In this document: one piece after another, positions 1-63,552 of the stretch
How positions within the stretch are numbered: the first letter of the stretch is position 1
Layout: every line of letters starts with the position of its first letter
DNA from: a virus
Direction: 5' to 3' (one strand)
Length of the DNA stretch: 63,552 nucleotides
Virus record (IMG/VR): IMGVR_UViG_3300022744_000006
Span: 1-63,552 of that record
The notes under the pieces: model-generated
What the model was told of the DNA's origin: nothing
The model's input: only the letters and a program-made list of their open reading frames with translations
Databases searched by the model: none
Program-made: the position numbers and the translations under genes

Positions 1-127
1 CGTTCCCGGGGTCATCGTCATGCGAAATCATTGAGCTTTCCCTCACCTTTCGCAGAGCATAATCGACCACCGTAAACAATTTTCTTTTTAAACCTGTTGA
101 CAACGCCGCAAATAGCGCCTAGGTTCT
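1..127. repeat. Terminal direct repeat, left copy
   Basis: This segment is identical to 63426..63552. A 127-base exact overlap is what a de Bruijn assembler leaves at the ends of a circular contig, so the simplest reading is a circular or circularly permuted genome, not a biological terminal repeat. The segment carries the 5' end of the leftward gene that is complete at 62938..63456 (its first codons are in complement 1..31) and the -35/-10 of the rightward early promoter. Confidence 0.95.
97..125 (+). promoter_or_regulatory. Early rightward promoter, TTGACA-N17-TAGGTT
   Basis: TTGACA at 97..102 and TAGGTT at 120..125 are 17 bases apart, a good sigma70-type spacing. The spacer holds CGCAAATAGCG, which also occurs at the promoter near 13518, suggesting a shared operator. 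Transcription would start near 132 and run into the operon beginning at 222. The stretch 32..221 holds no other gene. Confidence 0.7.
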
Positions 128-221
128 TTCCATCGGCGGCAAACACAGCGCCGGACGGCCGAAGGGAAGCGCGAACATCTCCCCCTAGGCCACACAGCCC
201 TACCCCAACCTAGGAGCCACC

Positions 222-491
222 ATGCCCTCATCAGCAAGAGACGCAATCGAGAAAAGCGCAGTGCGCAACACGATCGTCTCGTTACCCTTCCATCCGGATT
301 TGGCCAAGGCGTTGCTTGCCGAAGCCGAGGACGATGTGATTCTGGAGCACCGCATCAACGGGTCCATCTCTCACAATCGTTGGGAGTTCTGGGGCGACGA
401 CATGGACCTTGGCGAGTGGCGAGTTCACCTCGTTCTCGAGAACCAGGACCAAGTCGCAGCGGCGGTGTCTTTGTCACTGGTGGGGGCATGA
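222..491 (+). CDS. Hypothetical early protein, 89 aa
   Basis: First gene of the rightward early operon, with an AGGAG site five bases before the ATG. The product is small and acidic, with a Trp-rich middle (NRWEFWGDD) and a hydrophobic C-terminus (AAAVSLSLVGA). I do not recognise it. Its stop overlaps the next start (ATGA), so the two genes are probably translationally coupled. First position behind the strong early promoter suggests it is among the earliest products, perhaps acting on host functions; that is inference. Confidence 0.75.
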   Translation: MPSSARDAIEKSAVRNTIVSLPFHPDLAKALLAEAEDDVILEHRINGSISHNRWEFWGDDMDLGEWRVHLVLENQDQVAAAVSLSLVGA

Positions 492-985
492 CCATGACCA
501 AACACGCCTACAAGCTTCAAGCCGTCATGGTCGACGGAAAACGCCACTTCATCGCGTCTTACGGCGACATCGAAACTGCCCTACGCAAGTCACTCGCCCA
601 CCTCCGCGAAGAGTTCGGCGAGATCTGCGAAATCCACTCAACCGGTCAGGACAACCTTCCCTTCTACTTCACCCAACCCGGCAACAAGGCGAACACCGTC
701 GCTGAGATCAGCCGCTACGCCGCCGTCCCACCCAACCGCGACCTGGCCATTGCCGTGCTCATTGAGCAAGATGTCGCCTACTGGGGCGAGGAGGAGCGCG
801 AAACAAGCGTGCGCCTCAACAGCAAAAAGACCTACGGCTTGGCCCTAAACACGCTCTGCTGTCGGGCACAGCTCCACGAAGGCGAGCCCTGGTTGCTCGG
901 CTTCACCGACGCCAAGGCTCTCAAGCTCGCCACGGAAAAAGCTCTCACCGATTCGGATATCGCGTTCCTACGAAAGGGAGGATGA
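488..985 (+). CDS. Hypothetical early protein, 165 aa
   Basis: Starts at the ATG overlapping the previous stop; a second ATG lies two codons later. The product is soluble and mixed in charge, with no membrane segment or motif I recognise. The reading frame extends further upstream inside the previous gene, but the coupled ATG is the better start. It overlaps the following gene by four bases. Confidence 0.75.
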   Translation: MTMTKHAYKLQAVMVDGKRHFIASYGDIETALRKSLAHLREEFGEICEIHSTGQDNLPFYFTQPGNKANTVAEISRYAAVPPNRDLAIAVLIEQDVAYWGEEERETSVRLNSKKTYGLALNTLCCRAQLHEGEPWLLGFTDAKALKLATEKALTDSDIAFLRKGG

Positions 986-1326
986 CTGACATGTCAAAAC
1001 AGAACCGAATCTTGCGCAACCTGTCGAATGGCTCCATCTACCGCATTGCCAAAGCTGGTCACGAAGCAATCGAAGCGGGTAGGACGCCCACCCGCAAGCT
1101 CTACAAGATTGGGTACCCTTCTGTGTTGGGTGGCTACGCGCTGCTCCATCCCGACGGAGTCTTCCGCTACTCTGTAGCAGGTCACTGCATGTGGACCGAC
1201 CCCCACATCGCGGAGGAAATCCGCCAAAGGTACAGCAGCACCAGGGCAAGCGGCGGCTACAGGCTGAAGGTCCTTGACGCTACGTACGAGTACAGCTTGT
1301 GGCGCAAGTCGTGGAGATGGTTCTGA
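982..1326 (+). CDS. Hypothetical early protein, 114 aa
   Basis: A basic protein with a start overlapping the previous stop. The central stretch is rich in Gly, Tyr and aromatic residues (YPSVLGGYALLHPDG) and the C-terminus ends WRKSWRWF. No family recognised. It is coupled to its neighbours on both sides through TGATG-type overlaps, so it belongs to the same operon. Confidence 0.7.
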   Translation: MTDMSKQNRILRNLSNGSIYRIAKAGHEAIEAGRTPTRKLYKIGYPSVLGGYALLHPDGVFRYSVAGHCMWTDPHIAEEIRQRYSSTRASGGYRLKVLDATYEYSLWRKSWRWF

Positions 1327-1643
1327 TGAACCCCAAGAACCTACCCCCACACTCGGCGCCGGTCTTCCGCCACCCACGGGGCAACGCCCACGTAGTTGAG
1401 TGCCTAAGATTCGCACTCAAGCTCTACCAAGACGGCAGAGCAATCCAGCTTGACCGATCAGCGCACTATCGCTCTCAACTGCTCTTCTCCCTAGCTGTTG
1501 AGGCAGACCGAGCGGCTCAAGCATTCCGCGAGCTAGCCGTGAGCACAGCAGCCGACCTACGCGACGCTATCGAGCACAGCGAGAGCTCACGCGACAAGTC
1601 CGAGAATGAAGCCGTCCCACCTATGAGCGGCCTACTCCGCTAA
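1326..1643 (+). CDS. Hypothetical early protein, 105 aa
   Basis: The ATG shares a base with the previous stop (TGATG). The protein is predicted mostly helical, with a charged C-terminal third rich in Ser, Glu and Arg. No domain recognised. I chose this start over the in-frame upstream one at 1299 because of the coupling. Confidence 0.65.
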   Translation: MNPKNLPPHSAPVFRHPRGNAHVVECLRFALKLYQDGRAIQLDRSAHYRSQLLFSLAVEADRAAQAFRELAVSTAADLRDAIEHSESSRDKSENEAVPPMSGLLR

Positions 1644-1662
1644 CCAAAGAGTGAACACCGAC

Positions 1663-2052
1663 ATGAAATACTCGAAAAAACCAGCCCGCAGCGACATCTT
1701 TCACGATCTCACATTGAAGCTTGACCTTTACGAGGCGGAGCTTGCCGCCCACAAGAATCGCGTCAAGGAACTGTTTTACCAGCGCGCCACCGAGCTTGCC
1801 GATCTTCTAGAGCGATACGAGACGCTAGGTCTCGAGAAAAAGTATGGCCGCAAGGTCTTCGTGAACAGCGTGTCATTCGACTCGGCTGCGCTTCGCTCAC
1901 TAACAGAAGCTGAATACACACCGGAGTTTGGGGAGGGTCTTGCCCGCACCACGGCACAGCTCGCAGAAATGATCACAACGGCGACAGAAGAGGAAACTCA
2001 ACATCTTTTGCGAATCGAGAACGCGTTGCGCAAAAGCGGCTTCAACGAGTAA
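1663..2052 (+). CDS. Hypothetical helical early protein, 129 aa
   Basis: A charged helical protein. The start is uncertain: GTG at 1651 or ATG at 1663. I prefer the ATG, which has a weak GAG upstream. Long heptad-like stretches (residues 15-50 and 90-125) suggest a coiled-coil or helical bundle. It is followed by another small helical protein of similar character at 2083, so the two may act together. No function assigned. Confidence 0.7.
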   Translation: MKYSKKPARSDIFHDLTLKLDLYEAELAAHKNRVKELFYQRATELADLLERYETLGLEKKYGRKVFVNSVSFDSAALRSLTEAEYTPEFGEGLARTTAQLAEMITTATEEETQHLLRIENALRKSGFNE

Positions 2053-2082
2053 CCCAACCCAGGTCACGAACACAGGAGACAC

Positions 2083-2433
2083 ATGTCAATGCTCAAAGCG
2101 ACCTTAGAAGCCCTCAACAACCTGGACGCATCCCGTCGACGTTATGATGAGGTTAGGATCGAAGCGCGTGCCCGCGCACTCACAGCCATCATCGACTGCG
2201 AGCAGCTAGCTCGCAGTCTAGGCAAACCAGTCACAGACTCCTCAACGCCATGGAGGGCAAAGGCGTTCGAGGAGGCCGTCGGCAAGATACAAGCCGAAAC
2301 TCACGAGATGGAAGATCTTGCAGTTGTCGAGCAAGCGCTCATGCGCTTGGTCTCGCTCGCTGAACGGCAAACCAAAACAAACTTTGACATGGCCGAGACC
2401 GTGTCTGAGATGTTCGAGCTTTCGCGCTCTTGA
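2083..2433 (+). CDS. Hypothetical helical early protein, 116 aa
   Basis: Strong SD (AGGAG) before the ATG. Almost entirely helical by composition, rich in Ala, Glu, Leu and Arg, with no membrane segment. No homologous family recognised. Downstream, 2434..2519 holds a GCAGCCG/CGGCTGC hairpin (2450..2469) and the SD of the DUF932 gene. Confidence 0.75.
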   Translation: MSMLKATLEALNNLDASRRRYDEVRIEARARALTAIIDCEQLARSLGKPVTDSSTPWRAKAFEEAVGKIQAETHEMEDLAVVEQALMRLVSLAERQTKTNFDMAETVSEMFELSRS

Positions 2434-2449
2434 GATTCTCCACGTTGTA

Positions 2450-2469
2450 GCAGCCGCCAACACGGCTGC
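2450..2469 (+). other. 7-bp hairpin between 2083 gene and DUF932 gene
   Basis: GCAGCCG and CGGCTGC pair perfectly around a six-base loop. There is no T run, so it is more likely an RNA-processing or stability element than an intrinsic terminator. Confidence 0.4.
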
Positions 2470-2519
2470 GGGCAACGTGGAGGCAATCAAGCCTCATTGC
2501 TTTTCGGAGATAACTCGCC

Positions 2520-3419
2520 ATGGCAACCACCACCAAGATCACACGCATTGGTTTCAAGGGCTCTTCGTTCCGAGCGCAACCCGGACAAGTGGTCACACAC
2601 GAGCATATCCAGCGCTACGCTCCGAGCATTCTGGCCGAGGACAAACACTGTTCCCGATCCGAGCGATATCAGTTCATCCCGACGGGAGAACTGATCTACC
2701 AACTGTCTCAGTTAGGCTTCTATCCCACCGAGGTGGCCCAGGGCGGGTCACGCATCGAAGGAAAGCGAGAGTTTACTAAGCACATGGTGCGCTTGGGTCA
2801 CCCAAAACTCAAGTCACTAGACGGCACGCGGCTTGAGGCACTGATCTACAACGCGCATGACGGCACCTCATCGTGGACGCTATGGCTAGGAGGCATACGG
2901 TTTGTGTGTCTGAACGGTCATGTGTTTGGTGAGGAGGTTTTTTCAGCTCGCGTCTCGCACACCTCGCGTAACGCGATCGATCTGGTCGGTGAAGCGCTAT
3001 CCAGAGCCATAGCAGCCGGTGACACTGCGCTCGCCGCGATCGATCGGATGCAGACCACAATGCTAACTGAGGAACAGTCGAGAGTGCTTGCGGAACACGC
3101 AATCGACATGCGCTTTGAGGATTCTATCGCGAACACCGGCATTGTTCCGGTTGTCGCCGAGCAGGTCTTGGTTGTCAGGAGACAAGAGGACGCCGCCCCA
3201 AGTGTGTGGAATGTCTACAACCGCATTCAAGAGAGCCTTGTGCGCGGCGGGATTCACTACACGACCACTGATCGCAACAACCGCCGCCGACACGGCACGA
3301 CTCGTGCGGTGTCTTCGGTCGACGGTAACCGCACGCTGAATCAGCGGCTCTTTGCGCTGGCCACTGCGTTTGAAGCGCTGGCAAGCGGACGCAAGAATGC
3401 CCTAGACTTCGCGGTCTGA
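2520..3419 (+). CDS. DUF932 family protein (phage/plasmid-like), 299 aa
   Basis: The length and motif order match the DUF932 family found on phages and plasmids: a central RFVCLNGHVFG segment near residue 130, and a C-terminal region with WNVYNRIQESLVRGG near 225-240 followed by basic residues and LNQRLFALA. The biochemical role of the family is not established; members often sit near replication or early genes. Here it is the largest early gene, with GGAG ten bases before the ATG. It is followed by a strong hairpin (3429..3454) and a short gap, so it may end or attenuate one early transcript. Confidence 0.85.
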   Translation: MATTTKITRIGFKGSSFRAQPGQVVTHEHIQRYAPSILAEDKHCSRSERYQFIPTGELIYQLSQLGFYPTEVAQGGSRIEGKREFTKHMVRLGHPKLKSLDGTRLEALIYNAHDGTSSWTLWLGGIRFVCLNGHVFGEEVFSARVSHTSRNAIDLVGEALSRAIAAGDTALAAIDRMQTTMLTEEQSRVLAEHAIDMRFEDSIANTGIVPVVAEQVLVVRRQEDAAPSVWNVYNRIQESLVRGGIHYTTTDRNNRRRHGTTRAVSSVDGNRTLNQRLFALATAFEALASGRKNALDFAV

Positions 3420-3428
3420 TCTGGAAGC

Positions 3429-3454
3429 GGAGGGCGAGCTTCGTTTCGCCCTCC
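3429..3454 (+). terminator. 9-bp hairpin after DUF932 gene
   Basis: GGAGGGCGA (3429..3437) pairs with TCGCCCTCC (3446..3454) around an eight-base loop. No T run follows, so it is at best a partial or Rho-assisted terminator, or it protects the upstream mRNA. Confidence 0.45.
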
Positions 3455-3472
3455 GACCTTCGAGGTTAGAGC

Positions 3473-3688
3473 ATGAACAACAAGGGAAATCCGATTGTAG
3501 GAAAATGGGTAGGCCACGTGACAAAGGGGCGGCGCACAGCCGCCAATGGCCCGCTTGACGATCACTGGACCACCTACGCGACCTTCATTGAAGCCACGGG
3601 CGGTCTTGTCATCACACAGCCGTGCGAGGGCTATCACATCACATCTCACCTCCCGTCTGAGGTGATTCAGTGGCTAACGAAAGGATGA
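3473..3688 (+). CDS. Hypothetical early protein, 71 aa
   Basis: Small soluble protein following the hairpin after the DUF932 gene. It opens with a basic, Gly-rich segment (GKWVGHVTKGRR) and has a beta-like middle. No family recognised. The next ATG is only a few bases beyond its stop. Confidence 0.7.
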   Translation: MNNKGNPIVGKWVGHVTKGRRTAANGPLDDHWTTYATFIEATGGLVITQPCEGYHITSHLPSEVIQWLTKG

Positions 3689-3694
3689 ACGAAC

Positions 3695-3943
3695 ATGGTG
3701 ATCACGACTAAGCGGACTTCCGACAGAAACGGCAACGCCACGATCCTTGTGTACTGCGGCGCGCATACGCGTCCAGTGATGCGCGTGCAAGCTGACCCAG
3801 CGCTGTGCTCGGACGAGCAGCACAAATCCACAGCGCGGTCGTTCTTCGACCGTCAGTTCAAGGGACGTCCGGTGATGCACGGATGCGTTGCGCTTCCGGA
3901 CGTGTGCAATCACGACTTTGTGCATATGGGAGACCCTCGCTAA
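3695..3943 (+). CDS. Hypothetical early protein, 82 aa
   Basis: A basic protein with three Cys and several His (CGAHTRPVM; HGCVALPDVCNHDFVHMGD), which could form a metal site, although no standard zinc-ribbon spacing is visible. It lies directly between two small early genes with almost no intergenic space. Function unknown. Confidence 0.65.
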   Translation: MVITTKRTSDRNGNATILVYCGAHTRPVMRVQADPALCSDEQHKSTARSFFDRQFKGRPVMHGCVALPDVCNHDFVHMGDPR

Positions 3944-4288
3944 ATGCTCTCTACTTCCAATCGCAACGAGGCGGAAAGCTACGCTCAAGATCGCGGTGTG
4001 CACTTCGGGCGCGCCAATGATGGCCGCTGGTACGCGGGCAAGCCGTATGAGCTCGCAATGACGGGTTGTGTGTGGATGTTTTCTCGCGACGGGGCGCTGG
4101 TAATGGGTCCCAACGAAAGTGTCCGTAGGCGGTTTGATCGGGTAGTAGAAAGTGCTCGGGTCGCTCTTTCGGGTCGCGGTATGATCAACACGACAGACAC
4201 GCACACGCTTGAAGCTGTCACCTCGGGCTTTCCCACAGAAGCCGAAGTGGAAGCCGCTGAGTCCGTGTTCAAAAAATGGAGTCGATAG
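3944..4288 (+). CDS. Hypothetical early protein, 114 aa
   Basis: Starts immediately after the previous stop. Soluble protein with an aromatic, Gly-rich central part (GRANDGRWYAGKPYELAMTG) and a helical C-terminus. No motif recognised. The next gene starts three bases after its stop, and that gene's SD (GGAG) lies inside the last codons of this one, which implies coupling. Confidence 0.65.
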   Translation: MLSTSNRNEAESYAQDRGVHFGRANDGRWYAGKPYELAMTGCVWMFSRDGALVMGPNESVRRRFDRVVESARVALSGRGMINTTDTHTLEAVTSGFPTEAEVEAAESVFKKWSR

Positions 4289-4290
4289 CC

Positions 4291-5058
4291 ATGCTTGCCA
4301 CATTCGTACCGTCCTCAAAAAACTCCAAGCTCACCAACGATCCGAAGAGCGCAGCGATTGCGACTACGTACGTCTCTATCAAAGCTTCGTGCCCTCCTAC
4401 CTGCAAGCTTCGTGACGCAGGTTGCTATGGACAATCTGGCAACGTCTCGCACACAACGCGACGACTCGACAAAGCGGCTTCCGGACACGCTCCGCTAGAG
4501 GCCGCGAAGTCAGAGCATGATGCCATCACCTCTGCCATATCTGCGTTTCGAGGAGGCATGGTCCCGCAAGACGGCCACGGGGGGCGCGGAAGGGATCTAC
4601 GACTTCACACTGTTGGCGATACGGCAAGCCCAGAAGCAGCAAAACTGATCGCGCTTGCGGCTAAGCGCTGGACAAGCAAGTGCGGCTCTAAGCCCTATGG
4701 CTACACGCATGCTTGGCGTTTGGTGACACGTAAAAGCTTCGGTCGGCATGTGAGCATGCTCGCTAGCATCGACTCCCCTGACGAGCTTCAGGAGGCTCGC
4801 AAGCGTGGTTACGCTGTCGCTGCATACACCGACCGGTTCGAGTCCGATCGGGTGTACTTCGACAAGTCACTCGGAAGCAAGGTGCTTCCCTGTCCAGCGC
4901 AAACACGCGAGAACGTTTCGTGCGTCTCATGCAGAATGTGCATGAATGACGATCGGTTGAAGGCTCTCGGTCTTGTCGTGATGTTCGAGGCACACGGCGC
5001 GCGAAAGCGCGCTGTTGGCACCGCTGCGAAAAACAGAAGGTTAGAGGTGATCAAATGA
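4291..5058 (+). CDS. Gp88-like Cys-rich phage protein, 255 aa
   Basis: This resembles the phage 'gene product 88' family: an N-terminal SIKASCPPTCKLRDAGCYGQ cluster near residue 35, a central LRLHTVGDTASPEAAKL segment, an AYTDRF motif, and a C-terminal CPAQ...CVSCRMC cluster. The paired Cys clusters suggest metal or iron-sulfur binding; the role in the family is unknown to me. ATG 4291 has GGAG nine bases upstream, whereas the in-frame ATG at 4276 has none. It overlaps the next gene by four bases. Confidence 0.8.
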   Translation: MLATFVPSSKNSKLTNDPKSAAIATTYVSIKASCPPTCKLRDAGCYGQSGNVSHTTRRLDKAASGHAPLEAAKSEHDAITSAISAFRGGMVPQDGHGGRGRDLRLHTVGDTASPEAAKLIALAAKRWTSKCGSKPYGYTHAWRLVTRKSFGRHVSMLASIDSPDELQEARKRGYAVAAYTDRFESDRVYFDKSLGSKVLPCPAQTRENVSCVSCRMCMNDDRLKALGLVVMFEAHGARKRAVGTAAKNRRLEVIK

Positions 5059-5252
5059 GTGACGACGCTAGAGAGGCTATCAGGAAGAGCCTCAAAGACG
5101 GTGAACCACACCGCATTGACTGGTCAGAAGACGCGGAGGAATATCTAGGGCCTATTAGCATCTACTCCAAGCCCTTGGGTAACAGCATTCTCTACGTAGG
5201 AGAAACAGGGGCCGGCGCGGAATGGCGCGTTGAGGTTGTGATCTTCAAATGA
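5055..5252 (+). CDS. Hypothetical early protein, 65 aa
   Basis: Acidic small protein coupled to both neighbours through ATGA overlaps. The N-terminal half is helical and charged, the C-terminal half beta-like (SILYVGETGAGAEWRVEVVIF). Not recognised. Confidence 0.7.
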   Translation: MSDDAREAIRKSLKDGEPHRIDWSEDAEEYLGPISIYSKPLGNSILYVGETGAGAEWRVEVVIFK

Positions 5253-5584
5253 GAAGGTCGCGAGCTAGGTTCATTCGCGAGCTAGGCATTCTTCGCCTAT
5301 CTCGCGAGGAAATCGCGGCAAAGTGCGCGCTTGCTGGATACCGTCGACCGTCTTCGCAGGCTATGCACCGAGCATTGACCTACTCACCCACCGGAATGCC
5401 GCGCGGTCGGCCGCGCAAGACACCAAGCTTCAAACAGCTTGCGGCTGAGCTTGTTGACGCGTACCAGGCTGCCGTAGACGCCGGAGTACCGCTTGCGGTA
5501 ACCAGAAGACTGAAAAACGTAGTTGTGTTGGCCGAAGAGATGCTCGACCAGGAGGAGAAAACAAAATGTCACAGCAAGCTTTGA
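5249..5584 (+). CDS. Putative DNA-binding protein with HTH-like segment and AT-hook, 111 aa
   Basis: The N-terminal 45 residues read as a helix-turn-helix (LRLSREEIAAKCALAG followed by a basic recognition-like helix), and residues 50-58 contain RGRPRKTP, an AT-hook core. The remainder is helical. A small DNA-binding regulator of early transcription or a nucleoid-associated protein is plausible; no specific family is identified. The next gene starts inside its 3' end behind an AGGAGGAG site. Confidence 0.6.
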   Translation: MRRSRARFIRELGILRLSREEIAAKCALAGYRRPSSQAMHRALTYSPTGMPRGRPRKTPSFKQLAAELVDAYQAAVDAGVPLAVTRRLKNVVVLAEEMLDQEEKTKCHSKL

Positions 5585-5787
5585 CGATCATTCTGTTTGT
5601 ATTCATGCTCGCGTGCTGCCCAAGCGGCTGCTCAAGTCGAGGCGTTCCCAAGGAAGCGCTCGTGATGAACTCCACACCGGAGTCTGATTACGGCACATGC
5701 TACAGCCCAAAGCCACGTTGCCAGTTTGGCGAGATGCCGTTCTGCTCGTGCAACATGGCCATGCGTTGCCGCTGGGTCTGCCCATGA
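5566..5787 (+). CDS. Cys-rich secreted or lipoprotein, 73 aa
   Basis: A short hydrophobic N-terminus (LTIILFVFMLACCPSGCSS) looks like a signal peptide with lipobox-like cysteines, followed by a domain with six or more further Cys. This would be exported and disulfide- or lipid-linked, perhaps a superinfection-exclusion or envelope factor; that is inference from topology only. It has a very strong SD and overlaps both neighbours. Confidence 0.65.
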   Translation: MSQQALTIILFVFMLACCPSGCSSRGVPKEALVMNSTPESDYGTCYSPKPRCQFGEMPFCSCNMAMRCRWVCP

Positions 5788-6005
5788 CAGACGAGCCAAA
5801 GACTGCACGCTCTAGGCCGGGAAAGCGCCCCGCTGCTCCCGAGCGACCCGCTCAACCACCCAAGCGTGAGAAGGTGCCTCACGCATTCAGCAACCCGCTC
5901 GCGACCACTGGTTGCGATCCTGGGTACTCCGGTACTGATGTCGACACATCCGTGTTTGACTCCCCATGTGACAACGGTTCCGGCGTGTGGAGCCAGGAGG
6001 ATTGA
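5784..6005 (+). CDS. Hypothetical disordered protein, 73 aa
   Basis: The start overlaps the previous stop (ATGA). The first 40 residues are Pro/Arg/Lys-rich and likely disordered (RPGKRPAAPERPAQPPKREK), while the end is acidic with two Cys. No membrane segment or family recognised. An AGGAGG in its last codons serves the membrane-protein gene that follows. Confidence 0.55.
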   Translation: MTDEPKTARSRPGKRPAAPERPAQPPKREKVPHAFSNPLATTGCDPGYSGTDVDTSVFDSPCDNGSGVWSQED

Positions 6006-6010
6006 CCGTG

Positions 6011-6577
6011 ATGGATCTCGTTCTGATCGTCTTGACGATCGCAATCTCCGCGTTCAACGCGGTATCCGTCGGTGCTATGTGGACCGAATCCAAGGGAGCT
6101 GGTTGGTTCGCTCGCGCTGTAGCGTGGTCCGGTGCTGTTATGGCGGCAGTCGGATTCACGTACATATCAGCGCTGTTCATAATCGTGTGCTTTTCGTTGT
6201 TTGGCTTGTTGGACCGACACACGGCGGCACTCGCGATTGAGCTGTCGTATGCGGTAGTTTTGTTCCCAACACTCGGATCGGGGCTCGTTCTCACCGTTCA
6301 CTCGTTGATCGTGGCATGGCGCAAGCGCACTTTCGGCGACACCGCTGTCGCGGCGTGGAACTTCTACGCCATGTGCGACAACACGATCACCGCCTGCGAC
6401 TACGACGGATCGCTTCTGTGGGAGTCCGATCCCGACGTTGACGCGGATGAGGATTGGCAGGTTGCTCTCTTGGTAGTCCTATCCGCAACGTTCGCGGGAG
6501 TTGCCATCACATACTGGATCGTGCGAGCGGTGAATCGAGCAGTCATCGAGGATGCCAGAAGGGCTATTGAGTCATGA
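6011..6577 (+). CDS. Polytopic membrane protein, 188 aa
   Basis: Four hydrophobic segments are visible (about residues 1-20, 38-65, 72-100 and 150-170), separated by short polar loops and a Cys- and Asp-containing loop near 120-145. It is an inner-membrane protein of unknown role, possibly altering the host envelope early in infection. The start may be GTG 6008 or ATG 6011; the AGGAGG spacing favours the GTG slightly. Coupled to the next gene by ATGA. Confidence 0.7.
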   Translation: MDLVLIVLTIAISAFNAVSVGAMWTESKGAGWFARAVAWSGAVMAAVGFTYISALFIIVCFSLFGLLDRHTAALAIELSYAVVLFPTLGSGLVLTVHSLIVAWRKRTFGDTAVAAWNFYAMCDNTITACDYDGSLLWESDPDVDADEDWQVALLVVLSATFAGVAITYWIVRAVNRAVIEDARRAIES

Positions 6578-6786
6578 CAGCGGGCGAGGTGATGTCGGCA
6601 TACGATCGGGCAGTTTTCCTGGGGGCAGTCGACTCTTACGATGACTGCATTGGCGGAAGCTTACGCGCTCCAGATGGCGCTACATCGGAGTGCGTGGAAG
6701 CTGTCGCTGAGTACCGAAGAAGAGAGATCGCACTACACAGTGAAACTGCGGGGCGAGCGCGTCGCGAGTACTACAAAGGAAAATGA
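6574..6786 (+). CDS. Hypothetical early protein, 70 aa
   Basis: Small soluble protein coupled to the membrane protein upstream. It contains two Cys and a basic C-terminus (YRRREIALHSETAGRARREYYKGK). No family recognised. Confidence 0.6.
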   Translation: MTAGEVMSAYDRAVFLGAVDSYDDCIGGSLRAPDGATSECVEAVAEYRRREIALHSETAGRARREYYKGK

Positions 6787-6789
6787 GCA

Positions 6790-7407
6790 ATGACACCTGA
6801 AATACTTCAAACGGAAACTGTCAGATTTATACAGCTGCTGAACGGTATGAAAGTGCTCTCGGTCGCGAAGATCATAGAGCAGCAGCTGTCAGCTAGCCCG
6901 TCATTCGCAGCAACGGCCGTTACCATAGGTACGTCATTGTTCGTTGACGCGCGCCGCCACTCAGAGTTAGCGGCGTTTGCTGCTACGGCGTCCAGGATTC
7001 TCGATGATAGCGGTGAAAAGTTTGTCAGAAGCGAGGGCAACGGCGAAGACGGGGAAGACGCGATCCTATCGCACTTGGAGCAGCTTCCGAGCATTCTCGC
7101 TGGCTATATGGCATCAAGCCTGGCGGTGAATCACCCCGAGTTTCTTGGAATCCTAATCGCTCTACACAGAACGCGCACCCAGCTCTTGCCGGGCGCCAGC
7201 GACATCGAAGTGGACTTCTACAACAGAAGTCTACGTGTACTGAGAAAAGCGCAGGCTGATCAGGCGGTGTTTGCGTCCATCTCCCCATCCGCAGCTTCCG
7301 GTGATGTCAACCGAGAACGAAGCGCTGCTACAGGCGATCTGGACCATTCAGTTCGCCTGGCCCGATCGTGGGGGTCTCAGGAGGGCGGAAGCAAAGGCAC
7401 TCCTTGA
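6790..7407 (+). CDS. Hypothetical helical protein, 205 aa
   Basis: Mostly helical soluble protein with a Gly/Glu/Asp linker near residues 78-90. The last 40 residues are low in hydrophobics and overlap the following gene by about 100 bases in another frame, so this C-terminus may be a poorly conserved tail. No domain recognised. Confidence 0.65.
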   Translation: MTPEILQTETVRFIQLLNGMKVLSVAKIIEQQLSASPSFAATAVTIGTSLFVDARRHSELAAFAATASRILDDSGEKFVRSEGNGEDGEDAILSHLEQLPSILAGYMASSLAVNHPEFLGILIALHRTRTQLLPGASDIEVDFYNRSLRVLRKAQADQAVFASISPSAASGDVNRERSAATGDLDHSVRLARSWGSQEGGSKGTP

Positions 7408-7543
7408 TGCCTACTTCGATGCAAAGATGGCCCTGTCGCAAGCCCTCATCGATGCAAAGCGGTTCGCCGACGATGCATCCGCACAGCGCTCCCTGATCGA
7501 TGAGCTGACCAAACAGCTTGAAAATCGAGAGCAGAGAGACTAG
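7304..7543 (+). CDS. Hypothetical helical protein, 79 aa
   Basis: Last gene of the early operon. It is strongly helical (AEAKALLDAYFDAKMALSQA) with a coiled-coil-like C-terminus. Its first 35 codons overlap the end of the preceding gene in a different frame; composition looks more protein-like here than in the overlapped tail. The SD is weak. A convergent terminator follows. Confidence 0.55.
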   Translation: MSTENEALLQAIWTIQFAWPDRGGLRRAEAKALLDAYFDAKMALSQALIDAKRFADDASAQRSLIDELTKQLENREQRD

Positions 7544-7589
7544 AAGCGAAATCTGTGGTCGTGATGTCATGGCTGGCGACACTTCCACA

Positions 7590-7624
7590 AACGCCCCGCC
7601 CCGGATTCCCCGAGGTGGGGCGTT
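7590..7624. terminator. Hairpin between convergent operons
   Basis: AACGCCCCGCC (7590..7600) pairs with GGTGGGGCGTT (7614..7624), eleven pairs with one G-T. It sits between the stop of the rightward early operon and the stop of the leftward lysis operon, so it probably serves both strands. Confidence 0.6.
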
Positions 7625-7628
7625 CGAT

Positions 7629-8477
7629 TTACGGGACTTGAGAAATGGCGAACACGGGAGAAGCCTCGAACACCGGATCGCGGTGGCCGCCGTAGACGTA
7701 GGTCGGTGACTGCGACGCCGGGAGCATGCGTCGGACGCGCGCGATCACTTTGCCGGGGCTTTCGCTCGGATATGACGCGAGTACTTTCCGAAGGGCACCC
7801 GTGAAAGCCCCGTTGTTCGTGCCGTCCTCCGCCGTTTGATTGTCCTGGCACGCTCCGAACGCCAGCAATGAAGCCTTGATCTTGGATCGGCTCCTGGCGC
7901 TGGCCTTGGCGAGCGCATAGACCCCCTGATTTCGGAACCATACCGAGCTGACCAGGTCATTCGGCATGGCTCGGGATGAGCTCGCCAGTGGCCGGTCGGT
8001 CCCGGCCGAATGCATGACCCTGGCCATCGTTCCGGAGTGGCAGGAGTCAGACACGAAAAACAAGCGCACCCCGGCCGCGAACCTGGACCAGGCAAGCTCA
8101 AGTTCATCGTCGATGATTTGCCGATCGTACATGCAAATCGTCTCATCATAGCCGTTGTCGTTGCCATCCTGATCGGGCACTTGTCCGCCATGCGAGCTGG
8201 ACGTGACAACAACGATGTCGCCCGGCTTTGCGGTCTTGGACATGTCCAGTAGCCAGCGCAACACGACCGAGCTCACAGCCTGCTTAGTCAGCAAGATGTC
8301 GGTGGCGAATCCCTTGGATTTCAGCAGATCGCGCATGTCTTCGGCATCCGCTTCGCATGCATTCAGCCGGCCCGACCAACCGTCGTAATGCGCCGGATCT
8401 ACGGCGTTCAGACCGATGCAGAGCGCGTACCCTTTGCCGGGTTGAACGGTTGCCTTTTTCCAAAACTTGAGGTTCAT
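7629..8477 (-). CDS. Metacaspase-like (caspase-fold) cysteine protease, 282 aa
   Basis: A p20-type caspase domain fills the protein. GYALCIGLN begins the fold at residue 16; SSSHGGQ holds the catalytic His96; DGNDNGYDE and IIDDEL are typical metacaspase segments; FFVSDSCHSG holds the catalytic Cys146; GACQDNQTAED plus GAFTGAL are the usual C-terminal marks of bacterial orthocaspases. Both catalytic residues are present, so an active Arg/Lys- or Asp-type protease is plausible. The ATG at 8477 has GGAG seven bases upstream and overlaps the stop of the M15 peptidase gene, so the two are coupled and probably expressed late. No signal peptide. A caspase in a phage lysis position is unusual; it may act in host killing, virion maturation or against a host system. 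Confidence 0.88.
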   Translation of the reverse strand: MNLKFWKKATVQPGKGYALCIGLNAVDPAHYDGWSGRLNACEADAEDMRDLLKSKGFATDILLTKQAVSSVVLRWLLDMSKTAKPGDIVVVTSSSHGGQVPDQDGNDNGYDETICMYDRQIIDDELELAWSRFAAGVRLFFVSDSCHSGTMARVMHSAGTDRPLASSSRAMPNDLVSSVWFRNQGVYALAKASARSRSKIKASLLAFGACQDNQTAEDGTNNGAFTGALRKVLASYPSESPGKVIARVRRMLPASQSPTYVYGGHRDPVFEASPVFAISQVP

Positions 8478-9046
8478 CGCCATTCTCCAATCTCGAAATG
8501 CATGGGGTCGATCATTTTTCCTCCCCAATCCGCTCCGCACACTATCCCGGCCTCCCAGGTTGTGCCGTGGAAAGGATCGATGATCGGGACATGAACGGTG
8601 CGCGCCTTTTCGATGATCGGCCCCAGCCATCCGATCTCCCCTTGCTTCGCCCCAGGCGTCGAGCGCCGGTTCTGCTCGGGGTTGAAATCCATGGCAATGC
8701 CGCGGCTGTGCCGGCTCAAGAACGGCGCCCAATCCCGCGTGTAGTCTGACGTGTCCGGAAGGTTCGCGCCCCGCATGATGCGTGGAACGAAGCTGCCCCC
8801 GAACGTCAGAATGCACTCGCATTCTTGGCGGCGGAACGATCGGAACCACTCCTCGAACACTGGCGCGGCGCGCTTGTGCACGCGGATGTGCGTGGTGATC
8901 TTTGTTGGAATGGGGAGCTTCAGATTGACAAGGTTGTCGGCCTCCCACTTCAGCGGGACCTTGACCTTGCCTGACTCGTCTATCGTGAACGACAGATCGA
9001 AGTTTGTGATCAGTCGAGACTTGGTCAGCTGTTGAACCACGGGCAT
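8474..9046 (-). CDS. M15-family zinc peptidase, probable endolysin, 190 aa
   Basis: The C-terminal half has the M15 (VanY/L-Ala-D-Glu or D-Ala-D-Ala peptidase) signature: SRHSRGIAMDFNP gives His113 and Asp120, and DPMHFE gives His183 with Glu185, the expected zinc ligands and catalytic acid. Phage members cut peptidoglycan cross-links at lysis. The N-terminal 60 residues are beta-like and may be a substrate-binding or virion-attached segment. No signal peptide, so it would need a holin to reach the wall. It is coupled downstream to the metacaspase gene and overlaps the small gene upstream by 22 bases. Confidence 0.85.
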   Translation of the reverse strand: MPVVQQLTKSRLITNFDLSFTIDESGKVKVPLKWEADNLVNLKLPIPTKITTHIRVHKRAAPVFEEWFRSFRRQECECILTFGGSFVPRIMRGANLPDTSDYTRDWAPFLSRHSRGIAMDFNPEQNRRSTPGAKQGEIGWLGPIIEKARTVHVPIIDPFHGTTWEAGIVCGADWGGKMIDPMHFEIGEWR

Positions 9047-9273
9047 GTCTCACCTTCGGTTTCGGGCGACTTCACCGCCCGACACAAGACGCACTGCGGG
9101 TGAGGCAACTTCAGGTATGGCTGCTGACCAGGAGTCCAGTCAGCGTACACGTTCCACACATGTTGCATGCTCGGGTGGGCCGGGCGCGCGGCTGCTGGCG
9201 GCTTCCCGCGAACTAACAGCTTTCGCAGGAAGCCAGCCAGCCTGACTAGCCTGGACCGAACTGCATCCATCAC
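9025..9273 (-). CDS. Hypothetical small protein, 82 aa
   Basis: Basic N-terminus with a hydrophobic helix (VRSRLVRLAGFLRKLLVRG), then a Pro-rich part and a CVLC motif with a further Cys near the end. It overlaps the endolysin start. It could be a small membrane-active lysis partner, but nothing proves this. Confidence 0.5.
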   Translation of the reverse strand: MMDAVRSRLVRLAGFLRKLLVRGKPPAAARPAHPSMQHVWNVYADWTPGQQPYLKLPHPQCVLCRAVKSPETEGETCPWFNS

Positions 9274-9296
9274 CGCACGCCAAGTGTATCACATTG

Positions 9297-9563
9297 TCAG
9301 GTAACAACGGGCGTCTTTGCTAACATTTGTAGCTCAGCCAGAGCCCTTGCTCTACGGGCGTTCTGAAGCTCGTACACCGCCTCCGACGGTGTGAGCTTTC
9401 CGTCTGCCTCAATCTGGGTAAGCGCTTCCAGCCGCTCGAACGCGGCCAGCAGCTCAGCCTCTACCTCGCCCATCTCCCGCAGGCTTTCTGCGTCGGCCGG
9501 ACGGGAAGACGCGCGGGCGTAGGCGTGCACAAGCTCCATGTGTTTGTCTGTGAAGTGACTCAT
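9297..9563 (-). CDS. Hypothetical helical protein, 88 aa
   Basis: Almost entirely helical and acidic in its middle (ESLREMGEVEAELLAAFERLEAL). No motif recognised. The start overlaps the stop of the 235-aa gene upstream by four bases. Confidence 0.65.
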   Translation of the reverse strand: MSHFTDKHMELVHAYARASSRPADAESLREMGEVEAELLAAFERLEALTQIEADGKLTPSEAVYELQNARRARALAELQMLAKTPVVT

Positions 9564-10267
9564 CCTATGAACCTAAAGTTAGGGTTGAAACGAAACACGA
9601 TCCTGACACCCCAAGCGTCGCCTTCGGCGAGCTGGTTGTACTGCATCGGCACATGAAGCTTTCGCTTCTTGTTGTCGTTTGCCGAACCCAACCAGTACAC
9701 CATCTTGGCCTTGTTCACGCGAAAGCCCGACCACAGATCGTACGACCCATCGCGCACATGATGCATGGTGTGCATGTAGGAGTCGTCATCCGAGTCTCCA
9801 GGATGGATCCAAACGTAGCCGATTGCACCCAGCTTATCGTGCAATCGATCGTACTTCCCGCACTTCGGGTTCCATTTGAAATCGTACCCGCAGTGCTTCT
9901 CCGAAAGGGCCGCGGCACACGCTGAGTAAGTGGTCCTGCGCCACATTCTCACGCATCGACTGTGACCAGGTGTACCCTTGGGTGGCCAGTTTCTCCAGTG
10001 CGGCACGTGCATTGGGATCGTCACGATGTAGTCGTTCTCGACCCACGTCGACGCGACAACCAGGAGCTTCCCCGTGGCGTCTACCGACGGGATTTGATCG
10101 CCGCACTTGGACGGGTCGATCAGCTCAACCGAGTTGCTCTTTGAGCCATTCCGCGATTTCTTTCTGGCGGAGCTCATCGCTCGTTTTGCTGCAGCGCGCA
10201 GCTTCTGTTGCGGCGTCAGATCGTACCGCATCAACTCCTGGAGCCTCCCCATTGGCCAGTTTCTCAT
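9560..10267 (-). CDS. Hypothetical Trp/Tyr-rich protein, 235 aa
   Basis: The ATG at 10267 has GGAG six bases upstream, a good site. The first 45 residues are basic and helical; the rest is beta-like, with many Trp, Tyr and His and several Cys (KHCGYDFKWNPKCGKYD). The WxSG...YWLGSAND segment and HVP motifs suggest a carbohydrate- or surface-binding fold, but I do not recognise the family. Its first 143 bases overlap the gene at 10125..10463 in another frame and both have good ribosome sites. Confidence 0.6.
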   Translation of the reverse strand: MRNWPMGRLQELMRYDLTPQQKLRAAAKRAMSSARKKSRNGSKSNSVELIDPSKCGDQIPSVDATGKLLVVASTWVENDYIVTIPMHVPHWRNWPPKGTPGHSRCVRMWRRTTYSACAAALSEKHCGYDFKWNPKCGKYDRLHDKLGAIGYVWIHPGDSDDDSYMHTMHHVRDGSYDLWSGFRVNKAKMVYWLGSANDNKKRKLHVPMQYNQLAEGDAWGVRIVFRFNPNFRFIG

Positions 10268-10463
10268 TTTTGTCTCCGAATAGTCTTAGTTGGTTGTGCT
10301 GCTCTTCCAGCTGCTTCTGGTACTTCGAGTATGCCTGCCCAGAAGGAAGGGGCTCGTCCGGAGGGGTCCACCCGCGTTCCCTCCTCTTTGCCTCCCTTGC
10401 AAGCCTCTCAAGCTTGCTTCCGAAGCGCATGCCGGCTTCTGTTGCTGTTGGTGGCTTCGCCAT
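10125..10463 (-). CDS. Hypothetical charged protein, 112 aa
   Basis: Follows the helicase with only a short gap; GGAGG lies five bases before the second of two tandem ATGs (10463). A charged helical protein with Lys/Glu/Gln-rich stretches, perhaps a replication accessory factor given its neighbours. The last 47 codons overlap the N-terminus of the next gene in a different frame. Confidence 0.6.
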   Translation of the reverse strand: MAKPPTATEAGMRFGSKLERLAREAKRRERGWTPPDEPLPSGQAYSKYQKQLEEQHNQLRLFGDKNEKLANGEAPGVDAVRSDAATEAARCSKTSDELRQKEIAEWLKEQLG

Positions 10464-10474
10464 CATACCCTCCG

Positions 10475-11773
10475 TTACGCCGCGACGGGCGCGTCTTCGA
10501 ACCTGCAGTAGGCTTTCTTGAACTTCACCTCAACCTGGCCCAGCGGACCGCCTCGCTGCTTTTTAAGGTAGATCACGCTATCGTTGGTCTCGTCAGATGA
10601 CGAGATGAACAACACCACGTCTGCGTCCTGCTCGATCGCTCCCGACTCGCGTAGATCGCTGAGCTGCGGGACCCTTCCCTCTCTCGATTCAACTCCGCGA
10701 TTCATCTGAGCGAGCAAAATCACTGGGCAGGCAAGCTCTTTCGCGAGCAGCTTGCACTCGCGGCTGATCTCGGCAACGTCTTGCTCCCTGCTGCCCGACT
10801 GGCGCTCCGTCTTGACCAGCTGCAAGTAGTCGATGACGATCATACCAAGCTTTGATCGCATATTCTCGCGCCGAGCATGCCGCGCGATTTTCTCAATCGT
10901 CCAGCGGGCAGAGTCGACCACCAACATCTGCTTTCCGATCAGCTCGTGCATGGACGCGCTCATGCGGCGGAACTGATCCACGTTGAAACCTCGTCGGTTG
11001 ATCACTTTCGAGTCTACGTTGGAGCGCCCCGCAAGTACGCGCTCCGCGAGCTCCTCTTTGCTCATCTCAAAGCTGTAGATGATGACCTTCTCCCCGAAGT
11101 CCATCGCCGCCTCAGCACACTGCAACCCGAGCACGGTCTTGCCAGAACCGGGGCGTCCGGCAATCACCACGCTCTGCCCGGCCTTGAACCCGTCGAGCAA
11201 CCCGTCAAGCTTCTTGAGGGGTGCAGGGATGAACCTTGGAGCGCGCTTATTGCCGCGCTCAATGTCCATCGCATCACGCACAATCGGCTCCATGAGGTTC
11301 TCGATCGTGTCGGCCCGCACGGCATCCTCGCGGCTCGCCAGCGCCGCGCCGATCTCTGTTCCCGCAAGATCGATAATCGTCTCGGGGCTCGCCACGGCAG
11401 CCGGCGCGTGGGCCCATTCAAGCACCTTGCTGCACGCGTTGATCAGCTTTCGAAGGACCGCGAGGTTCTTGATCAGCGCTACCGCGCTGTCGAGCGCCTG
11501 GCCGGAAAGATAGGCATAGCCCGAGTGCAACATCTCGTCACAGAACTGGATTTGATCGGACCTGCCGGCGCAAGCCGCGCGTAACGAGACCATGTCGAGC
11601 TCGCCGTTCCGTTCGATCACGTCTCGCGCCGTTTCGAACATCCGGGAATGGAGGCTCAACGAGAAGTCCGACGGCCCGAGCGCTGCCATGCACACAGCAG
11701 CCGTCTCAGAGGAGAACACCAGCGCTGAGATCAACCGCTCCTCAAGCTCAACGTTCGTCGGAGGCTTAGGCAT
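10475..11773 (-). CDS. dnaB: Replicative DNA helicase, DnaB type, 432 aa
   Basis: The N-terminal helical domain (residues 1-100, ending about GYAYLSGQALDSAV) is followed by a RecA-like motor: Walker A GRPGSGKT at 206-213, the YSFEMSKEEL segment near 233, Walker B MIVIDYLQLV at 311-320 and ILLAQMNRGVESR near 345. These are the hallmarks of the phage and bacterial replication-fork helicase that unwinds DNA 5' to 3' as a hexamer. ATG 11773 is chosen because it matches the family start and has GGAGG nine bases upstream; the longer frame adds a basic non-family stretch. It overlaps the initiator gene by eight bases, consistent with loader and helicase being produced together. Confidence 0.93.
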   Translation of the reverse strand: MPKPPTNVELEERLISALVFSSETAAVCMAALGPSDFSLSLHSRMFETARDVIERNGELDMVSLRAACAGRSDQIQFCDEMLHSGYAYLSGQALDSAVALIKNLAVLRKLINACSKVLEWAHAPAAVASPETIIDLAGTEIGAALASREDAVRADTIENLMEPIVRDAMDIERGNKRAPRFIPAPLKKLDGLLDGFKAGQSVVIAGRPGSGKTVLGLQCAEAAMDFGEKVIIYSFEMSKEELAERVLAGRSNVDSKVINRRGFNVDQFRRMSASMHELIGKQMLVVDSARWTIEKIARHARRENMRSKLGMIVIDYLQLVKTERQSGSREQDVAEISRECKLLAKELACPVILLAQMNRGVESREGRVPQLSDLRESGAIEQDADVVLFISSSDETNDSVIYLKKQRGGPLGQVEVKFKKAYCRFEDAPVAA

Positions 11774-12785
11774 GCTGCGCCGCCTCCGCTGCCCACCTCG
11801 CACGAACCTCGTCCGCCTTTTGACGCATGGCAATGCGCGGGAACAGCGCCAGGAGATCGGCTTTCGTCTTCTCGTGCTCCTCCTGCGTGATCTCCATCTC
11901 CGGCTCCGGCTCGGGCGCTGGCAACGTGGGAAGTGATGGCTTCAGTACAGGCTTGGTGTATCTGGCGAGATATAACACCAAGTTGGATAGCCTGCATTTT
12001 ATCGACTTCGGGTCTTTTTGGTGATCTCTCACCATCCGCTCCACGACAGACTCAAAGAGCTTGTCGTCGGAGCCGCTTTCTTCGCGCGCAGCGGCCGCCA
12101 CAAGGCGCGCGGATTCTAGATCTGGGGGAACCTGCGCCGGTGTGCGTCCCTGCCCTCTGGCGAACAGCTCGTGCACGCGTTGGGCATCGGTCGAGCGGGG
12201 CGGCGAATCCAACTCTGGCCAGTGCGGCATCGCGGAAATCGGAGCTGGGGAAGAGGGAACAGGGGTAGCCGATGAGCGTTCCCCTCCCCCCTTCCCTGTT
12301 AGCCTCGTGCGTGCGTGCGCGGGCTCGCGTGCGTGCACGTCCGGGCGTGTGCGATCGCGCGCGGGTGCGCGTCTCTCTTCTGATCTTTCTCTCTGATCTA
12401 GAGAAACGACAGGGCCTGATTCCGCACACTTAGGTTGAGTAGACTTTGCGATGCGTTTACTTAACTCGGGGGGTTGGTCAACGCATCGCAAAGTCTCCGC
12501 AAAGACTTGGGGCTCAAAATGGAGTTGGACTCCGTCCTCATCCTGGGTAATAAAACCCGCCTTTACGAGCTTGTTCACTGCCGACTGAACGGCGGCCCGG
12601 TCCGACTTCGAAGGCAAGTCCAAGTCCCGAACCAGGAGATCGATGGAGGAGTTAAGAGTGCCGTTTTCCGATATTGACCAAAGTCGGATCATGACGCTCG
12701 AGTGATGAAACGAGAGCTTGCGCCAGGCCGGAGGGAGCTCGGCCGGTAGTGGCCGAAACTTGTACGGGACCTTGGAGGACTTCAT
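11766..12785 (-). CDS. Winged-helix replication initiator / helicase loader, 339 aa
   Basis: Residues 15-95 look like a winged-helix domain (WRKLSFHHSSVMIRLW, then NSSIDLLVRDLDLPSKSDRA and AVQSAVNKLVKAGFITQ), as in phage replisome organisers. Residues 130-180 are a charged Arg/Ala/His/Pro linker encoded by an alternating GC-rich tract. The C-terminal part (200-290) resembles the region that contacts helicase in such proteins. Position directly upstream of and overlapping the DnaB gene supports a role in origin binding and helicase loading. A 17-bp inverted repeat within the coding sequence (12441..12496) could be its binding site. The exact family is not proven. Confidence 0.7.
   Translation of the reverse strand: MKSSKVPYKFRPLPAELPPAWRKLSFHHSSVMIRLWSISENGTLNSSIDLLVRDLDLPSKSDRAAVQSAVNKLVKAGFITQDEDGVQLHFEPQVFAETLRCVDQPPELSKRIAKSTQPKCAESGPVVSLDQRERSEERRAPARDRTRPDVHAREPAHARTRLTGKGGGERSSATPVPSSPAPISAMPHWPELDSPPRSTDAQRVHELFARGQGRTPAQVPPDLESARLVAAAAREESGSDDKLFESVVERMVRDHQKDPKSIKCRLSNLVLYLARYTKPVLKPSLPTLPAPEPEPEMEITQEEHEKTKADLLALFPRIAMRQKADEVRARWAAEAAQHA
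12441..12496. repeat. 17-bp perfect inverted repeat inside initiator gene, candidate origin site
   Basis: AGACTTTGCGATGCGTT (12441..12457) is the exact reverse complement of 12480..12496, separated by 22 bases. A partial third copy, CGCAAAGAC, follows at about 12499. The half-site GACTTTGCG also occurs in the promoter at 13518..13546. Some phages place the origin inside the initiator gene (lambda O is the classic case), so an origin or iteron role is plausible. Confidence 0.55.
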
Positions 12786-13154
12786 GGGATCCTCCGGGTT
12801 GCGGACGCGCTCACCGTGACGTACACTGGTAACTGAAGCATTCTTGGTTCTCCTGTTCGGTCGCTGTTGAGGTGTTGGGTCTCGACAGCGGTTACCCCGG
12901 ACGGGGTGGTACAGAGAAGGTCTGGTTGGTGTGTTGCTCGTGGCGCCCGGTCGATGAAAGTCGGCCGGGCGTTTCGTTTGTGGTGGCCATCCAATCCTCC
13001 TTAGGGGCTCGCGCCCGGCAACGCGTGCGTCTGGGGTGGTACCGCTACACGTCGCCGGGCGCTTCGCCGAGGCGTCCAGCGCGGGATCAGGGGTTGTCCC
13101 GCTAGGCCAGAGCGCCCCCCGCTCACCGCTCGCCAGGCGATGACCGGGGGACGT
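12786..13154. other. Mostly non-coding gap with hairpins
   Basis: This gap lies between repressor and initiator. It contains one tiny ORF with a perfect SD (12892..12990), a CGCCCGG/CCGGGCG hairpin near 12944..12971 and a 9-bp inverted repeat GCGCCCGGC (13011..13019) / GCCGGGCGC (13054..13062). A further GCGGGA/TCCCGC pair lies near 13080-13105. It is probably a structured leader of the replication transcript. Confidence 0.45.
12892..12990 (-). CDS. Possible 32-aa leader peptide
   Basis: ATG at 12990 is preceded by AAGGAGG at an ideal five-base spacing. The product is polar (Thr, Arg, Pro-rich) with no hydrophobic part and starts MATTNETPGR. The alternative TTG at 12994 in another frame would give 70 residues ending at the initiator start. 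Either could be a leader controlling the initiator. The SD is the main evidence. Confidence 0.35.
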   Translation of the reverse strand: MATTNETPGRLSSTGRHEQHTNQTFSVPPRPG

Positions 13155-13457
13155 TCAGGCGAGTCGCCAAGCATACTCCGGGATCTCGCACATCGTACTG
13201 AGCCGCTCCCGCAGTTCTTCGCTCGGCTCGCGTTTCCCGCTCATCAACAGGCTGAGCGTCGACTGAGAGACCCTGAGCTCTTTCGCCATCTGTTCTTGGG
13301 ACAGCCCGTGAACGCGCATGAACACGCGCAGTGAGGTAATGGGATTCGAGGTACGTGCCAAGGCGGCCCATGTCTTACCCACTTTCAGCTGTCTCACGAA
13401 CCTACCTACCTCGTAATCATTCGGAACCTTCATACTCGGCTTACGTAATGGGTCCAT
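13155..13457 (-). CDS. CI/Cro-like HTH (XRE) repressor, 100 aa
   Basis: Residues about 45-100 form an XRE helix-turn-helix: SLRVFMRVHGLSQEQMAKEL then VSQSTLSLLMSGKREPSEEL. The N-terminal 40 residues are basic. No peptidase or dimerisation domain follows, so it is shorter than lambda CI. I chose ATG 13457; the frame extends to 13592 but that would run through the divergent promoter. It is transcribed away from the Erf/SSB operon, across a region holding an ACGCAAA/TTTGCGT operator-like repeat, so it probably controls that switch. No integrase is seen in the window. Confidence 0.8.
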   Translation of the reverse strand: MDPLRKPSMKVPNDYEVGRFVRQLKVGKTWAALARTSNPITSLRVFMRVHGLSQEQMAKELRVSQSTLSLLMSGKREPSEELRERLSTMCEIPEYAWRLA

Positions 13458-13505
13458 GACCGAATTGCAACCGTCGTCACATGAAAACGTAGCTCGAAAA
13501 TAAAT

Positions 13506-13529
13506 ACGCAAATAGCGTTGACTTTGCGT
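13506..13529. promoter_or_regulatory. Operator-like inverted repeat ACGCAAA-N10-TTTGCGT
   Basis: Perfect 7-bp arms at 13506..13512 and 13523..13529 overlap the -35 of the rightward promoter. The left arm is part of CGCAAATAGCG, which recurs in the early promoter at 107..117. A bound repressor here would block the -35. Confidence 0.55.
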
Positions 13530-13546
13530 TGCCTCGTGAGTAGGTT
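13518..13546 (+). promoter_or_regulatory. Rightward promoter, TTGACT-N17-TAGGTT
   Basis: TTGACT (13518..13523), 17-base spacer, TAGGTT (13541..13546). The same -10 hexamer and spacing occur at 97..125. It drives the recombination/SSB operon starting at 13591. Confidence 0.65.
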
Positions 13547-13590
13547 CCAGTCGCGTTCGAGACAACAGGGGTTCTGAACGGGAGGATTTC

Positions 13591-14118
13591 ATGACGCGAG
13601 ATCAACATATGGCTGATCCGGGGGATGTGCCGGACGGCCCCGAGTCGGAGAACGATCGGGAGGATCGTCAGCTGCGCGAGAGGCTGGCTGAGGAAGAGGC
13701 GGCCGCAGAAGCGGATCGTCGCAATGCGGAGTGGGACAAGCACATGACCATGCTGTCCGAGCGCGACGGGAGATCGGAGGAGTGGAAGGCGGCGGAGCTG
13801 GACCCTGCGTGGGATGTTCCCGCGGAAACGACAGAGGTGTCTACCCCGCGCGAGTACGACATCGAGACTGCCGGAATGATGGTGACCGTTCGGTCTTGGC
13901 TGGAAATCGCGAAGAAGGAAGCGTCTGGCAAGGACACAGCCGAAGAGCAGATCGACGATTTGGCGGCGTTGCGCGCTCTTGTCGACGAGACGGTGGCATT
14001 TCTGATCCAGGCAGAGATTGCCAGACTCAAAGGCAAGGCTGCCGAGCTTGGTTTATCGGTGTCAGAGCGCAAGACGCGATCGGACAAGGGCACGAGCAGA
14101 AAGGGGCGCTCGTCATGA
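13591..14118 (+). CDS. Hypothetical acidic protein, 175 aa
   Basis: First gene of the recombination operon, with GGGAGG before the ATG. Residues 1-60 are highly acidic with a run of Glu/Arg/Ala. Residues 95-150 are helical (VTVRSWLEIAKKEASG...AQLDD-like) and the end is basic (KTRSDKGTSRKGR). It may be a recombination accessory, given its overlap with the Erf gene, but I do not recognise the family. Confidence 0.75.
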   Translation: MTRDQHMADPGDVPDGPESENDREDRQLRERLAEEEAAAEADRRNAEWDKHMTMLSERDGRSEEWKAAELDPAWDVPAETTEVSTPREYDIETAGMMVTVRSWLEIAKKEASGKDTAEEQIDDLAALRALVDETVAFLIQAEIARLKGKAAELGLSVSERKTRSDKGTSRKGRSS

Positions 14119-15101
14119 CGGATCAGGTTGTCACTTCAGAAAAGCCTAGGGGTATCTTTTCTTGCATGCTGGAGGCGCAAGCTGCGTTCGGTCGCGTCGG
14201 GATCCCCAAAAACAGCATGGCCGACTTTGGCGGAGGCTCAAAGCGAGCGTACCGGAGCATTGATGATGTGCTACCGGAAGCGAACGCGATTCTGACGGCT
14301 GCAGGGATAGTGATACTTCCGTCCGTGGTCGACGTTGAGTACAAGAGGTACGATGTCGAGAAAGGATCGGGAAATAACAAGTACACCACGACTACTACGG
14401 TTGCGTTGCTAACGATCGAATATCGCATCGTGTGCGTTGAAGACGGATCGTTCGTAACGATCCGTTGGATCGGGGAAGGTGTAGACGGTAGCGATAAGTC
14501 ATCCGGAAAATCAGGTTCTTATGCGTACAAGAACTTCTTGGTGAACACCTTCTGCATCCCTGTAAAGGGTCAGCCGGAGCCGGAGCGGGACAATATCCCG
14601 CAACCTTCAAGCGGGAACAGCGAAAGCAAGGCGGCATCGCAGTCGTCCCCGGCGATCGCTGTCCCGCGTGTGAAAAACAGCAAGCTCAAGAATCACGGAG
14701 CTTTGCTGTCTGAACTGACCGACGATGAGGCTTCGGCGTACTGCCGGGGCATGGTGCACCAGCTTGAGTCAACGAAGCAAAAGCTTGAGGTTCCTCCTCA
14801 AGACCAGGAAGCCAAGGACAAGCTCGTGAAGCTCTCGTCTTGGCTTGAGAGAGAGATTCGGACGGTGTCCGGATATCTGGTGAAAGAGAGAAACCTTCCG
14901 AACTGGAACATCTCCAATGGCGAGGTCGGGAAGTCCGTTCACCCTGACACGCGGGGAAAGCGGGTTGTCGACCTGACTGACGAGCAGTTGGTTGCGCTCA
15001 TCGCTCACCTAGAGCGACTGGGGGAGAGCGAAGAAGTAAACAGGCGACTGGCACTGTGCGAAATGGTTTTCGAAGCAAGAAAGAACGGTGACCAGCCATA
15101 A
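14115..15101 (+). CDS. erf: Erf-family single-strand annealing recombinase, 328 aa
   Basis: The N-terminal 160 residues match the Erf/Sak-type annealing fold: KRAYRSIDDVLPEANAILTAAGI near residue 45, a beta region, then GSDKSSGKSGSYAYKNFLVNTFCIP near 130-155, the most characteristic segment. The C-terminal half is Lys/Glu-rich and may bind partners. Such proteins anneal ssDNA during phage recombination and replication, working with SSB, which is encoded in the same operon. ATG 14115 overlaps the previous stop; the longer frame to 13731 is a shadow. Confidence 0.85.
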   Translation: MTDQVVTSEKPRGIFSCMLEAQAAFGRVGIPKNSMADFGGGSKRAYRSIDDVLPEANAILTAAGIVILPSVVDVEYKRYDVEKGSGNNKYTTTTTVALLTIEYRIVCVEDGSFVTIRWIGEGVDGSDKSSGKSGSYAYKNFLVNTFCIPVKGQPEPERDNIPQPSSGNSESKAASQSSPAIAVPRVKNSKLKNHGALLSELTDDEASAYCRGMVHQLESTKQKLEVPPQDQEAKDKLVKLSSWLEREIRTVSGYLVKERNLPNWNISNGEVGKSVHPDTRGKRVVDLTDEQLVALIAHLERLGESEEVNRRLALCEMVFEARKNGDQP

Positions 15102-15118
15102 CGAAAGAAGCCGCTGAC

Positions 15119-15985
15119 ATGAATGCCGATGAGGAGAAGGCCGCTCTCATCGGTGCGCTAAACGCTGACTTTCACAGGATGTCTCGCGTCGGATCGGACG
15201 TAGAGCTGTCCACGGGAGATGTGATCACAACGGTCGAAGAGTCTAGCCTTGGCGTCCGCAGATGGAACATGCACGTTGCTTACGTAGGACGATCCACCTC
15301 GGGAAGGTTCTGGATGTGGTCTTACGACAGGGGATTGACGGAGAATCAGGAGGACAGTTTCGACTCCGATCACAACGTCAAGGAGGTGTGGCCGAAGAAG
15401 GTCGTCCGAGAATCCACGGAGTGGCACAGCCAGCCGACGGTGGAGAAGCCATCTCTCGCGTCTATTGTCGCGAGGTTCCTAGATGCAATGGAGGAGAGCG
15501 GAGGTGAGACGGTTGACGCGGTGGAAGAGGCCGCGGCGCTGTACGCTGACAAGATCGAAGCGTACCGATCCATCGTCCCGGTGATAGAAGCACAGGCAAA
15601 GAGTCTCAAAGACCAGGCAGCGCTGCTCAGGGAGAGATCAGATCGTTTGTACAGCAAGATCGACTCGCTAAGGGAGCGTGTTGTCGACAGCATGTACGCC
15701 GTTGGCACGCGAAAGGTCAGCACGAGCTTCGGGAACGTGACGCTCGTGCAATCGAAGTCAGTGCAGGTGGGTGACGCATGGGCGATCACCATGCATGATT
15801 CTCATCCAGAGTTTGTTCGCGTTTCATACGCTCCCGATAAGACGGCGCTGAAAGAGCGGTGGCTCGCCGAAACCAAGAGACTGGTCGAGTCCGGTCTTTC
15901 CAAAGCACAAGCGGAAGCGCATGCCATCACCGCGCTTCCGCCTGGGGTGGACATTGTCACCAAAGAATCAATCCGCGGGTTGTGA
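15119..15985 (+). CDS. Gp157-like recombination-associated protein with extra N-terminal domain, 288 aa
   Basis: Residues about 110-288 resemble the siphovirus Gp157 family: VEEAAALYADKIEAYRS, coiled-coil LRERSDRLYSKIDSLRERVVDSM, then GTRKVSTSFGNVTLVQSKSV and the C-terminal LPPGVDIVTKESIRGL. Such genes commonly sit with Erf/Sak and SSB. The first 105 residues form an additional acidic beta-like domain that I do not recognise. The SD is weak. Confidence 0.75.
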   Translation: MNADEEKAALIGALNADFHRMSRVGSDVELSTGDVITTVEESSLGVRRWNMHVAYVGRSTSGRFWMWSYDRGLTENQEDSFDSDHNVKEVWPKKVVRESTEWHSQPTVEKPSLASIVARFLDAMEESGGETVDAVEEAAALYADKIEAYRSIVPVIEAQAKSLKDQAALLRERSDRLYSKIDSLRERVVDSMYAVGTRKVSTSFGNVTLVQSKSVQVGDAWAITMHDSHPEFVRVSYAPDKTALKERWLAETKRLVESGLSKAQAEAHAITALPPGVDIVTKESIRGL

Positions 15986-16077
15986 TGGCGTAACGTGTAG
16001 CCGGTGCCACGATCTTGTCTGGAGGATGGATACGATCGTGGAAAAGCCTTGGTTGTGTTCGGAATGCAGGAGGATGC

Positions 16078-16263
16078 GTGCCAAAGAAAGAAACGAAGAA
16101 GGATCCGCCGGTGCTGGTGAGGCACCGGATTCGCTGGAAGGATCCTGACGCTCCAAGGGAGCTCAGGAAGTTTGGGGCGTGCGGAGAGTACTTCATCGCC
16201 GAGATCGAGATTGGGCCGAAGTCGGGGGTCGGAGTTATTCGGCTCAAGAAAGAGAGTATGTGA
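16078..16263 (+). CDS. Hypothetical basic protein, GTG start, 61 aa
   Basis: The GTG at 16078 has AGGAGG six bases upstream, which decides this start over the longer frame from 16015. It is a small basic protein (PKKETKKDPPVLVRHRIRW) ending in KKESM, whose stop overlaps the SSB ATG. It probably works with SSB or Erf. Function unknown. Confidence 0.65.
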   Translation: MPKKETKKDPPVLVRHRIRWKDPDAPRELRKFGACGEYFIAEIEIGPKSGVGVIRLKKESM

Positions 16264-16697
16264 TGGAAGGGATCAATGAGGCGTTGCTGGTCGGTAACCT
16301 TGGACAGGATCCAGAGCTTCGCGCCACAGGTTCTGGGACAAGCGTGCTCACCATTCGACTCGCGACAACCACGCGTTACCTGCAAGGTGACACGTGGAAG
16401 GACAGAACCGAATGGCATACGGTAGTCGTATGGGGAAAGCGCGCTGACGGCCTGGCGAAGGTGCTATCGAAGGGTTCGCGGGTTCTCGTCAAGGGAGAGA
16501 TCCAGACGCGAACGTGGGAGGACAAGGCCGGAGCAAAGCGCTACAGCACCGAGATCAATGCCAGATCTGTTCTGCTGATGGACAGCAAACCCGGATCTGG
16601 CGATCACAAGGAAGACTTGCACAAGAGCAAGCAGCCTGATTACGGTCCGGACCCAAACGGAACCGATTCGCTGAACGATGATGACATTCCGTTCTGA
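16263..16697 (+). CDS. ssb: Single-stranded DNA-binding protein, 144 aa
   Basis: A typical bacterial-type OB fold (MEGINEALLVGNLGQDPELR, then TEWHTVVVWGKRAD, then GSRVLVKGEIQTRTW), a disordered linker rich in Lys/Asp/Pro, and the acidic tip DDDIPF that recruits other replication proteins. Length is slightly short of E. coli SSB (178). It overlaps the preceding gene by one base. It protects ssDNA for the Erf recombinase and the DnaB replisome. Confidence 0.95.
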   Translation: MEGINEALLVGNLGQDPELRATGSGTSVLTIRLATTTRYLQGDTWKDRTEWHTVVVWGKRADGLAKVLSKGSRVLVKGEIQTRTWEDKAGAKRYSTEINARSVLLMDSKPGSGDHKEDLHKSKQPDYGPDPNGTDSLNDDDIPF

Positions 16698-16716
16698 GGC
16701 GTTAGTTTTGTCGCGA

Positions 16717-16745
16717 GCGTCCGGCGCCGACCAAGAGCCGGACGC
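16717..16745 (+). terminator. 9-bp hairpin after SSB, partial terminator
   Basis: GCGTCCGGC (16717..16725) pairs with GCCGGACGC (16737..16745) and is followed by TTCTTCG. The U tract is interrupted, so it probably attenuates transcription into the next small gene. Confidence 0.55.
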
Positions 16746-16773
16746 TTCTTCGTCCACGCGAGGAAATCACACA

Positions 16774-17016
16774 ATGGATCACTGCGATTGCATTCGAACG
16801 TACGCCGACGCGAACGAGCTCGCTTCTAGCCTCGACGCGAGCAGGACGATTACCGTGTGCTCGGCGGCCTACGCCGATTTGCTTTACGACGTGATTCCCA
16901 GGCTGCACTACTCAGCCGGCGCGGCCAGCGGAAAGCACTTGGTCTTCCGCGGCAGCCTGGTGGTTGTGCGCGACAACACGAAGCACGATAAACACCCAGA
17001 CTTCATGCTTCGCTGA
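16774..17016 (+). CDS. Hypothetical protein, 80 aa
   Basis: ATG 16774 with GAGG ten bases upstream, beyond the post-SSB hairpin. Its N-terminus contains Cys and His (MDHCDCIRTY) and it ends in a basic tail. The segment resembles a small alpha/beta domain (ITVCSAAYADLLYDVIPRL). Last gene of the rightward operon; no family recognised. Confidence 0.6.
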   Translation: MDHCDCIRTYADANELASSLDASRTITVCSAAYADLLYDVIPRLHYSAGAASGKHLVFRGSLVVVRDNTKHDKHPDFMLR

Positions 17017-17049
17017 CGGGTTGCGTCGCAAGCTTCCAGCACCAACGCG

Positions 17050-17289
17050 TCACCTTCTGATGGGGCGAAGTCTCCGGGTGGGTTTCTTGGAATGATCAGT
17101 CCCGCCCTCTCGTACGTCATGAGAAGGTGGCCGCAGTATTTTTACGGCGCCGTTGCCTTGGTGGCCTGCGCCGGGCTGCACACGGCGTGGATCGGTTCGT
17201 TCACTCGGGTCTGATCGCCGACGCGACGTGCGCCACATGAGGCGCGTGATCTCTTCCGGGTCGTCAAAGGTGTACTGCTGGGGGTCCAT
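17050..17289 (-). CDS. Doubtful small protein, 79 aa
   Basis: The first 25 residues look like a real protein (MDPQQYTFDDPEEITRLMW), but the remainder is Arg/Pro-rich and could be a shadow or an unconserved tail. GGGG lies five bases before the ATG. It would be the last gene of the leftward virion operon. A 40-codon rightward frame with a membrane-like segment (17092..17214) competes for the same DNA. Confidence 0.35.
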   Translation of the reverse strand: MDPQQYTFDDPEEITRLMWRTSRRRSDPSERTDPRRVQPGAGHQGNGAVKILRPPSHDVREGGTDHSKKPTRRLRPIRR

Positions 17290-17304
17290 GTGGGCCCCAT
17301 AGCA

Positions 17305-17595
17305 CTACTCCACAACTATCGCAGGCAGATTCAGCAGAGTGATCTGCTGGGTGACGCGAAGTCCGGAGTTGCTGCGCGCGGCGAGCTCGCCAGATACGAG
17401 CTCGGACGAGGTGTTCGGGGCAGCCCTCGCCCCTTCGAGCGCTGCGGCGCGCACGTAGAGCTCAAGCGCTTGCCGGAGAACGTCCATGTCTTCGGGCTTC
17501 AACCTGGACCCGGCGCACTGAGCGAGCATCGTCGAGACGCAGACGGTCATCGCGTCCACGATCCCAAGCAACCTCTCGCTCAGCGTCTCGTCCAT
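17305..17595 (-). CDS. Hypothetical helical protein, 96 aa
   Basis: Soluble helical protein (LSERLLGIVDAMTVCVSTMLAQ and MDVLRQALELYVRAAALEGA). Its ATG overlaps the stop of the holin candidate by one base, so the two are coupled. Possibly a lysis regulator or minor virion protein; no family recognised. Confidence 0.65.
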   Translation of the reverse strand: MDETLSERLLGIVDAMTVCVSTMLAQCAGSRLKPEDMDVLRQALELYVRAAALEGARAAPNTSSELVSGELAARSNSGLRVTQQITLLNLPAIVVE

Positions 17596-17879
17596 TACTT
17601 GGTGACCTTCTCAACCTCAACCGTCGCCGGCTTGGGCGGAGCAAGCGTGTCACGCAGAGCGTCGCTCACGTCCTGCAGTCGGAAATCTCCGAGCCGCTTG
17701 GCCGTTTTGGCGTACCCAACGATAGCAGCGCCAGCCACTGCCATCAGCTTCGCGATGGACGGAGACAGCAAGCCAAGAACGGGAAGGCCCGCGCTCTTGA
17801 GGATGTCGTCAAACCCACCGACGAAGATCAGAACCGAGCCAAGCGCGTAAAGACCCGTGCGCAAAACCTCGGGATTCAT
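17595..17879 (-). CDS. Candidate holin, two membrane segments, 94 aa
   Basis: Two hydrophobic segments, about residues 6-24 (LRTGLYALGSVLIFVGG) and 40-60 (SIAKLMAVAGAAIVGYAK), separated by a short polar turn, then a charged C-terminal tail: the size and topology of small class II holins. It lies at the end of the tail-fibre module, 8 kb from the endolysin, so the assignment rests on topology only. ATG 17879 has AGGTG six bases upstream. Confidence 0.5.
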   Translation of the reverse strand: MNPEVLRTGLYALGSVLIFVGGFDDILKSAGLPVLGLLSPSIAKLMAVAGAAIVGYAKTAKRLGDFRLQDVSDALRDTLAPPKPATVEVEKVTK

Positions 17880-17905
17880 ACTGCTCACCTACTACTTCTA
17901 AGTGC

Positions 17906-19885
17906 CTACTGCCGTATCCTGCGCCGGGTTGCACCCGCCGCGACTTCCACCCTACTCCGCGCCGATTCACCTCCGGTGAACCCGGAGCTTGGTGGTAGCA
18001 CTCCGAAGAATACAGCAGATCCGGTTGTTGTGCCGCTACCAGCTGCAGAAATCTGAGCCGCTGCAACCATGACAGAGTTGCCAGTGGTCTGACTGCTTGC
18101 AACGGCTGCTGTGGTCTGGAAGATGGATACAGATCCGGATGTAGTTCCAGATCCAGAAACCGGGGTGACCAGCGCGCGGGCAGGACCCGTTACCGTTCCT
18201 GACGTGCTCGACCCGCCGGTAGACGGGATCGGGGTGAACCCTGTCGGGTTTGCCGAACCGTTGGTGTTCGCGGCGCCGGCAGCGGCTATGTTGGTCGACC
18301 AGCCGACGGTCGCCGCGCCGGACGTGCTTGTTCCGCCGCCGGCCGACTCGGCCACTGAGACAGTGTTCTGTGCCGCGCCGCTCGTGCTCGTGCTTGCGAT
18401 GAGCACGAGTGTCCCGAGCATCTGGACGGTGCCGCCGGTCGAGGTTCCGCCGGCTGCGTTGACAGCCACCGCTGCCGAAACTGCCGCCGTGGAGCTCGTG
18501 CTTGCCCCGCCGGCCGCGCTTAGCGCTGCGGACGCGGACACGGCTGCAGAGCCGGACGTGGACGCGGAGCCTGCTCCCGGCTCCGTGACGACCACCTGCT
18601 GGGTCGCGGTGCCGGAGGTGGAGGACGACCCCGAGCTCGCCAGAGACGCCGTCGAGGACAGTGCAGCGCTCGCCGTCGTGCTGGTCTGACCGACTGATGC
18701 ACCGAGGGACGCCGATGCTGCCGCGTTCGCCGCGCCGGATGTGCTCGCGCCGCCGGCTGCGTTGCTTCCGACCACGACATTGGCCGCGCCTGCTGTCGAG
18801 GACGACGCTGTGCCGGCGATGCCAAACGCAAACGAGATGCCTACTGTCGCTGTACCGGATGTGCTGGCAGAGCCCGTGCCCTTGCTGCCGACGACAACGT
18901 TGGCAGTCGCCGATGTGGTGGCAGATCCGGAGCTGTTGGCAGAGAAGTTGAAGGTCGCCGCGATGGATGCCGCGCCGGACGTCGACGTGGATGCGGTGCC
19001 AACGATGGCAAGCGGGGCGACGCCAGAAACGGATGCGGTGCCAGCAGTTGATGCCGATCCGGTTGCCGTGATCGGGAGCGTCATCCCGAGCGTGGACGAC
19101 ACCCTCGTGATCGTTGCTGTGCTGGTAGCGGTGATCGCGCCGGCCGGCGATACGAGCCTGCGTACAATGCGGTGGTGCTTTGCGCGCGCTTGGACGATTT
19201 GGATCGGGAACCCAAACGTAACGTTGCTTAGAAGACTAACACCGTGCGCGTCGGCTCCGCCGGATTGAAGATCGGGATCCCAGTTCCTGCGCTGCGGAAA
19301 CGTTGAGAGCGTCCTGGCCTGCCGCGTGTCGGAGTCAGGGGCGGAGCGGAGCGTGTTGAGTGACTGTATGCTTAGGTTTGAGTCGAAGACGCTGTCCCAC
19401 TCAACCTCTACATCGAACCCTGACGTGTTCCACGTTTGGCTTGAAACGTAGTCAAGGTTTGCGGCTCTTGCCGATACATTTGAAAACGTGGTCGTGCCAG
19501 CCGAGACGACACGTTCGCCCGCGCCGTAAGATCCCCAATAGAGCGTGTATACGCCAGAACCGTCGCGAGAAAGCGCGGCAAAGTAAGACTTTCCGGTGCC
19601 CACTGTCAGCGTGGGGCCAATGATCGTCTGGGATGTTCCGCCGGCTGAGATGCGCGCTATCAGCCGGCCGGATGTGTCCAGCGATATGCTCTCGCCGTTT
19701 CCAGATCCGAGAACCGTGTCGAAGTTAAAGCAGAGGAGAGAGCAGAGCTCAACCTCACCAGTCGTTCCTACGGCCCAAACGCGAAACAGCGTACTGATCG
19801 TGTGCGGAGTGCCTCCCTTTCCGATGGATGTTCCAGCGGATGAAAGCCCCACCCAGTAGCTGCTTACGTCTAAACCGTAGGACAT
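17906..19885 (-). CDS. Tail-fibre-like protein with LamG-type head and long STSG repeat, 659 aa
   Basis: Residues 1-200 resemble a concanavalin/LamG-type beta sandwich (SLDTSGRLIARISAGG; SYFAALSRDGSGVYTLYWG). From about 255 to 640 the chain is almost only Ser, Thr, Ala, Gly and Val, in some 17 imperfect repeats of 20-26 residues around a core [GA][ST]STSGxA with short Val/Ala beta strands between. This suggests a beta-solenoid or extended fibre shaft. The last 20 residues are basic. A receptor-binding fibre or decoration shaft is likely by position between other tail genes. Confidence 0.7.
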   Translation of the reverse strand: MSYGLDVSSYWVGLSSAGTSIGKGGTPHTISTLFRVWAVGTTGEVELCSLLCFNFDTVLGSGNGESISLDTSGRLIARISAGGTSQTIIGPTLTVGTGKSYFAALSRDGSGVYTLYWGSYGAGERVVSAGTTTFSNVSARAANLDYVSSQTWNTSGFDVEVEWDSVFDSNLSIQSLNTLRSAPDSDTRQARTLSTFPQRRNWDPDLQSGGADAHGVSLLSNVTFGFPIQIVQARAKHHRIVRRLVSPAGAITATSTATITRVSSTLGMTLPITATGSASTAGTASVSGVAPLAIVGTASTSTSGAASIAATFNFSANSSGSATTSATANVVVGSKGTGSASTSGTATVGISFAFGIAGTASSSTAGAANVVVGSNAAGGASTSGAANAAASASLGASVGQTSTTASAALSSTASLASSGSSSTSGTATQQVVVTEPGAGSASTSGSAAVSASAALSAAGGASTSSTAAVSAAVAVNAAGGTSTGGTVQMLGTLVLIASTSTSGAAQNTVSVAESAGGGTSTSGAATVGWSTNIAAAGAANTNGSANPTGFTPIPSTGGSSTSGTVTGPARALVTPVSGSGTTSGSVSIFQTTAAVASSQTTGNSVMVAAAQISAAGSGTTTGSAVFFGVLPPSSGFTGGESARSRVEVAAGATRRRIRQ

Positions 19886-19893
19886 ATATCTAC

Positions 19894-20088
19894 CTACTCA
19901 GCAGGCAGCGTGCTCAGCAAGCCTTCGTACTGGACCATCGTGTTGTACGCCGCTGCGCGCTGGGTCAGGACGGTAAGATGAGCGTCCCACTCCATCGTGT
20001 CCACGCCATCCAGACGCGTGTTGTGATGGTCGATGATCGCTTGGAGAACCTCTTTGTACTTTGCTAGTGATGTTGCTGGCATTGCCAT
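19894..20088 (-). CDS. Hypothetical helical virion-module protein, 64 aa
   Basis: A short two-helix protein (SLAKYKEVLQAIIDHHNTRL, then WDAHLTVLTQRAAAYNTM). It lies between two tail-fibre genes with almost no gap. It could be a fibre chaperone, as such small proteins sometimes are, but this is inference from position. Confidence 0.6.
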   Translation of the reverse strand: MAMPATSLAKYKEVLQAIIDHHNTRLDGVDTMEWDAHLTVLTQRAAAYNTMVQYEGLLSTLPAE

Positions 20089-20089
20089 A

Positions 20090-21406
20090 TCAGACTTCGC
20101 TCACTTCCATGCTTGCACCAGCAAGCAATGTCGTGGTGCCGCTTGCCGTTGGCCGCAACATGCGGAACGAAAGCGTACCGGACGCTGTAGACACGATTAT
20201 TCCGCCGCCGAAGTTCATCATTTGCGTTGCGTTTGCTGCAGCTGTTCCCGCAGTGGTCGCACTCGCTACTGCATTGTTCGCGGTCTGAACAATCCAGGCG
20301 AAGTAGCCGCTCGCGGGAGTCGTCCAAACACCAGAAGCTCCAACGCCAGTGACGGTGCCAGTGTAGTTCACAGCAAACTGCAGCGCTTGCGCTGTTGTGA
20401 CTGTGGATATTGCGCCATTTACCACAAACCTGTAGCTGCCTGCGCGAGGCAGTGTGAACGTCATACCTGTTACGTCTGCTAGGGTTGTAGACGTGACAGT
20501 GAACGCGGAGATGACTACCGTCTTTTTGTATTTTGGAACCCATGACGAACCGTTCCACTGCGGAATATCGCCCGACAAAGGAGACGTTACGTTCACGACG
20601 GCTGTAGCGGCATATCCTGCGTCTCGTATGTCCAGTCCGCTGGTTCCGAAGAACTTGGTGACGTTACCATCTGTGACGGACGGGCCACTGTTACGAACCA
20701 CGCTGGCCAGCGTTGTGCCGCTGCCCACAACGTTTCTTCCGCCGGTGTCGGCGAACACGACAATCTCACCGTTGACGGATGAGCCAGGCGTTTCTGTGGA
20801 TATGGCAACTGCCGACGCGAGGATGCCGGAGTCGGATAACGCGCTTCCGGCAGTGCCAGACCACGTGGCAATGTTGCCGGTCACCGAGTTTACCGGGCCG
20901 TTGACGCTGTTCAACGAGTCCGAGTAGCTCACCGAGACTCGGTGGTTGATCGTTGCGTCCGCGGTAGCGTCGTTCCTGACGACTCGCAAATACGCGAGCC
21001 AATCTGCGGAAAGGCCGTCCGCCGATGCCTGCGGAATGGTGATCGTTGTGCGAACCGAAGCCTTGGCGGTGGATGAAATCGTCCCCGAGCCGCTGACCAC
21101 GGTGGCATTTGCGGGCGCCTCCGCACTCTCTGCCGATCCGGTTGGGTTCTGCGCTGACAGCGATACTTCCCACGTCACCGTGCCAGCAGTGAGCGTCTCG
21201 GCATACCAGTCGATGGCGACGGTGATGTTGCCGCTGACGTAGCCGACAGCACGAAACGGATAGGTGATAGCTCTGGTCGTGTCGCTGCCGAGGTAACGCC
21301 AACCAGTCGGGCCGTTCTGCCCAAGCGCAGGCGTGTAGAGCTCGTTGACGCCCGTCCCGGAGTTGTATCCAGCTGGCGCGTCGAAGTCGTGGACGATTGT
21401 TCCCAT
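20090..21406 (-). CDS. Tail fibre / receptor-binding-like protein, 438 aa
   Basis: All-beta, Ser/Thr/Gly-rich protein. Residues 1-180 form a jelly-roll-like domain (GYNSGTGVNELYTP, AVGYVSGNITVAIDWYAE). The middle has short parallel repeats (SVNGEIVVFADTGG, SVTDGNVTKFFGTSG, PLSGDIPQWNGSSW), typical of fibre shafts. The C-terminal 130 residues form a TNF/C1q-like tip (RAGSYRFVVNGAISTVTT). Tail-fibre assignment is from architecture and neighbours. Confidence 0.65.
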   Translation of the reverse strand: MGTIVHDFDAPAGYNSGTGVNELYTPALGQNGPTGWRYLGSDTTRAITYPFRAVGYVSGNITVAIDWYAETLTAGTVTWEVSLSAQNPTGSAESAEAPANATVVSGSGTISSTAKASVRTTITIPQASADGLSADWLAYLRVVRNDATADATINHRVSVSYSDSLNSVNGPVNSVTGNIATWSGTAGSALSDSGILASAVAISTETPGSSVNGEIVVFADTGGRNVVGSGTTLASVVRNSGPSVTDGNVTKFFGTSGLDIRDAGYAATAVVNVTSPLSGDIPQWNGSSWVPKYKKTVVISAFTVTSTTLADVTGMTFTLPRAGSYRFVVNGAISTVTTAQALQFAVNYTGTVTGVGASGVWTTPASGYFAWIVQTANNAVASATTAGTAAANATQMMNFGGGIIVSTASGTLSFRMLRPTASGTTTLLAGASMEVSEV

Positions 21407-21409
21407 GGA

Positions 21410-21853
21410 TCAGCTCGGTGCGAGTTGGAGCTGCAGCGCTCCAGGTTGTGCGGTGATCGAGATTCCAGCCGCAGACACCTGCGAAGGCAGGCTGATGGCT
21501 CCGTATGCCACTGACGTTGCCTCGGTGACTCCGGTGCTGGCGGTCCAGTAGACGATGTGGGTGAGTGGGGTTGCCCCGGTCGACCACGCCGCCGAGCTCG
21601 GGCCCCATGTCACTGTCGCGGAGTTTGCGACAAACGTGGTGGCGCCGGCTGCTGGCGCGGAGTAGGCAGAGAACGACATCAGCTGTCGCGCATAGCCTCC
21701 CGTTCCGATCGTTGGCTCCGCAATCGCGCTGACATCGTCACCGGGGTTCGCTGTCGAGAACCCGGCGTAGATGGTAGTTGGAGGCGAACCAGGAGTCTGA
21801 TTCGCCACGAACTTGATCAGCGTACCTCTAAACGATCGAGTGAACCCCGCCAT
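21410..21853 (-). CDS. Tail-associated protein with GGYARQ motif, paralogue A, 147 aa
   Basis: Beta-rich protein related to the product of 22112..22567: both have a Thr/Asn-rich 'STANPG' or 'DTNTS' start, GTGGYARQ / STGGYARQ, a TPASGA-type loop, SAAWSTG/SAAWSTA followed by THIVYW/LKVLTIW, and end with ISITAQPG or ITLTVAIS. This pattern is known in phage tail-fibre-type proteins. I start at ATG 21853 (MAGFTRSFRG) because the longer frame overlaps the gene upstream. Confidence 0.65.
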   Translation of the reverse strand: MAGFTRSFRGTLIKFVANQTPGSPPTTIYAGFSTANPGDDVSAIAEPTIGTGGYARQLMSFSAYSAPAAGATTFVANSATVTWGPSSAAWSTGATPLTHIVYWTASTGVTEATSVAYGAISLPSQVSAAGISITAQPGALQLQLAPS

Positions 21854-22115
21854 GCTGCTCGGCCTCTCGCTGCTTTGCCGTCGGCCTGTCTCCGTGGCCA
21901 AAGGCCATGAGAACTACCTCTTGCGGAGAAACGATTGTGAAGTGAAGGTTCAATACGGAATCGTCGACAAGGAACGCCCTGCCAGAGGCGTACCTCGCAA
22001 CGTGCATCCGCTTGTTCTCGTCTCCCCAAACGAAGATCGAGGTGACAGAAACGCGCTCGCCCGTCTCGTTCTCTGTAAAGAGGATGGGCGGTTGCTCTGG
22101 AGTAGCAGGATTCAT
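21828..22115 (-). CDS. Hypothetical virion-module protein, 95 aa
   Basis: Soluble beta-like protein (RVSVTSIFVWGDENKRMHVARYASGRAFLV) with a polar tail rich in His and Gln. It lies between the two GGYARQ paralogues, overlapping each by a few bases. No family recognised. Confidence 0.6.
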   Translation of the reverse strand: MNPATPEQPPILFTENETGERVSVTSIFVWGDENKRMHVARYASGRAFLVDDSVLNLHFTIVSPQEVVLMAFGHGDRPTAKQREAEQHGGVHSIV

Positions 22116-22567
22116 GCGGAGATGAATCCCATGGACAAGCCGCTGATGGCGACGGTCAACGTGATTCCGGAGGCGTTCACTGCCTGCGGAACGGCGATCG
22201 CCGCGCGCCCGACGAACGTTGCTTCAGTCGTCGGAGACAGCGTCGCTGTGTTCCAGATGGTCAGAACCTTCAGCGTGGTTGCCGCTGTCGACCATGCCGC
22301 CGAGGACGTCCAGCTGATGGCCACGCTGTTCAGCGCCGGAACGGTCGCGTCGAGCGCACCGCTCGCGGGCGTCGCCCAGCTGATTGCCTGGCGCGCGTAG
22401 CCGCCGGTGGAGCTTGGTTCTGTCGTGCCAGCTGTGACGTTTGAACCGTCGTCATTCACCGACGTGTTCGTGTCCAGCCCGGCGAACATTGACTCAAAGG
22501 TGCCGGTCCCGAGAACCGCCCACTGCTGCATCTTCTGCCGGTATCGCCGGCCCCAACCTGTTGCCAT
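22112..22567 (-). CDS. Tail-associated protein with GGYARQ motif, paralogue B, 151 aa
   Basis: See the paralogue at 21410..21853; identity is clearest at GGYARQ, SAAWSTA and the C-terminal beta strand. The N-terminus is basic (GWGRRYRQKMQQW). Its mRNA leader carries one of five copies of the conserved hairpin (22579..22598), eleven bases before the ATG, which links its expression to that of terminase, portal and scaffold. Confidence 0.65.
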   Translation of the reverse strand: MATGWGRRYRQKMQQWAVLGTGTFESMFAGLDTNTSVNDDGSNVTAGTTEPSSTGGYARQAISWATPASGALDATVPALNSVAISWTSSAAWSTAATTLKVLTIWNTATLSPTTEATFVGRAAIAVPQAVNASGITLTVAISGLSMGFISA

Positions 22568-22578
22568 TTCTCACGTCT

Positions 22579-22598
22579 ATTTCTCATCCCGGAGAAAT
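22579..22598 (-). promoter_or_regulatory. Start-site hairpin, copy 1 (TCTCCGGGATGAGA)
   Basis: On the minus strand ATTTCTC pairs with GAGAAAT around the loop CGGGAT. It ends 11 bases before the ATG at 22567. Confidence 0.8.
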
Positions 22599-22612
22599 AC
22601 ACACTAAGAGCC

Positions 22613-22981
22613 CTACAGATTTGTTCGTGCGCGGCGGAGTATCCCGTCGGCCGTCTTTCTGATCACTCTGAAATACTGGTCCTTTTCGTTGCACCAGTAG
22701 TCCTTTTCCACGCCAGCGGCCAAGGGCCACGACACGGTCGACGAAGCTGCGGGAAGAGACGAGCTCGGCCCAAAGTGGATGAAGCAATCGGTGTCGGCAA
22801 CAAACGTCACCCAGCACCCACCGATCGGGATTCCTCCCGACAAGACCAGTGCCGCGGCGGTGCTCACCGCTGTCACCGCAACGGTTGGCTCGATGGCAAT
22901 CGGATCTGCCGATCCATCAGTCTCTGTCGATCCCGACGCGTGCGGGGGTCGTTTCGCAATGGCTGCGCCTTGGCCAAGCAT
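22613..22981 (-). CDS. Hypothetical virion protein, 122 aa
   Basis: Beta-rich, with an acidic N-terminal segment and GGIPIGGCWVTFVADTDCFIHFGPSSS in the centre, resembling small capsid- or tail-decorating proteins. It lies within the tail module. No family recognised. Confidence 0.6.
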   Translation of the reverse strand: MLGQGAAIAKRPPHASGSTETDGSADPIAIEPTVAVTAVSTAAALVLSGGIPIGGCWVTFVADTDCFIHFGPSSSLPAASSTVSWPLAAGVEKDYWCNEKDQYFRVIRKTADGILRRARTNL

Positions 22982-22982
22982 A

Positions 22983-23402
22983 CTACACGCTCCATGCGCT
23001 CACTGTCGCGCTGACGGACACAGTCCCGCCGCCCGAAGTGAAGTCATACACCGGCCTGATCCACTTCGGAAAATCCGAGTAGGACAATATCACTTCGTAC
23101 GTCCCGATTGCCGGCGAAGAGACGGCGAGAAGGCCAGTGGTTGGAGTGAATGTGAACCCTGTCGGAAGAACCGACAGCTCTTTCCCTGTCGCCAAAGTCG
23201 GAAGCGACAAAGGCGTGATGTCGAGCGCTCTCGCGTCGTCGTTTGTTCCCGTGAGCGCCACGGTTCCGACGAGCGTAGCCGCCGTCACCGTCACGAACAC
23301 CGACATCGTTAGCTTGTTGCACTGAGAAACCTGCACGGTGTAACCGCTAGCGTCCGCGCTTCCTGCTCCAAGCAGTTGCTGATTTTTTACTATGTCTGCC
23401 AC
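22983..23402 (-). CDS. Hypothetical beta-rich virion protein, GTG start, 139 aa
   Basis: The GTG at 23402 is preceded by GGAGG with six-base spacing and overlaps the stop of the 979-aa gene by one base; the longer frame to 23531 lies inside that gene. Alternating Val/Thr strands (CNKLTMSVFVTVTAATLVGT, IGTYEVILSYSDFPKW) suggest an immunoglobulin-like fold, common in virion decoration proteins. Confidence 0.65.
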   Translation of the reverse strand: MADIVKNQQLLGAGSADASGYTVQVSQCNKLTMSVFVTVTAATLVGTVALTGTNDDARALDITPLSLPTLATGKELSVLPTGFTFTPTTGLLAVSSPAIGTYEVILSYSDFPKWIRPVYDFTSGGGTVSVSATVSAWSV

Positions 23403-26341
23403 TAACGGCCTCCGTTGCTGATGATCAGCGGGAAAACATCCTCCGCGAAGCGCTTGTCGGTGCGATAAAGTCGCTCCGTTGTCGCTGCGCGATCGTCGTC
23501 TGTCTTGTCTTTCGAGTAGTCGTCTGCCCAAGGCATGAACGAGCTCGGGTCAGCCTGCATAGCCGCTTTGACATCGCGGCCGAGTGTGATCCCCGTGGGC
23601 ATGCCGGGGATGCTGCCGGTGGATGGTCTGATCGAGTCGTGCACCGACGTTACCGTGCTTGCAACGGGCAGCCTTCCGTATGAAGCGACGCGATCCATCA
23701 TCGCGGCCGTGTCTTTGCTCAGCCACTGGGCCCGGTAGGCGTTCGCTCGGGGTTGGATATGCTGGCCAAGCCAGTAGCCGCCAGCCATGCCTGCGGCGCC
23801 GCCAAGGGCCGGTGTTCCGACTAAGGAACCGGCCACTCCTCCGATGCCGCCAAGGATGTAACCGAGCTTGTTGTCCTGCATGTTGAACAGCTTGGGCGGT
23901 GCCTGATTCGCCGTGCGCTGACCTGCGTCCGCGAGCAACCCTGCCGCGTGCTCGCGGGCTTTGTTCACGGACCAGTCCGCGGCCAGGCTAGGACTGGCGT
24001 TTTCGGCGCCGATATCCATCGCATGGTCGACGGCGGCGTACTCATCGCGCAGGTATTCGTTGCGCACGCTCGGGACGGAGTTGACCCCGATCGGTCGGCC
24101 GATGGCGCGAGCGTCGTGGTACATGTGATCGAACGGCACCCCTGCCGTCCCTCCCACGCTGTAGGTTGGATCGCCCACCGTGCCCTGAACGATTTGCTCG
24201 GGGGGTTGGCGAGGCGGGAGCGGAGGCGGTGCCGCGGGACGCGGGGCAGCGGCTGGTGGGAGCATATCCGGAGGTGGCGGAGCTTCCATTCCGGGGGGAA
24301 CTGGCGCCGCTGCGCGCGGCGGAGGTGGCGGAGGCGGCTGCGCTGGAGCCCGGGGAGTCGGCGCGGGCGGAGTGTATCGGGCTGACGCGGGCTTCTGCAA
24401 AGGGCCAAGCTCCTCCCCGATGGGAGGCTCCTGGTACCTTGCTGACACGGGCTTCTGCAGCGGTCCTTGTTCGAGCGTTGGCGGCCCCGGAGGCTGGTAC
24501 CGGGCGCTTGGGCGCGGAAGCGGTGGCCCTCCGATATCTCCTCGCTCCATCCCGTGCTGGTACTCGAACTCTGCCAGCACGGCGGGGTCGAGCTCACCAG
24601 ACGCTACCTTCTGCGAGATGATGTCGTGCTCCATGAGCGCGCCGATGTCGTCGGGTGGTGGAACGTTCGCCCTTCCCTGCGATGCCAGCGCATCGATCGC
24701 GTCTGGCTGGTCGGGAACGGGCACGTTGATCCGCGGCGCGGCGCGCGCGCTGACTTTCGGGGCAGGCGGCGGAACTTCTGCCGGCGGCGGCGGCTGGTAG
24801 CGAGCGCTCGGAACATCACCGCGGGGCGGCGGCGGCGGCTGGTAGTGAGCGCTCGGACGAGCTTCTGTCAGGTCCGCATCCGACAGCTGCGTGACTCCGG
24901 GCTCCGGCGGCAGCGGGTTGCGGGCCTCGTCCAGCGCCGCCAGCTTCTCGACGGCGGAGTACGGATCGGCCCGGTCGATGTCCGCCGCTTCGAGCTCCGA
25001 CAGCGCTCCCACAGGGTCAGGAGGCATGGCCCCCGCGCCCGAGGGTGGAGCCGCGGACGCGGGGCTCTTGCTGGGCAGCGGAGGCGGCACAGCAGAAGGC
25101 TTTCGAGGAGGAGGAGGTGGCGGAACGGCCTTGGCTTCGACCGGCAGGTACTCGTCCTGGACAAGCTCCTTCGGCATGCCGGAATACTCGTCGGCCACCG
25201 ACTTCATCTCGTTGTATTTCCGCGTGGACGTTGGAACGCCCTCGACGTGTCCTGGGTAGCGGCTTTCCGCCACGGACATCAGCTGATCGGCCACGTCCTG
25301 CGGATTGGCCGTAGCGCCAGCTTCGGTGAGAGCTGCGGCGGCGGCTTCCTTCTTTGCCCGAACCTGGTCGACTACCTCTCCGGCCAGCCGACCCATTTTG
25401 TTCACCGGCTGCGGTCCATGCTGAGCAAGCAACCGCTCGGCCTCTTCGACGGTCTGCCGAAGCACTTCGGGCTTTGCCTTGATCGCATCGATCTCTGCGT
25501 CGCTGAGACCAGACGACTTGAGCAGCGCATTCACCCGCAAAGCTTCGCGGTCGGCCATGGCTCCGGGTTCCCTGAGCGCGGCAGCTCGCTTTGTCCCATA
25601 GCCCACAGCCCCCGCGCCGAGTAGGGAGCCAGCGCCGGATAGCATTGCGTCCGTCTTCGAGGCGTCGAACGCCTTGTCTACGTCTCCGGTGTCTCCATAA
25701 GCGCGAGAGAAACCTTGCGCTCCTCCGGTTACTGTGTTGGCGAGAATGTTGCCAGCAATCGCTCGCCCGCCGGTCATGCCGAACTTCGCGCCCGCAAGCA
25801 CCTTGTTTGCAGGTTGCAGCACGCTTGCCACGGTATCCGCGCCGTGGAATGCGTTTGGAGCCTTCCGTTCCGATTCTTCGCTCCAACCTCGAAGTGCCGC
25901 CGCTGCGCGCTTCACAACGTCTGGAGGGAGATCGCTGTTCTCGATGGCCCTCGGGATCGATCTGTCTGCGCCCATGGACAGGCCATGCACCCCGCCGGCC
26001 GCTCCACTCTCAAGCTGTTGGGCAACGGATGCGGTGTCAGCAACAGAAGGGCCTGCGCCTGGAAGTCGAACCTTGAAATCGTTAGGAACTTCAAAGTCGC
26101 CAGTAAGACGCTTGGTATCCGACAACTCCGCTTCTCTGTCAGTGCTGAGACCAAGCCCGCCTCTTACGCTACTTCTTAGGCTATCAAGCCCTTGGAGCCA
26201 TGCGGGCCTTTCATCAGGTGCGGGTGCGGCGGCTGGAGGTGGAGAATCAGCGGAGTTTGACACTGACGCGGGGTCAACCGTCTCGTTAGGCGAGGAGGAG
26301 TCTTCTCCAAGCTCCTTCAGAAGATCTTCGTAGTCGGACAT
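23402..26341 (-). CDS. Large presumed internal virion protein with Pro-rich repeats, 979 aa
   Basis: Residues 1-75 are acidic and disordered. Residues 80-390 are helical, with a glycine-rich stretch at about 215-245 (AIAGNILANTVTGGAQGF, GAGSLLGAGAVGYG). From about 400 to 700 the chain is Pro/Ala-rich with five SA[RH]Y[QT] motifs and a duplicated GPLQKP. Near 840-880 there is a glycine zipper (LGGIGGVAGSLVG, LGGAAGMAGGYWLG) that could insert into membrane. Such proteins are often ejected with the DNA to form a channel. Unusually long disordered centre; family not recognised. Confidence 0.65.
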   Translation of the reverse strand: MSDYEDLLKELGEDSSSPNETVDPASVSNSADSPPPAAAPAPDERPAWLQGLDSLRSSVRGGLGLSTDREAELSDTKRLTGDFEVPNDFKVRLPGAGPSVADTASVAQQLESGAAGGVHGLSMGADRSIPRAIENSDLPPDVVKRAAAALRGWSEESERKAPNAFHGADTVASVLQPANKVLAGAKFGMTGGRAIAGNILANTVTGGAQGFSRAYGDTGDVDKAFDASKTDAMLSGAGSLLGAGAVGYGTKRAAALREPGAMADREALRVNALLKSSGLSDAEIDAIKAKPEVLRQTVEEAERLLAQHGPQPVNKMGRLAGEVVDQVRAKKEAAAAALTEAGATANPQDVADQLMSVAESRYPGHVEGVPTSTRKYNEMKSVADEYSGMPKELVQDEYLPVEAKAVPPPPPPRKPSAVPPPLPSKSPASAAPPSGAGAMPPDPVGALSELEAADIDRADPYSAVEKLAALDEARNPLPPEPGVTQLSDADLTEARPSAHYQPPPPPRGDVPSARYQPPPPAEVPPPAPKVSARAAPRINVPVPDQPDAIDALASQGRANVPPPDDIGALMEHDIISQKVASGELDPAVLAEFEYQHGMERGDIGGPPLPRPSARYQPPGPPTLEQGPLQKPVSARYQEPPIGEELGPLQKPASARYTPPAPTPRAPAQPPPPPPPRAAAPVPPGMEAPPPPDMLPPAAAPRPAAPPPLPPRQPPEQIVQGTVGDPTYSVGGTAGVPFDHMYHDARAIGRPIGVNSVPSVRNEYLRDEYAAVDHAMDIGAENASPSLAADWSVNKAREHAAGLLADAGQRTANQAPPKLFNMQDNKLGYILGGIGGVAGSLVGTPALGGAAGMAGGYWLGQHIQPRANAYRAQWLSKDTAAMMDRVASYGRLPVASTVTSVHDSIRPSTGSIPGMPTGITLGRDVKAAMQADPSSFMPWADDYSKDKTDDDRAATTERLYRTDKRFAEDVFPLIISNGGR

Positions 26342-28549
26342 CTACTGCATCCTCACTTCCACGCCGCGTGCCTCGATGTCAGCTATTTGTGCCTGCGTAA
26401 GATTCTTGGGGCGCCAGTTTCCGCCTACCTTCACCATCACCGAAAACGTCTTGCCTCTGTCCTCGATGAGCGCCTTTGTTTTCTCCGGACTCGATGTCGG
26501 CATTGGAGCTGGCGCGACACCGAGATCTCCGGCTGACAGGTTTGCAGGCTTCATTGGGTGCCTGCTCGACTTGGGAGGATGAAACGCGTCTTGGTTTGGA
26601 TCCTCCGAGCCGTCGACATACGGCGAAGCTGCCGCCGCTGCCGCCGCATCGGCATTGCGCTCCGGGTAGTCGATGACGGCTTCTCCACTGTCACCGCGTA
26701 CCACGCTCTGACCGGGTGCCAGGCCCTCTGACCCGGCCCCGGCTGGCGCGGATAGTTGCTGGACTTGAGCCTTGGGGTTCCATTGCGCGGATCCCCAGTT
26801 GTCGGGCCGAAGTCCCATGCCCTGCATTACATCATGAGCCTCATTCGGAGATACGGAAGCAAAACCGCCGATCTTGCTCTGCACAATGTCGTGCATGGTC
26901 TTGAGAGCGATCTTGACGGCTTCGATCGGTGCGCCCGGACGCGTGCCTGCGTTGATCGCGTTGCGCTGCTCCTCGGTCGCTGAGAACGCTGCGCCAGAAC
27001 GGTTGTGAATCAAGTCGTCCTGGAAGTTCGATAGGACTCCGCGCACCTGAGTTGCAGCCAGAGCGCCGAGCTTGATGTCGTCATCTCCTGATGCGCCGCC
27101 AATGTAGACAGCAGCATCTCGAACGAGCTGCGGGGTGTATCCAGACTCGACGATCGGGTTGTCGTGGCCTGTTATGCCGATTCCTGGAACCGTCTTGCCT
27201 TCCTTCTCGTAGGCAGCGATTAGATCTTCTGCCCTTTGAATCTCGAACGCAACCGGCGCGGCTTTCTCCACGCTCTTCATGAACGTCTGACGGTGCGCGG
27301 CGGATCTGGTTGCCTTAGCCTCAGCTTCGAGTCGAAGCTGGTGCTCGCGGTTGAGTCGATTGTTCTCGTCGGTGGCGGCATCGCGCGCCTTTTGACGTTC
27401 CAGCTCCTGAGCTTGCTGAGGAGTCATCGGCTTGTCGGGAAGAAGTGCCATCTCCTCCTGAACCTGGCCGCGTCGAACTTTTCGAGCCGTCTCGGCCTTT
27501 ACGTCCGACACTTCGCCCTCGCCAAGAACTCCGCCGCGTGCTCGCCCAGCCGCCTTCACCTCTGCGGCGTGACCCTCTGCTTTGACCATCGGCTCAGACA
27601 GATTGAGCTTATGTCGAATGGTCGGCAGCGCGGCATTCCAACCCTTGTCAGTGAGATTTCTGTAAATATCGAGCTCTTCAGGCGGAACACCGTTGTTCTC
27701 AAGCATCTTGATCATGCTCTCGCGACTGGCAGCGCTGGCCGCGTCTTGAGCTTCCAGCCGGGCTTTCTTTTCGGCGGCCGTCTCGTTCAAGCGCTCCTCA
27801 CGCTCTCTCGTTGCCTTGATCCGATCCATGGCAAGGTACTGACTTACCGGATCGCCGCTGGCGCCCTTGCCGAGCGCCGCTTGCGCCACGTGCTGCCTGT
27901 ATGCGCGCTTGTCGGCATCAACCTGGCTGAGCAAGTTAGGGATGCCGTGCCCCTTGTTGAACGCCACGTCAGCGAGCAAGGCCCAGCCATTCACGCTCGG
28001 CTCTTCGCCAAGCATCTCGATGGCCTTACGCTTCTCCTCGTCTCCTCTGGCCCTGAGAGCGTCGAGCGGATCAACCTGATCGGGAACACCCTGCGGCTTT
28101 TCTTTCGCGGGTGATGCAGCCTGCGGCGGAGGTGTTGCAGCAAGTGCGGCCGCAGCCTGACCGACCATGTCAGGCTTCTTTGGAGCTTCGGTGCCGGGCT
28201 CGTTCATCGTGGTTTCAGCCAAGGCTTTCGCTGCCTGGGCGACGCGCTCTTCGTCTGGCTTCGGAATGGCCTTTGGGTCCTGCACGCCAGGCTGTTCGTC
28301 CAGCTGGTAGAGCCGGTCCGCGATGCCGGACATGTCGACGCTTCCCGGATCGTAGGGCTTGTCCGGGGTGCTGAGCTCGACGGGATCGTTTCGATCCGTG
28401 AGCGTGAAGTCCATGTCGTACGGGTCGGGAGTTCCGGACGGCTCCGGAGGCTTTGGAGTAGCAGCAAGCGCGGAAACCGCTGCCTGGCGCTCGCGCTCCT
28501 GCTCCTCCGGATCCAGCGGGTCGGTGTTGTAATCGAACGGTGAGGCCAT
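26342..28549 (-). CDS. Large presumed internal virion protein, 735 aa
   Basis: Stops one base before the next gene and starts overlapping the previous stop by one base, so all three large proteins form one translation unit. Residues 1-170 are Pro/Asp/Ala-rich and disordered. Residues 170-480 are helical and highly charged with coiled-coil character (RIKATREREERLNETAAEKKARLEAQD). The end is again low-complexity with a small C-terminal domain (FSVMVKVGGNWRPKNLTQAQIADIEARG). No enzyme motif seen. Position suggests an ejection or internal core protein. Confidence 0.6.
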   Translation of the reverse strand: MASPFDYNTDPLDPEEQERERQAAVSALAATPKPPEPSGTPDPYDMDFTLTDRNDPVELSTPDKPYDPGSVDMSGIADRLYQLDEQPGVQDPKAIPKPDEERVAQAAKALAETTMNEPGTEAPKKPDMVGQAAAALAATPPPQAASPAKEKPQGVPDQVDPLDALRARGDEEKRKAIEMLGEEPSVNGWALLADVAFNKGHGIPNLLSQVDADKRAYRQHVAQAALGKGASGDPVSQYLAMDRIKATREREERLNETAAEKKARLEAQDAASAASRESMIKMLENNGVPPEELDIYRNLTDKGWNAALPTIRHKLNLSEPMVKAEGHAAEVKAAGRARGGVLGEGEVSDVKAETARKVRRGQVQEEMALLPDKPMTPQQAQELERQKARDAATDENNRLNREHQLRLEAEAKATRSAAHRQTFMKSVEKAAPVAFEIQRAEDLIAAYEKEGKTVPGIGITGHDNPIVESGYTPQLVRDAAVYIGGASGDDDIKLGALAATQVRGVLSNFQDDLIHNRSGAAFSATEEQRNAINAGTRPGAPIEAVKIALKTMHDIVQSKIGGFASVSPNEAHDVMQGMGLRPDNWGSAQWNPKAQVQQLSAPAGAGSEGLAPGQSVVRGDSGEAVIDYPERNADAAAAAAASPYVDGSEDPNQDAFHPPKSSRHPMKPANLSAGDLGVAPAPMPTSSPEKTKALIEDRGKTFSVMVKVGGNWRPKNLTQAQIADIEARGVEVRMQ

Positions 28550-30582
28550 TACACGCCCTGCCCTTGGTACTTGGCTCTGATCGCCGCCTTCTTGTCGTCG
28601 AGAGACTCTTGACCGATGCCAAAGCCTCCGAGCAAGCCCTTCCTCGAACCGATGATTGGCAGGCCAAAGATACCTTCGCTATCTGCCCGATCCTGCTGGT
28701 CCGCGGCAGCTAGCTCAGCGTCCATCGCAGCTTTGTTGGCATCGGATCTGCCCATGGCTACCTGATCGTTCTTGATCAGGTTGGTTCCGTTCCACGTGTT
28801 GTTGCCGATCGTCATGCCAACGATGCTGGCATCGTTCTGCAGTCCGCTGTTGTTCACTCCGATCGTCTCTCCGCTCAGTCCGAGGCGTCGATCGGTTTGC
28901 TTATCTGCGCCTTGCACCTTGCGTGTGTTCGCAAGGTCGACAGCAGAGATCACATCCTTGTCACGAGAGTAGTTGCCATTGATGACACCCTGCTCTCCAG
29001 AGAAGATGTTGCTCATGTTGTTTGAGTTTTGCGAGTTGGCATTGAGTGTCAGGGCGGTTTTGTCGGTGGTGCGACCCCACAAGGCATCCCGCTCTTTCTG
29101 GTCGAACGAGTCTTTCCATGAGTTACGCTGAAACGCGTCATCCTGCATGGTGTTCGCCTGGTTTGCGTAGCCAACCTGACCCTGAAGTCTGGTTTGCTGG
29201 TTGTTCGCGCTGGCCGTGTCGGCAGCGACTCCGCGCTTGTAGGTCTGGTCGAAGCTCGACTCTTGAGCTCGCTCAGCGCCCGTCTCGAACAGGCCAAGGG
29301 CCGCGAGCTGCCTGTCGGCGTTGGACGTTGCGAGTTGGTTGCCCTGGGCGTTGAGGCCAGAGGCGAGCTGTCCTTGCAGCTGCAGCATCTGGTTCGATCG
29401 CTGGACGGCTCCAGCCGCTGCGCCCAAGTCGGTGAGGGTGCGGTCCTGCGAGATCCTGGCGCTGTCGAGCGCGTTCTGCGTGAGCTCCGCGCCTCCTCCG
29501 GCCATCCCGCGCCGGCGCAGGTCGCTCATCCTGGCAGACGAAAGCCCCCGCTCTTGCATCTCCTGGTCCTGGCGCGCCTTCTCGTAGATGAGCTGCTCGG
29601 CAGCCGTGACGCCAGGATTAGTGAGGCTCCCAGCCTTCATCAGCGCCTGCATGGCAGACGCGTAGGCGGCAGGGTCCTCCTGCCCAACGTGGACATCTTT
29701 TGAGCCACGTGACACGCCGCGAAGGTCGGAAAGACCCTCGTCTCGCATGGCTGTGTACTTGGGATCGGCGTAGGCGGAGGCGGCGACCGAGGTGTAGTCG
29801 AGACCGCCGGCCGCCGTGCTTCCAAGCATGCCCAGTGCGTTTTGCTGGGCGGCTAGAGCTTGCGGGTCTGCGATGTTCGCGGTGGATTGAAGCGGGGTGC
29901 TTAGGTTGTCGTAGACGCCGCCAAGGCTTGAAATCGCCGCATCGTTGCGTGAGTTGAGATCGCGCAGACCGGATGTGTAGGCGGCCAGAGACTGGGTCGA
30001 CGCCCCGTTGGCCGCGCCGGCAGACCTGCCGAGCTGAGTGGCAAGGTCCTGGGTTTGGCTGACGTAGTCGCCGTACACGGGATCCATCGAGTCGATGATC
30101 CCGCCCTGCCTTGCAAGCTCGGCTCGATTCGCTGCAAGCGTAGCGTCGGCTGTCCCCTGCAAGCCAGAGATGGCGTTTGCGTTGCGCTTTGTCGTTGCCC
30201 CGATGATGTTGTTTTGGTTCTGCACGCCAGGCGTGGTCGTGGTCCTCATTGGACCAGCGCCAGATCCGCCGTACGCGCCAACGTTGTCTGCGCCGGTAAC
30301 CTTGTCATTCAGCACGCGCGCCGCTTCAATCACCGCGGGGTCGTGTGACGGGTCCCTTCCCTCGCTGAGGGATTTGTTCCATGCGGCGTCGTACTCCGAC
30401 TTCGCCTCAGCTTTGTATTGAGCGACCTTCTCCGGAGTCCAGGGTTGCGCCTGCTGGATTTCCGGAGCTTGCAGGTTGTGACCGCCGTTGGCGTCCTGCT
30501 CGGCCTGGATCTTGGCGATGGTATCCGCCTGCTGCTGCGGAGTCATCGACTCTAGAAGGTAGGATGAGAAGTCGGTAGCCAT
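28549..30582 (-). CDS. Large Ala/Gln/Asn-rich virion protein, 677 aa
   Basis: Mostly helical, with high Ala, Gln, Asn and Ser content and almost no Cys. N-terminal residues MATDFSSYLLESMTPQQQAD start the chain; the centre (about 200-440) is a run of polar helices; residues 560-620 are Asn-rich. Composition matches internal virion proteins that assemble inside the capsid. No motif recognised. It lies between the tail nozzle-type protein and the other two large proteins. Confidence 0.6.
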   Translation of the reverse strand: MATDFSSYLLESMTPQQQADTIAKIQAEQDANGGHNLQAPEIQQAQPWTPEKVAQYKAEAKSEYDAAWNKSLSEGRDPSHDPAVIEAARVLNDKVTGADNVGAYGGSGAGPMRTTTTPGVQNQNNIIGATTKRNANAISGLQGTADATLAANRAELARQGGIIDSMDPVYGDYVSQTQDLATQLGRSAGAANGASTQSLAAYTSGLRDLNSRNDAAISSLGGVYDNLSTPLQSTANIADPQALAAQQNALGMLGSTAAGGLDYTSVAASAYADPKYTAMRDEGLSDLRGVSRGSKDVHVGQEDPAAYASAMQALMKAGSLTNPGVTAAEQLIYEKARQDQEMQERGLSSARMSDLRRRGMAGGGAELTQNALDSARISQDRTLTDLGAAAGAVQRSNQMLQLQGQLASGLNAQGNQLATSNADRQLAALGLFETGAERAQESSFDQTYKRGVAADTASANNQQTRLQGQVGYANQANTMQDDAFQRNSWKDSFDQKERDALWGRTTDKTALTLNANSQNSNNMSNIFSGEQGVINGNYSRDKDVISAVDLANTRKVQGADKQTDRRLGLSGETIGVNNSGLQNDASIVGMTIGNNTWNGTNLIKNDQVAMGRSDANKAAMDAELAAADQQDRADSEGIFGLPIIGSRKGLLGGFGIGQESLDDKKAAIRAKYQGQGV

Positions 30583-30929
30583 TAGCCGATCACCAACAAT
30601 CTAATGGTCGAGTACTTTTGACCATTGTTCAGGCCGGAGAACTTCGCTCGGACAGTCGACCCGCCAAATGACCAGTCTGCAGACGTTCCGGTCGACTGCC
30701 ATGTTCCATCCACCGATGCGGTGTAAACGTTCAGGACGGCAAACGGTGCCGCGTCGCTTGAAAACGAGATTCCATCAGCGGTTGAGTACACGTAGTCGTT
30801 GATCTCGACGAGCTTCATCGGCACGACGGACGACATGATCGATCCCATATCTCGGAAGTTTTCTCCGACAGATCGAGAGTCCGCCTTCTCGTCGGATGAC
30901 CACGTTCGGTTGCGAATGGAGGACTTCAT
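30582..30929 (-). CDS. Hypothetical small tail protein, 115 aa
   Basis: Beta-rich C-terminal 80 residues (KLVEINDYVYSTADG, SADWSFGGSTVRAKFSGLNNGQKYSTIRLLVIG) resemble a small fibronectin-like or tail-tip fold. It overlaps the nozzle-type gene by four bases and the next by one, so it is co-translated with them. Confidence 0.65.
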   Translation of the reverse strand: MKSSIRNRTWSSDEKADSRSVGENFRDMGSIMSSVVPMKLVEINDYVYSTADGISFSSDAAPFAVLNVYTASVDGTWQSTGTSADWSFGGSTVRAKFSGLNNGQKYSTIRLLVIG

Positions 30930-33610
30930 CGGTACGGCCTCTGATCAACAAAGTCGATGTAGTTCAGGCTGATCGCCTCAATGGCAATGGGCTTGGTGGT
31001 GGAGTTGTAGCCGCTTGCTGCGTACACGGTGAACTTCAACACGATCCCATTGCTAACCGCTGGGAAGTTCCTTGGAACAGTGAACCCAATCGAACACTTG
31101 TTTTGGCTTTGAGCGAGTGTAAGTGGGGTTGTAGTGTCGGCTGGGATCGTTCTAGACAAAGACGTGGAAAGGGCATCGCTCTCAAGAAGGCAGAGAGACT
31201 GAAACTTGTTGGGAGATCTGAATGTCACCGTAACGTCTTGCCAGTGCTTCATCGTATGTGGCGCATTGGTTCCAGCCCCAAAGATTGGCTGAAAACCTAT
31301 GACCATGTTCTCGTAGCTACCGTCTGTCGCTGTGATGGCTACTGTGGTCCTTCCGGCCCAGCAGAAGAGCGGGGAGCGAAGTATCTTGTTGTAGACAATG
31401 AACGTAGGCGACTCGTTGACAAACAAGCTTGGCCTGCGCCTGCAAAACGTGTCCGTCTTTGTGTTGTACGCCCAGATGTTTCCGTTGAACATGATCAAAA
31501 CGTCATCGTTCAACTCATCCACGGATACGACAGGTGGAAGGTTCGATTGGCCGTTGTACGACATTGCAAGAAAGTCGTTGTTCGGGATCGAATCTTGGCG
31601 AGCTGCGGACGAGTTGATCCGTCCATCGGAAAGCTCCCTGATCACACCCTCGCTTGTGATCGAGACAAACCCTCGCGTCGTAAGCGCAAAGACCATATCC
31701 CGGTGCGCGACCGCCGCGTCTGGTCCGGCAATGTCGATGTTCTTATCTACGGGATCAAGGTTCCAGTCGTAACCGTCGCCGACCGATCCGCCCGTGCCGC
31801 TCAGGCGGTACAGGCCATCACTGCAGAAGAACCAAACGCAATCACGCGTGCTGATGATCTTGTGGATGACTCCTGAGCCGGCAAAGGCGAAGTTGCTGGG
31901 CGGGCAAAACTCAGGCTGATTGTTCTCGCTCCATGCGTAGCCGTTTGGCTGGCGCACTCCGACGATCGCCTTCGGAGTCTGATTGTACTCTGGGAGAACC
32001 GGAGCGTAGTTGGCTCCGTGCGTTGCCCTGATCGAGGCGTCTTGAGAGCCGCGCATGCGGAACACGACGCCGCTGGTAGGAACGAAACTTGGATACACGC
32101 CAACGATTGAAGCGTTGGACTTCTGCGGTTCGAGCCCGATCACAGTTATGTCCATCGTGCCGTAGCCAATGCTTGCGTTTGACTGAACGAAGTAGTCAAC
32201 GAAGTTGGTGGCAGAAACGTTTACGCTGTACTCCGTTCCGTTGATCTCGATAGTGTCGTGACACTCCGTGAAAACACTACCACTGTACGAGACAGCGGCG
32301 TCAATGGTTATCGACGTTGCGGTCTTCGAGATGATCTTGTTTCCAAGAGGATTGAGAAGCACCGAGTCAGACGTTCTGTAAACGTACACCTTCAGGCCGT
32401 TTACGTAGCCGGTCGTGTCTGGGAAACCGGATAAAACAGCCGTGCTATTCGCGGTGATCGAGCTGTCATACCTTATGCCGATCCCTTTCGAGCGAATGGC
32501 TAAGCTGTACGTTGGGTAAATCGGTCCCCAGTAGTACGGGTTCAAGATCGTGATGACGGCGGGTTCAACCCTGTTCGCGTAGAAGGCATGGCCTTTGAAC
32601 GAGCAGGCCGTCTTTGACTCGACGGGAGGAAATGGGATCGCGCTCGCCCCTCCTCTTCCGGTGTTCGTGACCAGAGCTTCGCCGAGGGCGTTCTCCATGG
32701 TCCCGTCCTCGAACGAGTGGTAAAGGCTTCCGGCTGTTCGCGGAGCACGAGCGGACATGTAGAACGTTGTCCCGGTGGAGACCGGGAGGTATTTGTTCGT
32801 CCCAGAGTTGTATCCAACCGACTGGGATCTCGTGCGGAAGATCATTATCTCGTGCACATATCCGGCGTCTGGATACGCGCTTGATGCGGAAAACGTTCCC
32901 CACACAGAAGGAACCTGCGCGTTCACCGTGCTCAGGTTCGCGAAGTCGTAAGGCGCGCTCGGAGGAGAGAGAAGTTCGTATCCGTCGGGCTGGGTGATCT
33001 TGATCTGCGCGCACGCGGACATGTGCGAGTTGGCGGATAGAACTCCGCCCTCGGCATCGGGCACAACTCCGCTGTATGAACGGTAGTAGATCGAAGGCTG
33101 AGGAACTCCGCAAAACCTAGGGCCATGTGCCGTGTAGCGAGTGTCTCCAGGGGCCTTGTAGTAGTCGATCGCGAAGCTGGCGAACATGCCAGTGACAATC
33201 AACCTTCCCCTCATGAGGAGCACGCCGGTCTCTTGAGAATGGCTTATGTTCGTGCCGGCAAAGCTTAGCGGTATTGGAGTGGTGAGCTGGTAGTTGTCGA
33301 TCGTGCCGGAAGACTTGTCCGAAACAACGCATACCGCTTGCCAGTAACTGTCGGATGGAAATCCAAACGAGTCGTAAAACTGCCCGAGGTAAACGGTAAG
33401 CGGCCCTTCGGTGACGACGTAAAGAGCCCCCGCGAGCTTTGCGGGAAATGAGAAGTCGGAAGAAGCGGCGAGCTTGGGAACCTGTTCCACCGTTCCGAAG
33501 CTGCGAATGGCCGCGTTCTCACTAAACGCAAAGGCTCCGGCCGCGAACTGGCCCGCCTTGTTCGGCTCCGTGATCATTCCCTGGGGCTTGGTAACAATAA
33601 GCTTGCTCAT
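30926..33610 (-). CDS. Tail nozzle / tubular protein B-like, 894 aa
   Basis: Long all-beta protein whose order resembles podoviral tail tubular protein B: an N-terminal VTKPQGMITEPNKAGQF and RSFGTVEQVPKL, repeated beta-propeller-like blades (YVVTEGPLTVYLGQFYDSFG; CVWFFCSDGLYRLSGTGGSVG; DMVFALTTRGFVSITSEGVIREL), and 'VSVDELNDDVLIMFNGNIWAYN' late on. It would cap the tail. It overlaps the adaptor gene by four bases. Homology is judged by pattern, not search. Confidence 0.7.
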   Translation of the reverse strand: MSKLIVTKPQGMITEPNKAGQFAAGAFAFSENAAIRSFGTVEQVPKLAASSDFSFPAKLAGALYVVTEGPLTVYLGQFYDSFGFPSDSYWQAVCVVSDKSSGTIDNYQLTTPIPLSFAGTNISHSQETGVLLMRGRLIVTGMFASFAIDYYKAPGDTRYTAHGPRFCGVPQPSIYYRSYSGVVPDAEGGVLSANSHMSACAQIKITQPDGYELLSPPSAPYDFANLSTVNAQVPSVWGTFSASSAYPDAGYVHEIMIFRTRSQSVGYNSGTNKYLPVSTGTTFYMSARAPRTAGSLYHSFEDGTMENALGEALVTNTGRGGASAIPFPPVESKTACSFKGHAFYANRVEPAVITILNPYYWGPIYPTYSLAIRSKGIGIRYDSSITANSTAVLSGFPDTTGYVNGLKVYVYRTSDSVLLNPLGNKIISKTATSITIDAAVSYSGSVFTECHDTIEINGTEYSVNVSATNFVDYFVQSNASIGYGTMDITVIGLEPQKSNASIVGVYPSFVPTSGVVFRMRGSQDASIRATHGANYAPVLPEYNQTPKAIVGVRQPNGYAWSENNQPEFCPPSNFAFAGSGVIHKIISTRDCVWFFCSDGLYRLSGTGGSVGDGYDWNLDPVDKNIDIAGPDAAVAHRDMVFALTTRGFVSITSEGVIRELSDGRINSSAARQDSIPNNDFLAMSYNGQSNLPPVVSVDELNDDVLIMFNGNIWAYNTKTDTFCRRRPSLFVNESPTFIVYNKILRSPLFCWAGRTTVAITATDGSYENMVIGFQPIFGAGTNAPHTMKHWQDVTVTFRSPNKFQSLCLLESDALSTSLSRTIPADTTTPLTLAQSQNKCSIGFTVPRNFPAVSNGIVLKFTVYAASGYNSTTKPIAIEAISLNYIDFVDQRPYR

Positions 33611-34563
33611 CGCAACCTTGCCCTTCTGAGCACGTTCAACGGCGCCCTGATCTTGCGCGTCTCCTCTCGCACGAGGTTCCCATAGAGATTCTCGAAGCGG
33701 GTGAGATCAGCCGTTACATCTCCGGCGAAGTTCGCAGCTTTCTGCTGGTATCCGCGCTGGATCAAAATCTTCGATGATGCAACGTCGACAACGCATCGGT
33801 GGAAGTCGACAGGGAGAACCGGCCACTCGCTCTGGCCGTACACTCGAACCCTGTCACCGGCGACCACGCTATCCAGCACGCACGGGGTGATGATGGTGAA
33901 TGTCGTGCCAGATACGGTAGCTTGTACGTCGCCAACGATTGGCTCAAACCACCCATCGGTTCTTACAATGTCGATCCTGACCGTTCCGCCAACCGCGACA
34001 GGATTCAAGGGATCGCTGTAGTCGAACGGAAGAACAGCAACGCCAATCTGCGCCGTTGAAGCGTTGACGCTGTTCACGTTTCCGTATGCCAGCGGCTGCG
34101 CCGGGGTGAGAGTGCTTGGCTTTCGATAGTGGGATACCCTGAGCACGAATCCGGTGCTGTCTGGAGTGGGGAAGAGGACGATGTCACCGCCGCGGATCGC
34201 GTAGTAAACCGGTGTCCCCGTGGTGCTCTTCGCGCCTTCGAACAAATCCGTGTGGCCCTCCTCGAGCTTGACGAGTCGAGAGAAGTCGATGGTGGACAAG
34301 CTGCTGGTCGAGCCGATGCCAATCTCCACCTTGCTAAGCACCGTGGAGCTCTGTCGGATTCTGTATGACTTCTTGCCGGCGACGCACGCATCGTAATACG
34401 ACGTGAGCCAGATGCCGTTTCGGAACCCAACGATCGTGTCCTGAAACTTCGTCGTGAGAGCGTCGGACATCTCGCGCAGAAGCACCGAGTCGGGATAGTC
34501 GACGGCGCCGTCCTCGATCTGACAGTTCAGCCGAAGCTGAGCAAGCATGTCCGTGGTGTTCAT
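33607..34563 (-). CDS. Head-tail adaptor / tubular protein A-like, 318 aa
   Basis: N-terminal helices (DMLAQLRLNCQIEDG, VLLREMSDALTTKFQD) are followed by the typical adaptor pattern WLTSYYDACVAGKKSYRIR, then GTPVYYAIRGGDIVLFPTPDSTGFVLRVSHYRKP, a 70-residue beta insertion, and a C-terminal helix bundle (LPVDFHRCVVDVASSKILIQRG). This fits the protein joining portal to nozzle in podoviruses. It is larger than T7 gp11 because of the insertion near 175-240. Confidence 0.7.
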   Translation of the reverse strand: MNTTDMLAQLRLNCQIEDGAVDYPDSVLLREMSDALTTKFQDTIVGFRNGIWLTSYYDACVAGKKSYRIRQSSTVLSKVEIGIGSTSSLSTIDFSRLVKLEEGHTDLFEGAKSTTGTPVYYAIRGGDIVLFPTPDSTGFVLRVSHYRKPSTLTPAQPLAYGNVNSVNASTAQIGVAVLPFDYSDPLNPVAVGGTVRIDIVRTDGWFEPIVGDVQATVSGTTFTIITPCVLDSVVAGDRVRVYGQSEWPVLPVDFHRCVVDVASSKILIQRGYQQKAANFAGDVTADLTRFENLYGNLVREETRKIRAPLNVLRRARLR

Positions 34564-34935
34564 TTAGTAGCCCGCATCTCCCCAGGGATCGTCTTTCCAT
34601 CCACTGGCCAGCGGAGCGTCAGGGTTACCTCCACTTTTGTCGGGCGTCTTGCTGTCGCTCTTGAGATAGGCTTGGAGCAACGAACCGATGTTGTTGTTCC
34701 GGGAGTTCTTTGCATTCTCCCCGATCTCGTTCAGGCCGAAGCGCATGTTTGCAGCTTCTATCCCGTACGGGTTTCCGCCTTCTGACTCTGCTTGCCGCTG
34801 CATGATGCCAAGACGAGTCTTGGTCATCAGGTTCTGCTTTTGACGAGCTTCTTCGGCTCGCGCCTGTTTGTCGCTAGCGGCTGCAGCGAGCAAGGCAATG
34901 ATGGGGAATGCCACTACCAACCTCCTTGGAACCAC
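34564..34935 (-). CDS. Hypothetical protein with N-terminal hydrophobic helix, 123 aa
   Basis: Residues 8-20 are hydrophobic (VVAFPIIALLAAAAS), followed by a long charged helix (KQARAEEARQKQNLMTKTRL) and a polar Gly/Asp-rich end. It could be a membrane-anchored coiled coil or an internal peptide. It ends one base before the adaptor gene. Confidence 0.55.
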   Translation of the reverse strand: MVPRRLVVAFPIIALLAAAASDKQARAEEARQKQNLMTKTRLGIMQRQAESEGGNPYGIEAANMRFGLNEIGENAKNSRNNNIGSLLQAYLKSDSKTPDKSGGNPDAPLASGWKDDPWGDAGY

Positions 34936-36011
34936 CCACTGGCCATGCCAGCGAGTTTATTGAACCACTCTGGATCGAAGCTTTGCCCACGACCTTGCTT
35001 CTGTGGCGTCGAGGCTGGAGCTGCTGCAGCTCCCGGAGATGCTGGGGATGCTGGGGATACGGCGGGCGCTGGCGCGGCGGCTGGGCCAGCGTAGTAGCTG
35101 CCGTCTGCTGCCGTTGGCTGCGCTCCCTCCGGAACTCCGTACGTGTCTGCGTCAAGCTTGGCGCGCTTGACGTTCTCCTCCGCGACGAGCTTGGACACAA
35201 CGTCCGGGGCGTAGTAGTTGCCCTCTGAGTCGTACTGACCGCCGTTGCTTGCAGCACGTGCTTGAGCGGCTTTTACGCGTGCTTCTTTTTGGTCGTCATA
35301 CGACTCGTTGCCAGAAGCTTTCCACTTGGCAATGTTCTCCTGGTCGATCTGCGACTTGCGAACCGCGTTCTTGGAGTTGCTTCCGTACGAGTTGAGCTCT
35401 TCGAGCTGCTGGTCTGTGTAGCCGCCAGCGTACTGCCGCTGTGGGTTTGGCTTGGGCTTCTCCGCAGGGGCTGGATCTTGGGTCGGAGCTGCCGTATCCG
35501 ACGGAGTCTGTTGGCGGGGTTGCGCCGAGCCGCCGCCGCCGAATCCGCCAAGCATCGAGCCCATGGCAGAGCCAATGCCGCTCATCCCGCTCATCAGGCT
35601 TCCGATGTCGAAGCCTCCGGCTCCGGATGCTCCGCGCGGGGTAGAACCAGGGCCGAGCGAGCTCCCGAACGTCTTGGCCGCTGGGACGCCGGCCGAGGGA
35701 AGCTGCAGCCAGTTCCCAACGTCGCCGAGCGCGCTGCCGCCCGGACGCGGGGCCGTCATGACCGTTCCGGTTTGTCCTGGAGAAAATATCTGGGTGAGAT
35801 CCGGAAGGGTACCCCAGTTTCCCACCGCGCCGAGCGCGCTGCCGCCCGGACGCGGAGCGGCCATTGCACCGGGTGATCCTGGGAGGATGTCCCCGATGCC
35901 GGCCGCGGCGTTGTTCGCCCGAGCTTGCTTGTTGATGACGGCCGCAGCTGCGGGATCGTTCATGCCCCAAGCGGGCGCGCTGTTGAAGCTGTAGGGCATT
36001 ACACCAGCCAA
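34914..36011 (-). CDS. Low-complexity Gly/Pro/Ala-rich virion protein, 365 aa
   Basis: The N-terminal half has a tandem duplication of APRPGGSALGxVGNW..LP (about residues 52 and 87), then a Gly/Met/Ser tract (MSGMSGIGSAMGSMLGG). Residues 185-290 are a charged helical region (QIDQENIAKWKASGNES; KARVKAAQARAASNGG) and the end is Pro/Ala-rich. It lies between capsid and adaptor genes and shares style with the two genes upstream. Possibly a head decoration or head-tail completion protein. Confidence 0.55.
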   Translation of the reverse strand: MAGVMPYSFNSAPAWGMNDPAAAAVINKQARANNAAAGIGDILPGSPGAMAAPRPGGSALGAVGNWGTLPDLTQIFSPGQTGTVMTAPRPGGSALGDVGNWLQLPSAGVPAAKTFGSSLGPGSTPRGASGAGGFDIGSLMSGMSGIGSAMGSMLGGFGGGGSAQPRQQTPSDTAAPTQDPAPAEKPKPNPQRQYAGGYTDQQLEELNSYGSNSKNAVRKSQIDQENIAKWKASGNESYDDQKEARVKAAQARAASNGGQYDSEGNYYAPDVVSKLVAEENVKRAKLDADTYGVPEGAQPTAADGSYYAGPAAAPAPAVSPASPASPGAAAAPASTPQKQGRGQSFDPEWFNKLAGMASGWFQGGW

Positions 36012-36880
36012 GCTCCTTGGTTACGTGCCACTTCCTCGTCGGTCGGCGCGCGGGGGGCGGGGGGCGGGGGAGGACGCACCACGATGGGCGGAGCTGCCGG
36101 CGGCGCTGGTCGGCGCGCTGGCTGCTGAGCTTGCTGAGGAGATGGCTGGCTGATGGGGCGCTGCCCGGAGTCGTACGTGACCACTCGGCCATCACCCGTG
36201 GTGACAGTCCGCAGGATGGTTCCGTTGGGAGACAGGCCAGCGATCTGCTGGTCGCCGTTCCCGGCGTTGTCGTACTGGGTGTACTGGAACGACGGTTGAC
36301 CGCCGCTCGCGGGAGCAGACTGCACCTTGTACGGCCCGGTGTTTCGAGCTGGTTCGCTGGCGGTCTGCGGCGTCGATCCGCCTGCCCCACCGCCACTGCC
36401 AGCCGCCTGCGGAGCGGCCTGCTGTGGCTGCCGAGGAGCAGCCCAGGGGATGCTTGCCGCGAAGCCACCTGGCATCTGGAGCTGCCCGCCCTGACCTGCG
36501 CCGCCCATGATCCCGCCCGGCTGCTGCGCTCCCCATGCTGCGAGGTTGGGCATCTTTGGCGCGGCCGGCGCCGCTGCCGCTGGGTGATCGTTCTGCGCCA
36601 TCCAAGGCGCCTGAAAACCTGTGTGCTGCGCTGCGCCGCCGGTGCCCCATGGCAGCTTCGGCATCTGCGGCATCTGGAAACCCTGCCCAGCGCCGCCCAT
36701 GATCCCACCCGGCTGTGCTCCCCACGATGGCGCGGAGAAGCCGCCCGGCTTCGGGAAAGCGGCAGCTGCGTTGCTGGCCATCTGACCAAAGGCGCTCATC
36801 GCCCCGCCGAACGGAGAAGCTCCGCCGCTGGGCGCGCCGCCGGCAGAAGGAAGTCCAAACTTTGTCCAATCGACCGGCAT
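35999..36880 (-). CDS. Low-complexity Gly/Pro/Met/Gln-rich protein, 293 aa
   Basis: Nearly the whole chain is disordered: GGIMGGAGQG occurs twice, with MPQMPKLPWG, PGGFAASIPWAAP and Pro/Gln tracts. A short ordered segment lies at about 185-230 (SFQYTQYDNAGNGDQQIAGLS; ILRTVTTGDGRVVTYDSG). The MPxGFAAxxPW motif is shared with the next gene upstream. It overlaps the neighbouring stop. Role unknown. Confidence 0.5.
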   Translation of the reverse strand: MPVDWTKFGLPSAGGAPSGGASPFGGAMSAFGQMASNAAAAFPKPGGFSAPSWGAQPGGIMGGAGQGFQMPQMPKLPWGTGGAAQHTGFQAPWMAQNDHPAAAAPAAPKMPNLAAWGAQQPGGIMGGAGQGGQLQMPGGFAASIPWAAPRQPQQAAPQAAGSGGGAGGSTPQTASEPARNTGPYKVQSAPASGGQPSFQYTQYDNAGNGDQQIAGLSPNGTILRTVTTGDGRVVTYDSGQRPISQPSPQQAQQPARRPAPPAAPPIVVRPPPPPAPRAPTDEEVARNQGAWLV

Positions 36881-37516
36881 TTAGAAGCTCCAGCGTCTCG
36901 GGCCCTGCTGCCCTCGTTCGAGCTCGTCATTGCGCTCTGCGCGAACGGGAGCCGCTCCTGGAGTTACTGCGGGCGTTGCGCCTGGCGCCGCTGCCGGCGC
37001 GCCCGCCACAGGTGCCGCTGGCGTCTTTGGCGCAGGTCGACCCCACGGGAGGTGGGCCGCAAAGCCCCGCGGCATCTGCATGTTGCTCACGCGCTCGCCA
37101 TGCATTCCACCATGCTCGCCATGCATTCCGCCGTGGCGGCGGTGGCCCATGCCCGGCATTCCCGGCGCTCCGCCGTGGCCGAGCAGATTCATCTTGCTTG
37201 GATCCCATGACCAGGACCCCGGCTTGCCGTCGGCGCCCGCTTCACCGCGAGACCACCCGAGTCGGCCGGCCATTTCATTCATGCGACCCTCAAGGTCGCC
37301 TTGCCCCGCACGTCCTTCGCGAGCTCCGCCGCGCGCTCCCCACACATCGCGCAGTGACGGCAACGGGGCTGAGCCTGGAAGCTGGACAGGTGCAGTGGTC
37401 GGCGCCGCGAGTGGGCCCTGACCTGGAGCCGCCGTCGGCGGCATGGCCGCGGGGGCCGCTGTTGGATACGCGTCAGGCAACGCCTGGCCCGGTAGCTGAT
37501 CGTCTTCTGGGTACAC
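36881..37516 (-). CDS. Low-complexity Gly/Pro/His/Met-rich protein, GTG start, 211 aa
   Basis: GTG 37516 has GGAGG four bases upstream. Disordered Pro/Ala N-terminus, a short charged helix (EGRMNEMAGRLGWSRG), then HGGAPGMPGMGHRRHGGMHGEHGGMHGE, a His/Gly/Met repeat that might bind metal, and MPRGFAAHLPWGRP, shared with the neighbouring gene. It is the first gene after the major capsid terminator, so it needs read-through or its own promoter. Confidence 0.5.
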   Translation of the reverse strand: MYPEDDQLPGQALPDAYPTAAPAAMPPTAAPGQGPLAAPTTAPVQLPGSAPLPSLRDVWGARGGAREGRAGQGDLEGRMNEMAGRLGWSRGEAGADGKPGSWSWDPSKMNLLGHGGAPGMPGMGHRRHGGMHGEHGGMHGERVSNMQMPRGFAAHLPWGRPAPKTPAAPVAGAPAAAPGATPAVTPGAAPVRAERNDELERGQQGPRRWSF

Positions 37517-37525
37517 GTTGCCTCC

Positions 37526-37572
37526 GAAAAAATACCGGGACCGCGCGAGGCAGACGACTCACGCGATCCCGG
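37526..37572 (-). terminator. Intrinsic terminator after major capsid gene
   Basis: On the minus strand CCGGGATCGCG pairs with CGCGGTCCCGG (positions 37572..37562 and 37545..37535, one G-T) and is followed by TATTTTTT. This is a classical Rho-independent terminator directly downstream of the capsid stop. Confidence 0.75.
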
Positions 37573-37582
37573 ATAGCTGTTG

Positions 37583-38911
37583 TTAGGAAGCCAGCGCGAC
37601 GCCGCCGTTGGCGGTGTTGTTCTGGATGCCCGTGATCAGGAAGTTGCGGTACGGCATCTCAAACACAGGAGCCTGGTTCGAGAAGATGCGCATCGAAGCG
37701 CCCGCGTTGCTCGGCATGTGCGTGAAGAAAGCCTCCGCGCCGCCGCCGATTGGACGCATCGTCAGGTCGGTTGAGCCGACGCGACGGAAGTTGTCCGTGG
37801 AGATAAAGAACGCCTGGCCCTGCTTGGCGTACTGGTAGACGGTCACCTCGATGATTCCCGCTGCCGTCTCGTACATCAGCTGGCTTGCGCCCTGACGCTT
37901 CACCTTGTCGGTGTTGCCGGTGAAGCGCTGCAGAGCACTTGCCTCTTCGGCAAGGTCAGCGAAGGTCGGCGCGCAGACGAACAGCTTGCCGCCGTTCTTC
38001 ACGCCGTTGATGGACACGGCAGCCGCCATGGCCATGATCTTCGCGCGCGACAGGGCGCCGCCCGCGGAGAATGTCATGCAGCGCCACGGAGCAACCGACG
38101 CGGCGTTGATGCCGAAGATGGTACCCGTGTTGTTGTAGATGGCTTCGAGTCCGAAGCACGACTTGGTGCGCCATCCCAGCGGGACGATGCGGTCGTTCGC
38201 CGCGACGGTCGCCGCCGAAGCTGCCTTGGTCAGCGTAAGACGGGTCTGCGTGGTGCTCGGGCGAGCGTCCACGTTGACGTTGGTCTCGCGGAGCGTGGTG
38301 CCGTCAGCCTGGTAGATGTCGACCTTCATGCCGCTGCCGGCAGAGCCGGAGCCGCCGCCGGAGGCGATGATCCACAAGCCGGGGATCCAGCTCGCTTCCG
38401 TGAGGTAGACGACCTGCGTGGCGCCGAGGTTGACGCCGGAGACAGATCCGCCGACCACGCCGATGTTCGAGGCAATGGCAGTCGATGTGCCCGGACCGTA
38501 CGCCAGGGCGAGCTCGCGGTAGAGCGCAGCACCCTGCAGCATCGCCTGAACGGTCTGGTCGAGTGCGGTCTTGTAGGACCCACCCGTGCTGCCGTTGCCG
38601 TTGCCGTTGAGGCTCTTGTAGATCGTGTCGTACGACACAACCGACTGGAGCATGATCGTTGCGCCGTCGAGGTTCGCATTGAGTACGGTCGAATCGACCG
38701 CGGGATTCAGTGCGAATGCGCTGTTGTCGACGTTCGCGGTCTGGCCGAGCTCGAGGCCGGTCAGGACGGGAAAGTTGTAACCGAGACCGGGGCGGTTCTC
38801 GGAGGGAACGAAGTCACCGGCATCAGCCAGGGTGTGCTCGTCTGGCAGCGGGTCGATCCATCGACCGTAGCGCTGCTTGAACATACCCTGGACGTTAGTA
38901 AAACTCGCCAT
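37583..38911 (-). CDS. Major capsid protein, 442 aa
   Basis: The context (terminase, portal, scaffold, then this) and sequence fit a HK97-like capsid protein: an N-terminal arm (VQGMFKQRYGRWIDPLPDEHTL), a central Gly/Ser-rich beta region, and a C-terminal half with GGALSRAKIMAMAAAVSINGVKNGGKLFVCAPTFADL and TDLTMRPIGGGAEAFFTHM, then a final FLITGIQNN. GGAG lies eight bases before the ATG. It has its own candidate promoter (39239..39266), a hairpin leader and a terminator, so it is probably expressed as a strong single-gene transcript. Confidence 0.85.
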   Translation of the reverse strand: MASFTNVQGMFKQRYGRWIDPLPDEHTLADAGDFVPSENRPGLGYNFPVLTGLELGQTANVDNSAFALNPAVDSTVLNANLDGATIMLQSVVSYDTIYKSLNGNGNGSTGGSYKTALDQTVQAMLQGAALYRELALAYGPGTSTAIASNIGVVGGSVSGVNLGATQVVYLTEASWIPGLWIIASGGGSGSAGSGMKVDIYQADGTTLRETNVNVDARPSTTQTRLTLTKAASAATVAANDRIVPLGWRTKSCFGLEAIYNNTGTIFGINAASVAPWRCMTFSAGGALSRAKIMAMAAAVSINGVKNGGKLFVCAPTFADLAEEASALQRFTGNTDKVKRQGASQLMYETAAGIIEVTVYQYAKQGQAFFISTDNFRRVGSTDLTMRPIGGGAEAFFTHMPSNAGASMRIFSNQAPVFEMPYRNFLITGIQNNTANGGVALAS

Positions 38912-39144
38912 AACACAGACTCCAAAACGATTAGGGGTTGATTCCCTTTCGCTCGGCGTGCCGTGCTACGTGCGTCTCTCTGAGTGCCGATACTGGGTGC
39001 GGAGTCCTCGGGATCGGGCCGGTGGTTTTCCGTCGCCCTAGCCGTTTCCGGTTGCTGCGCTAAATGGTCCGGTATGGGGTCAGAACTACAGGTGCAGGGT
39101 TCCTACGAAGGATGATTTTTTTCCGGAGAATCTATTGCTTGGGC

Positions 39145-39180
39145 GCGGTCATCGGACGGTTAGATTTGTCCGATGACCGC
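39145..39180 (-). promoter_or_regulatory. 13-bp perfect hairpin in capsid leader
   Basis: GCGGTCATCGGAC (39145..39157) is the exact reverse complement of 39168..39180, with a ten-base loop. No U run follows on the minus strand, so it is more likely to stabilise or regulate the capsid mRNA than to terminate. Confidence 0.65.
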
Positions 39181-39238
39181 TCCTTCGCCGCCGCGCTCCG
39201 GGATGTGTTCCGCGGCATGTCTTGTCATCGACAGGCGG

Positions 39239-39266
39239 ATCTTACGTGATGCTACTCATACGTCAA
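39239..39266 (-). promoter_or_regulatory. Promoter of capsid gene, TTGACG-N16-TAAGAT
   Basis: Minus-strand TTGACG (39266..39261), 16-base spacer, TAAGAT (39244..39239). It lies upstream of the capsid leader and downstream of the scaffold stop. Confidence 0.6.
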
Positions 39267-39309
39267 CTGCAATATAGTATGTGTACAAACGTATGGCGTT
39301 TAGAAGGTG

Positions 39310-40611
39310 TTAGACTCTTCCGCGAACCGCGTTGTTGAAGTCGCTGATCCGCATGCGTTGCTGCCGCTGTTGCAGGGGCGCTCCGGCAGGCCCTGGACCG
39401 GCCGACACTGGAGGAAGCTGCGGCTGTCGGCGAGCAAACTGACCACCTTGCGGAGCTCCGGAAGGGACGCGTGGTTGCTGGGCCGGCGGAGCCGCTGGCG
39501 CATCTCGTTGCAGGTACTGGTTGTGACCAGCAACATGCAACTCCACATCGTCCATCGCGGCGCGCATCACACGCTCGACGAACTCACTGGTCAGATCTTG
39601 TCCGGCAATGCCGGGGAGCTGCGCGTTGAAGTGTTTCTCGAACAGCGTCTGTGAGAGCGGAGTGTTCACGAAGCCGAGCTGAGCAGCGACCTTTGGCGCG
39701 ATGTGGCTCAGCTGCTGAAGGTAGATCTGTCTGATCTGCTCGACAGACGGGCCACCGTCGGCCTGTTGTTCCCGCGGCGCTTGCTGAGCTTTCAGCGTCC
39801 GATTCTCGATCTCCAGCCGCTGCAGCTCTGCACGCTGGGCACGCAAAGCCCGATGAACCTCGCGCTGCTCGGGAGTCATCCGCCGCTCGGCATCCAGCTG
39901 CGTGCCGTAGATGATTGCGGCCTTCGCGAAGCCTGGAAACTTGCCCAGGAACACCATGGCGTCCAGGAACTTATGCCCGTCGTCCATGTCGACAAGGAGC
40001 TTCTGAAGTCCAGCCTCGCGCTGCTCCAACGAAGCTTTGTACGCGTAGAGCTCGCGCAGCTTGTTCGAGTAGTCGGTGTGGAGTTGGTACCCCTTCACGG
40101 CCTCGGAAACTGGGATACGGAAGCGCTGGCCGTTCACCTGGGCGACCACGAACTTGTCGTGAAGCACGTCGGGGAGATCATCGGCCTTCTTCCACGCCTG
40201 GTATTCATCGATCCAAGCGCGAATCTCGTCGGCGCTCACCACCTGCGCCTGATGAACCTCGCCCTCGCCCTCGCCCTGTGGGATCGGGGCGAGCGGATCG
40301 TCCTCCACCGCAAGCGCCATTGATTGGGCGTCCTGCGGGGTGCCGAACGGATCGAATGGGTCAGCTCCTTGCTGCCGGTCGACCAGTCCAGGGTTCTGCA
40401 AGCCGATCGATTGGCCCGGTTGGCCGTCGGCGCCGAACACCGTCTGCTGCGAGAGCGCGGGCTGAATGCCGGCGCTCGAAAACGCATTGAACTCGCCAAC
40501 GCGAGCTCGCTGCTGCCCTGGAGCTGGACCGGACGGTTGGTTTACCGCTTGTCCACCCTGTGATGGAGCTGCGGTCTGCCCGCCGCCCCCTCCGCCGTTT
40601 GCGTCTGCCAT
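39310..40611 (-). CDS. Capsid scaffolding protein, 433 aa
   Basis: Position between portal and capsid plus architecture: disordered Gly/Gln/Pro N-terminus (1-125), an acidic ordered region (EIRAWIDEYQAWKKADDLPDVLHDK, then AVKGYQLHTDYSNKLRELYAYKASLEQREAGL), a long coiled coil (about 235-285, RALRAQRAELQRLEIENRTLKAQ) and a disordered, Pro-rich tail ending in a basic MRISDFNNAVRGRV, typical of scaffold C-termini that bind capsid protein. Its leader contains hairpin copy 2, eight bases before the ATG, and no separate strong SD. Confidence 0.75.
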   Translation of the reverse strand: MADANGGGGGGQTAAPSQGGQAVNQPSGPAPGQQRARVGEFNAFSSAGIQPALSQQTVFGADGQPGQSIGLQNPGLVDRQQGADPFDPFGTPQDAQSMALAVEDDPLAPIPQGEGEGEVHQAQVVSADEIRAWIDEYQAWKKADDLPDVLHDKFVVAQVNGQRFRIPVSEAVKGYQLHTDYSNKLRELYAYKASLEQREAGLQKLLVDMDDGHKFLDAMVFLGKFPGFAKAAIIYGTQLDAERRMTPEQREVHRALRAQRAELQRLEIENRTLKAQQAPREQQADGGPSVEQIRQIYLQQLSHIAPKVAAQLGFVNTPLSQTLFEKHFNAQLPGIAGQDLTSEFVERVMRAAMDDVELHVAGHNQYLQRDAPAAPPAQQPRVPSGAPQGGQFARRQPQLPPVSAGPGPAGAPLQQRQQRMRISDFNNAVRGRV

Positions 40612-40619
40612 ATATCAGT

Positions 40620-40635
40620 TTCTCATCCCGGAGAA
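40620..40635 (-). promoter_or_regulatory. Start-site hairpin, copy 2
   Basis: TTCTC/GAGAA stem with the CGGGAT loop on the minus strand, eight bases before the scaffold ATG. Same 14-base core as the other copies. Confidence 0.8.
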
Positions 40636-40640
40636 TCCTG

Positions 40641-42920
40641 TTACTGGGCGCCCTGTGGGGGCGTGGAAGGTTCGGGAAGCTGTGTTCCTGATGGATGCAC
40701 CTGGCCGCTTGCCTGACCGCCGTCCTGAGCTCCTGCCTGCCGGCTGGACATCTCCTGATTGCCTGGCTGCGGCTGCGGTCCTGGCACAGGAGGACCGGCC
40801 GGCTCGGCTGGACTTCCTCCGCCGCCCTGGGCCATGCCCATCCCGCTAGGCCCTGGTCCGGGACCACCCGGTGGGCCCATCTGCCCGGATGCCAGCATGA
40901 GCTCGAAGACCATGTTGCCGCGCGGGTTCATGGGGTTCGGGTAGATCGGAGGGGGCGCTGTGATCCCCTGGAAGCCCGCGACGATTGGGTTCAGGTTCTG
41001 TAGGTAGAACTCGGTGTGATCGGCAAGGTGCTTCCTGATCCGCATGATCGCCTCCTGGTCAGGAACGTCTGCGGCCAGCAGCTGCTCAAGCATGCTGAAG
41101 TGCATAGGGTAGTGCTTGAATGGATCGTCGGCGTTGTTCACCTCGACGATCCCAAGCCCAGTAACCAGCATCTCGTTCTCCTTGCGGATCAGCATCTCGC
41201 AAGTGTTCTCCGTCTTGAGCCAACGAGTGGTGTTTCCCGTGGTGACCATCTCGTATGCAGCGGCTCGATCCTCCGGCGGCATGTTCCTCAGCGCCGTGAT
41301 TATCTGAAGCCGACCCGCCGCGCTCTGCATGAGCGGGCTCACCTGCTCGATGTCCACGCGCTGGACGCCGGAGAGATCCTCTTTGGTGAACTCGCTCACG
41401 TAGGAGCGCTGTTCGATCCCGGCGATGTCCACCAGGAACGGAGTCTCTCCGTAGCGCGTGATCATGTCGAGCAAGATGGTGGCGCCTTCGATCCTGAAGC
41501 GCCGCGCTGCGTCCTGCCTGAATGACTGGTAGCGAATGGCGATGCTGTCAAGCAGCGCGTTCATCTCGCCAGACCGAACGTTCGGGTCCGGATCACCACG
41601 GCTTGCAGCATTCTGCCCGCTCACGGTATCCATCATCTTGTGCAGGTATTGCTTGAGATCCGGTAGGGTCGGAGGCGGGGAAGACAGCTGCACTGCGCGC
41701 GGCATTTGTGCGCCGGGTGGAACGTAAAATGCAGTGCCCTGCGCTAGAGCGTCGATTGTAACCTCGGTGCCCTTCTCAATCGCCACGCTCTGGCGACCGA
41801 AGGATGCATAGTTTTGCATCTCGTCGGAGTTGACCTGATTGAGCGCTTGAGTGATCGCGATTAGGTCCCACGCATCAGCGTAACCGAACGTGCTTTCGAT
41901 GAACCGTCCCGATTGCATGATGGCAATCGGGAGACCGCGCTTACGAGGACACGGGCCATCCCAAAGGATGATGTCTCCGACCATCATCACATAGCGACCC
42001 TCCGGAACGGCAGCGCAGCGCTTGTGATAGAAGTGCTTTACCGTCAGCTGATCACGGTTGGCGTAGTACAGATCTTCGAGGCGGAACAGCGTGCCAAAGT
42101 CGTACCGATCCGAGTCGGTCCGCACCGCCAACAGCTGCTCTTTGAACATCGGGAAGTTGGCGATCAGTGACCAGCGGCTGTCTGGCTCGCGAATCATGCG
42201 CCATTGATGCTCTCCGGAGATCCGCGTTTCTTGAACGCATGACCACGGATAGAAGAGCGTCACAACGGGCTCGCCGGATTTCTCGATCGTGTAGTGCTGT
42301 CGCGTGGTCCCGTCGGGCAGCGGGATGTCGCGAGGGACCTTCATGTCGTCGCCGCCGAGGAAGTCCCAGCGGTAGTGCGTTCCGGCGCTTCCAAACACGC
42401 CGTCTCCCTCCGCAGCTTCCATGTCCAGCGGGGCGCTGTAGCGCTTGTACAGGGAGTTGATGATCTTGTCCGTGAGCGTGCTCTTTGCCATCGATCGATG
42501 GTCTGAGTTGCTCACGAGAGCGCGGAAAGCAGCCGGCTCGCCAAGCGCGAGAGATGTCTGGTGTCTGACGTACGGGCGAATCAGATTGAGGTGGAACCTG
42601 ATCATCTCCAGCTCATCGCCCGTGAAGCCGATGCTCTGCGTGGCGAAGTCGCGAAGATCGTCAGGGGTCAGCCCGTGGTGCGCCGCGTAAGCGACGATCC
42701 ACATAGCGAGAAGCCCGCGGTTGCGAGCGCTCTCGAAGAATGCCTCCTCCTTGGCAGCGATCTCTGACGTGAAGTCTTTGCCGGTTTTTCTGGCCCAGTA
42801 AATCTGTGACGGATCAACCTCCGGCTCGTCCTGGGTCGCGAGCGGATCAGAGCTCGGATCTTCCAGCGCGAGCGGATCGGTTGATTGGTTTTCTTGTGAT
42901 TCTTCTTGTTGCCCGTACAC
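40641..42920 (-). CDS. Portal protein, podovirus type, 759 aa
   Basis: The length, position after terminase and before scaffold, and patterns fit large podoviral portals: ARKTGKDFTSEIAAKEEAFFESARNRGLLAMW, LEMIRFHLNLIRPYVRHQTSLALG, the PWSCVQETRISGEHQWRMIREP segment, QALNQVNSDEMQNYASF, and LPDLKQYLHKMMDTVSGQNAASRGDPDPNVRSG. The last 90 residues are Gly/Pro/Gln-rich. GTG start at 42920, five bases after hairpin copy 3. The portal forms the DNA-packaging channel and nucleates capsid assembly. Confidence 0.8.
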   Translation of the reverse strand: MYGQQEESQENQSTDPLALEDPSSDPLATQDEPEVDPSQIYWARKTGKDFTSEIAAKEEAFFESARNRGLLAMWIVAYAAHHGLTPDDLRDFATQSIGFTGDELEMIRFHLNLIRPYVRHQTSLALGEPAAFRALVSNSDHRSMAKSTLTDKIINSLYKRYSAPLDMEAAEGDGVFGSAGTHYRWDFLGGDDMKVPRDIPLPDGTTRQHYTIEKSGEPVVTLFYPWSCVQETRISGEHQWRMIREPDSRWSLIANFPMFKEQLLAVRTDSDRYDFGTLFRLEDLYYANRDQLTVKHFYHKRCAAVPEGRYVMMVGDIILWDGPCPRKRGLPIAIMQSGRFIESTFGYADAWDLIAITQALNQVNSDEMQNYASFGRQSVAIEKGTEVTIDALAQGTAFYVPPGAQMPRAVQLSSPPPTLPDLKQYLHKMMDTVSGQNAASRGDPDPNVRSGEMNALLDSIAIRYQSFRQDAARRFRIEGATILLDMITRYGETPFLVDIAGIEQRSYVSEFTKEDLSGVQRVDIEQVSPLMQSAAGRLQIITALRNMPPEDRAAAYEMVTTGNTTRWLKTENTCEMLIRKENEMLVTGLGIVEVNNADDPFKHYPMHFSMLEQLLAADVPDQEAIMRIRKHLADHTEFYLQNLNPIVAGFQGITAPPPIYPNPMNPRGNMVFELMLASGQMGPPGGPGPGPSGMGMAQGGGGSPAEPAGPPVPGPQPQPGNQEMSSRQAGAQDGGQASGQVHPSGTQLPEPSTPPQGAQ

Positions 42921-42925
42921 CTCAC

Positions 42926-42951
42926 AACCGATCTCATCCCGGAGATTGGTT
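42926..42951 (-). promoter_or_regulatory. Start-site hairpin, copy 3, with extended stem
   Basis: On the minus strand AACC-A-ATCTC pairs with GAGAT-C-GGTT around CGGGAT; five pairs, one mismatch, then four pairs. The flanks differ from other copies but still pair, which favours a functional RNA hairpin. It ends five bases before the portal GTG. Confidence 0.8.
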
Positions 42952-43271
42952 CACTTCACCAAGTAGCCGAGCTCGGCCACGCTGAAAACGTCGTCTGGGT
43001 TCTCCAGTAAAAACTGGTGAACGCGCTCAACGTCAAGACGCTTCGCCCACGGGTACATCTCTTTCCCCGCGCACTCCGAGCACTGAGTAAACCAGGCGGC
43101 GTTGTTCGGGCATGGTTTCCAGCCCTCTTCCAACACAGCGGCCGTGCCGAGCTCAGCAACGCGCGTTTGTATGTCCTCAACGGAGACGCGCGGGCAATGC
43201 TCACACGTGCGCGGAGTGTTGATCATGCGATCAACAAGCTCTCGCGCCTCCTGCAGAGTGCCCTTGTTCAC
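42951..43271 (-). CDS. Zinc-ribbon-like small protein, GTG start, 106 aa
   Basis: The GTG at 43271 overlaps the previous stop (GTGA). Two Cys pairs, TCEHCPR and the later TQCSECAGKE, plus a PCPNN Cys, suggest a metal site. The N-terminal helix is basic. It lies between portal and a hypothetical gene in the packaging module. The longer frame to 43406 lies inside the neighbour. Confidence 0.6.
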   Translation of the reverse strand: MNKGTLQEARELVDRMINTPRTCEHCPRVSVEDIQTRVAELGTAAVLEEGWKPCPNNAAWFTQCSECAGKEMYPWAKRLDVERVHQFLLENPDDVFSVAELGYLVK

Positions 43272-43801
43272 GCGTAACTCATGGTCACGAACTTGGGAAA
43301 CTCGCCGTTCTTTTTTCCGGCCGCATCGGGCTGGTGAAGCGCCCACGGGGCAGCGATCTTGCCCAGGGCGGAGAAGAACGAGCTGCGATCCAACCCACTG
43401 TCCCATCCCTTCTCGGATTCTATCCAGTGATCGCGCACGTGGATAGGCCCGTAAACCTTCACTTCCTCCGCAAGCTTGTCAGCTCCTGCGTGGATAGTGA
43501 TCCGCGCGCCGTCGACCGCCTCTTTGAACCCCTGTGCCTCGGTGAGTCGGCGCCGGCCGTACGACTTGCGGGCCACCACATAGACGACGGTTCCCTTGTT
43601 GAATCCGTCGACGTTGAGGCGCTCCGATAGGCACTCGTTGAGAAGCTCCTCGGGCACCTTCGGAAAGCGCTTGCGGAGGTAGTACGACGCCGCCTCAATC
43701 TCCTCGAATGGAGGAGAGAGAAACCGCGTGTTGTAGGTGATCTCGATCTCTGGTTCCGGAGCTTGAACCTGAGCCCTTTGTTCGTTCTTCTGATCTGCCA
43801 C
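43268..43801 (-). CDS. Hypothetical packaging-module protein, GTG start, 177 aa
   Basis: Alpha/beta protein with a polar N-terminus (residues 1-30), then PPFEEIEAASYYLRKRFPKVPEELLNECLSERL and a beta region (KGTVVYVVARKSYGRRRLTE). The frame opens at an ATG (43819) inside the loop of hairpin copy 4; by analogy with the other copies I prefer GTG 43801, nine bases after the hairpin. No family recognised. Confidence 0.6.
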   Translation of the reverse strand: MADQKNEQRAQVQAPEPEIEITYNTRFLSPPFEEIEAASYYLRKRFPKVPEELLNECLSERLNVDGFNKGTVVYVVARKSYGRRRLTEAQGFKEAVDGARITIHAGADKLAEEVKVYGPIHVRDHWIESEKGWDSGLDRSSFFSALGKIAAPWALHQPDAAGKKNGEFPKFVTMSYA

Positions 43802-43810
43802 TTGTCTGCT

Positions 43811-43830
43811 ATTTCTCATCCCGGAGAAAT
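43811..43830 (-). promoter_or_regulatory. Start-site hairpin, copy 4
   Basis: ATTTCTC/GAGAAAT stem with loop CGGGAT on the minus strand; the same stem as copy 1. It ends nine bases before GTG 43801. Confidence 0.8.
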
Positions 43831-43834
43831 GGTG

Positions 43835-44152
43835 CTACTTGCTGGCCTTGAGCTCGTCTTCGATGGTGCCAACCGTTCCGGATGAAAGCGCTGGCGCTCC
43901 ACTCTGAACCGGCTGATAGAACGCGGAAACGTCATCAGCGGGGCGGCAGAAATACACGTTGCCGGGGTAGGTGATGATCGCGTCGCCCTGGTGGACGTAG
44001 ACCATGACCTTCTCCTGTCCCTGAAGCATGGAGCCGACGATGGTATCGTCTTCGTGGAACGAATCCCTGGCAACAGCTGGATGCCCAACGGAAGAGTTGT
44101 AGAAAACAATGTCGACCTGCGCGGGCGGCGGAACCTTCTCTTCGTACATCAT
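43835..44152 (-). CDS. Hypothetical protein, 105 aa
   Basis: Starts with overlapping ATGATG at the previous stop. Mostly beta strands (AQVDIVFYNSSVG; KVMVYVHQGDAIITYPGNVYFC) with a Ser/Gly-rich tail. It lies in the terminase-portal interval and may be a head-completion or decoration protein. Not recognised. Confidence 0.65.
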   Translation of the reverse strand: MMYEEKVPPPAQVDIVFYNSSVGHPAVARDSFHEDDTIVGSMLQGQEKVMVYVHQGDAIITYPGNVYFCRPADDVSAFYQPVQSGAPALSSGTVGTIEDELKASK

Positions 44153-44565
44153 CAGAACGCTCTCCTGTTCTGGCTCTGAGCCATTACAACCTTGGTTGTC
44201 TCGTCTTTGACCACGGCAATGGCAGCCTTCAAATCCGCTGCGTAGCGGGTCATTCCCGTGTCGATCTTGCCCACCGTTTCCTGAAGCTCAATGAACCGGC
44301 TGCCAGCCTTGGCGTGTCCCTCCGACACGTCGGCGCGTACCATGTCCAGCTCGCTCAGAGCGCGCTGCGCCAGGCCATGGGCCTGCTCACACCGGGCATC
44401 CAACCTAGCCAAACTGGCCTTGATCGCGTTGATGTCGTCATTCACGGCACCCATCATGCCCATGAAAAGCTTCCGTTTGTCGGTCCAGCGCTCCAAGTCC
44501 ATCCACTTGTAGAGAAGAACCGTCGTGCACACAGTGCACACAATGCACAGCAAAGTAGTATTCAT
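44152..44565 (-). CDS. Membrane-anchored coiled-coil protein, 137 aa
   Basis: An N-terminal hydrophobic segment (TTLLCIVCTVCTTVLLY, residues 3-19) is followed by a long coiled coil to the end (DDINAIKASLARLDARCEQAHGLAQRALSELDMVR). The topology resembles inner-membrane spanins or envelope tethers, although the position next to the terminase is unusual. GGGAGG lies six bases before the ATG. It overlaps the terminase stop by four bases. Confidence 0.65.
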   Translation of the reverse strand: MNTTLLCIVCTVCTTVLLYKWMDLERWTDKRKLFMGMMGAVNDDINAIKASLARLDARCEQAHGLAQRALSELDMVRADVSEGHAKAGSRFIELQETVGKIDTGMTRYAADLKAAIAVVKDETTKVVMAQSQNRRAF

Positions 44566-46382
44566 CTGCGACCTCCCTTGAACATCCGCAGCCTACCCCG
44601 TTGGTCACCGCCGCGCGCAAGCTTCTGAGCCTCTTCGAGGGCGATTTCGTGCGGGGCCTTGGGCACCCACGGAAGGCGCTCGACCACGGATACGCCGGCC
44701 GGAAAGTCCTTGAGGATGTGCTCGGGAGGGTGCGGCCGAAGGTTCTCGTATTGCTCCACCTTGCGGACGAGGTAGACCAGCGCGGCAAGGGCGTCAAAAT
44801 GGCCGTAGACCGGGTGCTGCGCGAGCTTTCCGCGCTTGTCGCGCTTGCCGGCGCGCACGTGATCGATGACACAGCCCGCGTCCTTGTGGAACCACATGCG
44901 GCCCTCGGACACCCAGTTCCGGAGGTTGCGGAGCATGGTCGTGAGCTCCTCTTTGGTCGTCGGGAGGAACTCCAGGCCGTAGTGCTCGTCGATGTCTCGG
45001 ATCAGCTGCTTGTCTACGTCCGAGACGCGTGACGCCGGGTTCAACTTGAAACCGGTCCGATCGTAGTAGGGCGTGATCGCGCCGGGGATCTTCTTGGTGA
45101 TCCAGTCGCCCGGACGGCGCTCCGTGTGCGGGCGCTCCTGCGACGGTACCTGAGCCATTCGGTGCATCTCCGGAGCAAGGTGCTCGTACTTGTCACCGCG
45201 GAGCAAGTCTGTCCATCCAGCGTGGTCACCATCGTGGCGCAGCGGAACGCGACGCATGCGGGTGTCCGGCCACTTGCCCCACAAGACGAACTCGCGCACG
45301 GCGCACACCGCGGAGACTTCCATGGATCCCGCGTTGCTCTTGGCCCAGCTGTCGAGGATGAGCAGACGGTCCGCATCCCAGTCGTACTCGCCGAACACCA
45401 GGGCGAACAGGTGTGTCTGTCCAGGGTCGGCAGCGACAAAGCCGTAGCCGTAGGCGGGGCGCTCGAAGGCGCGAACGTGGAGCTCGCGATCGAACTCGGG
45501 GACGGCCTTGAGGCTCGGGTCTCCGGCAATAATGTTGAAGTACTCGCGCTCGCAGTTCGGGTCCCCTCGCCCGCCTGCCATTCGAATCCAATACTCCTTC
45601 TCTCGCGCGGAGAGCTTGGAGTTGTCCATGATCGTGACTTCGGAGAACGCCCCGCGCCGTTTGGCGTCGGGCATCACCACGCGTTCCCAGTCCGTGTCGA
45701 GGTCCTCCGGCGCGGAGCTCTCGACGAACATGCGCGCCCAAGGCCGCTGCTGGTACTGGTGAATCAGAACGTTGCGGATCGAGTACTCAAGGTGATCGAT
45801 GAACGCAGCTTCCGAGACGAAGTCGAAGTCGTTCGCCTGCCCGCGAAGGGCATCCTTGTTCATGTCGATGCCGGCCAGCGCGAGTCGTGCGCCGCCCGTC
45901 GGGCCGTGCTCGGGCCAGTACAGACCGGCCGGCAAGATGCCGCGCTTTCCGTGATAGACAGGCACCGAGTGATCGGGCGCTGTCGCGAACGCCTGCGGGA
46001 TCACCGATCCAACAATCTCGTCGATGTTTTTCTGGAACGCGCTCGTCAACCGCATGCTCGCGGGACGCTTGTACGTGCGATAAAACCACACCGCGATCTC
46101 GTAGGCGATCCAGATGTACAGCGTGGTCTTGCCGAAGCGCTTGCCGCCCGCGATCACGTAGATCAGCGGGATGCTTCCAACCTCGTGGACCTTGTCCAGC
46201 TGCTCAATGCGGCGCCACTCCTGGATGGCGTCTCTGAGCGCGAGCTGGCCTTCATGCATGAGCCCGGAAAGATCACCAGTCTCCCATCCGAGAAGAATCA
46301 ACTCCTCGTCCGAGAGACTTTCCAGGACATCGTCAGATACAGACGTCTCGTGTATCAAATCATTGTCGTCAGGGTAGTTCAC
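44562..46382 (-). CDS. terL: Terminase large subunit, GTG start, 606 aa
   Basis: ATPase domain: Walker A IAGGKRFGKTT near residue 80, Walker B region DFDFVSEAAFID near 188-197 and coupling ESS near 222. Nuclease domain: an RNase H-like strand with acidic residue in GYGFVAADPGQTHLFALVFG near 315, and a C-terminal GHFDALAALVYLVRK. It packages DNA into the prohead through the portal. The frame opens at ATG 46403 inside hairpin copy 5; I prefer GTG 46382, ten bases after the hairpin stem, as in the other copies. It overlaps the upstream small gene. Confidence 0.9.
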   Translation of the reverse strand: MNYPDDNDLIHETSVSDDVLESLSDEELILLGWETGDLSGLMHEGQLALRDAIQEWRRIEQLDKVHEVGSIPLIYVIAGGKRFGKTTLYIWIAYEIAVWFYRTYKRPASMRLTSAFQKNIDEIVGSVIPQAFATAPDHSVPVYHGKRGILPAGLYWPEHGPTGGARLALAGIDMNKDALRGQANDFDFVSEAAFIDHLEYSIRNVLIHQYQQRPWARMFVESSAPEDLDTDWERVVMPDAKRRGAFSEVTIMDNSKLSAREKEYWIRMAGGRGDPNCEREYFNIIAGDPSLKAVPEFDRELHVRAFERPAYGYGFVAADPGQTHLFALVFGEYDWDADRLLILDSWAKSNAGSMEVSAVCAVREFVLWGKWPDTRMRRVPLRHDGDHAGWTDLLRGDKYEHLAPEMHRMAQVPSQERPHTERRPGDWITKKIPGAITPYYDRTGFKLNPASRVSDVDKQLIRDIDEHYGLEFLPTTKEELTTMLRNLRNWVSEGRMWFHKDAGCVIDHVRAGKRDKRGKLAQHPVYGHFDALAALVYLVRKVEQYENLRPHPPEHILKDFPAGVSVVERLPWVPKAPHEIALEEAQKLARGGDQRGRLRMFKGGRR

Positions 46383-46656
46383 TCTCCTGCTTGGCCTTCT
46401 CATCCCGGAGATGGGCCTTCAACGTGATGAAAACAGAGCGGAGTCTCTTGTCGAGCTCGACGACGTTCAACGCCCCGTCGGTGCACAGCCGAAGACAATG
46501 GGCGAGACCGGGCTTGCTGATCAACCGAGCTTTCACGATGAACGTGTCGAGCTTTTCAGCCCTCGCCACGGTGAAGCTCATGTCGTTCTCAGCGCGCAGA
46601 ATCGTCTCGCCAACTAGGTTGGCATGCCTGATCACTGTCGAGTCGGTGAAGCTCAT
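46369..46656 (-). CDS. Hypothetical protein, small terminase candidate by position, 95 aa
   Basis: Immediately upstream of and overlapping the large terminase gene, the usual place of a small terminase subunit. Helical, with one Cys pair (HCLRLC). I cannot see a clear DNA-binding HTH, so the role is inferred from position only. Its 3' end contains hairpin copy 5. Confidence 0.45.
   Translation of the reverse strand: MSFTDSTVIRHANLVGETILRAENDMSFTVARAEKLDTFIVKARLISKPGLAHCLRLCTDGALNVVELDKRLRSVFITLKAHLRDEKAKQESELP
46393..46417 (-). promoter_or_regulatory. Start-site hairpin, copy 5
   Basis: TCTC/GAGA with loop CGGGAT, extended by GGCC/GGCC across a small internal loop, on the minus strand. It lies inside the coding end of the upstream gene, ten bases before GTG 46382 of the terminase. 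Confidence 0.75.
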
Positions 46657-46673
46657 GCGCGGTCCTCAAAGTA

Positions 46674-47087
46674 TCACGGTTTTCGGAGTTTCCCCAGGTT
46701 CGGGTCGAGGACCGGGGGCGGTGGCGGGAGGAGTGGCCGGCGAACGTCGATGTAGTGCCCGGTCTCCTCGTCCAGCCGGAGGTGGTCTAGCGGGGCGTTG
46801 CCGCGGGCCGCAGCCAGCTCGGACTCGTACTGCGCCATCAGACGGCGGTTCGCCCGCGCCACCTCGTATCTAGAGATGGAGCGGGCGAGGACGCAGGACA
46901 CCAAAGCGAAGAACGTCAGCAGGCCGACAATGGGCCAGAGGCCGGGATAGGGCATACCCACAAGCCCCTTCACCACGACGGCAGTGAAGGCGTAGAAGAC
47001 CACGGTAAACGCGACCTTGAACGGCAGGTTTTTGATGCCTGCCACGTCAACGCGACTCACGAGGTTGGGTAGATGGGGCTCGTACAC
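46674..47087 (-). CDS. Membrane protein with two TM segments, 137 aa
   Basis: Two hydrophobic helices at about residues 22-42 (VAFTVVFYAFTAVVVKGLVG) and 48-68 (GLWPIVGLLTFFALVSCVLA), then a charged helix and a Pro-rich tail (RRPLLPPPPPVLDP). It could be a holin or an envelope factor; the long cytoplasmic tail argues for something else. It overlaps the zinc-type gene upstream. Confidence 0.6.
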   Translation of the reverse strand: MYEPHLPNLVSRVDVAGIKNLPFKVAFTVVFYAFTAVVVKGLVGMPYPGLWPIVGLLTFFALVSCVLARSISRYEVARANRRLMAQYESELAAARGNAPLDHLRLDEETGHYIDVRRPLLPPPPPVLDPNLGKLRKP

Positions 47088-47238
47088 GGGAGCTCAGCCT
47101 GAAGTGCTTGCATTTGCAGGCCGCCGCAACGCAGCCCGCGTCCGGATCGTGGAGTACATCGAAGTGCCCGCACTGGCAAATGGGGGCGGTCGGGAGCGCC
47201 GATCGACGAACGGTGACCATGGATTTGCGCTTGCTCAT
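47047..47238 (-). CDS. Small zinc-binding-like protein, 63 aa
   Basis: Basic ends flank a compact CxCxH...C...CxCxH array (ICQCGHFDVLHD and CVAAACKCKHF), spacing suitable for zinc. Its start overlaps the Dam methylase stop. No family recognised. Confidence 0.6.
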   Translation of the reverse strand: MSKRKSMVTVRRSALPTAPICQCGHFDVLHDPDAGCVAAACKCKHFRLSSRVRAPSTQPRESR

Positions 47239-48089
47239 TCGTAGTTCCTCACCACGATCTCCCCGACCTTCTCCGGCGCAGCCTTCCCATTACTCATGGC
47301 GCGCTGCACCACGATCTCGGTGATCGAGAACGCGCCAAACACCTCGCGAGCGAGGTTGTTGTCGGTGTGCGTGAGCATGAACTTCGCCCTCCTGGCGCTG
47401 ATCGTTTTGCATGACTCCGCAAGCTCGCGGAGCTGCTTCTCGCCGAACTTGCCCGCCGTGTAGGCCGTGTGGCCGTCCTGGTGGACATAAGGCGGATCTA
47501 GAAAGAGGAAGTCGTCGGCCTTGACGCGATCAACGTCAAACTCACCGGCGCGAAAATGCATCCATCCGGCGAGCGCTCTGGCGCACGGGAGCAGCGAATC
47601 CAGGAGCTCGGTCGATGATGGTTTCCAGTTGTTGCCGTCGTTGTAGGGGACGTTAAAGTTGCCTGCCCGGTTGACCCGGTAAAGGCCCTTGAACCCCGTC
47701 TTGTTGAGCAGCAAAAACAACTGCGCCATCACTACCTTTTGGTGCCAGTGCATGTGCCCAACTCGCTCCAGGTGAATGAGCGAGTTGAACAAACTGCGCC
47801 TGGCCTCGTAGAGCTGACGAGACTGATTCGCGGCCATGGTAGCGGTGCCCTCCGCGATCTCCTGCGGGAACGCTGACAGCATCTCGTAGAACGAAATCAG
47901 CGCGCGATTCGCGTCCCCGAGCTCCCAGTCCGAAGCGAAGTCAGGGTGATGCTCACGCAGATGAAAGAACATCGCCGCGCCTCCGCAAAACGGCTCGACG
48001 CATCGCTTAGCTCCAGATTTTGGGAGCAGCTCGGACAACAGGGGAAGGATACGGCGCTTTCCTCCTGCCCATTTGAGTGGTGGTTGCAT
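47235..48089 (-). CDS. dam: DNA adenine methyltransferase, Dam / D12 class, 284 aa
   Basis: Class D12 order: N-terminal PPLKWAGGKRRILPLL (the FxGxK-type SAM motif), RCVEPFCGGAAMFFHL, DWELGDANRALISFY, a target-recognition region around 110-160, and the catalytic motif FLFLDPPYV near 190. It should methylate adenine at N6, probably in a GATC-like site, to evade host restriction or to mark phage DNA. AGGAG lies close to the ATG. It sits alone in the accessory arm, a typical anti-restriction position. Confidence 0.9.
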   Translation of the reverse strand: MQPPLKWAGGKRRILPLLSELLPKSGAKRCVEPFCGGAAMFFHLREHHPDFASDWELGDANRALISFYEMLSAFPQEIAEGTATMAANQSRQLYEARRSLFNSLIHLERVGHMHWHQKVVMAQLFLLLNKTGFKGLYRVNRAGNFNVPYNDGNNWKPSSTELLDSLLPCARALAGWMHFRAGEFDVDRVKADDFLFLDPPYVHQDGHTAYTAGKFGEKQLRELAESCKTISARRAKFMLTHTDNNLAREVFGAFSITEIVVQRAMSNGKAAPEKVGEIVVRNYE

Positions 48090-48122
48090 TAGATCTCCTG
48101 TGCGCTCGTTAGGGGGCCTGAG

Positions 48123-48485
48123 TCAGTTGCCAATGGGGTAGTCTTGGTCGTCATCGTCCGAGCCTTGAGGCACCGCCCTCGCTCGCCCTCGACCCCCTCC
48201 AAGCTTCTTTTGGAGCGCTTCAAGTCCGAGCTGGTAAATCTCCTCATCGGATACGGTGTAACCCCGGTAGGGTGGGGGAGCCGATGCGGAGCGGTGCCGC
48301 TGGAGTTCTGACGCTCTGTTGAGCTCTGGAAGCACCGGCGGGGCGGCTCGGTGTCTCTGAAGTTCTGACGGGTCTCCGTCGAGCTCTGGAAGCACGGGGC
48401 GCTTCTTCTTGCCCCCGAAGAAAGCCCACCAGATCAAAAGGCCGAACGACAAACAGATTGCGATTGCTACGGTCTCAGCGGTCAT
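48123..48485 (-). CDS. Membrane-anchored protein with duplicated PVLPEL...ELQRHR motif, 120 aa
   Basis: An N-terminal hydrophobic helix (TVAIAICLSFGLLIWWAFFGG) anchors the protein. Then come two tandem copies of VLPEL-(6 or 3 residues)-SELQRHR at about 32 and 51, a helix (SDEEIYQLGLEALQKKLGG) and an acidic C-terminus (QGSDDDDQDYPIGN). No family recognised. Confidence 0.6.
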   Translation of the reverse strand: MTAETVAIAICLSFGLLIWWAFFGGKKKRPVLPELDGDPSELQRHRAAPPVLPELNRASELQRHRSASAPPPYRGYTVSDEEIYQLGLEALQKKLGGGRGRARAVPQGSDDDDQDYPIGN

Positions 48486-48515
48486 TTGCTAAAATACCTA
48501 CCCTTCCCTACTATG

Positions 48516-48542
48516 GCGGCGCCAAGCCTGTGCAGGCGCCGC
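48516..48542. other. 8-bp GC-rich hairpin between 48485 and 48552
   Basis: GCGGCGCC (48516..48523) pairs with GGCGCCGC (48535..48542) around an eleven-base loop. No U run follows on the minus strand, so termination would be weak; it may end the HTH transcript with Rho. Confidence 0.45.
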
Positions 48543-48551
48543 TCAAAGATT

Positions 48552-48953
48552 TCACTTCGTCTTGAATCCGCTCTTGCCCGCAAAGTTGATCAGCGCAGTC
48601 AGCACCTCCTGTTCGAAGTAGATCGTGTGCTCGAACAGGCCCTTCATCACAGGGTTTACGTCGAGTCGGATCATGCCCCCTTCTACCGATGCGTAGATCG
48701 AATCGCCAAGGTACTCAGACTTTTCATTCGCGTTGCGCATGTCGTTCCTTTTTATTCCGAGAAGGTCATCCGCGGAGCACCGAAGCCCCGCGCACAGTTG
48801 CCTGATCTGATCGAGCGTGGGCTTGTACCCGCGTTCGAGCGCAGAGATTCGCTTGGGAAGAATGCGAGACGCTGCCGCAAGCTGCTCTTGCGTCATGCCG
48901 TACCGCGTCCTGATGCGAATGAGCGCAGCGTAGAATGGTTCGCGCGTTGTCAT
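48552..48953 (-). CDS. XRE-family HTH regulator, 133 aa
   Basis: Residues 8-65 form a clear XRE HTH: ALIRIRTRYGMTQEQLAAAS then ILPKRISALERGYKPTLDQIRQLCAGLRCSADDLLG. The C-terminal half (68-133) is a small domain that may dimerise or bind a ligand. It is the second HTH regulator in the window and may control the accessory arm. It is coupled by ATGA to the zinc-ribbon gene upstream. Confidence 0.8.
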   Translation of the reverse strand: MTTREPFYAALIRIRTRYGMTQEQLAAASRILPKRISALERGYKPTLDQIRQLCAGLRCSADDLLGIKRNDMRNANEKSEYLGDSIYASVEGGMIRLDVNPVMKGLFEHTIYFEQEVLTALINFAGKSGFKTK

Positions 48954-49357
48954 GCAGGATCGTCAATCCAGCAACTAAGATTGTCGCCCGACTCAAGAGC
49001 CTGTTCTTTGTGACGATATACATCTCTGCTGTACGTCGACATCGACAACCCTTCTGAGTGTCCATACCCTCCGCGATACCACTGGAACGGGGCGCGAGAA
49101 AGGATCCCGTCTATCGCTAACGACTTGGCGAGCGAACCGTACAACCTAGAAGAGAAAACAAAGGCATTCGCGTGATCCTGGAAGATGTAGTAGTGCGCCA
49201 GGCCATCCGGAGAGTGCGGCCCGAGCTCGTGTACAAGCCAGGCTTTGTAAACACCATCTGGCGCTTGTCGCGTTTTAACCCCTCGCCCAAAGTCACACCG
49301 ATCGCACATGTAGCGGAGCAGGAGCGTCATCTCGCTGCCGCATCTTGAACATTTCAT
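48950..49357 (-). CDS. N-terminal zinc-ribbon protein, 135 aa
   Basis: MKCSRCGSEM and YMCDRCDFGRG give a four-Cys zinc ribbon in the first 25 residues. The rest is an alpha/beta domain with many aromatics (GLAHYYIFQDHANAFVFSSRLYG). It precedes the HTH regulator in the same unit, so it may take part in the same control. Not recognised. Confidence 0.65.
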   Translation of the reverse strand: MKCSRCGSEMTLLLRYMCDRCDFGRGVKTRQAPDGVYKAWLVHELGPHSPDGLAHYYIFQDHANAFVFSSRLYGSLAKSLAIDGILSRAPFQWYRGGYGHSEGLSMSTYSRDVYRHKEQALESGDNLSCWIDDPA

Positions 49358-49430
49358 GCGTCACCCCGTTCATTGGGTAAGCGAGGGCAAGCGATGTGCA
49401 GGAGCCACCTACCACACCGCCCGCCCCCGG

Positions 49431-49502
49431 CTAAGCACCCAGGACTCGAACCTGGAACCTTCGGATTTGGAATCCGATGCTCTGCCATTGAGCTAGTGCC
49501 TA
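49431..49502 (-). tRNA. tRNA-Trp (CCA anticodon)
   Basis: A full cloverleaf can be drawn on the minus strand: acceptor TAGGCAC/GTGCTTA with one G-T, TA at positions 8-9, D stem GCTC/GAGC, anticodon stem TCGGA/TCCGA with loop TTCCAAA (anticodon CCA), five-base variable loop, and T arm CCAGG-TTCGAGT-CCTGG. Discriminator G. The 3' CCA is not encoded. It reads UGG. It may supply tRNA-Trp if the host pool is degraded or limited. Confidence 0.93.
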
Positions 49503-49511
49503 TCGTACTTC

Positions 49512-49619
49512 TCAGTCTTCGAAGAGCAGCTCAGGATGCCCGAACGCATCGCCGAACACAAAGCTGCACCCGAAAGTAACCGCAACGGAAATCGCCAGGA
49601 TTATAATGCTTTTCTTCAT
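49512..49619 (-). CDS. Small lipoprotein-like or membrane peptide, 35 aa
   Basis: The peptide begins MKKSIIILAISVAVTFGC, a basic start and hydrophobic stretch ending in a Cys like a lipoprotein signal, although the -3 residue is not ideal. GGAG is ten bases upstream. It starts one base after the preceding stop. Its mature part would be only 18 residues. It could be a small lysis (Rz1-like) or toxin-type peptide. Confidence 0.5.
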   Translation of the reverse strand: MKKSIIILAISVAVTFGCSFVFGDAFGHPELLFED

Positions 49620-49620
49620 G

Positions 49621-49863
49621 TCACAGACTCTCCGCAGAGACGAACTCATCAATCGCATCGGCGTCGTGATCAGCGATCAATCTGCCTTTCATCGCCCTCT
49701 TGACGGTCGCCTCCGGCATGAGCCGTGCCCATACAAGAAGCTGCCATGCCATGACCGTCGTAGACTCTCCTGTGGCAGCGTCGGTGACGGTCACTGGATT
49801 CTCAAGCGCGATGGCGGCGTCGTCGCTGATCTTCCGCCATCGCGCCGTGTGAAGAAGCCTCAC
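49621..49863 (-). CDS. Hypothetical helical protein, 80 aa
   Basis: Alanine-rich helical protein (WRKISDDAAIALENPVTVTD, then ATVKRAMKGRLIADHDADAID). Start overlaps the preceding stop. It lies in a run of small genes next to the tRNA. No family recognised. Confidence 0.6.
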   Translation of the reverse strand: MRLLHTARWRKISDDAAIALENPVTVTDAATGESTTVMAWQLLVWARLMPEATVKRAMKGRLIADHDADAIDEFVSAESL

Positions 49864-50288
49864 CGTTGGACCTTGCGAGACCTGTTGTAGAGCCAGGCGA
49901 GCGCTCCGGCACCGGCGACGGCAACGTATTTGATGACTTCGCTCAGTTCCGCCGCGTACGTGTGCATGCAGAACGCGGCTAGCGCAGCGGTTCCGCCAAC
50001 CACCACGATCGGGGGGACGTTGAATCCAGTCTCAGCCCGGATCTGATCCGCTACCCGCTCCGCTCGCCCGCCGCCATGCCCTGGATTGGGCAGGACGACG
50101 TTCCGATCGTTTGTTGAGTGAACGGTCTGAGCGTACCGCGCAGGCCCCACTTGGTCATCCATCTCGACAAAACGGGCCCGCTGAGGCATCACGCGAGCCA
50201 TAGGAGCCTGCTCGTACACGACGCCGTCGTCATAGTCGTGATCCTGCGTGTAGACTTCATGCTGCCGCGTTCGAATGATCTTTGCCAT
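49860..50288 (-). CDS. Two-TM membrane protein with VHSTNDRNVVLP motif, 142 aa
   Basis: The cytoplasmic N-terminal 90 residues are charged and contain QTVHSTNDRNVVLPNPG. Two hydrophobic helices follow (VPPIVVVGGTAALAAFCMHTY and VIKYVAVAGAGALAWLY). The VHxTNDRxVxLP motif recurs in the membrane protein at 50914..51381, which suggests a common partner. ATG 50288 gives the short form without an upstream extension. Confidence 0.65.
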   Translation of the reverse strand: MAKIIRTRQHEVYTQDHDYDDGVVYEQAPMARVMPQRARFVEMDDQVGPARYAQTVHSTNDRNVVLPNPGHGGGRAERVADQIRAETGFNVPPIVVVGGTAALAAFCMHTYAAELSEVIKYVAVAGAGALAWLYNRSRKVQR

Positions 50289-50289
50289 T

Positions 50290-50754
50290 TCAACCCCATT
50301 TCCTGTAGGCGAACAGAGCCGCCCCTGCAACCGTTGCCCAAAGCGCTACGACGCCGATTGCGTGAAGCGCCACGTACATGCACGTCCCTGCCACAACTAC
50401 GTAGACACCAAGCGTGGTCGGCGTTCTGACGAGTGCCGAAGCTGTCTGGTACGGCTCGAATCCAGTGCTATGACGGAGTGTCAAGCTTCGTCCGGAGGCA
50501 GCGTGTGCCGCCGCCAGCCCCAGCTCATCGATCGAGAAGTCCTTATCGCTCCACCAGTACGATGTCCACTGCTGTTCAAGCTGAGCCACCGTCCACGGGC
50601 TTGTGGAGCCTGACGCCTCCAGTCTCTTGAGGTAGAGCTCGAAGAAAGCGCGAAAGTCCTCCGCCTTGCGACCAGTGAACGAGCAATACACCTCGCCAGT
50701 TCGAAAGTCCTCTTCGAACTCGGTCTCATTCAGCCGTTCGATCACTGTCCTCAA
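50290..50754 (-). CDS. Two-TM membrane protein, 154 aa
   Basis: Residues 1-100 form a soluble alpha/beta domain (RLNETEFEEDFRTGEVYCSFTGRKAEDFRAFFELYL; QQWTSYWWSDKDFSIDELGLAAAHA). Two C-terminal hydrophobic helices (TTLGVYVVVAGTCMYVALHA and VVALWATVAGAALFAY) anchor it. The same layout as the neighbour at 49860..50288: soluble head, two C-terminal TM helices. Confidence 0.6.
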   Translation of the reverse strand: MRTVIERLNETEFEEDFRTGEVYCSFTGRKAEDFRAFFELYLKRLEASGSTSPWTVAQLEQQWTSYWWSDKDFSIDELGLAAAHAASGRSLTLRHSTGFEPYQTASALVRTPTTLGVYVVVAGTCMYVALHAIGVVALWATVAGAALFAYRKWG

Positions 50755-50917
50755 TGGACACCTCCCCCTCGTATCCAGCCAGCTTCTGTGCGTCTGCCAG
50801 GGTTGCGTCCATCGCCTTGCGGGCGAGGATCATTACCAGGGCAGCGTCGTTTGGGTGAGCACCCTTCAACTCTGCAACTAGCTTCAAGAGCTTCTTGTTG
50901 TGAAACTTAACGATCAC
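50726..50917 (-). CDS. Hypothetical helical protein, 63 aa
   Basis: Basic N-terminus (IVKFHNKKLLKLVAELKG), then an Ala-rich helix and acidic end. Overlaps both neighbours by a few codons. Not recognised. Confidence 0.55.
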   Translation of the reverse strand: MIVKFHNKKLLKLVAELKGAHPNDAALVMILARKAMDATLADAQKLAGYEGEVSIEDSDRTAE

Positions 50918-51381
50918 TTTCCCCTGCTTCCCGGAAGCCGCACGTCGCGGTCGTTTGTAATGTGGACCGTTGCCACGTACCGATCCTCCTTGTTCAGTTT
51001 CAATCCAGCGATCTGCTCACCAACACGACCCCGCACCCGGTCCATCCTTGCGTCTTGAAAACACTCGCGCGGCATAGGGCGCAGGTTTGGGTTGGACGAC
51101 ATTTGAGCCCGCGCTTGCCTCTCAAACTCCAAGCTCTGACTCCACGTAGGCAGACTGGCGTCCGGCGCCGTCATCATTGGTGACGATGGTTTCGGGACAG
51201 ACTTGCACTTGCCAAGAAGCCACAAGACGAACAGCGCCATCCACACGATCTTGATTCTGCACACGCAGAACAGATCGGGTCTAGTGTGCGGAAGCAGGAT
51301 CTCGGGCTCTACGGTCAGGCCCAAAATAGCTATGACCAACGTAGTGATCACCAGCCACTGCCCGACGGTCCAGTACCTCAC
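50914..51381 (-). CDS. Two-TM membrane protein with VHITNDRDVRLP motif, 155 aa
   Basis: N-terminal TM helices at 8-25 (QWLVITTLVIAILGLTV) and 45-60 (VWMALFVLWLLG), then a soluble tail whose last 20 residues include RYVATVHITNDRDVRLPG, matching the motif in 49860..50288. Here the motif is at the C-terminus, after the TM helices. The pair may bind the same target or each other. Confidence 0.6.
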   Translation of the reverse strand: MRYWTVGQWLVITTLVIAILGLTVEPEILLPHTRPDLFCVCRIKIVWMALFVLWLLGKCKSVPKPSSPMMTAPDASLPTWSQSLEFERQARAQMSSNPNLRPMPRECFQDARMDRVRGRVGEQIAGLKLNKEDRYVATVHITNDRDVRLPGSRGK

Positions 51382-51677
51382 CGCCTGCCTCCGCCGAACG
51401 AGTACTTCCCGTATCCATCTCCTGGATCGGTGTCCCAGCGGCTCCAGAAAGCCGCCGATCGAGACTCTCTATCGCGCCGAGCACCCTCTCGCTGCGCTCC
51501 GCGGTCCGTCCACCACGACCAGTCATCAGGATCCCTGGACGACGGCCACAGAGAGCCTGGCGCAAAAGATAACGAACTACCACGGCGAGACTGATTGCTT
51601 GCAGAAGCGCCGCCCATTGCGACTGCTCCAACGGCAACAAGAACCGCCGCAACGGTGATCAACGTCCGTGTTTCCAC
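51378..51677 (-). CDS. Secreted or membrane-anchored small protein, 99 aa
   Basis: Hydrophobic N-terminus (LITVAAVLVAVGAVAMGGASAS) suggests a signal peptide, with a possible cleavage after ASA. The mature part is Arg/Ser/Trp-rich and disordered. No family recognised. Confidence 0.55.
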   Translation of the reverse strand: METRTLITVAAVLVAVGAVAMGGASASNQSRRGSSLSFAPGSLWPSSRDPDDWSWWTDRGAQREGARRDRESRSAAFWSRWDTDPGDGYGKYSFGGGRR

Positions 51678-51766
51678 TCGTCTCTCCTCTGCTTTTCGGT
51701 TCGGATGTCGCGCCGAACCGTCGAGGAGTACATGTCACCCGAGACAGGATCCGTCAAGGTCGAATC

Positions 51767-51815
51767 AAAAAAAAACATCCGCGCCGTGTTTTAGCGAGCC
51801 TGCCCAGGACACGCG
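51767..51815 (-). terminator. Intrinsic terminator upstream of 51378 gene
   Basis: On the minus strand CGCGTGT pairs with ACACG(G)CG and is followed, after GATG, by nine T (complement of 51767..51775). It would end the transcript of the two small membrane genes next to Ro60. Confidence 0.5.
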
Positions 51816-51868
51816 ACTGTCGGGCTAGCCAGCTGTGGTCACGACGCGGACGCCACACCAATACCACA

Positions 51869-52120
51869 CTACGCTTCGCGGTGCATGCTCTCGCGAGCTC
51901 TCTTCTCCCGCTCTTCGCTGTCGAAAGCTCGCATAGACCGCGCGAGCTCGCCAAACCCAATGAAGCCAACAACGAAAAATGCGGCGAACAATAGCGCTGC
52001 TACAGCGTCGTTCGGCGCATCCAGCAGGCTCACCAGAACCCCGACTACGCATACGCAGCGCAGCAAGAACACCACCGACTGCACAAAGAACAGCCTGAGC
52101 TCAAACTCGTCTTCGTTCAC
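51869..52120 (-). CDS. Two-TM membrane protein, 83 aa
   Basis: Two hydrophobic helices, FFVQSVVFLLRCVCVVGVLVSLL and AVAALLFAAFFVVGFIGFGEL, followed by a charged helix (ARSMRAFDSEEREKRARES). Its start overlaps the stop of the next TM gene. Holin-like size, but the accessory context makes an envelope or defence role equally likely. Confidence 0.6.
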   Translation of the reverse strand: MNEDEFELRLFFVQSVVFLLRCVCVVGVLVSLLDAPNDAVAALLFAAFFVVGFIGFGELARSMRAFDSEEREKRARESMHREA

Positions 52121-52344
52121 GCTGTTCCTTTCGTTAGCAGCTCACCCCGAATCGACTTGGACAACCGCCCAAGGCCCCAGAAACCGGCCCCGAGGAACAG
52201 AATCCAGAAGACGCTCTCGACGGGTTCGTCTCCCCTGGCCATATCAACTGCTTGCCATATGACCCAGTACGCGAGCACCCAGCGGAAAAAAGCAAGGAAC
52301 CGAGCCACCCACAAAACCATGCGGTCAAATCCGTTCTTGTCCAT
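52117..52344 (-). CDS. Small membrane protein divergent from Ro60 gene, 75 aa
   Basis: Two hydrophobic segments (MVLWVARFLAFFRWVLAYWVIW and VESVFWILFLGAGFWGLG) with a short polar loop. ATG 52344 is preferred; an upstream TTG at 52359 lies inside the operator-like repeat. It and the 83-aa protein share size and topology with a GLGRLSKS/GFGELARS ending after the second helix, so they may be paralogues. Confidence 0.6.
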   Translation of the reverse strand: MDKNGFDRMVLWVARFLAFFRWVLAYWVIWQAVDMARGDEPVESVFWILFLGAGFWGLGRLSKSIRGELLTKGTA

Positions 52345-52348
52345 GTGC

Positions 52349-52388
52349 CGGCTTGACAATGGTCACTTGCCATTCAATGGTCAAGCCG
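52349..52388. promoter_or_regulatory. Nested inverted repeat in Ro60 divergent promoter
   Basis: CGGCTTGAC (52349..52357) is the reverse complement of 52380..52388, and inside it AATGG (52358..52362) pairs with CCATT (52370..52374). TTGACA at 52353..52358 could be a -35 for the Ro60 gene. The arrangement suits a regulator controlling both directions. Confidence 0.55.
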
Positions 52389-52437
52389 CTTTCGTACATG
52401 GTGTGCGAGGGCAAGGTTCGCGGCGCGTCGTCATGAG

Positions 52438-52467
52438 TCAGTGCGTTGGTAGGTCCTAGCGCACTGA
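52438..52467 (+). other. 8-bp hairpin in Ro60 leader
   Basis: TCAGTGCG (52438..52445) pairs with CGCACTGA (52460..52467). The leader also has GCGGCGCGTCG twice (near 52420 and 52471). Possibly an RNA element acting on Ro60 translation. Confidence 0.4.
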
Positions 52468-52508
52468 AAAGCGGCGCGTCGCGAGCTTCAGCATGACCAG
52501 GGGTAGAC

Positions 52509-54302
52509 ATGGACAACAGACTCTTTGGACAAGCGCCACGTGGAGCAGTGATGCCCCCGGCAGACACCGTGAACGCCGCGGGTGGGATTGCGTATAAGCT
52601 CTCTCCGGAGGAAGCCCTGGCGCAGTACTGCGCTACCGGGATGTTCGGAAGCACATTCTACGCGTCAGCGCAGGACCAGCTCTCCGAGGTTGTGGAGCTG
52701 GCCAAGAAATGTGATCCGCGGTTTGTGGCGAAGTGCGCGGTGTACAGTCGCAAGCATGGGTACATGAAGGACATGCCCGCGGTGCTACTCGCCACGTTGA
52801 GCGTCCGCAGCCAGGAGATGAGGGTTGTTGATGGAGTGTTGCAGAGCGACCACCAAATCGCGTGCCGCGCCCTCCGGGCCGCGTTCCCGCACGTGATCGA
52901 CAACTATCGCATGCTGAGCAACTACTACCAGGTGCTCAAAAGCGGCGCGCTCGGCAGGAAGAGTCTGGGTAAGCTTCCCAAGCGTCTGATGCAGCAGTGG
53001 TTGCTCAACGCGCACCCGGTAACGCTGTTCAACGCGCAGTTCGGCATCCCGAAGCCCGGCATTCGGGAGATCATCCGATACGTGAACCCACGAGCGCTCT
53101 CAAAAGAGCAGATCGCTATGTTTGGATACCTAACCGGACCGGCCACGCGTGAGTACCGGCCAAGGAGCCCCGAGAGTCGCTCCAGGATCGAGCGCAGGAT
53201 CGCCGCGTCTCGAATGACCGTCGAGAGCCAGGACGAGAACAGTTTGACGGTCGACAGGTACCAGCCGGAGTTTCTCCCGGCCGTATTTCGCGCGTACGAA
53301 GCGTTCAAGGCGGCAAAGCTGGCGGGAAAGCCCGCTGACGTGAGCTTCCTTACCGATTGGAAGGTCGATTTTCGTGCCGTTGACAGCCTGGGATTGACCA
53401 GAGACGAGTGGGAGGCCGTCGGCCGGCGAGCGGGCGTCAAGATGGCGCTCATGAACATCAATACGTTCGCGAGGCAAGGTCTGTACGGTGACGATCCCAT
53501 CTTCAGGGACACCGAGTTCGCCAAAGAGATCGCCAAGAAGATCTCCGATCCTGCGGAGATCTTAGAGGCCCGCCTCTTCCCGCACGAGGTATTCAAGGCG
53601 GACCGATACGCTACCGAGGCGCCGATTCGCATTCGCGGGGCACTGATTCAGGCTCTCGAAAACTCCATCACGAACGTGCCGGAGTTGAGCGGCAACACGG
53701 TGGTTTGCGTCGACGTTAGCGGATCTATGGATGAGCGCGTTTCGAAGGGCTCGTCGACCCGCATCGAAGTCGCCGCTGTGTTCGCCGCAGCGCTGTTCAA
53801 GCGCAATCCAGGAAAATGCAGGATCCTGGCGTTCAATACGGACTCGGCTTTGATCCACGTGAGCACCGAACAATCCGCGATGCACATTGCCGGCTGCATC
53901 ATCGCCTGCCTTGGCGGAGGAACATCGCTCTCCTCCCCAATCTGCTACCTGAACGGTGCGAACCCGTACATGAAGCTGATGACTGGCCTGCAGAACGTGA
54001 TCATGATCTCGGACAACGAGTCATGGGCTGACCCAAACGTGAACTACGGCTACGCCGGTCCAAGCACCACGTTTGCCCGCGAGTGGTCCATCTTGAAGTC
54101 TCGCAACCCCGAGGCGAAGCTGGTCATGATTGACTTGGAGCCGAAGGCGAACACGCAGGCCCCATCCGCACCGGACAGACTGAACGTTGGCGGATTCAAT
54201 GACTCAGTGTTCCGGGTCGTCTCAAGCTTCTTGGAACCGACCAAGCGATCCAGATCCCACTGGGTTGATGAAATCGAATCAATCAACCTGATGGGCTGTT
54301 GA
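52509..54302 (+). CDS. rsr: Ro60 / TROVE-domain RNA-binding protein (Rsr), 597 aa
   Basis: Residues about 30-390 are the HEAT-repeat-like TROVE ring (LSPEEALAQYCATGMFGSTFYAS, DPRFVAKCAVYSRKHGYMKDMPAVLLATLS, WKVDFRAVDSLGLTRDEWEAVGRRAGVKMALMNINTFARQG). Residues 395-570 are a von Willebrand A domain with the MIDAS DVSGSM (Asp402, Ser404, Ser406), GGGTSL and ISDNESW. Ro60 proteins bind Y RNAs on the outer ring and misfolded RNA ends in the pore, and in bacteria partner with exonucleases in RNA quality control. AGGGG lies five bases before the ATG. About 60 residues longer than usual, with a charged insertion near 210-250. Directly followed by a structured, U-tailed RNA candidate. Confidence 0.93.
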   Translation: MDNRLFGQAPRGAVMPPADTVNAAGGIAYKLSPEEALAQYCATGMFGSTFYASAQDQLSEVVELAKKCDPRFVAKCAVYSRKHGYMKDMPAVLLATLSVRSQEMRVVDGVLQSDHQIACRALRAAFPHVIDNYRMLSNYYQVLKSGALGRKSLGKLPKRLMQQWLLNAHPVTLFNAQFGIPKPGIREIIRYVNPRALSKEQIAMFGYLTGPATREYRPRSPESRSRIERRIAASRMTVESQDENSLTVDRYQPEFLPAVFRAYEAFKAAKLAGKPADVSFLTDWKVDFRAVDSLGLTRDEWEAVGRRAGVKMALMNINTFARQGLYGDDPIFRDTEFAKEIAKKISDPAEILEARLFPHEVFKADRYATEAPIRIRGALIQALENSITNVPELSGNTVVCVDVSGSMDERVSKGSSTRIEVAAVFAAALFKRNPGKCRILAFNTDSALIHVSTEQSAMHIAGCIIACLGGGTSLSSPICYLNGANPYMKLMTGLQNVIMISDNESWADPNVNYGYAGPSTTFAREWSILKSRNPEAKLVMIDLEPKANTQAPSAPDRLNVGGFNDSVFRVVSSFLEPTKRSRSHWVDEIESINLMGC

Positions 54303-54412
54303 CTTTCGATCAAGATGTACCTATGTGTCTCTTGGGTGGAAGAACGTTCGGGGATTCATCCTTGCAAAGATTGACCGGCCTCGAATAACCACAGTCCACC
54401 TAGCATACGATT

Positions 54413-54561
54413 CTAGACAGGGAAGATGTAAGGCTATACATCGAAGATAATCCGAAGGTTGCCGCGTAGAAAACGGCTCGCGTCTGTAACAGGGGGCGAT
54501 AGCTCAAGCTAGAGCAACGGAGAGAAGTCTTGCGAACACAGTCCCTGTTCTGTTTTTTTTT
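54413..54561 (+). ncRNA. Candidate Y-like RNA downstream of Ro60
   Basis: The 5' end ACAGGGA (54417..54423, with AG before it) can pair with TCCCTGT (54542..54548), which is followed by TCTG and nine T, the form expected of a Y RNA terminal stem with intrinsic terminator. Inside are GATGTA/TACATC (54425..54430 with 54437..54442), GCCG/CGGC (54461..54464 with 54474..54477) and a tRNA-like D arm, TAGCTCAAGCTAGAGCA (GCTC/GAGC at 54502..54515). An alternative pairing of AACAGGG (54488..54494) with CCCTGTT would close the D-arm part as an acceptor-like stem. No ORF fits. A TAGCAT -10-like box lies at 54401..54406. Bacterial Y RNAs carry a tRNA-like module and are encoded beside Ro60. Confidence 0.6.
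54534..54561 (+). terminator. Intrinsic terminator of Ro60 / candidate Y RNA
   Basis: The imperfect hairpin GAACACAG-TCC-CTGTTC ends in TG and nine T (54553..54561). It separates the Ro60 unit from the gene at 54576, which must be transcribed by read-through or its own promoter. Confidence 0.7.
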
Positions 54562-54575
54562 GAAAGGACACGAAT

Positions 54576-54764
54576 ATGCCAAAGGGAGTTACCACGATGA
54601 CCGGGACGCAGCGCACGCTGCTGTCTATCCAGGCCTCACTGAACAGCTTCAGTGAGCGCGTGAACGCCAAGATCAACGCGTTGACCGAGCGTGAAGCGAA
54701 TATCGCCAAGACGGGTGCGCCTAAGCGAGGCCGCAAACCCGCCGTCAAGAAAGCTTCCAACTAA
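54576..54764 (+). CDS. Small basic protein, 62 aa
   Basis: AAGGA lies about seven bases before the ATG. A helical core (QRTLLSIQASLNSFSERVNAKINALTERE) is followed by a Lys/Arg-rich, AT-hook-like tail (KRGRKPAVKK), suggesting nucleic-acid binding. It starts 15 bases after the T tract of the Ro60 terminator, so it could take part in the same RNA-linked system. Confidence 0.6.
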   Translation: MPKGVTTMTGTQRTLLSIQASLNSFSERVNAKINALTEREANIAKTGAPKRGRKPAVKKASN

Positions 54765-54972
54765 ACACTGCGCGAGCTGCGGCGGGGCAGCTCACCCAGC
54801 GACAGGATGCGCATGGTCGGACCGGACATTGATTTGCCGGTCATGTGCCATGCGCTTTTGGCGTTGGTGCGTGCAACACACCAGAACGAGAGAGCCGGGC
54901 CCGAGTTTCTATGACTGCGCACTCGTCAATCCGCCGGCCAGGGAGCCAACGTGCAATCGAGACGACGGTTAG
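54715..54972 (+). CDS. Possible zinc-ribbon protein, 85 aa
   Basis: CASCGGAAHPATGCAWS and CRSC form a four-Cys site in the middle, a convincing ribbon, but the start is unclear. GTG 54715 is in frame without an SD; the frame overlaps the previous gene's end. The C-terminus overlaps the GTG of the MazG-like gene. Confidence 0.4.
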   Translation: MRLSEAANPPSRKLPTKHCASCGGAAHPATGCAWSDRTLICRSCAMRFWRWCVQHTRTREPGPSFYDCALVNPPAREPTCNRDDG

Positions 54973-55220
54973 TTGTGGAGTGGTTCTCTGGGCTGATGCT
55001 CGACAAGCTACACCAGCCTCGCAACCTGGCTAAAGGCGACGAGTGGCACAAAGACTCTCTCGGCCTGCTGCTTTCGAGGCTCAAAGAGGAGCTTGGTGAG
55101 CTTGAGGCCGAGCTCTCTCGAGACCACATTGACCGTAGCGCGGTGGTGAGCGAAACGGTCGATGTGGCCAACTTCGCCATGATGCTGGCCGACGCGGTTA
55201 CCGGGTCACTCCCCGGCTAG
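54951..55220 (+). CDS. MazG-like nucleotide pyrophosphohydrolase, 89 aa
   Basis: The all-helical MazG-type metal site is visible: KEELGELEAEL (residues 46-56) and ETVDVANFAMMLAD near 68-80. Single-domain MazG-like proteins in phages hydrolyse NTPs or alarmones such as ppGpp. Start GTG 54951. It converges with the gene at 55206..56372, overlapping its end by 15 bases, so transcription collides here. Confidence 0.75.
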   Translation: MQSRRRLVVEWFSGLMLDKLHQPRNLAKGDEWHKDSLGLLLSRLKEELGELEAELSRDHIDRSAVVSETVDVANFAMMLADAVTGSLPG

Positions 55221-56372
55221 TACTCGAAAATCGTGTTCTGACCACGACTTCCCGAACGACGCGCGTTCCTTCAGGAACCGCGTCACTTTCGGAATCGAGA
55301 GCTTCGATGCCCAACCTCTCGACTCGTCTGCGCGTAGCCAGTCGATGAGTTCCTCCGCGCCGGCCGGCGTCGGATCCACCTCGGGCATAGTAGCGCTTGC
55401 CTCGCGCTTCTCCGCCTGCGCAGCGCGCTCAAGCTGCTTCCAGTACGAGGGAACAATGATCCTTCCCTCTGGCTTGACGATTACAGGCTTACAGCGCTTG
55501 CTCGGCTGCGGCGGATCGATGCTCTCGGCCTGGCCGGGATCGTCCCACGAGTCGCTCCATCCAAACTGGAAATCATGCCCCGAGCCAGGGTTGAACGTGA
55601 TGTCCTTCGATCCAACCTGCATGGCATTGGGAAGAGCCGGTGGGATGTGCACTCGCGTAGTGTACTGACCGTACCGCTCTTTGAAAATCCTTCCGATCCC
55701 ATCCAACGGGGAAGGTCCGACCAGCGCTCCGCTGTAGATGATCTCTCTACCCAGCTCGGAGCCGTCGGGCTTGTCGAACTTTTCCGGCTTCCATTGACAG
55801 CTTAGCTGTCTGAGCAGATCGTCTTTCGTTGGTTGGCTAGGCTTCCACCCAGGCTGGCTTTGCTCGCGGATCGCAGCATTCCAAGCCTCACTTGGCGAAA
55901 GCGCGACGTTCTTTGTGCGAGGTAGCCCTCTCTTGGGCCAGCTCAAGAACTCCGCACGGAAGTACGGCTCAGGGTCGTCTATGAACGTGTCTTGAAGAAG
56001 CTTTCGGACAACGGGAACCATTACGGGGATTTCCACGTCTCCGTACTTCGTCATCAGATCGTTTCTTGGAAGCTTGAGCGATCTCGGAAATGCCGAAATC
56101 GTCACACCCGCAGCGGATACTGGCTGTCGATACCCGAGCTCAAGCTTGAAAAACTCGTCCTCACCAATAAGCAACACCATCCTGGCAACCGTTCCCCAGG
56201 CTCGAGAGGCCGTCCATTCGCACACGTTGTCGTTCGTGTAGATCTGATCGTCCGATGACGGGTCCCATCGAAGCTTCACGCGCCGCGGCTTATAGGTCGG
56301 ATCTTGCGGAGGTTTGCCGTCCTCGCACTCCAAGCCCAGCGTAAAGAAATCCGCCTCGGTGATCTCCATCAT
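55206..56372 (-). CDS. Unknown protein, 388 aa
   Basis: The largest unassigned gene of the accessory arm. Acidic N-terminus (MEITEADFFTLGLECEDGKPPQD), a basic beta-like region (RRVKLRWDPSSDDQIYTNDNVCEWTASRAWGTVAR), a central helical part with many Trp and Pro, and a C-terminal helical region (EELIDWLRADESRGWASKLSIPKVTRFLKERASFG). No catalytic motif or fold I recognise. Two ATGs lie adjacent at its start. Confidence 0.65.
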   Translation of the reverse strand: MMEITEADFFTLGLECEDGKPPQDPTYKPRRVKLRWDPSSDDQIYTNDNVCEWTASRAWGTVARMVLLIGEDEFFKLELGYRQPVSAAGVTISAFPRSLKLPRNDLMTKYGDVEIPVMVPVVRKLLQDTFIDDPEPYFRAEFLSWPKRGLPRTKNVALSPSEAWNAAIREQSQPGWKPSQPTKDDLLRQLSCQWKPEKFDKPDGSELGREIIYSGALVGPSPLDGIGRIFKERYGQYTTRVHIPPALPNAMQVGSKDITFNPGSGHDFQFGWSDSWDDPGQAESIDPPQPSKRCKPVIVKPEGRIIVPSYWKQLERAAQAEKREASATMPEVDPTPAGAEELIDWLRADESRGWASKLSIPKVTRFLKERASFGKSWSEHDFRVLAGE

Positions 56373-56438
56373 CGTCTCCTGGTGAAGTGCGTGGGCCGGG
56401 CGGCGGGGAAGTCCACGCGCCCGACCCGAGGGCGGGGT

Positions 56439-56510
56439 CTACTTGCCCTTGCCCTTGCCCTTGCTCTTCTTTTTCTTGTCGTCTTTGTCGTTGTCTTTGT
56501 CGCAGCCCAT
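56439..56510 (-). CDS. Lys/Asp/Gly-rich micropeptide, 23 aa
   Basis: ATG 56510 has AAGGGA about six bases upstream. The peptide starts MGCDKDNDKDDKKKKSKGKG and ends in alternating Gly-Lys. The acidic first half and basic second half, plus an N-terminal Gly-Cys, are striking. Too short for homology. A GC-rich hairpin (GGGTCGGGCG/CGCCCGGCCC on the minus strand) follows the stop. Confidence 0.45.
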   Translation of the reverse strand: MGCDKDNDKDDKKKKSKGKGKGK

Positions 56511-56548
56511 ACATTTTCCCTTTTCAATGCGGCCGGTGGCCGCGGTGA

Positions 56549-56755
56549 CTACTCGTTGCAGGCAATGGCGGCGTTGGCCGTCATTACGCACTCGCGGAGC
56601 TTCCGGAATGCGGCGGTCCTGTCAGCGCTCGCTGGGACGCACTTTTCGATCGCGCGCGCCAAGATCTTCGCAGTGCTGCGAATCTCTTCGTAGCGCTGAG
56701 CCTGTCCTTCCTTTGGCGGGTGATAGGAAAACCAGTTGTCGATTTCATCGATCAT
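56549..56755 (-). CDS. acb2: Acb2-like cyclic-nucleotide sponge (anti-CBASS), 68 aa
   Basis: The sequence has the family's conserved order: FSYHPPKEGQAQRYEEIRSTAKILARAI, then PASADRTAAFRKLRECVMTANAAIACNE. Acb2 proteins are small two-helix hexamers that bind cyclic dinucleotides and trinucleotides made by CBASS and related immune enzymes, so that the effector is not triggered. The YHPP and R-x-C-V-M-x-A-N-A-A-I motifs are those expected to line the binding pockets. The N-terminus is shorter than in characterised members. Immediately next to small Cys-rich genes in the accessory arm. Confidence 0.85.
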   Translation of the reverse strand: MIDEIDNWFSYHPPKEGQAQRYEEIRSTAKILARAIEKCVPASADRTAAFRKLRECVMTANAAIACNE

Positions 56756-56894
56756 CTTGTCCTTCTTTCTTCGGTTCCGGTATCGGCGGCGGCGGCTCCC
56801 CGGTGTCGTCCCAAAGCGACAGGCCGCGCTGCACTTCGCTCATAGCCGCCATGAAACGGTGGACGGCGTCGTCAACGCGGCAGGCTTTGGTCAA
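56745..56894 (-). CDS. Small acidic/Pro-rich protein, TTG start likely, 49 aa
   Basis: Its helical part (VDDAVHRFMAAMSEVQRGLSLWDD) and Pro-rich tail (GEPPPPIPEPKKEGQ) look real. The long frame would start inside the neighbouring gene; a TTG at 56894 overlaps that gene's end. It overlaps the Acb2-like start by 11 bases, so it may be co-translated with it. Confidence 0.4.
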   Translation of the reverse strand: MTKACRVDDAVHRFMAAMSEVQRGLSLWDDTGEPPPPIPEPKKEGQDDR

Positions 56895-57213
56895 CGTGTT
56901 CCGGGTCGTCTGGGATGTCCCCTGTACCCAGATCACCGGGGGCTCGGTCTGGAACCGCCACACTACCCTCGCGCGCTCTCTTGGCATTCTCGCGAGCTAC
57001 CACCATTCGCTCCACTTTTCGAGCGGTGATACGTCTCTTGGCATCCTCAGCGCGCCGCTCGTGCCGGTTCATGCGTCGCACGCCCCGGAGCTGCTCCGTC
57101 ACCGCATTGGGCTCTGGCTGCCAGTGGCAGCGCGGGCAGGCTATCGGCGGGATCAGGCTCCGGTCCTTGAATCCGCACTGACTACACACCCGCATCACCC
57201 GGTTAGCGTCCAT
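56872..57213 (-). CDS. N-terminal zinc-ribbon protein, 113 aa
   Basis: VCSQCGFKDRSLIPPIACPRCHW gives a classical four-Cys ribbon at residues 8-32. A very basic helical region follows (RMNRHERRAEDAKRRITARKVERM), then an acidic Pro-rich end. This could bind RNA or DNA. ATG 57213 is chosen because the longer frame overlaps the upstream gene. Confidence 0.65.
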   Translation of the reverse strand: MDANRVMRVCSQCGFKDRSLIPPIACPRCHWQPEPNAVTEQLRGVRRMNRHERRAEDAKRRITARKVERMVVARENAKRAREGSVAVPDRAPGDLGTGDIPDDPEHVDQSLPR

Positions 57214-57215
57214 GT

Positions 57216-57668
57216 CTACCTCGCGGCGGCCATGATGAGCTCTGCTACCCCAAGCCCAAGAGCGACCCCTACCGCTGTCCAGAGAATGGGAGATCGGTAC
57301 CACGAATCGCGCTCGTGAGCGAACCTATCCGCCCGGCTCTCCGAGACGACCAGGGCTTGGCTTACCTTGTCGAGCTCCAGCCGCTGCGACTCAACGATAG
57401 CGCGCTGGGTGCCAAGCTCCCGGTCGTAGATGGCATCGATCTCGGCGTGCTTGGCCAGTTGGGCCTGAAGCTCGGGCACCAGAAGCCACGCGCGGCGGAG
57501 CTCGTTCGCTTTGGCCTCGGAGAACCACAGTCCGCGCCGCTCGCGGAAGTAGAAGACCACGCACGGCGTGTCCAATGTCGCGTCGGTGACCAACTTGCAG
57601 GTGTCCTCGGCCCGCGCGGGCAACGCGCTAGAGACCAGCATCAGAAAACAGACGAGCAACTTCAGCAT
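57216..57668 (-). CDS. Exported protein with coiled coil and C-terminal TM helix, 150 aa
   Basis: A signal peptide (LKLLVCFLMLVSSALPARA) is followed by two Cys, a long helix (LRRAWLLVPELQAQLAKHAEIDAIYDREL, QRLELDKVSQALVV), and a C-terminal TM helix (ILWTAVGVALGLGVAELIM). It overlaps the N-terminal-TM gene upstream by 41 bases. The pair is reminiscent of spanin arrangements, although the C-terminal TM is not standard for an outer-membrane spanin. Confidence 0.6.
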   Translation of the reverse strand: MLKLLVCFLMLVSSALPARAEDTCKLVTDATLDTPCVVFYFRERRGLWFSEAKANELRRAWLLVPELQAQLAKHAEIDAIYDRELGTQRAIVESQRLELDKVSQALVVSESRADRFAHERDSWYRSPILWTAVGVALGLGVAELIMAAAR

Positions 57669-57966
57669 CAGACAACTCCTCGCTACCCTTCCCCGTCACG
57701 ATCTCCACAGCGGCCCGCTCGTGCTGCGCCAACTCCGCCTTTGCGAAGGCAAGCTGGGCCACGTTCACGTTGGACTCCCCCTTGAGCCGCTCCACTTCCA
57801 TTCGATGCGTGAAGGCATCCTGTCGAAGCTTCTGGACACGCAGCGCATCGCGGAGATTGGACACCTCGTTCTTGCGCGACAACCAGAGCGCAACTGCGCT
57901 CACGATCGCTCCGAGCGTCAGAAGTAGGAACGATGGAAGGGAGAAGATCTTTCTGAGCACGCTCAC
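57628..57966 (-). CDS. N-terminal TM plus coiled coil, candidate inner-membrane spanin, 112 aa
   Basis: One TM helix near the start (SFLLLTLGAIVSAVALWL) followed by a periplasmic coiled coil to the end (NEVSNLRDALRVQKLRQDAFTHRMEVERLKGE). This is the layout of Rz-type i-spanins, which fuse inner and outer membranes at lysis. The downstream overlapping gene encodes an exported protein. The distance to the endolysin argues for caution. Confidence 0.55.
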   Translation of the reverse strand: MSVLRKIFSLPSFLLLTLGAIVSAVALWLSRKNEVSNLRDALRVQKLRQDAFTHRMEVERLKGESNVNVAQLAFAKAELAQHERAAVEIVTGKGSEELSDAEVARLFSDAGL

Positions 57967-58241
57967 GCTGGAACCTCCTGCAACGACTCGAGCATCCTAC
58001 GCTCCATCGCCTGGACGCGAGCGCAAAACGCCCCGGCGTCGTCATTGTTCGCCGAGTCGACATCCAGCCGGCCGACCAGGACCAGGCTCTCCGGGCCCGC
58101 GGTGTGCAGGAACATCTGACACGTAATCGACTGGTTCAAGCCGTCCCGCCCTTCCAACTTCCAGCGCGTGGCGAACACTCGAGGGTGGCCCGGTGCCGGC
58201 TTCTTGGTCGCGCCGAAGTGCTCAGTAGTCTGCTTGCTCAT
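57963..58241 (-). CDS. Hypothetical protein, 92 aa
   Basis: Starts MSKQTTEHFG at an ATG overlapping the stop of the tiny TM gene upstream. Beta-like middle (RVFATRWKLEGRDGLNQSITCQMFLH) and helical end. No family recognised. The longer frame to 58433 is a shadow of the TM gene. Confidence 0.6.
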   Translation of the reverse strand: MSKQTTEHFGATKKPAPGHPRVFATRWKLEGRDGLNQSITCQMFLHTAGPESLVLVGRLDVDSANNDDAGAFCARVQAMERRMLESLQEVPA

Positions 58242-58417
58242 GGGTACCTGTGCATGGGGTGATGTGGCCGACTGTGCCCGCACTCCGGGCAGTGCTTCTC
58301 GGGCTTGCACTTCGGCGCGGCGGCGCGCCACAAAGCAGTCAGGGCCAGCGTTATCGCCGACCCTGATACCATTCCCCACAGGAATGTCCAAACCCACTCT
58401 GGGACGTAGACGTACAC
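58238..58417 (-). CDS. Small TM protein with Cys/His-rich tail, GTG start, 59 aa
   Basis: One hydrophobic helix (WVWTFLWGMVSGSAITLALTALW) is followed by CKPEKHCPECGHSRPHH, a compact metal-binding-like tail. The stop overlaps the next start (ATGA). The GTG lies about ten bases after the previous stop. Single TM plus cytoplasmic zinc knuckle suggests a membrane-tethered adaptor; inference. Confidence 0.5.
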   Translation of the reverse strand: MYVYVPEWVWTFLWGMVSGSAITLALTALWRAAAPKCKPEKHCPECGHSRPHHPMHRYP

Positions 58418-58429
58418 GACGGGGGATTG

Positions 58430-58825
58430 TCACCCCACCGGCGGCTCGGCGTCCAGGGTCTTTTCAATCCTGCAGCTCATGCACTCGCACCCATCCTCAT
58501 GCACCGGAAAGCGGGTCGCCAACATCCCCCTGATCGTGTCCAGGCGGTAGGTGGCGTACCGCAGAGACTCGTGCATGTCCCGCGCGCGCTGCTCCGCGGC
58601 CACTGCTGCCCGGAAATGCCTCTCTCGGTCCATGATGACCTTGGTGAGCTCGACCCCCATGTCGTCTCTATCTGATTCTGCCTTTCGACGAAGCACGTCA
58701 GCCCGCGCCAGCGCCGCAGAGTTCATCTGCCCGTCAATCAAGTCTTTCAGCCAAGCCACGACCACCTTCTTTCCGCGAACCACCATCTTACCGGATGGGC
58801 CGTTGCCCTTTGGCACTTCGGGCAC
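58430..58825 (-). CDS. Coiled-coil protein with C-terminal CxxC, 131 aa
   Basis: A basic N-terminus (GKMVVRGKKVVVAWLKDL) leads into a long charged coiled coil (LARADVLRRKAESDRDDMGVELTKVIMDRERHF) and ends with CECMSC near residue 115. Its start overlaps the ribbon gene at 58747..58929 by 79 bases in another frame. Confidence 0.6.
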   Translation of the reverse strand: MPEVPKGNGPSGKMVVRGKKVVVAWLKDLIDGQMNSAALARADVLRRKAESDRDDMGVELTKVIMDRERHFRAAVAAEQRARDMHESLRYATYRLDTIRGMLATRFPVHEDGCECMSCRIEKTLDAEPPVG

Positions 58826-58929
58826 CTATCCGGCGATCTCGCGTGGTTCAATACCACGGTCCTGCCAGAGCGAATGAAGCACCACGCGCACTTCACATAC
58901 GGAAGATCGATGTGAAGTCTCTTTGTCAC
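58747..58929 (-). CDS. Zinc-ribbon protein, GTG start, 60 aa
   Basis: KCAWCFIRSG and RCPKCQRA form a four-Cys ribbon. The C-terminus is Trp/Arg-rich (VRWWFAERRWSW). GTG 58929 overlaps the preceding stop (GTGA). It overlaps the coiled-coil gene downstream, which is unusually long for these coupled genes. Confidence 0.6.
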   Translation of the reverse strand: MTKRLHIDLPYVKCAWCFIRSGRTVVLNHARSPDRCPKCQRATAHPVRWWFAERRWSWLG

Positions 58930-59816
58930 GTTGTCTTCCGCAACGTCTCCCACTTGTCAAATACCTTTTTCACTTCTGTTTGAAACTCTTGGGCAAGCTG
59001 ATTGTGAATCTGAGCTATCTGCGCCTCTACGCTCAAAAGTCGGAACCTAGACACCTTTTCCAGCTCTTCGTCCTTGTCCTTCAGACAACCCTTTAGCCAG
59101 TCAACCTCGGAGACGTATGTGGACTCCGCGTTGTCTCGCGCCTCGCGAAGCTGATCGTTCGTCTCTTTTTGAAGCTTGAGCTCTGCCTCCTGCGCGACGA
59201 GTGCGACTCTGAGTCTGTCTATCTCAATCTGCCGACTCTTGTCGATTTCGCCGGTGTCGTGTTTGTGGCTAGATTTGGTAGCAACCTCCTCAACGAGTTT
59301 ATCGGAAAGCTCGTTGAGCACTCTCTTCATGGCGTTTGGCCACGGGATCAGTCCGACACCATCCCGGACCTTCCGGGAAACCTCTTCAAGCCTATTGTAG
59401 TGAAGCTCCCGCTCTTCCTCGGCGTTGATGCGCTCTAGGGCCAGCGCGTCCTTCAGCCGAGTGATCTCTTCCTTCAGCTGCACGATGGTCTTGTTCAGGC
59501 CATCTACCTCATAACGGAGCTCGCGGTTCTTGACGGTCTCCATGTTCAAAATCTGCAGCGTTTTCTGGATGTCGATCGGGTTCATGTCGTAACGACCTTC
59601 TTCGATCGCCTTTGATGTTTTGAACCTGGTGGCGCGCCCAAGATCCAGCGCCTGAAGAGCGTTTTCACGTATCGTACGCAGCTGTCCAAGCAGTTCCTCG
59701 CGCGGCGGGAACACGAAGTCCGTCTGATTTATCAGCGTGGCGAGTGCGCCGACCACCTCTTGGATTTTGACGTTGGTCTTGACGGAGTTGTCGTAAATCG
59801 AATCTAGATTTTTCAT
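58926..59816 (-). CDS. Long coiled-coil protein, 296 aa
   Basis: Almost the whole chain is helical with heptads (IVQLKEEITRLKDALALERINAEEERELHYNRLEEVSRKV; LRVALVAQEAELKLQKETNDQLREA). No TM or enzyme motif. ATG 59816 is chosen near the preceding stop. It could be a scaffold for small accessory proteins or an SMC-like fragment without ATPase. Not recognised. Confidence 0.65.
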   Translation of the reverse strand: MKNLDSIYDNSVKTNVKIQEVVGALATLINQTDFVFPPREELLGQLRTIRENALQALDLGRATRFKTSKAIEEGRYDMNPIDIQKTLQILNMETVKNRELRYEVDGLNKTIVQLKEEITRLKDALALERINAEEERELHYNRLEEVSRKVRDGVGLIPWPNAMKRVLNELSDKLVEEVATKSSHKHDTGEIDKSRQIEIDRLRVALVAQEAELKLQKETNDQLREARDNAESTYVSEVDWLKGCLKDKDEELEKVSRFRLLSVEAQIAQIHNQLAQEFQTEVKKVFDKWETLRKTT

Positions 59817-60313
59817 TTTTTCACCGGGGAGAGCCATGCCGTGTTGGGGTCGGCAGGGAACCTGTGATCGGGGTAGATGGTGTACAAGTCTGGGGAAAGA
59901 ATGATGTCGCGCAGCGTTCCTCTGGACATTATCCAGTTGAACCGGCGGGTCGAAAGCACGCGTTCACAGGTTGCTTCGGGGTATCTAGGTCCGATAGCGA
60001 CGATGTACCTTGCCACGTCTGCTTCCGTTCTGAACACATACACTCCGTCCTCTGGAAGCGTGGCGCCTGGAATCCGCATGATGAAGCCACGGTAGAGGAT
60101 GAGCTCGTTGGGGAAGTCTGCGGAGCACCATTCGCAGCTGTAGACGAACAGTCCTAGCGACATGGTTCTGTGGCACGTCTTGCACTGGTCAACACGAAGC
60201 CGTTGGGTTCGTACCGGCGCTTCTTCGGGCCCGCCCTTCATGATCCCAGGCCGATGCTGGCCGTTCCAACGCAATGGACGGTTCGAGGCTGCTCTTGCTT
60301 TTGCCCAGATCAT
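59813..60313 (-). CDS. N-terminal zinc-ribbon protein, 166 aa
   Basis: DQCKTCHRT and SCEWCSADF give a four-Cys site at about residues 43-63, after a basic disordered start. The remaining 100 residues are a compact alpha/beta domain with VYVFRTEADVARYIVAIGPRYPEATCERVLS. ATGA overlap with the gene upstream. Same design (ribbon plus domain) as 48950..49357 and 60310..60687. Confidence 0.6.
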   Translation of the reverse strand: MIWAKARAASNRPLRWNGQHRPGIMKGGPEEAPVRTQRLRVDQCKTCHRTMSLGLFVYSCEWCSADFPNELILYRGFIMRIPGATLPEDGVYVFRTEADVARYIVAIGPRYPEATCERVLSTRRFNWIMSRGTLRDIILSPDLYTIYPDHRFPADPNTAWLSPVKK

Positions 60314-60687
60314 GACGCGCCTCTCATTTTTGAGAAGACTTCCATGACGTCAAAGCTTCCGGTCTCGGTTTGGGCAACCCAGTAAGTTTTGGACCCGTCT
60401 TCTGACTTGAGGCGGATGACGGCCGTTCCGGTTTTGAACAACTGCCTTGCCCTTCGGTATGCCCTAATCGCTTGGCATGACGCCGCGATGGTGGCACCTT
60501 CCCAGTTTCGAGCGGATACTTTCAGCGCGAAGGTGTCTCTCTCGTCTCCGCTGCCGTCAACGGAGAATGAGACTTCCGCTTCGAAATCCCGAATGTCTGC
60601 GTGGCGGAGCCGGCAGTCAGGGGTGTGGGTTGTTTTCAGCCCGCATGCTTCGCATGAGGCTACCTCTGAGGCTTTTCGCGTGTCCAT
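60310..60687 (-). CDS. N-terminal zinc-ribbon protein, probably leaderless, 125 aa
   Basis: SCEACGLKTTHTPDCRLRH is a metal site at residues 11-30. The rest is an alpha/beta domain (DFEAEVSFSVDGSGDERDTFALKVSARNWEG). No SD is present; the promoter -10 ends six bases before the ATG, so transcription should start at or next to the start codon. It heads the leftward accessory operon. Confidence 0.65.
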   Translation of the reverse strand: MDTRKASEVASCEACGLKTTHTPDCRLRHADIRDFEAEVSFSVDGSGDERDTFALKVSARNWEGATIAASCQAIRAYRRARQLFKTGTAVIRLKSEDGSKTYWVAQTETGSFDVMEVFSKMRGAS

Positions 60688-60693
60688 GGTGCT

Positions 60694-60721
60694 GATGTAA
60701 TCTCATTCCGAGCGCGGTCAA
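60694..60721 (-). promoter_or_regulatory. Leftward promoter TTGACC-N16-TACATC, leaderless
   Basis: Minus-strand TTGACC (60721..60716), 16 bases, TACATC (60699..60694). The ATG of the gene at 60687 begins seven bases after the -10, giving a leaderless mRNA. Confidence 0.55.
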
Positions 60722-60736
60722 GCAAATCGAAGCGCA

Positions 60737-60765
60737 TTGCCAAAAACACGAGCATTCTGTAGCGT
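60737..60765 (+). promoter_or_regulatory. Rightward promoter TTGCCA-N17-TAGCGT, leaderless
   Basis: TTGCCA (60737..60742), 17 bases, TAGCGT (60760..60765). The -10 resembles the TAGGTT boxes elsewhere. The ATG at 60771 lies six bases beyond. GCCAAA...TTTGGC arms flank the promoter as a possible operator. Confidence 0.5.
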
Positions 60766-60770
60766 TTGGC

Positions 60771-60899
60771 ATGACCAAAAGAGGCCATAGAAGCTTTTGG
60801 AATGCGTTTTTCTGCGCGCTGTTACTCGCGCTAGTGCTCGTGTTGCCGTTTTTGCTTCCATTTCCACATGGACAGCTGCCGCCAATCGGACCACCGTAG
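60771..60899 (+). CDS. Single-TM small protein, probably leaderless, 42 aa
   Basis: Basic start (MTKRGHRSFWNAFF), one hydrophobic helix (CALLLALVLVLPFLLPF) and a Pro-rich end. No SD; the -10 box lies six bases upstream. First gene of a four-gene rightward unit. Too short for family assignment. Confidence 0.55.
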   Translation: MTKRGHRSFWNAFFCALLLALVLVLPFLLPFPHGQLPPIGPP

Positions 60900-60904
60900 G
60901 CGGC

Positions 60905-61147
60905 ATGGGAAAGCCAATCACCAAAACCGACTGCAGCGGATGCATTGACGACTTCTACAACACGGAAGGGTCGAGGTTCTCCCCGGATGGCAAGTGCTGG
61001 AGCTTCGACGGGGCCACGATGGGGCCGGTGAAGTTCGTTCCGCTGGACATGCGGCCGCCATGGGACGGGCTTCCGTTGGAGGTAGCTCCGAACTGCTACC
61101 GAAAGAAAGGATCTGTTGCGCTTCGAAAGAAGGACTCGGGAAAATGA
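60905..61147 (+). CDS. Cys-containing hypothetical protein, 80 aa
   Basis: Starts MGKPITKTDCSGCIDDF, giving a CxxC, with further Cys (GKCWSFDG; PNCYRKKG) that could complete a metal site. Follows the TM gene after five bases and overlaps the next by four. Confidence 0.6.
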   Translation: MGKPITKTDCSGCIDDFYNTEGSRFSPDGKCWSFDGATMGPVKFVPLDMRPPWDGLPLEVAPNCYRKKGSVALRKKDSGK

Positions 61148-61374
61148 GGCTGCTCACACTGCAAAGCACACGGCTCGTGACGGATCAGGGGCCGCACGCT
61201 AACTACGCCAGCCCAGGCGTGCGCAACATGTACGGCTGCCTGCCGTGTCACCGGTGTGGAGGCGGGGAGCGTATGGCGTACAGCCACAAGCTGCCCACTG
61301 GGCGCAGCAACGTGATACGATGCTACGAATGCGGTCACGTGCAGAAAGCGGTGTTCAGATGGGCAAACCCATGA
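61144..61374 (+). CDS. Zinc-ribbon protein, 76 aa
   Basis: GCLPCHRCGGGERM and IRCYECGHVQ form a four-Cys ribbon across residues 31-65, like many short DNA- or RNA-binding ribbons. ATGA overlap with both neighbours. Confidence 0.65.
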   Translation: MRLLTLQSTRLVTDQGPHANYASPGVRNMYGCLPCHRCGGGERMAYSHKLPTGRSNVIRCYECGHVQKAVFRWANP

Positions 61375-61637
61375 TGAGCATCGGCAAGCTTCGGCGCGAG
61401 CTCCCGCTCTGGAGTTGGACGTTCAAGCGGGGCGGGCCCGAAGTCTATATGTACACCGGGACCAAGGGTGATCGGAGCGTCGAGATCTTTTCGCGCTCAC
61501 ACGTCGGAGAGTTCGAGGACCATTGCTATGTGACGTGGTACGCGGACGAGAAGAACTTGCCCGTTGTCACGTTCTGCTGCTGGTTATTCAACGAGCTCGG
61601 GGAGGATCAGAAGCGGGAGCAGGAGATCGGGGTGTAG
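61371..61637 (+). CDS. Hypothetical alpha/beta protein, 88 aa
   Basis: Starts MMSIGKLRREL at an ATG overlapping the previous stop; an in-frame ATG at 61359 is possible. Aromatic-rich (LWSWTFKRGGPEVYMYTG; CYVTWYADEKNLPVVTFCCWLFNEL). No family recognised. Converges with the lipoprotein-like gene, overlapping its end by 31 bases. Confidence 0.6.
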   Translation: MMSIGKLRRELPLWSWTFKRGGPEVYMYTGTKGDRSVEIFSRSHVGEFEDHCYVTWYADEKNLPVVTFCCWLFNELGEDQKREQEIGV

Positions 61638-62110
61638 CAGGCGCAGATGAAGGCCCACGCTTCGTACGGGTCCCAGGAGTGCACCTCGAACTTCACCTCG
61701 GCGCCCTCGGTCTCTTCGTTGTAGATGCCGTAGAGCTCGTACCGAACGGAGCTGTCCCCGGCGAAGCACGTCATCTCGTCCAGGGTGATTCCGTAGCAGT
61801 GCACGTTGTGCTCGCGCTTGGTCCACTCGAAGTAGCGCTCGGCGCTGTCGAGCAGGGTCTGGGTCTGGCAAACGGACAGCTCTTCGGAGTGCCGGCCGGC
61901 GACGAACGACGGCGGCGGGAACGTGTACTCGGGGTCATCGACGCGCCCGGCGCAGCCCGAGAGAGCGAGCGCGAACAGGATCGTTGCGTTGGCCGCAAAG
62001 AGGAACCAGAACCACGGCTTTGGCCACCGGTAAACCGCCAGGGCGGAGGAGAGTCCGATGAAGACCCCGAAGATGGTTGCGGCTGTGTGGTGTTCCATGG
62101 CTTTCGTCAT
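61607..62110 (-). CDS. Two-helix membrane or lipoprotein-like protein, 167 aa
   Basis: Hydrophobic segments near the start (ATIFGVFIGLSSALAVY and FWFLFAANATILFALALSGC) end in LSGCAGR, which resembles a lipobox. The exported part is Cys- and Tyr-rich (SVCQTQTLLD, NVHCYGI, MTCFAGD, CACYTPISC). It may be a disulfide-bonded envelope protein. The start may be ATG 62110 or 62098. Coupled to the basic gene upstream. Confidence 0.6.
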   Translation of the reverse strand: MTKAMEHHTAATIFGVFIGLSSALAVYRWPKPWFWFLFAANATILFALALSGCAGRVDDPEYTFPPPSFVAGRHSEELSVCQTQTLLDSAERYFEWTKREHNVHCYGITLDEMTCFAGDSSVRYELYGIYNEETEGAEVKFEVHSWDPYEAWAFICACYTPISCSRF

Positions 62111-62358
62111 ACCTCGCTGATTGGCCCCACCTTGGGGCATGAGAGTCGGTCGAGCTTGTGATGTGTCTCACGAAGCCTTGGATCGTGCTCCGTGAGGTAG
62201 TACATGGCCACGATGTGCTCCTTGCCGAAGCCGGCGAACCGCCCCTTTGGAGAGCGGAACCGGCGGAACCGCTTCACGCGCTCGCGCTTGGCCTTGGGCC
62301 CAGGCGCCAGCCCTTCCCGCTCCCTCAGCAGCCGCTCCAATCCATCCATTCTGCTCAT
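62107..62358 (-). CDS. Small basic protein, 83 aa
   Basis: Strongly basic (KAKRERVKRFRRFRSPKGRFAGF), with a helical start. Possibly nucleic-acid binding. A plausible promoter (TTGTAAAG...TTAGGAT) lies just upstream on the minus strand. Coupled to the lipoprotein-like gene. Confidence 0.55.
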   Translation of the reverse strand: MSRMDGLERLLREREGLAPGPKAKRERVKRFRRFRSPKGRFAGFGKEHIVAMYYLTEHDPRLRETHHKLDRLSCPKVGPISEV

Positions 62359-62469
62359 ATCATCCTAACCTGGTGGTATCTTTACAAAGAGTCGAGTCGC
62401 GTGTTAGAGTTACTGGGTTGAGAGAGAACGTCGAGGCGGTCTGGAGCCTTCTGAGGCGGAAGACGGCGG

Positions 62470-62636
62470 AGTAAGGTCCTCGGCACACCTGCAAGCGACC
62501 AGCTGTCCATGCTTCCCCCCGAGTCGCGCAGCGCGAGGGGGTGACACTGAAACTCGAGTATGGAAGAGCCTCATACCTGCGTCTCTGAGAAGAGAGGAAG
62601 AGGCTAACGAAAGAGTAAGCCCGAAGGGCTTTCTGC
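62470..62636 (+). ncRNA. Candidate structured RNA with terminator
   Basis: Several nested pairings are visible: a CCCC...TCGCGC/GCGCGA...GGGG hairpin near 62515..62541, GTATG/CATAC near 62556..62575, and AGCCTC/GAGGCT enclosing TCTCT/AGAGA (62567..62611). It ends in AGCCC-GAA-GGGCT-TTC (near 62619..62635), terminator-like in the plus direction. A TTTACA-N17-TTAGAG pair lies upstream (about 62383..62411). No ORF with a good SD fits. Confidence 0.35.
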
Positions 62637-62700
62637 TGTCTTGGTCCTCATCCTTTCTTCCGCTGCTCATAGCGAAGCAGAAAGTGACCCATCCAGAGGT

Positions 62701-62730
62701 AAATGAAAAGGGCCCTGGAAACCAGGACCC
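62701..62730 (-). terminator. Intrinsic terminator of 62938 gene
   Basis: Minus-strand GGGTCCTGG-TTT-CCAGGGCCC (62730..62710) is followed by TTTTCATTT. Nine pairs with one T-G. It ends the transcript of the gene at 62938..63456. Confidence 0.7.
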
Positions 62731-62937
62731 CTCTCGCGACGATTGGCAGCGTCGTTGGCGGATCCGTACGTGATTCTGGAGTCCCGTGTCAATGGGGCCC
62801 CCTTTTTCGGGAAACCCGAGTTGGAAATCTAGCGTAGAGCCAACCCTTTGAAGTTTGGGTAGAAGAAAGTCGTGTAGACCCCTGGCCAGGGCTTCGAGCT
62901 CGATGCCCCCGTCGGAAACCAGTGGGTGGGCGGGGTA

Positions 62938-63456
62938 TCACTCTCTCGGGGGTAGAACGCCCATGGTCTTGTCAATCATTGGATTGTCAGTCGTTGTTGT
63001 TTGACTGACGTTGCAGCCATCGGCTTCAGCAGCCATTGGCGGCGGCGTTGTTGGCATGTCGACGACCTTGCCCTTGCTCAATCTCTTCGCAAGCACACGT
63101 CGAAAAGCCTCGCTCTGTACCTTCGCAGAGATGGAGCCGCCCTTAGCTGCATCCTTGTTCTTCGGCACAATCGCGTTAGCACGCTCAAGTACTGACAGTG
63201 CAGCAGACAGTTGGACCTTCAGAACTAACGCCTCACCTGACTCTGCACCTAACGCACTATGACTAAGGATATTACGTAAGGTATTACCAGCCGCTTCTAT
63301 CGACTTAATAATCTCCCTCTCAGCCAGCATGCTTGGCGTGACCAAGTCTTCCCCCCTAACCATCCGATTCTCTTCCAGTTTTGTCTGAAGGTCGGCCGTT
63401 CCTCCGTCTCCCTCATTAATGATGGCGTTCCCGGGGTCATCGTCATGCGAAATCAT
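62938..63456 (-). CDS. Hypothetical early leftward protein, 172 aa
   Basis: Helical acidic protein: PSMLAEREIIKSIEAAGNTLRNILSHSALG and LVLKVQLSAALSVLERANAIV, then a basic region (KVQSEAFRRVLAKRLSKGKVVDM) and a Thr/Pro-rich tail. ATG 63456 lies within the 127-base repeat, with GAGG nine bases upstream; a longer TTG form would run into the promoter. It is divergent from the early operon at 222 and shares its promoter region. It could be an early regulator or replication protein; no family recognised. Confidence 0.65.
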   Translation of the reverse strand: MISHDDDPGNAIINEGDGGTADLQTKLEENRMVRGEDLVTPSMLAEREIIKSIEAAGNTLRNILSHSALGAESGEALVLKVQLSAALSVLERANAIVPKNKDAAKGGSISAKVQSEAFRRVLAKRLSKGKVVDMPTTPPPMAAEADGCNVSQTTTTDNPMIDKTMGVLPPRE

Positions 63457-63552
63457 TGAGCTTTCCCTCACCTTTCGCAGAGCATAATCGACCACCGTAA
63501 ACAATTTTCTTTTTAAACCTGTTGACAACGCCGCAAATAGCGCCTAGGTTCT
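63426..63552. repeat. Terminal direct repeat, right copy
   Basis: Exact copy of bases 1..127. Joining the two copies closes the genome and places the divergent promoter region between the gene at 62938..63456 and the gene at 222. Confidence 0.95.

What the first reader, a model, noticed from the sequence alone, without database searches (positions are those of the whole stretch)
7629..9046. Metacaspase translationally coupled to the endolysin
A complete metacaspase-like domain (His96, Cys146, DGNDNGYDE, GAFT) starts inside the stop codon of the M15 endolysin. Caspase-type enzymes are known in bacteria mainly in defence and death systems, so a phage carrying one in a lysis cassette is surprising. 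It could trigger host death, process virion proteins, or cleave a host defence factor.
Basis: partly seen in the sequence, partly recalled or inferred. Interest (0 to 1): 0.82.

Follow-up and report, generated by a model that had tools for sequence, protein, structure and literature searches.

The report
Phage metacaspase in exchangeable cargo slot
A bacterial virus carries an apparently intact caspase-type protease directly behind its cell-wall-cutting enzyme, but close relatives have an unrelated enzyme or nothing like it there, so it looks like swappable cargo for handling the host rather than a fixed part of the lysis machinery.

Summary
Window 7629-8477 (-) encodes a 282-residue metacaspase (Pfam C14, E 2.7e-23) whose ATG overlaps the M15 endolysin stop (ATGA), with a GGAG ribosome site. 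The nearest solved structure is GSU0716 (3bij, ~40% identity; AlphaFold model pLDDT 86). His96 and Cys146 are kept in all 49 viral and 87 bacterial relatives. An Arg/Lys aligning with the peptide that blocks the GSU0716 active site is kept in 44/49 and 86/87, suggesting a zymogen. The gene belongs to a three-member phage-only clade whose genomes share terminase, portal and capsid protein. It follows a non-homologous endolysin (TIGR02594) in one sister and sits before the terminase in the other.

The 'lysis cassette' reading is only partly supported. The operon runs DnaB...endolysin-metacaspase-terminator, with no recognised holin or spanin. Relatives with 89-90% identical capsid protein keep the endolysin but lack the metacaspase; in two, the slot behind it holds a flavin amine oxidase. 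I read it as exchangeable accessory cargo, co-expressed with the endolysin, probably an Arg/Lys-specific protease acting on host proteins. Substrate and phenotype are untested. Virion maturation is unlikely. Metacaspases are known in bacteria and giant viruses, but rare and essentially undescribed in tailed phages.

The parts
7629..8477 (-). Metacaspase gene (Peptidase C14, GSU0716 type), 282 aa; His96 (SSHGG), Cys146 (SDSCHSG), D111/E112, D123/D124, auto-inhibition/cleavage-site candidate R169 (SRAMP)
   Evidence: translation; PF00656 E 2.7e-23; 3bij E 6.5e-59; conservation; model pLDDT 85.6; Foldseek 3bij E 5e-28
8474..9046 (-). M15 D-Ala-D-Ala peptidase endolysin, 190 aa
   Evidence: PF13539 E 4.2e-07; PHROG endolysin; homologues in related phages
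8474..8488 (-). Coupling junction: GGAG ribosome-binding site inside the endolysin 3' end and ATGA stop/start overlap
   Evidence: sequence
7580..7628 (-). Strong GC-rich hairpin right after the metacaspase stop, between convergent gene runs; likely transcription terminator, so the metacaspase is the last gene
   Evidence: MFE -32.5 kcal/mol, z -3.1; terminator-like match at 7608-7620 (+ strand)
9025..9273 (-). Small conserved ORF (82 aa, with several Cys) overlapping the endolysin start; conserved in relatives that lack the metacaspase
9560..10267 (-). Conserved 235-aa protein of unknown function in the same gene run; also present in relatives without the metacaspase
10475..11833 (-). DnaB-like replicative helicase upstream in the gene run that ends with endolysin and metacaspase
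   Evidence: PF03796 E 1.7e-74; 60% identical in G052
37583..38911 (-). Major capsid protein used to define the phage lineage
   Evidence: PHROG major head protein; 45-60% identical in G001/G002, 89-90% in G050-G052

Best explanation
The gene is a GSU0716-type metacaspase carried as exchangeable accessory cargo at the end of the endolysin operon of a tailed-phage lineage. Being overlapped with the endolysin stop, it should be made together with the endolysin. It is probably a zymogen: a loop carrying Arg169 (SRAMP), which aligns with the peptide occupying the active site of the GSU0716 crystal structure, would block Cys146 until cleaved. It would then act as a cytoplasmic Arg/Lys-specific cysteine protease on host proteins towards the end of infection (host takeover, removal of a resistance factor, or hastening death), a benefit that some phages of the lineage get from other genes or do without. 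Shown: gene, fold, conserved dyad, conserved basic loop residue, stop/start overlap, phage-only clade, replacement of the slot in relatives. Inferred: activity, zymogen control, timing, host-protein substrates.
For: Domain and fold. Dyad conserved. Basic residue at 169 conserved in 44/49 viral and 86/87 bacterial homologues; auto-blocking IRYRA peptide in 3BIJ: PMC3881575. Phage-only clade window+L010+L011, support 100/99, nested in the bacterial family. The three phages share terminase, portal, capsid and tail proteins. Slot replacement: homologous endolysin (59-65%) present but no caspase in G050-G052; amine oxidase directly behind it in G051 and G052. Overlap recurs with a non-homologous TIGR02594 endolysin in L010. 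Codon use and GC match the phage core, so it is not a fresh arrival. No signal peptide or membrane segment is apparent to the eye in the sequence (no predictor run).
Against: Peptidoglycan-hydrolase genes lie within 1.5 kb of phage caspase genes more often than expected (4 seen, 0.5 expected, p about 0.0008; 3 vs 0.45, p about 0.008 without the window), which favours a real link to lysis. The clade replaces the near-universal YSGHG before the catalytic His by SSHG; the effect on activity is unknown. No enzyme assay exists. The replacement reading rests on two phages with the exact amine-oxidase slot.
Confidence: 0.5

Rival explanations
1. A dedicated lysis factor: the protease is released or activated when the membrane fails and degrades host envelope or cytoplasmic proteins, helping the endolysin finish lysis.
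For: ATGA overlap with two non-homologous endolysins in sister phages; both M15 genes found among 50 caspase-bearing viral records lie beside the caspase; SLT transglycosylase near it in L033; enrichment p about 0.001; metacaspases fused to Amidase_2 or PG-binding domains and an amidase in the Geobacter metacaspase operon (PMC3501461).
Against: Relatives keep the endolysin and lack the metacaspase; the slot holds an amine oxidase in G051/G052; G002 has it away from the endolysin; most other phage caspases have non-lysis neighbours.
Confidence: 0.2
2. An immunity or counter-immunity effector: it cleaves a host defence protein, or kills the cell or blocks a competitor when a second phage infects.
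For: Patchy presence and slot replacement typical of phage accessory genes; caspase-type proteases act in bacterial defence, e.g. with gasdermins (PMC9612521); the PADLOC caspase model matches (E 1.5e-06).
Against: No defence partner recognised among the neighbours scanned and no gasdermin among the shown PADLOC matches for the window; no promoter of its own found, and overlap with the endolysin predicts lytic-cycle expression rather than a standing defence.
Confidence: 0.2
3. A virion or prohead maturation protease.
For: Sister G002 carries it just upstream of the terminase.
Against: Relatives with 89-90% identical major capsid protein lack it; in the window it is 29 kb from the head genes; fold and family are metacaspase, not a known prohead protease family.
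Confidence: 0.04
4. A passenger gene with little or no protease function.
For: Absent from most relatives; SSHG in place of YSGHG in this clade.
Against: Dyad, conserved acidic residues and loop residue all kept across 47-49% identity in three phages; open frame with phage-like codon use.
Confidence: 0.06

Closest known systems
GSU0716 / prokaryotic single-chain metacaspases (Peptidase C14, Geobacter sulfurreducens, PDB 3bij)
   Same: Same fold over the whole chain, about 40% identity, same dyad and the R-A-M-P loop that blocks the active site in the crystal (PMC3881575).
   Different: Encoded by a tailed phage behind an endolysin; SSHG instead of YSGHG; short N-terminal MNLKFWKK extension.
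Bacterial metacaspases fused to or co-operonic with amidases (PMC3501461)
   Same: A metacaspase linked to a peptidoglycan hydrolase.
   Different: There in bacterial genomes, in some cases as one polypeptide; here separate genes in a phage, with two different hydrolase families.
Phage-related metacaspase operons of Clostridium botulinum (PMC3501461)
   Same: Earlier report of metacaspases in phage-like operons.
   Different: Only noted as 'phage-related' in bacterial genomes; no lysis-gene link, lineage or slot analysis in the passage read. Not compared directly here.
Giant-virus metacaspases (medusavirus, Clandestinovirus, Yasminevirus and others)
   Same: Virus-encoded metacaspase fold (PMC6450098).
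   Different: Viruses of eukaryotes, about 20% identity; different hosts and gene context.
Bacterial gasdermin operons (caspase-like protease + gasdermin, sometimes amidase)
   Same: A caspase-type protease and a cell-wall hydrolase can be neighbours (PMC9612521).
   Different: No gasdermin recognised here.
Phage accessory ('moron') genes next to lysis or late genes, e.g. lambda bor (from memory)
   Same: Non-core gene at an operon end, absent or replaced in relatives, followed by a terminator-like hairpin.
   Different: No promoter of its own found; no foreign composition.

Membership tests
Metacaspase (Peptidase C14, GSU0716 type) | Caspase fold with p20 and p10-like parts in one chain | tested here: met
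   PF00656 positions 2-223 of 233; Foldseek to 3bij TM 0.79-0.84, E 5e-28
Metacaspase (Peptidase C14, GSU0716 type) | His/Cys catalytic dyad in HG and DSCHSG motifs | tested here: met
   H96, C146, invariant in 136 homologues; but YSG before the His is SSS here
Metacaspase (Peptidase C14, GSU0716 type) | Conserved acidic residues of the substrate pocket / metal site | tested here: met
   D111, D123 and D124 invariant in 87 bacterial homologues and kept here; their metal role is taken from other metacaspases, from memory
Metacaspase (Peptidase C14, GSU0716 type) | Cleavage after Arg/Lys, Ca-dependent, zymogen auto-processing | not testable with these tools
   Only a conserved R/K at the blocking-peptide position (PMC3881575)
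Phage lysis cassette (holin-endolysin-spanin) | Contiguous holin and spanin with the endolysin | tested here: inconclusive
   No holin or spanin recognised in the neighbours scanned; upstream genes are DnaB and conserved small proteins
Phage lysis cassette (holin-endolysin-spanin) | Member conserved with the endolysin in relatives | tested here: not met
   Endolysin kept, metacaspase absent in G050-G052, G055, G056
Phage accessory cargo (moron) | Absent or replaced at the same place in close relatives | tested here: met
   Amine oxidase in the slot in G051/G052; conserved flanks
Phage accessory cargo (moron) | Own promoter and terminator, foreign composition | tested here: not met
   Terminator-like hairpin present, but no promoter found and phage-like composition
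Bacterial gasdermin system | Gasdermin gene beside the protease | tested here: not met
   No PADLOC gasdermin match to the neighbours scanned and none in the 25 of 31 families shown for 58 window ORFs

The most novel reading that the evidence does not exclude
A tailed-phage lineage uses a zymogen metacaspase, co-translated with whichever endolysin it has, as a terminal host-killing or host-dismantling protease: a phage-run counterpart of programmed cell death that couples protein degradation to cell-wall lysis.
Probability: 0.2. Interest if true: 0.85.

Novelty: new variant of a known kind. Interest (0 to 1): 0.56.

Why it matters
Caspase-type proteases in bacteria are discussed mainly as death or defence effectors. 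A phage clade that keeps one across roughly 50% sequence divergence, and places it behind unrelated endolysins, would show phages deploying this machinery themselves. In the collections searched they are very rare: one match in 50,697 INPHARED phage records, about 50 of 2.9 million IMG/VR contigs, no PHROG family, and nearly all of the significant matches in BFVD come from viruses of eukaryotes, mostly giant viruses. The slot comparison (metacaspase versus flavin amine oxidase behind the same endolysin) also offers a concrete handle on what endolysin-linked cargo does.

Tried and rejected
Single-protein scans of viral and genome collections found no relatives because the patterns were too specific; alignment-based scans fixed this. 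A general 'phage caspases sit in lysis cassettes' claim was tested on 126 neighbour proteins and rejected: neighbours are mixed, although hydrolases are enriched. A gasdermin partner was looked for and not found. The N-terminal amphipathic-looking peptide (MNLKFWKK) was considered as a membrane anchor and dropped because L011 lacks it. Host assignment failed: the nearest cultured phage by capsid is distant (24% over 40%, Silvanigrella phage) and the terminase has no match. Literature on tailed-phage metacaspases: none found beyond the C. botulinum remark.

Full report
Observation. The window is an IMG/VR virus record of a tailed phage, with major head, portal and terminase hits. Two genes lie at 7629-9046, both on the minus strand. 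The first is a 190-aa M15 peptidase endolysin, 9046-8474 (PF13539, E 4.2e-07). The second is a 282-aa metacaspase, 8477-7629 (PF00656, E 2.7e-23). The metacaspase ATG overlaps the endolysin TGA (ATGA), and a GGAG sits 7 nt upstream, inside the endolysin. A strong hairpin follows the metacaspase stop (-32.5 kcal/mol, z -3.1), so it is the last gene of its run. Upstream on the same strand, tightly packed, are small conserved ORFs, a conserved 235-aa protein and a DnaB helicase. I found no recognisable holin or spanin beside the endolysin, so 'lysis cassette' overstates the context.

What the protein is. The best solved match is GSU0716 of Geobacter (3bij), E 6.5e-59 by sequence and E 5e-28 by fold with 40% identity. 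The AlphaFold model is confident (pLDDT 85.6, pTM 0.85), except for the loop 148-167 just after the catalytic Cys. His96 and Cys146 are invariant in 49 viral and 87 bacterial homologues. Because the first viral scan used the Cys motif as bait and the bacterial scan partly the His motif, the viral count is the cleaner one for His and the bacterial count for Cys. In 3bij the active site is filled by the protein's own peptide IRYRA (PMC3881575). The matching residue here is Arg169 of SRAMP, and a basic residue is kept there in 44/49 viral and 86/87 bacterial homologues. I infer a zymogen with Arg/Lys preference. One departure: the usual YSGHG before the catalytic His is SSHG in the window, L010 and L011.

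Where it sits in evolution. A tree of 107 proteins puts the window with L010 (100/96) and L011 (100/99) as a phage-only clade inside the bacterial GSU0716-type family. Other viral caspases enter elsewhere: the viral label needs 7 changes, at least 3 forced by well-supported branches, so there were several transfers. The tool marked the bootstrap as not fully settled and some long branches as unsure. The three phages of the clade share terminase (31-47%), portal (26-45%), major capsid protein (41-60%) and tail proteins, so they are one distant lineage. In G001 (L010) the metacaspase again starts in an ATGA overlap, but with a non-homologous endolysin, TIGR02594. In G002 (L011) it lies just before the terminase, about 44 kb along the contig from the TIGR02594 endolysin.

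The decisive comparison. Scanning for the capsid protein gave closer relatives: G050, G051 and G052 with 89-90% identical capsid protein. All three carry the M15 endolysin (59-65%), but a Peptidase_C14 search found no caspase in any of the 12 other lineage records, several of which are partial contigs. In G051 and G052 the place directly behind the endolysin holds a flavin amine oxidase (PF01593, E 2e-74 in G052, 74% identical in G051), with a GTGA overlap in G051 and a gap of a few bases in G052. In G050 the amine oxidase lies upstream and an HNH ORF follows the endolysin. Flanking genes are shared with the window. The position is therefore an exchangeable slot. Codon use and GC of the metacaspase match the phage core, so it is not a recent arrival.

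Is there a wider link to lysis? Among 50 caspase-bearing viral records, nine hydrolase genes of four families were found. Four lie within 1.5 kb of the caspase, where 0.5 are expected (p about 0.0008; about 0.008 without the window). The families were partly chosen after looking at neighbours, so the p values are somewhat optimistic. Against this, 126 neighbour proteins of viral caspases show mixed functions. Bacterial metacaspases fused to amidases, and an amidase in the Geobacter metacaspase operon, are on record (PMC3501461); among 63 bacterial neighbour proteins here only a few are amidase or PG-binding, and 7 are papain-like peptidases.

Mechanism. I favour an accessory protease, made with the endolysin and acting on host proteins late in infection. 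A dedicated lysis role and an immunity-related role are serious rivals (0.2 each). Virion maturation is unlikely, since relatives with almost the same capsid lack the gene. All functional steps are inference.

Novelty. Metacaspases are known in bacteria, in giant viruses (PMC6450098), and as 'phage-related' operons in C. botulinum (PMC3501461). For tailed phages I found one weak match in 50,697 INPHARED records, no PHROG, and no described case in the papers searched. I file it as a new variant of a known kind: a known protease family in a new carrier and an endolysin-coupled, exchangeable position.

Noticed in passing
L202:7028-8365 (-) = G052:27027-28364; also G051:10058-11458, G050:38734-40209: Close relatives of this phage carry a flavin amine oxidase (PF01593) beside or near the endolysin, in G051/G052 exactly where the window has the metacaspase; I did not look further into how common phage-borne amine oxidases are.
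   Followed up: partly
G050:36687-37112 (L200:7688-8113, -): An HNH endonuclease ORF whose C-terminal part is a copy of the endolysin C terminus lies directly behind the intact endolysin, suggesting homing-endonuclease insertion with partial gene duplication.
   Followed up: partly
L139:4134-4862 and 4859-5635: In an unrelated phage an M15 endolysin, a 100-aa gene and a distant caspase lie in one tight same-strand run: a second M15-caspase association.
   Followed up: partly
L012:8959-10792: DUF1353 protein, SNase-like nuclease (weak match) and metacaspase in overlapping order (ATGA), a possible nuclease-protease pair in a phage.
   Followed up: no
bacterial neighbours and L048:8271-9734: Papain-like C1 peptidases are repeatedly adjacent to GSU0716-type metacaspases in bacteria (7 of 63 neighbours) and a papain-like gene lies upstream of one phage caspase.
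   Followed up: no
window 13731-15985: ERF recombinase followed by a Siphovirus Gp157-like protein.
   Followed up: no
window, one of 58 ORFs scanned: Strong match to type II / orphan DNA methyltransferase models (E 1.4e-53), probably an anti-restriction gene.
   Followed up: no
window 49429-49502 (-): A single tRNA-Trp gene in the phage genome.
   Followed up: no
window 7629-8477, L010, L011: SSHG in place of the near-universal YSGHG around the catalytic His throughout this phage clade (three other homologues of 136 share the S).
   Followed up: partly

What the first reader, a model, noticed from the sequence alone, without database searches (positions are those of the whole stretch)
52509..54561. 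Phage Ro60/TROVE protein followed by a candidate Y RNA
The 597-aa product has the full TROVE ring and a vWA domain with an intact MIDAS. Directly downstream is a gene-free stretch that can fold with paired ends (ACAGGGA with TCCCTGT), ends in nine T, and contains a tRNA-like D arm. Bacterial Ro60 loci encode Y RNAs with a tRNA-like module next to the gene. A phage copy could redirect RNA decay or protect phage RNA during infection.
Basis: partly seen in the sequence, partly recalled or inferred. Interest (0 to 1): 0.87.

Follow-up and report, generated by a model that had tools for sequence, protein, structure and literature searches.

The report
Phage Ro60 protein with Y RNA
This phage carries a gene for a ring-shaped RNA-quality-control protein (Ro60, known in humans as a lupus autoantigen) and, just downstream of it, a small partner RNA of the bacterial Y RNA type; such pairs are already known from bacteria and other phages, but both halves of this one have drifted unusually far.

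Summary
The 597-aa ORF (52509-54302, +) is a Ro60 protein. AlphaFold2 gives the full TROVE ring plus vWA domain (pLDDT 87, pTM 0.88; Z 28 to Xenopus Ro60 over 478 residues), and all MIDAS residues are intact. The RNA at 54417-54548 is a YrlA-type Y RNA. Two covariance models built from Y RNAs beside other Ro60 genes, window left out, both rank it first in the 63.5-kb window, end to end (30.2 bits, E 3e-5; bacterial-only model 28.1 bits, E 9e-5). Rfam YrlA also aligns end to end, but at 19.2 bits, far under its cut-off of 69. Structure: 7-bp outer helix, 8-bp inner helix, UACAUC motif, T-arm-like and D-arm-like hairpins, then nine T. The kind is known: Y RNAs were reported in mycobacteriophages and a Thermus phage Ro60 has a solved structure. 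This pair is a divergent variant: the near-universal AUGC loop reads AGAU, the D-loop GG and T-loop UUCRA are lost, and the protein has Asn where all 160 aligned relatives have His or Arg. Function is untested; the likeliest is an RNP that steers structured-RNA decay or quality control during infection.

The parts
52509..54302 (+). Ro60 (Rsr/TROVE) protein gene, 597 aa; SD-like AGGGG at 52499-52503
52551..53678 (+). TROVE HEAT-like ring (residues about 15-390)
   Evidence: AF2 model aligned to Xenopus, human and D. radiodurans Ro60 and Thermus phage phiLo Ro60
53136..53252 (+). Arg-rich insert, residues about 210-248, not seen in the phage relatives of A1; partly low confidence
53085..53087 (+). 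Codon of Asn193; the position is His (139) or Arg (21) in all 160 relatives with a residue there; aligns with Xenopus Ro60 His187
53694..54230 (+). vWA domain (residues 396-574) with MIDAS D402/S404/S406, T472, D502
54417..54548 (+). Y RNA (YrlA type), about 132 nt
54417..54423 (+). Outer helix, 5' strand ACAGGGA (pairs with 54542-54548)
54424..54427 (+). 5' recognition loop AGAU in place of the near-universal AUGC
54428..54435 (+). Inner helix, 5' strand GUAAGGCU (pairs with 54526-54533, 8 bp)
   Evidence: sequence
54437..54442 (+). Conserved UACAUC motif after the inner helix
54461..54477 (+). T-arm-like hairpin GCCG-CGUAGAAAA-CGGC; canonical UUCRA loop lost
54502..54515 (+). D-arm-like hairpin GCUC-AAGCUA-GAGC; canonical GG lost from the loop
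54526..54533 (+). Inner helix, 3' strand AGUCUUGC
   Evidence: sequence
54534..54541 (+). 3' loop GAACACAG, 8 nt as in phage locus L001 (GAUUCCGG)
54542..54548 (+). Outer helix, 3' strand UCCCUGU
54553..54561 (+). Nine-T run, likely transcript end

Best explanation
The phage encodes a complete Ro60 ribonucleoprotein: a TROVE-ring/vWA protein and its own YrlA-type Y RNA. Shown here by comparison: protein family and fold, RNA family, RNA architecture, and gene order. Inferred: the Y RNA's lower stem docks on the ring, and the upper, tRNA-like part gates the ring and tethers a host RNA-processing partner. The precedent is PNPase in D. radiodurans (the RYPER complex, PMC8394870, PMC7790460). During infection the RNP would then steer decay or quality control of structured RNAs such as tRNA and rRNA in the phage's favour. 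Identity about 0.93; the specific PNPase-tether mechanism about 0.45.
For: Blind covariance tests; Rfam YrlA end-to-end alignment; same RNA class beside Ro60 in phage contigs (158 matches at E<1 in 73 phage loci, not all of them Y RNAs since some cover only the tRNA-like module) and in 80 bacterial loci (319 matches), with helices kept by changes on both sides (19 of 23 pairs). Full-length Ro60 fold, intact MIDAS. Both Y RNA stems are intact in the window although the sequence has diverged: 7/7 outer pairs, 8/8 inner pairs (two G-U). Phage Ro60 genes of several relatives sit inside tRNA gene clusters, which points to tRNA or structured RNA as the working context.
Against: No expression or binding data. 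The RNA is far under Rfam's YrlA cut-off. The Ro60-recognition loop and the tRNA-elbow nucleotides are changed, so binding and tRNA mimicry are not assured. In the single-sequence ensemble the Y RNA inner helix has probability about 0.54, and a competing fold is 0.4 kcal/mol better. No PNPase, RtcB or RNA-ligase family was seen among the 30 larger window proteins scanned. No near relative of this phage was found to test conservation at short range.
Confidence: 0.6

Rival explanations
1. Ro60 and its Y RNA act without PNPase: the ring captures damaged or misfolded RNA, and the Y RNA only gates the ring or serves as a tRNA-like decoy, for example against anticodon nucleases raised against phages.
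For: Phage Ro60 genes of several relatives lie in tRNA clusters; an inhibitor role of YrlA's tRNA-like part was proposed for Salmonella (PMC7790460). The tRNA elbow is degraded here, which would weaken recruitment of partners that read it.
Against: The degraded elbow equally weakens a tRNA decoy; only one tRNA gene lies in this window, 3 kb away.
Confidence: 0.27
2. The Y RNA is a decaying relic: Ro60 still works but the RNA no longer binds it.
For: AUGC replaced by AGAU, D-loop GG and T-loop UUCRA lost, Asn at the H187-equivalent position, long Ro60 branch (1.88 changes per column).
Against: Outer and inner helices are fully paired despite sequence change, loop sizes match phage relatives, UACAUC is kept and the nine-T end is in place; a neutral relic would lose pairing. 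The Ro60 ORF keeps every MIDAS residue.
Confidence: 0.1
3. An ordinary intrinsic terminator or 3' untranslated region that only looks like a Y RNA.
For: Energy z-score only -1.07; ends in nine T.
Against: First in the whole window in two models that never saw it, full length; best Rfam family YrlA, end to end; adjacency to Ro60. A terminator needs no 132-nt branched fold with a UACAUC motif. The stem-loop terminator scan found nothing here.
Confidence: 0.03

Closest known systems
Bacterial Rsr/Ro60 with YrlA Y RNA (Salmonella rsr-yrlBA-rtcBA; D. radiodurans Rsr-Y RNA-PNPase, RYPER)
   Same: Ro60 protein with adjacent Y RNA on the same strand; outer helix, internal loop, inner helix, UACAU motif, T- and D-arm-like hairpins
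   Different: In a phage; no rtcBA seen; recognition loop AGAU not AUGC; tRNA-elbow nucleotides lost; Asn for His/Arg in the protein
Phage Y RNAs (mycobacteriophages, Chen et al. 2014 as cited in PMC12282133; proposed Rsr/Y RNAs in Listeria phage CKA15, PMC12282133)
   Same: Phage-borne Ro60-like gene with nearby Y RNA
   Different: No close relation in sequence was found in the phage collection; here the RNA is directly downstream, single copy and divergent
Ro60 of Thermus phage phiLo (PDB 9L5Y, 9KOP)
   Same: Phage Ro60 with TROVE ring and vWA domain; Z 24-26, 21% identity over about 445 residues
   Different: The window protein is longer, with an Arg-rich insert; phiLo Y RNA was not examined here
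Myxococcus phage Mx1 TROVE protein (OR576727)
   Same: About 36-40% identical over almost the full length; Mx1 carries canonical Y RNA matches at 45167-45296 and 45519-45626 in a tRNA cluster
   Different: Mx1 Y RNA matches lie about 10 kb from its Ro60 gene

Membership tests
Ro60/Rsr protein family | TROVE ring of helical repeats closed by a vWA domain | tested here: met
   AF2 pLDDT 87, pTM 0.88; residues 15-578 align to Ro60 structures, Z 22-28
Ro60/Rsr protein family | Intact MIDAS in the vWA domain | tested here: met
   D402, S404, S406, T472, D502 invariant
Ro60/Rsr protein family | Match to the Pfam TROVE sequence model | tested here: not met
   No match at E<=0.001, while relatives L001, Mx1, L086, L015, L092 match over the cut-off, some only just. 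This is a sensitivity limit of one model, not a failed fold test; NCBIfam Rsr matches at E 8e-12, far under its equivalog cut-off
Bacterial Y RNA (YrlA) | Encoded beside a Ro60 gene on the same strand | tested here: met
   Starts 114 nt after the stop codon of Ro60
Bacterial Y RNA (YrlA) | Outer helix, internal loop, inner helix with UACAU after it | tested here: met
Bacterial Y RNA (YrlA) | AUGC in the 5' strand of the internal loop (146 of 149 top bacterial, 61 of 76 phage examples) | tested here: not met
   AGAU in the window; other phage lineages also depart, e.g. CUGC in L063 and L079
Bacterial Y RNA (YrlA) | tRNA-like T- and D-arm stems | tested here: met
   Four-pair stems at 54461-54477 and 54502-54515, pair probabilities 0.89-0.93
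Bacterial Y RNA (YrlA) | Canonical T-loop UUCRA and D-loop GG | tested here: not met
   Absent in the window; UUCRA present in 45 of 52 phage and 137 of 143 bacterial full-length Y RNAs
Bacterial Y RNA (YrlA) | Score above Rfam RF02553 gathering cut-off (69 bits) | tested here: not met
   19.2 bits; the clearly related L001 copies also fall short at 49.9 and 39.5
Bacterial Y RNA (YrlA) | Transcribed and bound by Ro60 | not testable with these tools
   Needs RNA-seq and binding assays

The most novel reading that the evidence does not exclude
The phage has an orthogonal Ro60-Y RNA pair: protein and RNA have changed their mutual recognition together (AUGC to AGAU in the RNA, His/Arg to Asn and Asp to Glu in the protein), so the phage RNP ignores host Y RNAs and host Ro60, and it has shed tRNA mimicry so that it engages a different partner.
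Probability: 0.18. Interest if true: 0.65.

Novelty: new variant of a known kind. Interest (0 to 1): 0.47.

Why it matters
Ro60-Y RNA particles are found from phages to humans and their role outside a few bacteria is unclear. A compact phage pair with a changed recognition code gives a direct way to learn which nucleotides and residues make Ro60 recognise its Y RNA, and the many phage pairs in or near tRNA clusters suggest that phages use them to control tRNA or structured-RNA fate during infection.

Tried and rejected
Free-energy folding as proof: rejected, z only -1.07. Rfam scan of the whole window at E<=10: the element is below the list, so custom models were needed; the genome search with RF02553 listed only places at the tRNA-Trp gene. 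Exact GAATGC-N-TACA motif search: none in the window, because the AUGC core is changed. Sigma-70 promoter and stem-loop terminator scan over 52000-55300: nothing, below shuffles; TACGAT at 54406-54411 would place a start at about 54417-54418 but has no supporting -35. Link between Arg (instead of His) at position 193 and non-AUGC loops across phages: 5 of 8 against 5 of 17 loci, Fisher p 0.19, not supported. Placing the window Ro60 in a tree: unresolved, long branch, no starred group holds it, so host or donor is not inferred. Near relatives by nucleotide or protein: none above 60% identity. The ECO95 1-6-1 and S.Kent 1-2-1 'phage' records with YrlB and YrlA look like host DNA fragments and are not counted as evidence for phages, although two L005 copies are among the 73 rows of A3.

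Full report
Observation. The ORF 52509-54302 (+) encodes 597 aa. It matches PHROG 850, an RNA-binding protein family of phages (E 8e-34, residues 19-574), Pfam vWA_Ro60 (40.2 bits, cut-off 27.7) and NCBIfam Rsr (E 8e-12, far under the equivalog cut-off). Pfam TROVE itself does not match it, although it matches relatives over its cut-off. The fold settles the point: AlphaFold2 on an alignment of 79 Ro60s gives pLDDT 87 and pTM 0.88, and the model aligns from residue 15 to 578 with Xenopus Ro60 (Z 28, 3.1 A over 478 residues), and over most of its length with human Ro60, D. radiodurans Rsr and Thermus phage phiLo Ro60. The MIDAS residues D402, S404, S406, T472 and D502 are invariant. The window is phage DNA: DnaB-like helicase, Erf, Gam, major head protein, portal, terminase and DNA methyltransferase genes.

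The RNA. Downstream lies ACAGGGA...TCCCTGT (54417-54423 with 54542-54548) and nine T at 54553-54561. Folding energy does not stand out (z -1.07). Rfam's YrlA family aligns end to end and is the best of 4227 families for this stretch, at 19.2 bits and E 0.15 for all families, but the curated cut-off is 69 bits and a scan of the whole window does not list it. I therefore gathered Y RNAs beside other Ro60 genes. The protein alignment A2 found 74 loci in viral contigs and 80 in genomes. Of the 80 bacterial loci, 77 carry the motif GAATGC-N4..16-TACA on the Ro60 strand, 3 on the other. Seventy-three Y RNAs (20 from viral or phage records, two of those from a fragment, L005, that looks like host DNA, and 53 bacterial) were aligned (A3); 19 of 23 consensus pairs show changes on both sides. 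These 73 were chosen by an exact GAATGC motif plus complementarity in the outer and inner helices, so they lean to the canonical form and their pairing in those two helices is partly built in by selection.

Blind tests. Model R1, built from A3 without the window, puts 54415-54550 first in the 63.5-kb window, positions 1-129 of 129, 30.2 bits, E 3.1e-5; the next match is the tRNA-Trp gene at 16.4 bits, partial. Model R2, built from 150 bacterial matches found by R1 and with the D-arm written in, gives the same place, full length, 28.1 bits, E 9.3e-5; next is the tRNA at 15.0. R2 descends from R1, so the two are not fully independent; Rfam YrlA is. E-values from these models are rough by about a factor of five. 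The element starts 114 nt after the Ro60 stop codon, which a chance match would have little reason to do.

Anatomy. Reading the window against the phage copy L001:5201-5345: outer helix 7 bp; 5' loop AGAU (L001 AUGCA); inner helix GUAAGGCU/AGUCUUGC (L001 GCAAGGAU/AUCUUUGC), 8 bp each; UACAUC in both; 3' loop GAACACAG (L001 GAUUCCGG), 8 nt each. The T-arm-like and D-arm-like stems have pair probabilities 0.89-0.93, the outer helix near 1, the inner helix about 0.54; a fold with all Y RNA helices is 0.4 kcal/mol above the minimum. The window RNA lacks the T-loop UUCRA found in 45 of 52 phage and 137 of 143 bacterial full-length copies, and its D loop is AAGCUA without GG.

Divergence of the pair. 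The AUGC loop is exact in 146 of 149 bacterial and 61 of 76 phage copies (the window is one of the 76); these are top-scoring copies from a model trained on AUGC, so the fractions are biased upward. Phage departures are partly lineage-wise: all five copies in the sister pair L063/L079 read CUGC. The window's AGAU is alone. In the protein, the position that aligns with Xenopus Ro60 His187 is His in 139 and Arg in 21 relatives, and Asn only in the window; at Glu187 of the window, 159 of 160 relatives have Asp. That Xenopus His187 contacts Y RNA is from my own knowledge of the structural literature, not tested here. One coupled case cannot prove co-evolution, and across phages Arg at this site is not significantly linked to loop changes (p 0.19). 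The window Ro60 is a long branch whose place in the tree is unresolved.

Mechanism. Known: in D. radiodurans, Y RNA tethers Rsr to PNPase for structured-RNA decay, and YrlA's tRNA-like domain is modified by DusA and TruB (PMC7790460; PMC8394870; PMC9176250). Inferred here: the phage particle works the same way with a host partner, or as a gate or decoy in RNA quality control. The phage context favours tRNA or structured RNA as the substrate: Ro60 genes of several relatives lie within tRNA clusters and in Mx1 the Y RNA matches lie among tRNA genes. None of this is shown for the window.

Comparison. Phage Ro60 and phage Y RNAs are already known (mycobacteriophages, cited in PMC12282133; proposed for Listeria phage CKA15, same paper; 'Ro-like RNA binding protein' in actinophages; jumbo phages, PMC7824862; Thermus phage phiLo structure 9L5Y). 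The window adds a divergent member whose RNA falls outside Rfam's cut-off and whose recognition loop and tRNA elbow are altered. Verdict: real and well supported in identity, modest in novelty, mechanism open.

Noticed in passing
window 7629-9053 (-): Phage ORF with a caspase domain (Peptidase_C14, E 1.2e-22, residues 209-452; PADLOC caspase E 7e-6) that keeps the His (SSSHGG) and Cys (DSCHSG) of the catalytic pair; the true start is probably near the Met at about residue 191.
   Followed up: partly
OR576727.2 (Myxococcus phage Mx1) 45167-45296 and 45519-45626: Two full-length Y RNA matches (E 6e-14 and 8e-8) among tRNA genes about 10 kb before the Ro60 gene in a cultured phage; the first is unannotated and the second overlaps a predicted small CDS (45524-45646).
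   Followed up: partly
L028, L032, L059, L027: Phage contigs with arrays of about five to eleven Y RNA-like motifs or hairpins beside Ro60, some short without a tRNA-like module.
   Followed up: no
L063, L079: Sister phage Ro60s whose Y RNAs all read CUGC instead of AUGC and whose protein has Arg at the His187-equivalent position.
   Followed up: partly
L005, L006 (OR845705, OR851267): Short records filed as Escherichia and Salmonella phages carry the end of an Ro60 gene plus YrlB and YrlA above Rfam cut-offs; probably host DNA in the assembly.
   Followed up: no
window 49429-49502 (-): The only tRNA gene of the window, tRNA-Trp(CCA), about 3 kb from the Ro60 gene.
   Followed up: no
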